Assembly (NCBI GenBank): GCA_024645155.1
Contig: JAHEGF010000004.1
Coordinates: forward strand, 1-34,587
Origin: Phyllobacteriaceae bacterium
GTDB taxonomy: Bacteria > Pseudomonadota > Alphaproteobacteria > Rhizobiales > Rhizobiaceae
Reading direction: 5' to 3'
Length of the DNA stretch: 34,587 nucleotides
Below the pieces are notes generated by a model that was not told where the DNA came from, ran no database searches, and saw only the letters and a list, made by a program, of their open reading frames with translations. Position numbers and translations under genes: made by a program. Shown here one piece after another: positions 1 to 34,587 of this stretch (positions are counted from its first letter, which is position 1; the number at the start of each line of letters is the position of its first letter).

Positions 1-1
1 C

Positions 2-496
2 GTTTCGAAGGCAGCGCACAAAACGGTCAAGGCGGTTGGCGAGGACATCGAGAAACTGGCCTTCAACAAGGCGGTCGCCCGCCTTTATGAGTTGGTCAAT
101 GAGATAGCGACTCCGATTTCGGATGTTGCCGCCGCAAAGGCGGACGCGCAATTGGCAGGCGCAATCAAGGATGCCGCTGACAAACTGGTGGTGATGATTG
201 CGCCGATGATGCCCCATCTGGCGGAAGAATGCTGGAAGGCCCTTGGCCATGACACCATGGTGGCGACGCAGCCTTGGCCTCAGCACGATGCGGACCTTGT
301 CACCGATGATGAGGTCCTCCTGCCGGTACAGGTCAACGGCAAGAAGCGTGGTGAATTGACAATCGCACGCAACGCGGATCAATTGGCAGTCGAAAAGGCA
401 GCACTCGCGCTCGACTTTGTGCAAAAGGCGCTTGAAGGGCGGAAGCCACGCAAGGTGATTGTGGTGCCGCAAAGGATCGTCAATGTCGTTATCTGA
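2..496 (+). CDS. leuS: Leucyl-tRNA synthetase, C-terminal part (5' truncated by window edge)
   Basis: Open frame from base 2 ([35 protein letters not shown]...[15 protein letters not shown]...QPWP...[11 protein letters not shown]) matches the LeuRS anticodon-binding/C-terminal domain. Confidence 0.95.
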
Positions 497-1067
497 ATTC
501 ATTTCGCAGAAACAGCGGGCGATGGGCAGGCTGATATTGGCTGGAGTGGTGTTGGTGTCGCTGCCGCTTTCCGGCTGCACCGTGCGCCCTCTTTACAGCA
601 CAGATTCGACCGGAACCCTGCGTTCGGAAGTCTCTGCCCTGCAGCAGATCATCATCAAGCCGGCAGACACACGGCCGGAACTTGAAGTGCGTAATCACCT
701 GATATTTCTTTTGAACGGTGGCGCGGGAATGCCTGCCGAAGCGCCCTATTCGCTTGAATTGTCAGTTACCAGCCGCACTGCAAATGCGGCACTGGTCCAG
801 TTGATAGCAGATCCAACCGAAAATGAGGGCCAGCCGACAGCAGGCGTGGTTCACATGAAATCGAACTATGTCCTGACCGATGTTCGAACCGGTGACACGA
901 TTGGCAAGGGGCAACGTTCGGTAGCGGCCAACTTTGACCAGCCACGGCAGGAATTTGCGATAGCGCGCGCCGAACGCAATGCCCAGGACAGGGCAGCGCG
1001 TGAGCTTGCCGAATTGCTGCGGCTTGCACTGGCACAGGACATGGAGCGGATTGCCACCACAAATTAA
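483..1067 (+). CDS. lptE: LPS assembly lipoprotein LptE
   Basis: Signal peptide with lipobox [13 protein letters not shown] motif, position directly after leuS with a 14-nt overlap; start taken at MSLSEF. Confidence 0.85.
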
Positions 1068-1129
1068 TCCCGGCATCCGTTCCGGTTGCCGGTCATGCCG
1101 CGCCGTGTTCAAATCAGCTAGAAACGCGG

Positions 1130-3718
1130 TTACGCGGCGGCCTTGTTGAGCCACCGGCTTGCGATCTCTGCGAGCTTGTCGGGTGAAACCGGTTTCGACA
1201 GGTAGTCGTCCATGCCGGCCTCAAGACACCGCTCCTTATCACCCTTCAGGGCATGGGCGGTCACACCGATGATCGGGGTGTGATGTCCGGTTGCGCGTTC
1301 AACTTCACGGATGGCTTTCGTTGCCTCCAGTCCGTTCATCTCCGGCATCGAAACATCCATCAGTATGATCTTCGGGCTCATTGCACGATGGACATCCACC
1401 GCCTTTTTGCCGTTGCCGACAATCTTGTAGCTGACATCGAGCTCATCGAGTATTTGCGAAAAAACCATCTGATTGACTTCGTTGTCCTCGGCCACGAGGA
1501 TTTCGAGGGGAACGGCGTTCTTGTGTTCCAGACGCGGCTGCAGTGTTTTTTCGTTTTCCGGATCAGCGGCCTTATGAGGTGGTTGCGACCGGAGCTGCAG
1601 GGAGCGCATGCGTTTTGCCATTTCGGCGAGCGGGGCGGCACCCGCTTTCTCCGGTTCGCCCTTGGTGTGATGCAAAACGCTGACAATGGTCTCCAGCAAT
1701 AGCGAAGAACGTGCCGGTTTGGTCAGATAGGCAGCAATCCCGTATTCGTCGGTCAGATGCCTGAACTCACCCTGATCAACTGAGGTCAGTAGCACAATCG
1801 GGATGCCGGCATGAGCCGGATTGGCGCGGATTTCGCGGGCGACATCTTCGCCGTTCATCCCCGGCATCTGGTAGTCGAGAATAATGCAGTCAATCGGTAC
1901 CGGCAGTTCATAGGACCGCTTTACGACGGCCAGACCGACCTTTCCGCTTTCAGCGGCTGCACAATCGAAATTCCAGCTGCGCAACTGTTCGACCAATATG
2001 TTGCGATTGACCGGATTGTCATCGATGATCAAGATTCGCGATCCCGATACGTCCAACGGTGCGGTTTTACGCGGATTGAAGTCCTCGACTATTTCCAGCG
2101 GAACCGTAAACCAGAAAACGGTTCCCTTGCCGACCACACTTTTTGCCTGAATTTCGCCACCCATCAGGCGGATCAGCCGCGATGCAATTGCAAGGCCAAG
2201 ACCTGTTCCCTCGTGCCGCCGTGTCGACGATGCGTCGACTTGCGCGAATTTCTCGAAAACGGACAGAAGTTTCTCTTCGGGGATGCCAATCCCGGTATCT
2301 TCAACCCTGACAGTCAGATGGACGATCCTGTCTTCGGCCTCGCCGGACACGTCAACCAGGACATGACCGGAATCGGTGAATTTGACGGCATTGCCTACCA
2401 GGTTCGTGATCACCTGTCGAAAACGGCCGATGTCGACATTGACCACTTGCGGCAGGTCGGGAGCGATGCGGACGATCAGTTCCATGTCCTTTTCGGCAAC
2501 ACTCGACGAGACAAGCGTGGCGACATCTTCCACGGCTTCACCGAGGTGGGCAGGTGCCGGGTCAAGCTCCAGCCTGCCGGCATCGATTTTCGAAAAGTCG
2601 AGTATGTCGTTGATGATCGTCAAAAGGGCATTGCCCGACTTGACGATGACATCGACGAAGGTGGATTGCCGGGAATCCAGATCCGACCGTGCAAGCAATT
2701 CCGCCATGCCCAGGACACCGTTCATCGGCGTTCTGATTTCATGGCTCATGTTGGCCAGGAACTCCGATTTCGAGCGATCGGCCGATTCGGCTTTTTCAAG
2801 CGCGGTGCGCGTTTCCTCATGGGCTTCCTTCAGCTTCTTTTGGGTTTCGGAAATGTTGCGCTCCATGGGCATGAAGACAAATCCACCGATCAAAATCCCG
2901 ACGAAGATCACAAGGGCGCCGGTGATCATCAAGACATGCTGCAAAACGCCGTAGCTGTTAATCGTTTCGTCCTGTAGCGTCGTGGTGACGCTGGCCAGTG
3001 TTGGGGCTATACGGGTCGTTGCGATTTCGTTGACCTGGCCAAATATCCGCTTTGGCGCCCGGCCGGAATAGGCTTGCATGGTGTCGAGCCGGCTGGCGAG
3101 GCCAACAAATTCCTGAATGTCGTCACGCAGGCTGGTTTCCTGCGCGCCAGCCTTCCAGTTACGAATGCCGGAACCGGCCTCATCCCCTTCCCATATCTTG
3201 CGGACGGAAGCGGGCATGGAGTTGCGCTTGAACATTGCGGTTTCATCGGTAATCCCGGCAGCATGCCCATCGCCTTCTGTCGATGAAATGCGTGCTGACT
3301 CACTCATCACGATGTCGCCGTCTGCGGCCCATTCCAGTGTCTGGTAGGATTGGCGCGCGCGCTCCACGGCATTGCTCAGACGCTGCTTCAGCCCGATGAT
3401 TTGCTGCTCGTAGTCCTTGCTTCTGCTGGCCGGTCTTTCATTTGCGGCGGGAGCCGGGTTTTGTGCGGCCAGCGCCTTGAACAGGGATTTTTCGGCTTCG
3501 GAGAGCTGCGCGGTGTTTTCCAGTTGCGCAAGAATCAGCACCAGATCGGATGTTGCTTCGGCCATAGTGCTGATCACTGCACCAAAGCGGACCTTGTTCT
3601 TTTCCGTTTCCGACTGCCAGTTGATATATCCGCCGCCAGCAGCAAGCGCGAGAAAAAAACCAATCAGTACAATGGTGATACGCGTGCGCAAATACCCGCG
3701 CGTGATCTCTGGAGACAT
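1130..3718 (-). CDS. Membrane hybrid sensor histidine kinase with two C-terminal receiver domains
   Basis: TM1, about 220-aa periplasmic region, TM2, HisKA (EFLANMSHEIRTPMNGVLGM), HATPase_c (DTGIGIPEEKL, GTGLGLAI), REC1 (ILIIDDNPVNR...ILDYQMPGMNG), REC2 (ILVAEDNEVNQ...LMDVSMPEMNG). Start taken at MSPEITRG; the ORF could extend to 3760. Confidence 0.93.
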   Translation of the reverse strand: MSPEITRGYLRTRITIVLIGFFLALAAGGGYINWQSETEKNKVRFGAVISTMAEATSDLVLILAQLENTAQLSEAEKSLFKALAAQNPAPAANERPASRSKDYEQQIIGLKQRLSNAVERARQSYQTLEWAADGDIVMSESARISSTEGDGHAAGITDETAMFKRNSMPASVRKIWEGDEAGSGIRNWKAGAQETSLRDDIQEFVGLASRLDTMQAYSGRAPKRIFGQVNEIATTRIAPTLASVTTTLQDETINSYGVLQHVLMITGALVIFVGILIGGFVFMPMERNISETQKKLKEAHEETRTALEKAESADRSKSEFLANMSHEIRTPMNGVLGMAELLARSDLDSRQSTFVDVIVKSGNALLTIINDILDFSKIDAGRLELDPAPAHLGEAVEDVATLVSSSVAEKDMELIVRIAPDLPQVVNVDIGRFRQVITNLVGNAVKFTDSGHVLVDVSGEAEDRIVHLTVRVEDTGIGIPEEKLLSVFEKFAQVDASSTRRHEGTGLGLAIASRLIRLMGGEIQAKSVVGKGTVFWFTVPLEIVEDFNPRKTAPLDVSGSRILIIDDNPVNRNILVEQLRSWNFDCAAAESGKVGLAVVKRSYELPVPIDCIILDYQMPGMNGEDVAREIRANPAHAGIPIVLLTSVDQGEFRHLTDEYGIAAYLTKPARSSLLLETIVSVLHHTKGEPEKAGAAPLAEMAKRMRSLQLRSQPPHKAADPENEKTLQPRLEHKNAVPLEILVAEDNEVNQMVFSQILDELDVSYKIVGNGKKAVDVHRAMSPKIILMDVSMPEMNGLEATKAIREVERATGHHTPIIGVTAHALKGDKERCLEAGMDDYLSKPVSPDKLAEIASRWLNKAAA

Positions 3719-3763
3719 AAATGCGACCTTCGCTGAAATTTTAGCGATTATCGTCATCATCTA

Positions 3764-3778
3764 TTAAGGGCGGCTTAA
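3764..3778. promoter_or_regulatory. Candidate CtrA binding site TTAA-N7-TTAA
   Basis: ttaaGGGCGGCttaa, perfect match to the CtrA consensus, immediately upstream of the hybrid kinase start. Confidence 0.55.
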
Positions 3779-3849
3779 TCCCGGCGGCAGATCAGATGCC
3801 GGTCCAGCAGCGGTTTCGAGGATGGTCGAACGGCGCCGCCTCCGAAGGA

Positions 3850-4503
3850 TCAGGCGATGGACTGGCCGGTCTTGGCCCAGTCATTCAGGAATGCCTCAAG
3901 GCCCTTGTCGGTCAGCGGATGTTTGACCAGGGCCCTGAGGGTGCCTGGCGGTATGGTTGCCACGTCTGCACCGATCAGGGCTGACTGCTTGACATGGATC
4001 ACGGTGCGGATCGAGGCAGCGAGGATCTTGGTCGAAAACCCGTAATTGTCATAAATGGTGCGGATTTCGCCGATCAGTTCCATGCCGTCGGTGCCCATAT
4101 CATCGATGCGGCCGATAAATGGCGATATGAAGGTCGCGCCGGCCTTGGCGGCGAGCAACGCCTGATTGGCGGAGAAACACAGTGTCACATTCACCATGTG
4201 GCCGTCGGAGGTCAGCGCCTTGCAGGCCTTCAGTCCCTCAAGGGTCAAAGGCAGTTTGATGCAAACATTGCCGGCGATCTTTGCGAGCACGGCTGCTTCC
4301 CTGATCATGCCATCATAATCAAGCGCGGTAACCTCTGCGGAAACCGGGCCATCGACAATGCCGCAGATTTCTTTGGTCACTTCCATGATGTCGCGGCCGG
4401 ATTTCAGTATCAAGGAGGGATTTGTGGTCACTCCATCGACCAGTCCCAATGCGTCAAGTTCCCTGATTTCGGTAACATCTGCTGTATCGACAAAAAACTG
4501 CAT
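3850..4503 (-). CDS. Transaldolase / fructose-6-phosphate aldolase family protein
   Basis: 217 aa, [36 protein letters not shown]...CIKLPLT (Schiff-base Lys)...[11 protein letters not shown]. Confidence 0.92.
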
Positions 4504-4583
4504 GCTTTTTTCTTTCCTGGCGAATTGTGGCGCTTGGCGGGTTGCTGCTTCCCCTTAAACCAAACTCCGGGCAAGGTCACGCC

Positions 4584-6764
4584 ATGGAAAAAGATTCGGT
4601 CACTCCGTCCACCGTCCCTGTTTTGGTACCCATGCCGGCCGACCGGCCGTTCTCCTATGGTGTGCCGGAAGGCGTGCATGCCGTACCTGGTTCGATCGTA
4701 GCCGTACCGCTCGGTCCGCGCATCGTTGCGGGCGTGGTTTGGGATGGTCCGGCCGATGAGGTGGACCCTAGCAAACTGCGCAATATCGAGACTGTTTTCG
4801 AATGCCCGGCGCTGGGTGCCGAATCCCGGCGGTTTGTCGATTGGATAGCCGACTACACGATTTCCGCTCCGGGCATGGTTGCGCGCATGATATTGCGGGT
4901 TCCAGGCGCATTTGATCCCGAACCGCCAACACCGGCCTTGCGCTGGACCGGACGCGAACCGGAGCGGATGACAGGTGCGCGTCACCGGGTGATGGAAATT
5001 GCACGTGACGGCATGGCATGGAGCCGGGGTGGTCTGGCGCGCTCCGCCGGTGTATCCCATTCGGTGATTGACGGCTTGACCAGTCAGGGTGTGCTTGAGC
5101 CGGCGCTGATCCCGCCGCATCCGGTGGTAGCAGCGCCGGATCCCGATTACAGCAAGCCCGATCTTTCACAAAACCAGAGGCCGGTTGCCGATGTTCTGAC
5201 CGGAAAGGCAAAGGCGGGCTATTCGGTCGCGGTAATCGACGGGGTGACCGGTGCGGGCAAGACCGAGGTCTATTTCGAGGCCGTGGCAGAGGTGTTACGA
5301 GCGGCCAAACAGGCGCTGATCCTGCTGCCGGAAATTGCGCTGACCCACGCGTTTCTGACTCGGTTTGAGGACCGTTTCGGGGCGAAACCTGCGGAATGGC
5401 ATTCCGGACTTGCGCCTAGAACGCGCGAGCGGGTGTGGAGGCAGGTTGCAGAAGGCCAGGTCCGTGTCGTGGCGGGTGCCCGCTCGGCGCTATTCCTGCC
5501 ATTTGCCGATCTCGGGCTGATCGTCGTCGACGAGGAACACGACAGCGCCTACAAGCAGGAAGACGGAATTTGCTATAACGCGCGGGACATGGCGGTGGTG
5601 CGCGGCCATATCGGCAAATTTCCAGTGATATTGGCCTCGGCAACGCCGTCAGTTGAGACTCGGGTCAATGCCGAACGGGGCCGTTATCAGCGCCTTGTTC
5701 TGGCCGACCGGTATTCCGGCGCCGAACTGCCGGAATTGCGCGCCATCGATATGCGGCGGCACCCCCCCGAACGCGGCAAGTTCCTATCTCCAGTGCTTGC
5801 CGGCCATGTTGCAGATACACTGGAAAGAAAGGAGCAGACCTTGCTGTTCCTGAACCGGCGCGGATATGCACCACTGACACTGTGCCGGGTTTGCGGCCAC
5901 CGGTTCCAGTGTCCGGATTGTTCGGCCTGGCTTGTCGAACACAGGTTCCGCGGCGAAATCCTGTGCCATCATTGCGGCCACCGGGAAGCCAAGCCGGAAG
6001 CCTGTCCGGAGTGCGGAACTCTTGATCATCTCGTTGCCTGCGGGCCGGGCATAGAACGAATAGCCGAGGAGGTCGACTTATTGTTTCCGGACGCCCGCAC
6101 CATTGTCCTGTCGTCGGACCTGCCGGGCGGTGTCAAACGCATGCGGCTTGAGCTTGAGGCGATTGCGGACGGCGCTGCCGATATCGTCATCGGCACGCAA
6201 CTGGTCGCCAAGGGCCACAATTTTCCGGGCATGACACTGGTGGGTGTCATCGATGCCGACATTGGCCTGGCAAACGGCGATCCGCGTGCAGCAGAAAGAA
6301 CATTCCAGCTTCTGAGCCAGGTAACAGGGCGGGCCGGCCGTTTCGGCAAGCAGAGTCAAGGCCTGATCCAGACCTACCAGCCTGACCACCCGGTGCTGCA
6401 GGCAATTATCTCTGGTGATTCAGAGGCATTCTATTCCCGCGAAATCAACGAGCGCGAGCGCGGTCACCTGCCGCCGTTTTCGCGAATGGCCGCACTTGTT
6501 GTCAGCGCTGTTACGAGACCGGAATCCGAAAACCATGCACGCGCACTGCGCCGCGCCGCGCCTTCCGCAGAAGGTATTGAAATCCTCGGTCCCGCAGAAG
6601 CGCCGTTGGCTCTCATTCGTGGCCGTTTTCGGTTCAGGCTTCTGGTGCAGGCCAATTTGCAGGCCGATATCCAGGACTATATCCGGGCGATGATTGCCAA
6701 CGCGCCCAAGCCGAAAAGTTCCGTTCGTGTCACCATTGATGTTGATCCGCAAAGTTTTCTTTAA
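4584..6764 (+). CDS. priA: Primosomal protein N' (PriA helicase)
   Basis: Walker A GVTGAGKTEVY, DEEH box, paired zinc-binding Cys motifs CRVCGHRFQCPDC...CHHCGHREAKPEACPECG, GTQLVAKGHNFPGMTLVGVIDAD. Confidence 0.97.
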   Translation: MEKDSVTPSTVPVLVPMPADRPFSYGVPEGVHAVPGSIVAVPLGPRIVAGVVWDGPADEVDPSKLRNIETVFECPALGAESRRFVDWIADYTISAPGMVARMILRVPGAFDPEPPTPALRWTGREPERMTGARHRVMEIARDGMAWSRGGLARSAGVSHSVIDGLTSQGVLEPALIPPHPVVAAPDPDYSKPDLSQNQRPVADVLTGKAKAGYSVAVIDGVTGAGKTEVYFEAVAEVLRAAKQALILLPEIALTHAFLTRFEDRFGAKPAEWHSGLAPRTRERVWRQVAEGQVRVVAGARSALFLPFADLGLIVVDEEHDSAYKQEDGICYNARDMAVVRGHIGKFPVILASATPSVETRVNAERGRYQRLVLADRYSGAELPELRAIDMRRHPPERGKFLSPVLAGHVADTLERKEQTLLFLNRRGYAPLTLCRVCGHRFQCPDCSAWLVEHRFRGEILCHHCGHREAKPEACPECGTLDHLVACGPGIERIAEEVDLLFPDARTIVLSSDLPGGVKRMRLELEAIADGAADIVIGTQLVAKGHNFPGMTLVGVIDADIGLANGDPRAAERTFQLLSQVTGRAGRFGKQSQGLIQTYQPDHPVLQAIISGDSEAFYSREINERERGHLPPFSRMAALVVSAVTRPESENHARALRRAAPSAEGIEILGPAEAPLALIRGRFRFRLLVQANLQADIQDYIRAMIANAPKPKSSVRVTIDVDPQSFL

Positions 6765-6870
6765 CAAACGCAGTAACCGGAAACAGCAGCCGCAGTTGAT
6801 TTTGGCTACGGTTCGCGTTTCACTTTCCCGGCAATATTCGCAGAATGGAAATGAAAACCGGATTGAACCA

Positions 6871-7344
6871 ATGGTGAAACTGCTGTGCCCGACCCGACTG
6901 GTACTGGTTCTTTCCAGTATGTTTCTCCTGTTGCCGGCGCATGGCGAGCAACCAAATGGACCGCAGATCGGGGATATCAACTGGTATCTTGCCGATAGTT
7001 ACTGCAATTTTTTCAGGACCGGGCACACATTTGAATACGACGATCCGGCAAGCTGGCAATTTGTCTTTCTGACCAGCCTCGTATCGGATAGCAAGATCAC
7101 GTCGGAAAGGGGATATGCCCGCATCAATGGCGTATTGCGCGAACTCGAGCTTGTTGAGAGGACGCTGACCGATTTCGGCGAACGCCGCCTTTACCGCACC
7201 TATGGTGATGCTCCGGTCACGCTAACTGTAACCATGCACACCGGGGAAAAAGGAAGCGAACACACGAACTACACCGGCACAATCAATGCGCAGGGCCCCG
7301 GAGGCCAGACATCGGTTTCTTTTGCAGGAGATTGCGGCGTGTGA
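6871..7344 (+). CDS. Predicted secreted protein of unknown function
   Basis: In-frame ATG at 6871 gives a signal peptide (MVKLLCPTRLVLVLSSMFLLLPAHG) and a mature protein with two cysteines (SYCNFF, GDCGV). Confidence 0.7.
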   Translation: MVKLLCPTRLVLVLSSMFLLLPAHGEQPNGPQIGDINWYLADSYCNFFRTGHTFEYDDPASWQFVFLTSLVSDSKITSERGYARINGVLRELELVERTLTDFGERRLYRTYGDAPVTLTVTMHTGEKGSEHTNYTGTINAQGPGGQTSVSFAGDCGV

Positions 7345-7438
7345 GGTGACGGTGCGCGTTGATTAATGGGGCTACATGATCCAAGTATCGGCTGATGCGC
7401 CATCTGGTAACGCGATCCGGACACATGGGGGCTGAACG

Positions 7439-7831
7439 ATGATCGAACTTTACTGGCCTGTTTCCAACGGCGAATGGCTGGCGTGGAGCGTAGCGGCGGC
7501 AACCGGGTTTTTTGGCCTGGTCATGCTGTTTGCACCACGCTACAGCCTGCGCCTGTTGCGGTTACGAACGTCGCCGGACCGACCCGAAGCGGTGTCGGAG
7601 GTCCGTGCGACCATGGCAGGGTTTTATATCGGTCTTGGCGGGGCATGCATTCTGCTGCACCCGCAGCCGTTGCTTTACCTGACGCTGGCGGCGGCGTGGG
7701 CGTTTGCATTTTTCGGGCGGTTGCTGTCGATCATGTCGGACCGCGGCAATACACCCTACAACTGGGTGCGATTGCTCATTGAAACTGTTTTTGCCATATT
7801 GCCGGGCGGTCACGCGCTTGGTTTCTGGTAA
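7439..7831 (+). CDS. Small integral membrane protein, DUF4345-like
   Basis: 130 aa, several hydrophobic segments, RATMAGFYIGLGG...LLSIMSDRGNTPYNWVRLLIET resembles the DUF4345 family. Confidence 0.65.
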   Translation: MIELYWPVSNGEWLAWSVAAATGFFGLVMLFAPRYSLRLLRLRTSPDRPEAVSEVRATMAGFYIGLGGACILLHPQPLLYLTLAAAWAFAFFGRLLSIMSDRGNTPYNWVRLLIETVFAILPGGHALGFW

Positions 7832-7902
7832 GGGGCAGTGGCACAGGCCGGCCGGTCCGGCAAAGTGCGGCAATAGGGGGCCAAACCTGTGGCCACAACG
7901 TG

Positions 7903-7931
7903 TTGCGACTCCTGAAAGCCTGTGCTAGACG
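7903..7931 (+). promoter_or_regulatory. Candidate sigma70-type promoter for the atp operon
   Basis: TTGCGA-N17-TAGACG about 135 nt upstream of the atpH GTG; pattern reading only. Confidence 0.4.
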
Positions 7932-8066
7932 GCAGACGAATTTCGGCTTTGAGGGATTGTTTTTTGAACGTTCTCTCCAAAATAAGCAAACAAAGACAAT
8001 GATTTAGCTTTTAGCTATCAAGCTAGAGCCGAATCTTGGAGACATCAAGGCGGAGAACGGGTACCC

Positions 8067-8627
8067 GTGGCAAATTCTGGCTCGCAAGTTTCTGGGGTTG
8101 CTGAACGCTATGCGAACTCTTTGTTCGAGCTCGCGCTCGAATCGAAATCTGTTGAAAAAATCGAAAAGGATCTGGCCCGGTTCGAGGCGCTTCTGGACGG
8201 TAGTACCGATCTGCAGCGGCTGATCAGGAGCCCGGTTTTTTCTGCTGACGATCAGTTAAAAGCCATTTCCAAGATTTCCGACAAGGCCAATATCACCGGC
8301 ATTGTAGGGAATTTCCTGCGCGTCGTCGCCCGCAACCGCCGCCTGTTTGCGGTTCCGGCCATGATCCGCAACTTTCGCGCCAGGGCAGCGCAAAACCGTG
8401 GAGAAGTCGCCGCCGACGTGATTTCGGCGCATGATATGACTGCGGAACAAATAAAGACACTTGGCGCCGCGCTGAAAGGCGTAGCTGGAAAAGATGTCGC
8501 GATGAATATCACTGTCGATCCGTCACTTCTTGGCGGAATGATCGTGAAAATCGGATCGCGGCAGATCGACACTTCGCTCAAAACCAAACTCAATTCGCTT
8601 AGGCTCGCACTTAAAGAGGTCGGCTGA
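8067..8627 (+). CDS. atpH: ATP synthase F1 subunit delta (GTG start)
   Basis: [13 protein letters not shown]...[12 protein letters not shown]...[28 protein letters not shown]-type motifs; first gene of the atp cluster. Confidence 0.96.
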
Positions 8628-10156
8628 TGGACATCCGTGCTGCGGAAATTTCCGCGATATTAAAAGATCAAATCAAAAACTTTGGCAAGGAAGCCGAGGT
8701 GTCCGAAGTTGGGCAGGTCCTGTCTGTCGGTGACGGTATTGCCCGTGTCTACGGCCTCGACAATGTCCAAGCTGGTGAAATGGTTGAGTTTCCAGGCGGC
8801 ATTCGCGGCATGGCGCTCAATCTCGAGGCCGACAATGTCGGCGTGGTCATTTTCGGTGCCGACCGGGACATCAAGGAAGGCGACACGGTCAAACGGACCG
8901 GCGCGATTGTTGATGTGCCTACCGGACCAGAACTGCTCGGACGCGTGGTTGATGCTCTCGGCAACCCGATCGATGGCAAGGGCCCGATCAATGCCAAATT
9001 GCGTGCCCGTGTTGACGTCAAGGCGCCGGGTATCATTCCGCGCAAATCGGTGCACGAGCCAATGTCAACAGGCCTGAAGGCCATTGATGCCCTGATCCCG
9101 GTTGGCCGCGGCCAGCGCGAGTTGGTGATCGGGGATCGTCAGACCGGCAAAACCGCGATCATTCTCGATACGATCCTGAACCAGAAAGCCATTCACGACA
9201 AAGGTCCGGAGTCGGAAAAGCTTTACTGCGTCTATGTCGCGGTTGGCCAGAAGCGCTCGACGGTTGCACAGTTCGTGAAGGTTCTCGAAGAGCGTGGGGC
9301 GCTCGAATATTCGATCATCGTTTCGGCGACCGCTTCCGACCCGGCACCGATGCAGTTTCTTGCCCCTTTTGCCGGCTGTGCAATGGGCGAGTATTTTCGC
9401 GACAATGGCAAGCATGCGCTGATCGGCTATGACGACCTGTCGAAACAGGCAGTGTCGTATCGCCAGATGTCGCTGCTGCTTCGCCGTCCGCCGGGACGGG
9501 AGGCCTATCCGGGTGACGTTTTCTACCTGCATTCGCGCCTTTTGGAACGTGCGGCAAAGCTCAACGAAGATAATGGCGCCGGTTCGCTGACCGCGCTTCC
9601 GGTCATTGAAACCCAGGGCAACGACGTTTCGGCGTTCATTCCGACCAACGTCATCTCGATCACCGATGGCCAGATATTCCTTGAAACAGACTTGTTCTAT
9701 CAGGGCATCCGCCCTGCCGTTAATGTCGGTCTGTCTGTGTCGCGAGTTGGCTCCTCGGCGCAGATCAAGGCGATGAAACAGGTTGCCGGTTCGATCAAGG
9801 GTGAACTCGCCCAGTACCGCGAAATGGCCGCGTTTGCACAGTTCGGTTCCGATCTTGATGCCGCAACCCAGCGCCTGCTCAACCGCGGCGCGCGGCTGAC
9901 TGAGCTTTTGAAACAGCCGCAGTTCTCGCCGCTGAAAACCGAAGAGCAGGTCGTCGTAATATTCGCCGGTGTCAACGGTTTCCTTGACAAGCTGGAAGTC
10001 AAGCAGGTCGGTCATTTTGAAAAAGGGCTGCTGGCTTACATCCACGCCGAAGGCAAGGACATTCTCGACTCGATCCGCCAGGAAAAGCAGATCACCGACG
10101 AGACCAAGGACAAGCTGATGGCGGCAGTCACCGCCTACGCCAAGTCTTTCGGTTAG
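8627..10156 (+). CDS. atpA: ATP synthase F1 subunit alpha
   Basis: 509 aa, [10 protein letters not shown] Walker A, strongly conserved throughout. Confidence 0.99.
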
Positions 10157-10174
10157 GGCAGGCAGGCAAGCAAT

Positions 10175-11062
10175 ATGGCTTCACTCAAGGATCTTCGCGT
10201 TCGTATTGCCTCGGTAAAGGCGACGCAGAAAATCACCAAAGCGATGCAGATGGTCGCGGCGGCGAAGCTGCGGCGCGCGCAGGACGCTGCGGAAGCGGCA
10301 CGGCCGTATTCCCAGCGCATGGGTGCCGTTCTTGCCAATATCGCGCAGGCAGTCGGCGAAAGCGACGAAGCACCAAAACTGATGACGGGGACGGGTGGTG
10401 ACGCGACCCACTTGCTGGTCGTGTGCACGGCAGAGCGCGGTCTGTGCGGGGGGTTCAACTCACAGATCGTGCGCCTGGCCCGTGAGCATGTCCGCAAGCT
10501 TCAAACCCAGGGGAAGACAGTCAAAATCCTGTGCGTCGGCAAGAAGGGTGCTGATCAGCTGCGCCGCGAACACGGCTCGCTGATCATTGACCGGGTCGAC
10601 CTGCGCGAAGTCAAGAAACTTGCCTTTACCAATGCTGACGGCATTGCAAAGAAGGTTATCGGGTTGTTCGAAGAAGGCAGCTTTGACGTTTGCACATTGT
10701 TCTATTCGGAGTTCAAATCCGTCATCAGCCAGATACCTACGGCTCTGCGCATCATTCCTGCTGCCGCGGAAACGCCTTCACCGGAAGATGCTGCCAGCGC
10801 AGGCGGCGCGATCTATGACTATGAACCGGATGCAAGTGCCATTCTCAGCGACCTCATTCCACGCAATATCGCGGTACAGATATTCCGTGCGTTGCTGGAA
10901 AATGCAGCTTCCGAACAAGGTGCCCGCATGTCGGCAATGGACAGCGCCACACGCAATGCCGGTGAAATGATCGACAAACTGACGATCACCTACAACCGGC
11001 AGCGACAGGCGCAAATTACAAAAGAACTCATCGAAATCATTTCGGGCGCGGAAGCGCTCTAA
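10175..11062 (+). CDS. atpG: ATP synthase F1 subunit gamma
   Basis: [37 protein letters not shown]-terminal [23 protein letters not shown]. Confidence 0.98.
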
Positions 11063-11074
11063 TCGCGAAGGTAA

Positions 11075-12612
<1,538 letters not shown>

Positions 12613-12613
<1 letters not shown>

Positions 12614-12798
12614 TGTCGGATGAATTACGGATCGGGGATGCGGTCAACGAGACCTGTCCATGGTCCGGCAAGCCGATTGCAGGGGATTCTCTGACGGTTT
12701 ATCGCGGCAAGGTTGTGGGATTCTGCAATCCCGGTTGCCGCGACAAGTTTGATAGGGCGGTCTCGCATTTCGAGGCCGCACTTGCCAAGGAAGAATGA
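12613..12798 (+). CDS. 61-aa YHS/TRASH-like putative metal-binding protein inside the atp operon
   Basis: ETCPWSGKPIAGDSLTVYRGKVVGFCNPGCRDKF: C...C-x3-C arrangement; overlaps the atpD stop by 1 nt and the downstream ATG by 4 nt (ATGA). Confidence 0.8.
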
Positions 12799-12800
12799 CG

Positions 12801-13199
12801 ATGGCCGATAGTTTCAAATTCGAACTGGTCTCACCCGAGCAGCTTCTCGTGTCCGAGGAAGTCTCGGAGGTCATTGTGCCGGGTTCGGAAGGCGAAATGA
12901 CCGTAATGGCTCACCATGCCCCGGTGATGACCAGCATCAAGCCCGGTGTGGTTACTGTCAAAACCGCAGCCGGTGCCACAAACCGCTATGTGGTGTTCGG
13001 CGGCTTTGCCGATATTCTACCGGAAGGCTGCACGCTGCTCGCCGAATCGGCGGTTTCGGTTGCCGATATTGACCGCGAGGACCTTGCACAGCGCATCCAG
13101 AATGTTCGCGAGGACATTGCCGACGCCAAGGATGAAGCAACACGCAGCAGGGCCAACGAACAGCTCGCCCATCTGACGACGCTGGAAAGCGCGCTCTAG
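12801..13199 (+). CDS. atpC: ATP synthase F1 subunit epsilon
   Basis: MADSFKFELVSPEQLLVSEEVSEVIVPGSEGEMTVMAHHAPVMTSIKPG; an alternative ATG lies at 12795. Confidence 0.97.
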   Translation: MADSFKFELVSPEQLLVSEEVSEVIVPGSEGEMTVMAHHAPVMTSIKPGVVTVKTAAGATNRYVVFGGFADILPEGCTLLAESAVSVADIDREDLAQRIQNVREDIADAKDEATRSRANEQLAHLTTLESAL

Positions 13200-13238
13200 C
13201 AAGTTCCAGTCAGATCCTGGGAGTCTCCGGCAACCGGC

Positions 13239-13745
13239 TCAAACGGACAAATGGCGGAACATGGCGACCACCTGGTCATAGACATTGCGCTTGAAGGGCA
13301 CGATCAGCCCGGGCAAATCGTCCATCGGTTTCCAGGCCCAACTGTCAAATTCTGGTGCGTGGCCTCCGGGCGGCGGATTGATAGCGATTTCGTTTTCATC
13401 GCCTTCGAAACGGAAAGCGAACCAGCGTTGTGTCTGGCCGCGATACTTTCCCTTCAATGCGATGCCCACCAGATGAGCCGGCAGGTCGTATGAAATCCAT
13501 TCTGGAGCCTCGGCAAGTAGCGAAACAGAGCGCATGCCGGTTTCCTCGTATAGCTCGCGGACGGCAGCCTTGTAGGGGTCTTCTCCCTTGTCGATGCCGC
13601 CCTGCGGCATTTGCCAAAGACGCGTCGCTCCGGCCATCTCGCTGTCCGTTGGGGCAATACGGCGCCCGGCCCACACCAGGCCCTGGTTGTTGAGCACCAT
13701 TACCCCGACACAGGGACGGTATGGCAGGGCGGAAGGATCATTCAT
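13239..13745 (-). CDS. rppH: RNA pyrophosphohydrolase (Nudix)
   Basis: [46 protein letters not shown] Nudix box. Confidence 0.94.
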
Positions 13746-13758
13746 CTTACCGGCCTCA

Positions 13759-14949
13759 TCAGCGGCGCTCCGGATCAACGGCAATGGCCGATACGGGTAC
13801 GATCTCGATTCCGCGCCGACGCGCCTCCTTGACCCAAGAAGCCACTGCCTCGACTGTCTCGCCGAATGCCGAACCGGTGCCGACTGCGTAGCCACGGGCG
13901 CGTGCGGTGTTCTCCAGTTCGTCAAGCTTCTTCAGGATGGCGTTGCGCGACCGCTCAGTGTCGATCACTGTATCGCCCGCGGCAAACGGAACCCGGTCTG
14001 GCAGTGCCAGTTCTGCTGCGACACTGCGTGCAGATGTGCCGTCATCAAGAAACATCAGGCCGCGCTTACCCAGTTCCTGCATCAATTGGCCCATCGCAGA
14101 CTTGTCGGCAAGGTAGCGCGCGCCCATGTAGTTCATGACGCCGGTATAATTGGTGGTGCGGGCAAGCGACCAGTGGAGTTTCTCGACATTCGACTGCGCG
14201 GAATCGCCGACGGTCAGCGTGTTTTCACCGGGATTGACCTGCGGATAGTCAAAAGGCTCCATCGGCACCTGCATCATGATCTCATGACCTTCGCGCCGGG
14301 CAGTCTGCATCCATCGCCCGATACTGTTGCCATGAGGTGCAAAGGCAAGTGTTACCGATGACGGTAGCTTGGCGATGGCCGACTGGGTCCCGGTTTGCGA
14401 CAGGCCAAGCCCGCCAATAATGATGGCAACGCGCGCGCCGCGCGTGCCCGACCACGGTCTTGCGTAGACATCGAAGGGCCGGCGTCCGTCGCTGGCGCGG
14501 ACCGGAAGCGGGCCTGCCGCGGTTTTTTCGATCAACGCATTGTCGGGCAGATGGGCAACCCGCAGATCCTGACCGATCTCCGAGGGATCACGAATCACGA
14601 TGACCGAATTGGACGGTTTCTCGCGCGGTTTGACCTGGATAATCGACGGGCCTTCGGATGCAGCGGCATCCTCGGCGCCGTTGACGGCTGTGTCGTCATT
14701 CGATGCAGGCTCGTCCGCCGGCGGCAAATCTGCCCTTTCAACGGGGGTAACGTCGACGACCTGAACCGGCGATCGGTAGGGCCGCTCCCGGGTCGCGATC
14801 ATTCCGGATACGGCAACAACCAGAACAACAGCGAGACCCGATGTCATTTGCCGGTAAGACGGCATAATGCCACGCCGGGGCTTGTTGGCCTGGCGTTGCT
14901 GGCCCAATGGGCGCTCGATGTCTTTTTGAAGGGGCAATCCGCAATCCAT
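13759..14949 (-). CDS. Divergent polysaccharide deacetylase family protein
   Basis: N-terminal [39 protein letters not shown]...[20 protein letters not shown]...YMGARYL...DDGTSA. Confidence 0.9.
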
Positions 14950-14967
14950 GCCGATGGTTGGATGGGA

Positions 14968-14997
14968 CGGACGTCAAGCTGGCCGGCTTGACGTCCG
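14968..14997. repeat. Perfect 12-bp inverted repeat (intercistronic stem-loop)
   Basis: CGGACGTCAAGC-tggccg-GCTTGACGTCCG, between ctpA and the deacetylase gene. Confidence 0.9.
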
Positions 14998-15004
14998 CTG
15001 GTTC

Positions 15005-16330
15005 CTACTGGTTGAGCACCGCCTGATCAGGGTTCGGCGGAAATGCCGGATCGGTTTTCTCGCCACGCAGCAAGGCCAATGCATGATTGAGCTGGATATC
15101 ATCCTTGGCTTCCGGCGGCACATAGGCTGCAGAACCGGAACCGCTCTCGTCTTCTTCCTGGCCCTGGATATGACCGCGCAAATCGGATTCACCGCGGGTC
15201 ACGTCGCGGCCTTTCAGTTCATCAGGCAGTGGCTGCTGGACGATAATGTCCGGCGTAATGCCCTTGCCCTGAATCGAAGTGCCGGCGGGAGTATAGTAGA
15301 GCGCGGTGGTTAGCCGCAGCGAGCCGTTTTCGGCCAGCGGAATGATCGTCTGAACCGAACCCTTGCCAAACGATCGTGTACCAAGGACCGTGGCCCGTTT
15401 GTGATCCTGCAGCGCACCGGCGACAATTTCGGAAGCGCTTGCCGAACCACCATTGACCATGACAATCAGGGGTTTTCCGGCGATCAGATCGCCCGGACGT
15501 GAATCAAATCGCGAAATATCCTTCGGATCGCGGCCGCGGGTCGAAACGATTTCGCCACGGTCGAGAAAAGCGTCGGAAACGCCGACCGCCTGATCAAGCA
15601 GTCCGCCGGGATTGAGCCTCAGGTCGAGGATGTATCCCTTCAGCTTGCCTTCTGGGATTTCCTTGGAAATGGAGGAGATGGCGGATTCCAGGTCATCGAG
15701 GGTTTTCTCGGTAAAGCTCAGCACGCGAACATATCCGACATCGCCTTCGCTGCGGAACTTCACCGCCCGCAATTTGATGATGTCGCGAATGATGGTGATC
15801 TTCAGCGGCTTGTCGGCACCTTCGCGCAGTATCGTCAGTTCAATCGGCGTATTGACCAGTCCGCGCATCTTGGCAACGGCTTCCGCCAATGTCAGGCCCC
15901 GGATATCCTCGCCATCGATCTGCGAAATCATGTCACCAGACAGGACTCCGGCCTTCGATGCCGGTGTGTCGTCAATGGGAGCGATAACCTTGACGAGTTC
16001 GTCTTCCATTGTCACTTCGATGCCAAGGCCGCCGAACTCACCCTTTGTCTGGACACGCATGTCCTTGGCAGCCTCGGGAGTGAGATAGGAGGAATGCGGA
16101 TCAAGCGAGGTCAACATGCCGTTGATCGCGCTTTCGATCAGCTTGGATTCTTCCGGCGGCGTTACATATTGGCCGCGAATTCTCTCGAAAATGTCGCCAA
16201 AAACGGCCAATTGCCGATATGTGTCCGAGCCGGCCGCATTGGCGCCGGCCGGCGGCAGCGTATAGGCAATGCCAACAGCGGATGCGCCCATAAGCGCACC
16301 GGCAAACAGCAGTGACAATTTACGTATCAT
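15005..16330 (-). CDS. ctpA: S41 family C-terminal processing peptidase
   Basis: Signal peptide, PDZ domain, LRLNPGGLLDQAV, GGSASASEIVAGALQDHKRATVLGTRSFGKGSVQT. Confidence 0.95.
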   Translation of the reverse strand: MIRKLSLLFAGALMGASAVGIAYTLPPAGANAAGSDTYRQLAVFGDIFERIRGQYVTPPEESKLIESAINGMLTSLDPHSSYLTPEAAKDMRVQTKGEFGGLGIEVTMEDELVKVIAPIDDTPASKAGVLSGDMISQIDGEDIRGLTLAEAVAKMRGLVNTPIELTILREGADKPLKITIIRDIIKLRAVKFRSEGDVGYVRVLSFTEKTLDDLESAISSISKEIPEGKLKGYILDLRLNPGGLLDQAVGVSDAFLDRGEIVSTRGRDPKDISRFDSRPGDLIAGKPLIVMVNGGSASASEIVAGALQDHKRATVLGTRSFGKGSVQTIIPLAENGSLRLTTALYYTPAGTSIQGKGITPDIIVQQPLPDELKGRDVTRGESDLRGHIQGQEEDESGSGSAAYVPPEAKDDIQLNHALALLRGEKTDPAFPPNPDQAVLNQ

Positions 16331-17660
16331 TCCCAGTCCTTCCGCGACTGTCTGGCGCCCACCATGGCGCCGGATCTACAGGTTTTCCATTTCTGCGAAA
16401 CTCGACATACAGTTCCGGCAGCTTGTGTTCCTCTTCGGTGGCTGCGTTGCTGGCGACCCTGAAATCACCCATAACACCGACCGGCTCTCCGGCCAAAACC
16501 GCCTGTCCCAATCCTACATTGATTCTGTCTATGCCGGCGAGAACAACATGATATCCATCCTTGGCGTCCAGGATCAAGAGTTGACCATAGGATCTGAACG
16601 GCCCGGCATACAACACCGTGCTGTCGGCAGGGGCCGTCACGATAGCCCCGGATTGTGTTAGAACGGTGTCGCCAAGCTGCTTGCGTCCAATGTCATCGGT
16701 TTCGCCAAAATGACGGCTTATATGACCGGTGGCAGGCAACGGCACCTTGCCGCGCAGCGATACAAACGCGTAGAGCGATCCGATAAGCTGTTCTGACGGG
16801 TCGCTGGATTTTGCGCGCTGCCGGGCATCTTTGAGCCGTTCCTCTTCCGCCTGCCGCGCTGCTGCCACTCGGTCGCGGATCGACGTAATCCGGCTCTCAA
16901 GGGACGTGATAAGCTGCTGCAGCGACTGGGCCTCAGTGGCAAGTTTTCTTGCCATTGCCTGTTCGCGGTGCAAAGTTTCTCCGGACTGCGTTTCAAGCTG
17001 TTGTTTTTCCTCGACAAGCAGGGCCAGCCGTTTCTTTTCGCCAAGCTGCTCTACCACACGCGCAGCGAGGTTCTGGCGCTCGGTCTCGATACTGTTCGTT
17101 ACCCGTTTCAGTTCCTTGAGATCGGCAATCAGGATTTCGGTTTCCGCGCGCATTTCCGGCACCACGGCGCCCAGCAGAATGGCACTGCGGACCGAGGCAA
17201 GGGCATCATGGGGTTGAACAATCAGGGCCGGCGGCGGGTTGAGGCCGATACGTTGCAAGGCCGCCAGCACTTCGGAAAGCACGTTGCGCCTCTGCTTAAG
17301 CGATATCCGGATCGCGGTATGCTGTTCCTTCAATCCGGTCAGCCTGGCCTCGATGTCCTGGATATCCTCCGACAGCTTCTTTTCCGTCTTGGCAGTCTGG
17401 ATCAGGGCTGCGGTCAGCACTGCCTTTTCCTTGCGAATTGCCGAAACCTCGCTTTCTAGCGCTGCAACCCTATCGCGGGAAAGCGCAAGCTTGCGATTGA
17501 GGGTGGAATATTCAGATTCTGTGGCCTTTTGCCTGATCTCGAGGTCTTCGACATCCTGCGCAAACGACGGCCACGCCAGTGCAGCCGAAAGCAGCGCTGC
17601 AAACAGCGCTGCAAATCCCGGTTTCCTCGGCGGTGGCATGATCTGGCGATCCAATGTCAT
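16320..17660 (-). CDS. envC: Murein hydrolase activator EnvC-like (coiled coil plus degenerate LytM/M23 domain)
   Basis: Signal peptide, long coiled coil, C-terminal LytM fold lacking recognisable zinc ligands; 11-nt overlap with ctpA. Confidence 0.85.
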   Translation of the reverse strand: MTLDRQIMPPPRKPGFAALFAALLSAALAWPSFAQDVEDLEIRQKATESEYSTLNRKLALSRDRVAALESEVSAIRKEKAVLTAALIQTAKTEKKLSEDIQDIEARLTGLKEQHTAIRISLKQRRNVLSEVLAALQRIGLNPPPALIVQPHDALASVRSAILLGAVVPEMRAETEILIADLKELKRVTNSIETERQNLAARVVEQLGEKKRLALLVEEKQQLETQSGETLHREQAMARKLATEAQSLQQLITSLESRITSIRDRVAAARQAEEERLKDARQRAKSSDPSEQLIGSLYAFVSLRGKVPLPATGHISRHFGETDDIGRKQLGDTVLTQSGAIVTAPADSTVLYAGPFRSYGQLLILDAKDGYHVVLAGIDRINVGLGQAVLAGEPVGVMGDFRVASNAATEEEHKLPELYVEFRRNGKPVDPAPWWAPDSRGRTGNDT

Positions 17661-17789
17661 TGGCGGTTCGGATAGGTAATCATCTGCCTGTTAACAAAAC
17701 ATCAACCATACGGATCACGCAATCGTGCAAACCCCGATGACCGACAGATACCGGTCAATTCTGCGCGATCTGCGCCAGTAACCGGCTGC

Positions 17790-18272
17790 CTACTGACGGT
17801 GATAGGGATGGCCGGACAGTATTGTCGCAGCACGGTAAAGCTGTTCGGCAGCCATGATGCGCACCAGCTGATGCGGCCAGGTCATCGATCCGAACCGGAT
17901 CGACAACGTGGCGCGGTTGCGCATTTCGGGACTGTGACCATCCGGTCCGCCTATCACAAGGACGGTCTCGCGCGTGCCGTTGTCACGCCAGGCCGCCAGT
18001 TTTCGCGCGAATGTCCGCGAAGACAATTCGCTTCCAGTTTCGTCAAGCGCGATGATGATTGCGTCGGCGGGCATGCGCTCCAGCAGTTGCCGGGCTTCTT
18101 CGGACTTGCGGGTTGGCGCATCAACTGCGCGGCTTTCGGCAATTTCGGTGACGCCTGAATATTCCAGGCCGAGATTGCGTCCGGCCTTGGCAAAACGGTC
18201 CAAATAGCGGCCGGCAAGTTCGTTGTCCGGTCCGGACTTCATTCGGCCTACGGCAAAAATACCGATTTTCAT
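17790..18272 (-). CDS. rlmH: 23S rRNA (pseudouridine1915-N3)-methyltransferase
   Basis: MKIGIFAVGRMKSGPDNELAGRYLDRF...LDETGSELSSRTFA...VLVIGGPDGHSPEMRNRA...MTWPHQLVRIMAAEQLYRA. Confidence 0.95.
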   Translation of the reverse strand: MKIGIFAVGRMKSGPDNELAGRYLDRFAKAGRNLGLEYSGVTEIAESRAVDAPTRKSEEARQLLERMPADAIIIALDETGSELSSRTFARKLAAWRDNGTRETVLVIGGPDGHSPEMRNRATLSIRFGSMTWPHQLVRIMAAEQLYRAATILSGHPYHRQ

Positions 18273-18312
18273 TGCTCCGTTACCGCCTTACGGCATTAGG
18301 ACCACATCCAGA

Positions 18313-18723
18313 TCAGTGGACGGTCTTGTCTGCCATGTCGGGCGCCGACCACATCTTCTCGATACCGTAAAACTCACGGACTTCGGGGCGGAAAACATGC
18401 ACAATGATATCGCCCGCATCGATCAGCACCCAATCGGCAGCAGGCAATCCTTCGGTGCGGATGTTTTTCGCGCCAAATTCCTTGAGAACGCGCACGAGGT
18501 GATCTGCGATGGCGGCAACATGGCGATGCGAACGACCAGACGCCACCAGCATGAAATCAGCCAGTGCGGATTTTCCCTGGATGTCGATGGATACGATCTC
18601 TACGGCCTTCGAGTCTTCAAGGCTCGCAAGAGCAAGTTTAAGGGCAGCGACCGCGGATCGTGTTCCGCTGATTTCTGCCGGAGAAGGCCCTGATTTTGCC
18701 TTCCGTTGGGTAGCTGTTCTCAG
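18313..18723 (-). CDS. rsfS: Ribosomal silencing factor RsfS, probable CTG start
   Basis: Frame translates LRTATQRKAKSGPSPAEISGTRSAVAALKLALASLEDSKAVEIVSIDIQGKSALADFMLVASGRSHRHVAAIADHLVRVLKEFG...GDIIVHVFRPEVREFYGIEKMWS. The ORF track begins only at the internal Met (18552). Confidence 0.85.
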   Translation of the reverse strand: MRTATQRKAKSGPSPAEISGTRSAVAALKLALASLEDSKAVEIVSIDIQGKSALADFMLVASGRSHRHVAAIADHLVRVLKEFGAKNIRTEGLPAADWVLIDAGDIIVHVFRPEVREFYGIEKMWSAPDMADKTVH

Positions 18724-18840
18724 TGTATTTCCTTTCTTTTAAGAACAACGATTCGCCGGAACATCTTCCAGCAGCATCTAGATAGCCATTGTTTGCGTTT
18801 GTTTTCAAGATGCAGGCAGGCAATTGGAGCCCGACGAACG

Positions 18841-19476
18841 TTACTTGGCCTTGTCGCCTGCGTTGCGGATTGCGGTCGATGAAAGCGATGAACGCGGTCC
18901 GTGAATGAATGTCCATACCGGTGGCTTCATGCGGGGAAGCAGCATCGCATCGTCTTCATCGAGCCTTGCGTGATCGAACGTGATCGCCATGCGCGAGGAC
19001 AGATAGGAGAGCGTCGATCCTGGCCGGTCAATGATGGCGATCGGTATCGAGTTTGCAATTTCCTGCCAGTGTTGCCATCGGTGAAATCCTTTCAGATTGT
19101 CGGCCCCCATCAGCCAGACGAAATCAACACCAGCGTTGCGCTGTTGGACAATCGCGATAGCATCGGCGGTATATCGGATCCGGTGTCCGGCTTCAAAGGC
19201 GGTTACGTGGATGCGGGGATCGGTGGCGATCTTTTCCGACAGGCGGATGCGCTTTGCCAGCGGCAGCAAATGCCTGGTGTCCTTCAGCGGATTTCCGGGG
19301 GTCACGATCCACCATATCTGATCAAGACCAAGACGCCGCAGGGCGATCTCGCAGACAAGCGCGTGACCGTCATGGGGCGGGTTGAAGGATCCGCCGAACA
19401 GTCCGACCGACATGCCTCTTTCAACATGGGGCATGCGCATATGGTGCCTGCCTACCTGGTCGGATCCGGCGGTCAA
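18841..19476 (-). CDS. nadD: Nicotinate-nucleotide adenylyltransferase
   Basis: VGLFGGSFNPPHDGHALVCEIALRRLGLDQIWWIVTPGNPLK, GADNL, SSLSSTAIR; the start could be internal (19440 or 19413). Confidence 0.95.
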   Translation of the reverse strand: MTAGSDQVGRHHMRMPHVERGMSVGLFGGSFNPPHDGHALVCEIALRRLGLDQIWWIVTPGNPLKDTRHLLPLAKRIRLSEKIATDPRIHVTAFEAGHRIRYTADAIAIVQQRNAGVDFVWLMGADNLKGFHRWQHWQEIANSIPIAIIDRPGSTLSYLSSRMAITFDHARLDEDDAMLLPRMKPPVWTFIHGPRSSLSSTAIRNAGDKAK

Positions 19477-19489
19477 GACGATTCCGGAC

Positions 19490-20776
19490 CTAGGGCCGTA
19501 TCTGGCCGGAGCCGCGGACCCGGTAGTTGAATGATGTCAACTGCTCAACACCGACGGGACCGCGTGCGTGCATCTTGCCGGTAGCGATGCCGATTTCCGC
19601 TCCCATGCCGAATTCTCCGCCATCGGCGAATTGTGTCGAAGCATTGTGCAACAATATTGCCGAATCGATTTCATTGAAGAATCGTTCCACCACGGCAGTA
19701 TCCTCCGCGATCACCGCTTCGGTATGATTCGAAGAATAGGCGTTGATATGGCTGATAGCGCCAGAAACGCCATCAACGAGTTTTACGGCAATGATTGCGT
19801 CGAGGTATTCCGTTGTCCAGTCCTGTTCGCTGGCCGGTTTTGCTTTCGGATATCTCCGGACCACCTCCGCGTCGCCGCGGATCGTGCAACCGGCCTTGTC
19901 GAGGGCTTCAAGGATCGGCACGAGATGTGTAGCTGCGCATTTCGCGTCGACGAGAAGCGTTTCGGCAGCTCCGCAAATGCTGGTACGGCGCATTTTCGCA
20001 TTGACGGTGATTTCGGTTGCCATCTCGAGTTCGGCCGAACCATCGACATAAACGTGGCACAACCCTTCAAGGTGGGCAAAGACCGGGACCCGGGCTTCGG
20101 CCTGTACCCTGCCGACCAGGCTGCGGCCGCCGCGTGGAACAATGACGTCGATCGTGCCGCCGAGGCCGCTGAGCATCTGACCGACGGCTTCGCGGTCAGC
20201 AACCGGTACCAACTGGATCGCCGTTTCGGGCAGTCCGGCCGATTTAAGTCCATTTTTCAGGCATGCGTGAATGGCGGCCGAAGAATGCCGGGAATCGGTG
20301 CCGCCGCGCAGAATCGCGGCGTTTCCCGCTTTCAGGCACAATGCACCGGCATCTGCGGTAACATTTGGGCGGCTTTCGTAGATGATGCCAATGACGCCAA
20401 GCGGAGTGCGTACGCGCTCGATGTGAAGCCCATTGGGGCGATCCCATTCCGCAATTACCGTGCCGACCGGATCGTCTAGGTCTGCTATCGCCCTGATTGC
20501 ACCGGCTATAGCAGCTACGCGCGGCCCATCAAGTGTGAGGCGGTCGATTAGCGAGGCGCTCAGCCCGGACTTCTGCGCTGCCGCGATATCATCTGCGTTG
20601 GCGGCAAGTATATCCGCTTCATTTTGCCGCACCGCATCGGCCATTGCGAGAAGTGCGGCATTTTTCCTGGCGGTACCGGCGGTTGCCAGGACGCGCGCGG
20701 CATCATGGGCGGCATTGCCGATATCCTGCATCAGCTGTTTCAAGCCGGTTTCGATACTGTCAGGTTTGTTCAACAT
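19490..20776 (-). CDS. proA: Gamma-glutamyl phosphate reductase
   Basis: [64 protein letters not shown]. Confidence 0.97.
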
Positions 20777-20778
20777 GG

Positions 20779-21948
20779 TCAGCTGTCCGTTGCCGTTTCA
20801 GTCCGGGTTCCAACGACAACCATGTCGTCGCGATGTATGACCGCTGCTCGGGCTTCATAGCCCAGAACGGATTCTATCTGCGTGCTTTTCAGACCGGCAA
20901 TCTTTACGGCATCTGCGGCATCATAGGCAACCAGACCTCGGGCAATTTCCTTTCCGGCTGGTGACAAGACCGCCACGGTGTCACCGCGGACGAACCTTCC
21001 CTTGATGGTTGTGATCCCGACTGCAAGCAGCGATTTGCCGCGCAGCAGGGCACCTTCAGCTCCCTGATCGATCGTGATTTGACCTGCCGGTTCAAGATTG
21101 CCGGCGATCCATGTCTTATAGGCGCGAACCGGGCTGGCGGATGCCTTGAACAGCGTTTTCGTGCCGTTGCCTGCAATCGCCGAAAGCGGGTTTTTTCTCG
21201 TTCCAAGGGCAATGACCATAGTGGCGCCCGATGTGGTAGCGATCCTGGCGGCTTCGAGTTTCGTTTTCATCCCGCCGCGCGACAGGCCTGACGCGGCATC
21301 GCCGGCCATCGCCTCGATTTCCGGCGTGATCCGGTCGACAACGGGAATGAGCCTGGCATCGGTGTTTTCTCCCGGCGGCCGGTCATAAAGGCCATCGACA
21401 TCGGACAGCAGGACGAGGAGATCCGATCCGATCATGGCCGCTACGCGGGCAGCGAGGCGGTCGTTGTCGCCATAACGAATTTCACTGGTTGCGGTGGTGT
21501 CGTTCTCGTTGATCACCGGAACGGCACCAAGTTTCAGCAATGTGGCCATGGTTGCGCGGGCATTGAGGTAACGCCGGCGCTCCTCGGTATCGCCAAGCGT
21601 GACCAATATTTGTCCGGACTTCAAACCGACGGCACCAAGCGCTGCCGACCATGCACTGGCAAGGGCGATCTGGCCGGCCGAGGCTGCAGCCTGGCTTTCT
21701 TCAAGCCTGAGTGCCCGCGAACCGAGGCCAAGAATGGTGCGCCCCAGGGCTATGGCGCCGGAAGATACGACCAGGATTTCTTTCTTCTGCGCTGCCAGCG
21801 CCGCAATGTCATCGGCCAGAGATGAAAGCCATTCCTGCTTGAGCCCGGTTGACGGATCAACCAGCAGTGACGATCCGATCTTGACCGTTATGCGTTTGTA
21901 GGGGGTGAGAAAAGAACTCCGTCCAGAGGAATTTGCCGCTGTGCTCAT
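20779..21948 (-). CDS. proB: Glutamate 5-kinase (with PUA domain)
   Basis: [49 protein letters not shown]-terminal PUA region. Confidence 0.97.
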
Positions 21949-22982
21949 AATGTCCAGCGTCCATCTTCGACTGGTTCGGGATTTTCATCCGCACGTGCCC
22001 GCTCGATGAATTTCATCAGCTTGCGAAGTACGTCTTCGGTGCCCTCATGGGTTACAGCAGACAGCATTGCAGGTTTCGTGCCGCAGACCTGTTCGAGTGC
22101 AGCAGATTTTACCTTACATTCCTTGGGGCTGACGGTATCGACCTGTGATAGCGCGACTACTTCGGGCTTGTCTCCAAGGCCGTGGCCGTAGGCCAGCATT
22201 TCATTACGAACGGTCAGGTAGGCCGCCGCCGGGTCGTCTTCGCGAGCCGATACCAGGTGCAGCAGCACGCGTGTACGCTCGACATGGCCGAGAAATCGAT
22301 CGCCTATGCCGATACCCTCGTGCGCGCCTTCGATCAGACCAGGAATGTCGGCAATCACGAATTCGCGGGCATCAATGCGGGCGACACCAAGGTTTGGATG
22401 CAGCGTCGTGAATGGGTAGTCGGCTATCTTGGGCTTTGCCGCGGTAACGGACGCCAGAAAAGTCGATTTCCCGGCATTGGGCAGACCGACCAACCCGGCG
22501 TCGGCAATCAACTTCAGTCTCAGCCAGATCGTGCGCTCGTCGCCACTCAGTCCCGGATTGGCACGGCGAGGCGCCCGGTTAGTAGAGGACTTGAAGTGGG
22601 CATTGCCAAAACCACCATTGCCGCCCTTGGCGAGGCGAAAACGCTGACCGATCTCGTGAAGGTCGCAAATCAGAGTTTCATTGTCATCTTCGAACACCTG
22701 GGTTCCGACCGGCACTTTCAAAACGACATCCGCACCCTTGGCGCCAGTCCGTGTCTTACCCATTCCGTGGGTGCCGGTCGCGGCCTTGAAATGCTGGCGG
22801 TAGCGGTAGTCGATCAGCGTGTTCAGTCCGTCAACCGCCTCTACCCAGACGTCTCCGCCGCGGCCGCCGTCGCCGCCATCGGGGCCGGCAAATTCGATGA
22901 ACTTCATATGCAGGAACGAAACTGACCCGGCACCGCCGTCACCCGACCTGATGTAGATTTTCGCCTGATCCAGAAATTTCAT
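21945..22982 (-). CDS. obgE: Obg/CgtA GTPase
   Basis: [80 protein letters not shown]. Confidence 0.98.
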
Positions 22983-23006
22983 GACTTTGCTGCCGGCAGG
23001 ACCGGA

Positions 23007-23660
23007 CTAGTCCCTTTGTCTGTGCTTGCTGTAGCCGAAAGTTTTGTGATGCGCGAGACCCAATGCCTTGCCGGGGGCAGCCCGGAGGTTCATCCATTTT
23101 TCCCGCTCGAGCCTGTAGTGTGCCGATGGCATGGGGCCGGCGACTAGCGACGTGCACGTCTTTTCATGAGTGAATTCGAACCCGTTCTTCTCCAGAACCC
23201 GGCGCGAAGCCGGGTTGTCGATACGACAACGGGCGATCATTGAATCAATGGTGGTCGCACGGAACGCCAGATCGATTATTGCATGGGCGATTTCACTTGC
23301 GAAGCCATTTCCCCAATGGGGCTGTCCGATCCAGTAACCGATTTCGGGGCCATCGCTACGGTCGTCTATTCCGGCGCCGCCGACAAGAGTACCGGTATCG
23401 GCAAGGGTGCAGATGTATTTGCAGCCCGGCGAGCCGGGTTCGGCCACTTTCCCGAGAAATGCGCGCGCATCGGCTTCGCCATAGGGAAAAGGCATCGTTG
23501 ATGTCATTTCCGATATCGCACGATTGTTGGCAAGGCGGACCAGGTCGGGAATATCGTCGTCGACCGGCGCCCGCAGCACAAGCCGTTCGGTGACCAGGAC
23601 GGGGCAGTCGATCCTGCCCAGTACGCTGGTCTGATCGGTGGGTATGGTATTGGCGGTCAT
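23007..23660 (-). CDS. GNAT family N-acetyltransferase (RimJ/RimL-like)
   Basis: TERLVLRAPVDDDIPDLVRLANN...GYWIGQPHWGNGFASEIAHAIIDLAF...NPASRRVLEKNGF. Confidence 0.9.
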   Translation of the reverse strand: MTANTIPTDQTSVLGRIDCPVLVTERLVLRAPVDDDIPDLVRLANNRAISEMTSTMPFPYGEADARAFLGKVAEPGSPGCKYICTLADTGTLVGGAGIDDRSDGPEIGYWIGQPHWGNGFASEIAHAIIDLAFRATTIDSMIARCRIDNPASRRVLEKNGFEFTHEKTCTSLVAGPMPSAHYRLEREKWMNLRAAPGKALGLAHHKTFGYSKHRQRD

Positions 23661-23777
23661 GGAATATCTCATACGGTAGAAAAAAGGGAGGCGGTCTCCC
23701 GTCTCCCCTGATCCGTTCAAACTGCTGTCTGATCTGCCGGACCCGAAAACGGGAGCCGGAGATGATTGCGGAACCGG

Positions 23778-24047
<270 letters not shown>

Positions 24048-24070
24048 CGGTGTTCTCCTTTAAACCTTAT

Positions 24071-24736
24071 CTATGCCTTGCCGGCTTCCTTGACCAGTGC
24101 CTTGGCCTGGTCGCGCCAATCTGAGATCTGGTCGGCGCTGAACGGCATGGCCTCGTCAATGCGTGCTATGTCCTTGGCAGAAAATGCAGCGATCTGGGCA
24201 AAGGTGGTGATGCCCTGTTCATTCATTTGGTCTCGGGCTACCGGGCCGATACCCTTGATGGCTGTCAGATCGTCGCCTTTGCCCTTGGGTGCCTTGAACA
24301 ACGGAGCCGCAGCCTCAGGCGCCGATTTTGCAGACGCCTCCTTCTTTGGAGCAGGTTTGGCCTCGCTCTTGGCGGCCGGCGCGTCCGTCTTCTTTGCGAC
24401 CGGTTTTGCTGCAGCCTTTTTCGACGGCTTGGCGCCGCCGGTCAGGATCTCGGTAATGCGGACAGTTGAAAGCAACTGGCGATGGCCACGAATACGACGC
24501 GAATTCTGGCGCCGCCGCTTCTTGAAGGAATAGACCTTGGCGCCACGGCCTTGTTCGACGATCTCGGCTGCGACCGTCGCACCTGCAACCAGGGGCGCAC
24601 CTATTGTCGCGCCGACTGCGAGAACTTCGGCAAATTCGACGATGTCACCGGCTTCACCGGAGACGCGTTCAATCTTCAGTATGTCATCGGCGGCAACACG
24701 ATACTGCTTGCCACCCGTCTTGATGACTGCGAACAT
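24071..24736 (-). CDS. rplU: 50S ribosomal protein L21 with C-terminal helix-hairpin-helix extension
   Basis: [35 protein letters not shown]...[26 protein letters not shown], then an Ala/Lys-rich linker and [30 protein letters not shown]. Confidence 0.95.
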
Positions 24737-24839
24737 CTTTTTTCCTTTCGGTGTTCGGTCCGAGTCTCGAGGCGACCAGTGATTGTGATCTGGCGTCCCG
24801 GCCCGTCTTTTTGGACAGTCTGTCGGGTTCAATAAAACA

Positions 24840-24864
24840 CCGGCGCGGAAGCGATCCACGCCGG
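24840..24864 (-). promoter_or_regulatory. rplU 5' leader hairpin followed by U-rich stretch
   Basis: On the minus strand: CCGGCGTGGATCGCTTCCGCGCCGG then TGTTTTATTG (9 paired, 1 mismatch). Confidence 0.55.
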
Positions 24865-24873
24865 TCCGGGCAG

Positions 24874-24902
24874 TCCCTAGACGAAGCCTGGTACGGTGTC
24901 AA
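24874..24902 (-). promoter_or_regulatory. Candidate rplU-rpmA promoter
   Basis: Minus strand TTGACA-N17-TAGGGA: perfect -35, weak -10. Confidence 0.5.
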
Positions 24903-25046
24903 GAACAACGCGGTGCGGCATGCCCGCCAGCCAGCGGCCTGCAGGATCCCAGTATGGCCATGTATTATGGCGGATTTGGGCTTGTTTCGGGCACAGCGCC
25001 GGTCTAAACAACGCGCCGCGCCGGTCATGATACCGGATGCGCATGC

Positions 25047-25136
25047 GGAGAGGTGGCTGAGTGGTTGAAAGCACCGCACTCGAAATGCGGCATAGGGGCA
25101 ACCCTATCGGGGGTTCAAATCCCTCCCTCTCCGCCA
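25047..25136 (+). tRNA. tRNA-Ser (anticodon CGA), CCA encoded
   Basis: Acceptor GGAGAGG/CCTCTCC, D-arm GGTGGCTGAGTGG, anticodon stem CCGCA-CTCGAAA-TGCGG, long variable arm, T-loop GGTTCAAATCC, 3' G-CCA. Confidence 0.97.
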
Positions 25137-25219
25137 ATCCTGCCTGACTTGACATTGGAAGCGCAGAAGCTGCTATCGTGCCGTGGCTGCGTACAGGTCA
25201 ATTCGGAGATGGATGAACA

Positions 25220-26068
25220 ATGTTTCCCGATATCATCAAGTTTTTAATCGGGTTTGCGGTTCTGTTCATCGTCTTTCGCACATTGGAATTTTTCCGGTCG
25301 CGTGATCGTCGGCTCCCTGTACTGCGCCGGGGGTTCAGGACCGATCTGATCTACTGGTTTTTCACACCGTTTGTGGCGAGGCCCGTAACCAAGGTTTTCG
25401 TGGCACTTGCGATACTGCCCATAGCAATCCTGGCCTATGGCAGGTTGGACGCTGATATCATCCGCACCGGCTTTGGCCCCGTTTCACGATTGCCGCTTTG
25501 GGTGCAAGCGCTCGGCATTCTCGTACTCGGCGATTTTATCGGCTACTGGATGCATCGCTGGTTTCATGGTGCACGCCTTTGGAAATATCACGCCATTCAT
25601 CATTCCTCCGTTGATCTTGACTGGTTGTCATCGGTCCGGGTTCACCCCGTCAATGATATTCTCATGAGATTGGCGGGGACCGTTCCCATAGTGGGGCTCG
25701 GATTTGCCCCGATCGCGGTAGTCGGCGTAGTGCCTGTGCTGACACTGATGGCTGTTGTCCTACACGCCAATGTCGACTGGGATTGGGGACCGTTTCGCAC
25801 GGTAATCGCGTCACCGAGGTTCCACCGCTGGCATCACACTGATGAAACTGCGGCCCGCGACAAGAACTTTGCCGGAATTCTGCCGGTCTGGGACATTTTT
25901 TTTGGCACCTACTACATGCCGGCCGGCAAGCTGCCGGCGTCGTTCGGCACCCGGACGCCGGTTCCCGAAAGCCTGCCCGGGCAACTCGCCTATCCATTCC
26001 GAAAAAACCGGACGGAATCTGTTTCCGGTTCTGAACACGACTCCATCAGCGCAGTTGTGCGCAATTGA
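25220..26068 (+). CDS. Sterol desaturase / fatty acid hydroxylase family protein
   Basis: Membrane protein with histidine boxes HRWFH, HAIHHSS, HRWHHTDE. Confidence 0.9.
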   Translation: MFPDIIKFLIGFAVLFIVFRTLEFFRSRDRRLPVLRRGFRTDLIYWFFTPFVARPVTKVFVALAILPIAILAYGRLDADIIRTGFGPVSRLPLWVQALGILVLGDFIGYWMHRWFHGARLWKYHAIHHSSVDLDWLSSVRVHPVNDILMRLAGTVPIVGLGFAPIAVVGVVPVLTLMAVVLHANVDWDWGPFRTVIASPRFHRWHHTDETAARDKNFAGILPVWDIFFGTYYMPAGKLPASFGTRTPVPESLPGQLAYPFRKNRTESVSGSEHDSISAVVRN

Positions 26069-26153
26069 GATTTGTATGCTGGTGGGTGGTTCGTGCTGAC
26101 TTGGGGTCAAGAACAAACGACATGGTACTGGTAGCAAACAATCGGAGAGTTTT

Positions 26154-27794
26154 GTGCGCAGTCGGCTAGCGGTTCTGATTTTTGCAGATCTCGTCGGTTA
26201 CTCGCGCCTGATGAGCGATGATGAGGCATTGGCAATCGGCGCGATACGCGAACTCAAGGAAAAGCACCTCGAGCCACGCGTTGCCGCGAATGGCGGCGAA
26301 ATCCTGAAACGCATGGGAGACGGCTGGATCATCGCCTTTTCGTCCGTAACCGCGACCATGAAGGCGGCAATGGAGGTGCAAACAAACCTTGCCTCTCATG
26401 CGGTCATAAAGCTCAGAATGGGTATTCATATTGGAGAAATCATCGAAGACGATACCGACTTTTACGGTGCCGGCGTGAACCTAGCGCAGCGGCTGCAGAC
26501 CGAAGCTCCGCCGGGTGGTATCATGATCTCGCAGGACCTTCACAGGCAACTAACCGGCGAAGCGGCGAAGGTGTTTACTGACGCGGGCAGCTTCAGGCTC
26601 AAGAATATTGCGCTTCCCGTCAACGGTTTTCAGTGGCGGCCGCAACTCGAAAGGGCTGACGTCGGCAGCGTGCCGACAATTGCCATCGAACCATTTGCCT
26701 GTGCGCCGGACAATGCGGAGACAGAAGCGGCGGTGGCGGATTTGCGCGACCAACTCATATTGCGATTGTCACGGCGGACCGGCATCAGGGTCCTCGACGA
26801 GGCTAGCAGCAATGCAAACAAATCGGTTTATGCCCTGCGCGGGCGTTTGCGGATTTCAGGCAATCGGGGCCGCATGAACCTCTCTCTTGTTGTCCGCGAA
26901 AACGGCAATATGGTCTGGTCGCAATCCTACGAGGGCAATACGTCGGATATTTTCAAATTCTGTGATGACCTGATCGAGAAATCGGATGCCGATTTGCGCA
27001 TTCAGATCAATGCATTCGACGATGACAGAATTGCCCATCTGCCCGATGACCGGCTGAGCATTTCGGAACTTCGCGGCCGGGCTGCTTCCAATTTCTACCA
27101 GTGCACCGTCGAATCCTGGGATCATGCCCGTCAGCTGATGGACCGGGCCCTCAGACTGAACCCGGCCGACCCGACGGCACTTGCCATGCATGCAGAATCC
27201 GTTGTCATGATCTCTGCGGCGCGGTACGAAATTCTTGACGCAGAGCAAATCGAACAGCTTGCAAACCAATTGAACCATGCTGTCGAGCTTTCGCCGCGCA
27301 GCGATTATGTTTTTACGGCCCGCGCCTTCTTTCGAACTTTCGTACTGCGCGATGTTATTGGCGCCATCAAGGATTCCGAACGGGCCCTGTCACTCAATCC
27401 CAGTTACCATGTCGCCTACGATACGCTCGGGATGGCACACCTCATGGCTGGCGATAACGGCGATGCAATCAGCGATTTGCAAAAGGCGGTTTCACTGAGC
27501 GAGACAGATCCGAGTTTACCATATCGGCTGTTCATGCTTGCAATCGCGTACCACTTCGAAAATCGCAATGCAGAAGCGCTGGATACTATCGAGCGCGCAA
27601 TCCTGCTGCGGCCCAATCAACGCAACTACCATATCCTAAAAATGGTCCTCTGCGGCAAAATCGGCGATGCCGAGGCTGAAAACGTTGCAAAATTGCGAGC
27701 CGCGCAATTACCATGGGAGCCTTCGATCCTGGCTCTGCGGCCGCCGTTGCCAGAGGACAAGGCCGATTTTGTCAAGCTGTTTTCGCCGGACTGA
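26154..27794 (+). CDS. Class III adenylate/guanylate cyclase domain protein with TolB-like and TPR regions (GTG start)
   Basis: LIFADLVGYSRLM, RMGDGWIIAFSS, FYGAGVNLAQRLQ; middle TolB/FlgO-like region; TPR-like C-terminus. Confidence 0.9.
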   Translation: MRSRLAVLIFADLVGYSRLMSDDEALAIGAIRELKEKHLEPRVAANGGEILKRMGDGWIIAFSSVTATMKAAMEVQTNLASHAVIKLRMGIHIGEIIEDDTDFYGAGVNLAQRLQTEAPPGGIMISQDLHRQLTGEAAKVFTDAGSFRLKNIALPVNGFQWRPQLERADVGSVPTIAIEPFACAPDNAETEAAVADLRDQLILRLSRRTGIRVLDEASSNANKSVYALRGRLRISGNRGRMNLSLVVRENGNMVWSQSYEGNTSDIFKFCDDLIEKSDADLRIQINAFDDDRIAHLPDDRLSISELRGRAASNFYQCTVESWDHARQLMDRALRLNPADPTALAMHAESVVMISAARYEILDAEQIEQLANQLNHAVELSPRSDYVFTARAFFRTFVLRDVIGAIKDSERALSLNPSYHVAYDTLGMAHLMAGDNGDAISDLQKAVSLSETDPSLPYRLFMLAIAYHFENRNAEALDTIERAILLRPNQRNYHILKMVLCGKIGDAEAENVAKLRAAQLPWEPSILALRPPLPEDKADFVKLFSPD

Positions 27795-27963
27795 CTGCCT
27801 TTGACCACAGCACCTTGATTTGCGGGCTTTCAAACTCGGCTTCGCGGTAAAGTTGTGGGTAGTCTGGACTCCTATATCCATAACGTTTGGCGCTATCGTA
27901 TTGACGCTGTTATTGTTCAATCTCGAGTTTGGGAGATGTGTACCAAGCGGATTGAGCAAAAGA

Positions 27964-27978
27964 CCGGTTTGAAACCGG
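27964..27978. promoter_or_regulatory. Perfect dyad CCGGTTT-G-AAACCGG upstream of the transporter operon, candidate operator
   Basis: 7+7 bp inverted repeat, about 100 nt before the SBP start. Confidence 0.35.
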
Positions 27979-28079
27979 CGGTTGGCGCAGAAACCTGCAC
28001 TTGGACTGGATTGCCGGGTCTTGAAAACGAACCATTCGGAACGCCGCAATCAATGTGGCAAAAACGGGAGTTGAATCAC

Positions 28080-29060
28080 ATGATGAAATTGAAAACTGCA
28101 ATTACACTTCTTGCCGGTGCTGCCGTGGTAGCGCTGACCGGGCCGGCACTTGCGATCGACAAGGTAACGGTTGCCTACTTCCTTGAGTGGCCGACTGCCA
28201 ACCAGACGGCGCAGGTTGACAAGGTATATGACAAGGAAATGGGTGTCGAAGTCGAATGGCGCGCTTTCGGTAACGGCAATGAAATGACCCAGGCGATGGT
28301 TTCCGGCGATGTCCACATTGCCTACAGCCAGGGTTTCGTACCGTTTGTGGTTGGCGTGACCAACGGTGCTCCGCTGAAAATCGTGGGGATTGCGGTGACT
28401 TATGCGGAAAATGATCTTTGCATTGTTCGCGATGATGCCGGCATCACCAAGGACAATGCCAAGGATCTGGAAGGCAAGAAAGTCGCTACTCCGATCGGCA
28501 ACGTTACCCACTACAAGCTGCTGAAATCGCTGGAGCACCTTAATGTCGACGCGTCCAAGGTCGAGCTGGTGCAGATGAACCCTGCAGATGCGGCAGTTGC
28601 GCTGATCCGCGGCGATGTTCCAATGGCGTGCGCATTCGGTGGTGCTCTTGGCCGGATGAGGGAAGTTGGCAAACCGCTACTGACAGGTGCCGAACAGGAA
28701 GCTGCCGGTATCAACACGTTCGATATCGTCTCGGTAACCGACAGTTTTGCTTCAGAACACCCCGATCTGGTCAGGAAGTTCATGGCGGTGACGGAAAAGG
28801 CCAACGCGGATTACAAGGCCAATCCGGACGCAGCCTACGCCAAAGTTGCCGGCGCTGCCGGCATGGATATTGAGGCGACCAAAAGCACAATGGCCAATTT
28901 CGGCTTTCCGACAGCCGAAGAGCAGGCCGGTGCAAACTGGCTTGGCGGCGGCATACAGGCCGCAACCAAGGGTGTTGCCGACGTCATGGTTGGTGCAGGC
29001 AACATGGACAAGTCACTCGATGACTACTCGCAATTTGTTGATGCGAGTTTCCTGAAATAG
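28080..29060 (+). CDS. ABC transporter substrate-binding protein, TauA/SsuA-like
   Basis: Signal peptide ending GPALA, then IDKVTVAYFLEWPTANQTAQVDKVYDKEMGVEVEWRAFGNGNEMTQAMVSGDVHIAYSQG. Confidence 0.88.
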   Translation: MMKLKTAITLLAGAAVVALTGPALAIDKVTVAYFLEWPTANQTAQVDKVYDKEMGVEVEWRAFGNGNEMTQAMVSGDVHIAYSQGFVPFVVGVTNGAPLKIVGIAVTYAENDLCIVRDDAGITKDNAKDLEGKKVATPIGNVTHYKLLKSLEHLNVDASKVELVQMNPADAAVALIRGDVPMACAFGGALGRMREVGKPLLTGAEQEAAGINTFDIVSVTDSFASEHPDLVRKFMAVTEKANADYKANPDAAYAKVAGAAGMDIEATKSTMANFGFPTAEEQAGANWLGGGIQAATKGVADVMVGAGNMDKSLDDYSQFVDASFLK

Positions 29061-29069
29061 GCTGGTAGG

Positions 29070-29103
29070 ACGGGTGGCCGCATCACACGGCCACCCGTTT
29101 TTT
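29070..29103 (+). terminator. Rho-independent terminator-like hairpin between SBP and ATPase genes
   Basis: ACGGGTGGCCG-catcaca-CGGCCACCCGT followed by T6. Confidence 0.8.
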
Positions 29104-29128
29104 CTCGAGCGTGACCGGGGAGGGGTTC

Positions 29129-29941
29129 ATGAGCGGAATAGTTCTCGACAAAATATCAATGGTGTACACACTTAATGACGGTGGTGAGGTGCATGCCCTG
29201 GATGATGTGTCACTCGATATCGCCGATGGCGAGATCGTTACGGTTCTAGGCCCATCGGGCTGTGGCAAGACGACGCTTCTCAACATCCTCGCCGGGTTCC
29301 TGTCGCCGACCAAGGGAGAAGTCCGTGTCGAGGGAAAGCCGGTTACCGGTCCCGGTCCGGATCGCGGCATGGTTTTCCAGCAGGGCGCACTTTTCGAGTG
29401 GCTGACCGTTTCGGAAAACGTGTCGTTTGGCCCGCGCATGGCCGGCAAGCCGAAGAAAGAAATCGCTGAGACCGTTGCCCACCTTCTCGACACGGTCGGG
29501 TTGCAGGGATTTGGTGAGAAACCGGTCTATCAGCTTTCCGGCGGCATGCAGCAGCGCGTTGCATTGGCGCGGTGCCTGGCCAATGATCCCAAGGTCATTC
29601 TCATGGACGAGCCGCTTGGCGCGCTGGACGCGCTGACACGCGAAAAAATGCAGGGCCTTGTCCTGAAGCTTTGGAAGGAGTTCGGCAAGACCATCCTGCT
29701 GATCACCCACTCCGTTGAAGAGGCCCTGTTTCTGGGCGAGCGCCTTATCGTGATGGCGCCGAGGCCCGGGCGCATCAAGAAAGAATTCAGACTGCCGTTT
29801 GCCGATCAGGGATTGTCAAAGGATCCCCGTGACATCAAGGCTGCGCCCGATTTTGTGCGCACGCGCGAAGAGATCCTGTCGATGATCTGGGAAATGGAAG
29901 AACAGATCATGGGTCAGTCCGAAAGCGAAACATCCGAATAG
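29129..29941 (+). CDS. ABC transporter ATP-binding protein, TauB/SsuB-like
   Basis: GPSGCGKTTLL Walker A, LSGGMQQRVALARCLAND signature, VILMDEPLGALD Walker B. Confidence 0.95.
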   Translation: MSGIVLDKISMVYTLNDGGEVHALDDVSLDIADGEIVTVLGPSGCGKTTLLNILAGFLSPTKGEVRVEGKPVTGPGPDRGMVFQQGALFEWLTVSENVSFGPRMAGKPKKEIAETVAHLLDTVGLQGFGEKPVYQLSGGMQQRVALARCLANDPKVILMDEPLGALDALTREKMQGLVLKLWKEFGKTILLITHSVEEALFLGERLIVMAPRPGRIKKEFRLPFADQGLSKDPRDIKAAPDFVRTREEILSMIWEMEEQIMGQSESETSE

Positions 29942-29951
29942 GAGCCGGGAA

Positions 29952-30818
29952 ATGAGCAACCAAAAGAAACCCTCTGAGCTCGCAATCTGGCTTGGCATTG
30001 CCGATACATCATTTACACGGCAAAAAACCGTGAAATTCGGTGATGCCAGCGCCGTCAATTCGGGCCGTATCTATTCCATACTTATAGTGATTGCACTGGT
30101 GGCGCTGTGGATCATTTCATCTGTTTTCGGACTGGTGAAGCCTTTCTACTGGCCGACGATTGATGGCACCATTGACCGTTTCATCAAGCTGCTTACCGAA
30201 GGATTCCGCAATACGCCGCTGTGGGAACATGTTGGCATCAGCATTTACCGCGTGATTTCCGGGGTGCTTTACGGTTCGCTTGTCGGTATTCCGCTGGGAT
30301 TTGCGATGGGCCTGTCATCGATAGCGCGTGGCCTTTTCGACCCGATCGTCGAGTTCATGCGGCCGATCCCGCCGCTGGCGCTCATTCCGCTGATCATCCT
30401 GTGGTTCGGCATTGATGAAACCGCCAAAATATTCCTGCTGTTCCTTGCATCGCTGTTCATCATGACCATTGCCGCGCGCTCTGGCGTGTCCAGCGTCCGC
30501 GTGTCGAAGGTGCATGCCGCCTACTCGCTTGGTGCATCACGGCTGCAGATCCTGCGCAATGTCATCCTGCCAAATGCGCTGCCTGAAATTTTCACCGGTA
30601 TCCGCACCTCGATGGGCGTATGCTGGGGCACAGTCGTTGCCGCCGAACTGGTGGCTGCCGACAAGGGCGTCGGTTCGATGATCATGATTGCCAAGAACTT
30701 TCTGCAGACAGACACTGTTGTGCTTGGCATCACGATCATCGGGCTGATTGGCTACGCCATCGAAATGGCGATGCGCTGGGCGGAAAGGCGCCTGATCCCC
30801 TGGAAAGGCAAGGGCTGA
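29952..30818 (+). CDS. ABC transporter permease, TauC/SsuC-like
   Basis: Several TM segments; FMRPIPPLALIPLIILWFGIDETAKIFLLFLASLF, YSLGASRLQILRNVILPNALPEIFTGIRTSMGVCW. Confidence 0.94.
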   Translation: MSNQKKPSELAIWLGIADTSFTRQKTVKFGDASAVNSGRIYSILIVIALVALWIISSVFGLVKPFYWPTIDGTIDRFIKLLTEGFRNTPLWEHVGISIYRVISGVLYGSLVGIPLGFAMGLSSIARGLFDPIVEFMRPIPPLALIPLIILWFGIDETAKIFLLFLASLFIMTIAARSGVSSVRVSKVHAAYSLGASRLQILRNVILPNALPEIFTGIRTSMGVCWGTVVAAELVAADKGVGSMIMIAKNFLQTDTVVLGITIIGLIGYAIEMAMRWAERRLIPWKGKG

Positions 30819-31014
30819 AGAGCGCTATCGTCGCCAGGCTCTTCACCTTTAAAAACGGCAACGGTTGGAACGGGCAGTGGCTGGTTCCGGCCTTTGTCCT
30901 GTTGTTGACGGCAATCCGGTATATCCCACTTGCCTATTGATCGTTTGCAGGCCATAAGCGCGCGTCCCAGGCGGACCCAAATAACGAAGCCCTCCACAAG
31001 CCTCGAGGAACCTA

Positions 31015-32082
31015 ATGACCTCCTTCAAACCGATCGTATTTTCCGGTGTGCAACCGACCGGAAACCTACACCTTGGCAACTACCTTGGTGCGATAAAGAA
31101 ATTCGTCGCATTGCAGCAAAGCCATGATTGCATCTACTGCGTTGTCGACATGCATGCGATTACCGTATGGCAGGATCCGGTCGAACTGATGAATTCGACC
31201 CGCGAGGTGACCGCTGCCTTTCTTGCCGCCGGTATTGATGCCGAGAAGCATATCGTATTCAACCAGAGCCGCGTTGCCCAACACGCCGAACTGGCATGGG
31301 TGTTCAATTGCGTTGCGCGCATGGGCTGGCTAAACCGCATGACCCAGTTCAAGGAAAAGGCGGGCAAGGATCGAGAGAACGCCTCCGTGGGGCTGTTTTC
31401 CTACCCGAACCTGATGGCGTCTGACATTCTCGTTTACCGTGCGACCCACGTTCCGGTTGGCGATGACCAGAAACAACACCTCGAATTGTGCCGCGACATC
31501 GCCCAGAAGTTCAACAATGACTACTCCGAACGCATCGCTGACCTTAAACTCGGTGTGGAGATGATGGTCGGCAGGGAAAAGATCAATGGCTATTTTCCGC
31601 TAACGGAGCCTCTGATCGAGGGCCCGGCAACCCGCATCATGTCGCTTCGCGATGGCACCAAGAAGATGTCCAAGTCCGATCCGTCCGACCTGTCCCGTAT
31701 CAACCTGACTGACGACACCGACGCCATTGCAAAAAAATTCCGCAAGGCGAGGACCGATCCCGATGCGCTGCCATCGGAGAGTGCAGGGCTTGCAGGCCGG
31801 CCGGAGGCGGACAATCTCGTGGGAATCTATGCGGCGCTTGCCGATAGCTCGAAGGATGACGTGTTGCGCGAATTCGGGGGCCGGCAGTTTTCAGAGTTCA
31901 AACCGGCGCTCGCCGATCTTGCGGTGGCCAATCTGGCACCGGTCGCCGGGGAAATGCGGCGGATTTCCCGGGATCTGACCTATATCGACGGGGTGCTCGG
32001 CGATGGTGCGGCCAAAGCCAGAACGATTGCCGGCGAGACAATGGGTCATGTCCGCGATATTGTCGGATTGCTGCAGGACTAG
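31015..32082 (+). CDS. trpS: Tryptophanyl-tRNA synthetase
   Basis: [34 protein letters not shown] (KMSKS). Confidence 0.98.
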
Positions 32083-32160
32083 CGCATCGCCGATTGCGCT
32101 TGCGGTGGGATCGGCACAATGGCAGATTGACAGGGTTTGAACCGGAATCGGGCGCAGCAG

Positions 32161-32652
32161 ATGGTTTCAAAAAGACAGATTCGCGAAGAAGGCCATCGGC
32201 GAAAGTTTCTGGCCATTGTCGACGAAACGCCGGAATGCGAGCGTGCGGTCATCTATGCGGCGCGGCGCGCGGAGGCGACCGGCGGAGCGCTTGTCCTGCT
32301 CTATGTCATCGTGCCAGGCGACTTCCAGCACTGGCTTGGCGTCGAGGAGATCATGAAATCGGAGGCACGCGATTCCGCCGAAGCAGCGCTCAGCCAGCAC
32401 GCCGATATCGTGCGCCGGGTCATTGGCATGGAAAGCGAATGTGTCGTGCGCGAGGGCACCCCCACCGAAGAGATATTCGGGCTGATTGAGGAAGACCGTG
32501 ATATCGGCATCATGGTCCTTGCTGCCGGTGCCGACAAGGAGGGACCGGGACCGCTTGTTTCAGCGATTGCCGGAAAGGGTGCGCCGTTCCCGATCCCGGT
32601 TACCGTTGTTCCGCAAAACCTCTCCGACGAGGATATCGAGAGCCTGGCTTGA
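32161..32652 (+). CDS. Universal stress protein family
   Basis: KFLAIVDETPECERAVIYAARRAEATGGALVLLYVI; located between trpS and nfuA. Confidence 0.88.
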   Translation: MVSKRQIREEGHRRKFLAIVDETPECERAVIYAARRAEATGGALVLLYVIVPGDFQHWLGVEEIMKSEARDSAEAALSQHADIVRRVIGMESECVVREGTPTEEIFGLIEEDRDIGIMVLAAGADKEGPGPLVSAIAGKGAPFPIPVTVVPQNLSDEDIESLA

Positions 32653-32719
32653 TCGGAACGCGGTAATTGTGACCGCTCACAGCTAATTTGCTTGAACTTG
32701 TACGCCAGCGGGCTTACTT

Positions 32720-32736
32720 TCTGGAATAATTCTAAG
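32720..32736. promoter_or_regulatory. Candidate Irr iron control element (ICE-like box)
   Basis: TCTGGAATAATTCTAAG, 14/17 identities to TTTAGAATAATTCTAAA by eye; next to a putative TTGAAC-N17-TACTTT promoter. Confidence 0.55.
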
Positions 32737-32747
32737 GAGCATGACGC

Positions 32748-33311
32748 ATGTTCATTCAAACCGAAGTCACTCCCAATCCGGCAACACTGAAGTTTCTGCC
32801 CGGAAAGGTGGTGCTTGAAAGTGAAACCGCCGATTTCCGTGACGGAGAAACCGCCAGTGAACAGTCCGGACTGGCAGGCCGGCTATTTGACATTCCCGGA
32901 GTTGTCGGCGTGTTTTTCGGCTACGACTTCATCACCGTCACGAAGGACGGCCCGGATTGGCAGCACTTGAAGCCCGCCGTGCTTGGAACAATCATGGAGC
33001 ATTTCATGTCCGGGCAACCGGTCATGAATTCCGCTGGACCGGCGCCGGTTGGCGATGGTGAGGAATTCTACGATACCACCGATGAAGAGCTGGTATCGAC
33101 AATCAAGGAACTGTTGGATACACGGGTTCGCCCAGCCGTTGCCCAGGATGGCGGCGACATCACCTTCCGCGGATTCAAGGACGGAACCGTTTTCCTGCAC
33201 ATGAAGGGAGCGTGCGCGGGCTGCCCGTCATCGACGGCAACACTCAAGCACGGCATACAGAACCTGTTGCGCCATTTTGTGCCCGAGGTGGAACAGGTCG
33301 AGCAAATCTGA
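32748..33311 (+). CDS. NfuA/NifU-like Fe-S cluster carrier/scaffold
   Basis: MFIQTEVTPNPATLKFLPG (Nfu N-domain) and VRPAVAQDGGDITFRGF...GACAGCPSSTATLKHGIQNLLRHFVPEV (CxxC NifU domain). Confidence 0.95.
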   Translation: MFIQTEVTPNPATLKFLPGKVVLESETADFRDGETASEQSGLAGRLFDIPGVVGVFFGYDFITVTKDGPDWQHLKPAVLGTIMEHFMSGQPVMNSAGPAPVGDGEEFYDTTDEELVSTIKELLDTRVRPAVAQDGGDITFRGFKDGTVFLHMKGACAGCPSSTATLKHGIQNLLRHFVPEVEQVEQI

Positions 33312-33336
33312 CGCCTGTCACCGTCTGACAAAAAAT

Positions 33337-33364
33337 GGCCGGGCCAAACAGCCCGGCCTTTTTT
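33337..33364. terminator. Rho-independent (probably bidirectional) terminator
   Basis: A-tract, GGCCGGGC-caaaca-GCCCGGCC, T6, between convergent genes. Confidence 0.88.
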
Positions 33365-33379
33365 CGGTACCGGCAATCG

Positions 33380-34003
33380 CTATTTAACGATTACCTTGGC
33401 GCCCATCTCGGCGCGGTTGTAAAGATCGATAATGTCCTGGTTTATCAGGCGGATACATCCCGAGGACATTGCCTGACCTATCGAATTCCATTCCGGCGTC
33501 CCGTGCAAACGGTATCCGGTATCGCCACCGCGGTTAAACAGATACAGCGCCCTTGCCCCCAGCGGATTGGTCAGTCCGGGTTCCATGCCGCTGCGGTACT
33601 TGGCAAGTTTCGGCTCGCGCTTGATCATTGCGCTGGGTGGTGTCCAGGACGGCCATTCGCGTTTCATGGCGACGCGTGCCGTTCCCGACCATTCAAAGCC
33701 CTCGCGTCCAACACCAATACCGTAACGCATCGCCTTTTTATCCGGCATGACAAAATAAAGGAACTTGGTTCCGGTATCAACGATGATCGTGCCGGGTTTT
33801 TCGTCGGTATCGTAGCGAATTAGCTGCCGGTGATACTTCTTGTCCACCTTGTAGATCGGAATTGACGGAAGGCGGTATCCCGCATCCCGTTTCGAGCCGT
33901 AGGATGACGAGAACATCGTGTAGGTTCCGCCACTTACGCAGCCGGAAAGCACCAGGGCGCATACAAGGCCGAGGGCCGCAAATAGTGTTTTTTTGTGGAT
34001 CAT
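33380..34003 (-). CDS. L,D-transpeptidase (YkuD) lipoprotein
   Basis: Lipobox LVLSGC; HGTPEWNSIGQAMSSGCIRLINQDIIDLY catalytic motif. Confidence 0.93.
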   Translation of the reverse strand: MIHKKTLFAALGLVCALVLSGCVSGGTYTMFSSSYGSKRDAGYRLPSIPIYKVDKKYHRQLIRYDTDEKPGTIIVDTGTKFLYFVMPDKKAMRYGIGVGREGFEWSGTARVAMKREWPSWTPPSAMIKREPKLAKYRSGMEPGLTNPLGARALYLFNRGGDTGYRLHGTPEWNSIGQAMSSGCIRLINQDIIDLYNRAEMGAKVIVK

Positions 34004-34254
34004 GTGTTTCCCGGTCCCGCTAAGGTTATCTTTCCTGTCCGAATCAGGCCTGACTTCGGCGGCTATTCTTAACGGCGATTTTGTGTCCTTGCCAAGATAC
34101 TTTGTACTGCGCGTGTTCAAATTGCCGTCATTTCCCGAAACTTGTTGGCATTTTTGCATCATTTCGCGCCCGTTTGAGGCGCAGCGCGGAAAGATTTGGA
34201 ACCAAGCTGCCGGACAGAATTCCCTTGGTGGCCAAACAATGGCAATGTGGGTTC

Positions 34255-34587
34255 ATGCCGATCATCTCACCTATGGCCAACAATCCGCTTGAAGACGGCA
34301 GGCAGTCCGAGCGCGCCTTGCTCGTCAGGCGTGGTGTGCAGCGTCTGTTTTCCCACATGGGTGCGTCGATGCTAGCTGAACTGACGCTGGCCACCGGGAG
34401 GCGTGCGGATCTGGTGGCTTTGACGGGCAAGGGAGACTTTTGGATCGTCGAAATAAAGTCTTCGCTTGCCGATTTCCGTGTTGACCGCAAATGGCCGGAC
34501 TACCGGTTGCATTGCGACCGGCTCTACTTCGCCACCCATAGCGGCGTGCCGCTTGATATCTTTCCGGAAGAATGCGGGCTGTTGCTG
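34255..34587 (+). CDS. MmcB-like DNA repair protein, 3' truncated by window edge
   Basis: ERALLVRRGVQRLFSHMGASMLAELTLATGRRADLVALTGKGDFWIVEIKSSLADFRVDRKWPDYRLHCDRLYFATH; nuclease-like D...EIK motif. Confidence 0.85.
   Translation, partial: MPIISPMANNPLEDGRQSERALLVRRGVQRLFSHMGASMLAELTLATGRRADLVALTGKGDFWIVEIKSSLADFRVDRKWPDYRLHCDRLYFATHSGVPLDIFPEECGLLL

Follow-up and report, generated by a model that had tools for sequence, protein, structure and literature searches.

CtrA promoters and hybrid kinases described so far

The consensus of the CtrA full site, including its spacing, is TTAA-N7-TTAA (PMC6180460, PMC7200025). In Caulobacter, CtrA sites that activate are located at -35, and those that repress cover -10 (PMC6180460, PMC11264516). 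In addition, eipA is under direct CtrA control in Brucella (PMC10787603), and the Sinorhizobium rcdA promoter is bound by CtrA with no measured effect on transcription (PMC4433202). Among the hybrid kinases, ShkA of Caulobacter (HK-REC1-REC2) belongs to the ShkA-ShpA-TacA phosphorelay; its REC1 is a pseudo-receiver that binds c-di-GMP, and tacA is a CtrA target (PMC7010744). Furthermore, CcsA of Sphingomonas melonis, going by a title cited in PMC8921679, is a precedent for a second kinase feeding ChpT-CtrA in a branched CtrA phosphorelay.

The locus studied here lies in a window of 34,587 nt (the whole stretch of DNA that was analysed), which is contig 34 of an assembly with 441 contigs (3.56 Mb, 93.6% complete). 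The family of this assembly includes Mesorhizobium sp. Z1-4, Zhengella mangrovi, and Notoacmeibacter, and several records label it Rhizobiaceae. Like the CtrA-activated promoters of Caulobacter, the promoter of this locus has a single TTAA-N7-TTAA, which would overlap the -35 region, and a putative -10 element downstream. Unlike the characterised Caulobacter CtrA targets, the target here is an uncharacterised kinase. The eipA promoter (Brucella, other Rhizobiales), which CtrA controls directly in a related family, also carries an N7 box in the genome studied here. However, the eipA product is periplasmic and its gene is beside ctrA/chpT, whereas the kinase gene is elsewhere. The features of the promoter region are as follows:

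3850..4503, minus strand: fructose-6-phosphate aldolase/transaldolase-like gene (TIGR00875), upstream of the kinase in the window
3764..3778, minus strand: CtrA full site TTAA-N7-TTAA, from the pattern match and conservation in orthologous promoters; the minus-strand reading for the kinase is TTAAGCCGCCCTTAA
3747..3752, minus strand: GATAAT, putative -10 element at a distance of 11 nt from the box on its downstream side
3739..3741, minus strand: predicted transcription start region, 6-8 nt past the -10 element and placed from its position
3727..3730, minus strand: AAGG, a candidate ribosome-binding site that precedes ATG 3718 by 8 nt, by sequence inspection
1130..3718, minus strand: membrane hybrid histidine kinase of 862 aa (Pfam; start from the conserved N-terminus)

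Conservation of the box in orthologous promoters

The sequence TTAAGGGCGGCTTAA at 3764-3778 matches TTAA-N7-TTAA at 8 of 8 positions and is the sole perfect site of the 34.6-kb window. Because it is palindromic, it can be read from either strand. A profile of the kinase sensor region was searched against 398 genomes of the family, and the kinase was present in 38 of them, representing 15 genera. With distances measured from the conserved start MSxxxTRxYLRxR, a perfect TTAA-N7-TTAA was found 58-85 nt upstream of the start in 37 of the 38 orthologues and in 14 of the 15 genera; the single exception (L055) has one mismatch (TTAG-N7-TTAA). In the 300-bp upstream regions of the 38 orthologues, the N7 spacing occurred in 37 and the N8 spacing in a single one, and N6 did not occur; the number of perfect N7 boxes expected there was 0.04 under a first-order Markov model. 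Between genera (one representative per genus), the TTAA halves were 98.3% identical, the N7 spacer 41%, and the upstream 50 nt 27.5%, the last of which is the random level. Thus, TTAA halves that are kept in randomised flanks point to conservation by function rather than by recent descent. The initial annotation had given the 8/8 match, the N7 spacing, the coordinates, and the uniqueness in the window, all of which were correct on rescan. It had also held that absence of the box from orthologues would speak against CtrA control, and the claim came through this comparison.

Promoter structure and sense of control

In the box-anchored alignment, A at position 28 and T at position 32 were invariant in all 38 orthologous promoters. 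The two most conserved positions of the sigma-70 -10 hexamer are those that match this A28 and T32. Since the putative -10 element stands at a fixed distance, the box would be at about -38 to -24 relative to the predicted start, a position taken from that element. By the same element, the placement would be that of a CtrA-activated promoter. The A28/T32 pair also occurred in 8 of 50 strand-readings of the N7 sites of the same genome, which is suggestive only.

The box is separated from ATG 3718 by 45 nt, which places its far edge 60 nt ahead of this codon. The common N-terminus of the orthologues, MSxxxTRxYLRxR, fits a start at 3718, and a transcription start at about 3740 would make the 5' leader ahead of it about 22 nt long. 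The start codons 3760/3757 of the mechanical ORF (876 aa) were ruled out because they are upstream of the predicted transcription start and outside the conserved N-terminus. Both lines of evidence therefore back ATG 3718, the start thought likely in the initial annotation, and the box together with the promoter geometry kept in 38 orthologues strongly supports its proposal of CtrA (cell-cycle) control.

Since the box was kept in 37 of 38 genomes while the flanks changed completely, it is very probable that the cell cycle turns on the kinase. We consider it highly probable that the box functions as a CtrA site, at which CtrA~P activates the kinase gene. CtrA~P would bind the box in place of a -35 element, and the bound protein would then activate transcription of the kinase by the RNA polymerase holoenzyme that contains the housekeeping sigma factor. 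Given such activation, the kinase would be made when CtrA~P is high. We infer the sense of this control (activation), its timing, and the signalling path of the kinase. An opposite sense, in which CtrA bound at the box acts as a repressor of the kinase and limits its expression to the low-CtrA~P part of the cycle, is unlikely. At the Caulobacter hemE promoter Ps, a -35 full site does join in repression, with a second site over -10 (PMC11264516), but no second conserved site over -10 was found in the 38 kinase promoters, and a lone site at -35 normally goes with activation (PMC6180460, PMC11264516). Direct CtrA control of the kinase is well supported by comparison, and activation is its most likely sense.

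CtrA and its probable sites in the genome

The genome encodes CtrA at G000:C377:3257-3934, with 84% identity to a Caulobacter query sequence, and chpT adjoins ctrA. In all 15 kinase-carrying relatives checked, CtrA was 98-99% identical. Elsewhere in the genome, N7 sites precede eipA, a DUF1465 gene, which we take to be of the rcdA family, a pilus-protein gene, and a penicillin-binding protein; further sites lie ahead of a gene for a sigma-54 response regulator, of surface polysaccharide genes, and of other genes. From this sequence evidence, the gene set behind the N7 sites looks like a CtrA regulon.

That the conserved TTAA-N7-TTAA is used by another OmpR-family regulator or an AT-binding protein instead of CtrA is quite improbable. 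Conservation of the box shows that some protein is served without saying which, and further OmpR-type regulators, with 25-37% identity to CtrA, are encoded in the genome. However, the consensus and spacing match those of CtrA (PMC6180460, PMC7200025), and known CtrA targets are among the genes that follow N7 sites here.

Several sites are recorded here in their own right. A perfect N7 box at L092:2622-2636 (G000:C324:8621) lies between a sigma-54-dependent response regulator, whose layout is similar to that of Caulobacter TacA, and an M3 peptidase gene. Another, at L022:1501-1515 (G000:C291:16328), is directly ahead of a long ORF beginning MASAEYPFIDIAALDDVREQF, which we take to resemble the PdhS-type cell-cycle kinases; no Pfam domain was found in the part of this ORF that was read. 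In addition, four TTAA words with spacings of 9, 7, and 9 occur within 41 nt at G000:C58:4879-4919, and about 1 kb from this cluster there is another N7 box, ahead of an outer-membrane beta-barrel gene.

Chance expectation

TTAA-N7-TTAA sites with at most one mismatch numbered 2 in the window against 3.4 expected; the motif counts of the window alone, a weak guide, leave the box unremarkable. The genome-wide statistics are pattern counts, with the chance level of N7 sites taken from the other TTAA spacings of the same genome. Among 122 TTAA pairs spaced N0-N20, there were 25 perfect N7 sites, and the other 20 spacings averaged 4.85 each (Poisson P of the N7 excess about 9e-11). Thus, about four-fifths of the N7 sites of the genome are above background, and about 0.05 perfect N7 sites are expected by chance per 34.6-kb window. 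The N7 count was below that of a reversed control pattern (25 vs 53), which is commoner because TTAA is rare in this genome, and the fair test of N7 enrichment is the spacing comparison rather than the reversed pattern. A chance match in a GC-rich window has almost no probability left: the one-mismatch scan of the window would allow it, but a perfect box has persisted in 37 of 38 orthologues amid DNA that is randomised elsewhere, which already refutes it.

Chromosomal context of the kinase gene

The box sits in the gap between the transaldolase-like gene and the kinase, both on the minus strand. A divergent priA is beyond the aldolase gene, and lptE and the end of leuS (named by inspection) are on the other side of the kinase. 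In most kinase orthologues, the upstream gene is ispA-like and not transaldolase-like. A perfect box was found in 2 of the 60 ispA-downstream loci fetched (G073 and G079), and both carry this kinase. None of the 58 loci without this sensor has a perfect box, which rules out the box as a feature of the ispA locus. Seven of these 58 contain a related kinase whose sensor differs, and one of them (G031) has a one-mismatch site. Sensor and promoter thus seem to have been exchanged together at the ispA loci. At L141, L150, L156, L159, L161, L174, and L194, an HK-REC-REC core as in the kinase follows ispA, with another N-terminal sensor and no perfect box.

In the genome of the window, ispA is on another contig, and neither the kinase nor the box was found within the following 790 nt. 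The box is kept in the window while ispA lies elsewhere without the kinase, and therefore the kinase was probably relocated with its promoter. A relocated kinase that retained its promoter is the most likely reading of the window. No perfect box was found just downstream of 13 transaldolase loci (one has a one-mismatch site), which rules out that the box belongs to the transaldolase-like gene. The box is tied to this kinase and not to its position. In Zhengella and Notoacmeibacter (L200 and L202, downstream of the gene in G021 and G025), the transaldolase-like gene has another hybrid kinase beside it, whose membrane sensor is different too, and no such kinase was seen at the remaining transaldolase loci examined. 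We infer that either the transaldolase-side position took up kinases repeatedly, or recombination between paralogues moved the kinase of the window.

Domains and sensor of the kinase

The kinase has the order TM, helical periplasmic region, TM, HisKA, HATPase, REC, and REC, and neither PAS nor Hpt domains were found in it with Pfam. Its parts are as follows:

3620..3682, minus strand: transmembrane segment 1 (approximate), a hydrophobic stretch by inspection
2870..2941, minus strand: transmembrane segment 2 (approximate), by inspection, directly before the invariant P284 (numbered from ATG 3718)
2576..2773, minus strand: HisKA phospho-acceptor domain (PF00512, E 1.6e-22)
2093..2434, minus strand: HATPase_c domain (PF02518, E 9.5e-30)
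1649..2038, minus strand: receiver domain 1, with canonical DD / D / TS / K residues
1163..1501, minus strand: receiver domain 2, with canonical residues

The AlphaFold model of the sensor is all helical (mean pLDDT 72). A Foldseek search against the PDB gave no significant match, the weak one being the periplasmic kinase sensor domain 4k0d (E 0.76).

Both ShkA and this kinase are HisKA-HATPase-REC-REC proteins without Hpt, and ShkA is linked to the CtrA cycle, as this kinase probably is. Unlike ShkA, the kinase has a large periplasmic region between two transmembrane segments, and its REC1 keeps the phosphorylation residues (DD, D, TS, K), with no DDR motif in the linker. Since both receivers keep these residues, a ShkA-type kinase with a pseudo-receiver was ruled out. 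CckA is likewise an alphaproteobacterial membrane hybrid kinase, but the kinase here lacks a PAS match and has two receivers instead of one; thus, it is not CckA. In addition, the kinase fell below the NCBIfam equivalog cut-offs for BarA (448 bits vs 890), TorS (417 bits vs 676), and ArcB. A search of the open-access literature for CtrA with hybrid kinases in Mesorhizobium returned nothing.

Possible output of the kinase

Because the kinase is without an Hpt domain, it needs a separate phosphotransferase, and the candidates in this genome (assembly 93.6% complete) are ChpT and one stand-alone HPt. The likely signalling path would begin with the helical periplasmic domain sensing a periplasmic signal, followed by phosphotransfer from His to Asp in a receiver; the phosphate would then pass by ChpT or the stand-alone HPt to a response regulator. 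We regard participation of the kinase in the CtrA phosphorelay, which the initial annotation had raised as a possibility, only as a hypothesis. With a rather low probability, it might be a lineage-specific extra input that is CtrA-induced, senses the envelope, and sends phosphate by ChpT or HPt to CtrA or a parallel regulator. If this is true, it would be a feedback loop that is undescribed in Caulobacter, Sinorhizobium, or Brucella.

The sole PF01627 HPt gene of the genome is at G000:C163:17227-17445 (L198). The element TTAAACATARGGTTAACG (TTAA-N8-TTAA, with small variations) is upstream of it in 6 of 6 genomes checked (L198, L223-L227), and its spacing differs from the CtrA consensus. This N8 element may serve the HPt gene or a divergent large gene (MARKTTTSKKLDD...).

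Meaning for the CtrA regulon of the family

CtrA regulons have been mapped in few model species. The sequence comparisons support well that the kinase gene is a new, clade-wide member of the CtrA regulon, with a mechanism that is already known. With a perfect full site kept across 14 of 15 genera and after a chromosomal move, it is a strong candidate for a CtrA-controlled sensor in this part of Rhizobiaceae. A Hyphomonas study suggested that additional, unidentified kinases may supply almost half of the input of the CtrA pathway (PMC7200025). The kinase described here is a concrete gene with which one can ask which more histidine kinases link the envelope to the cell cycle.
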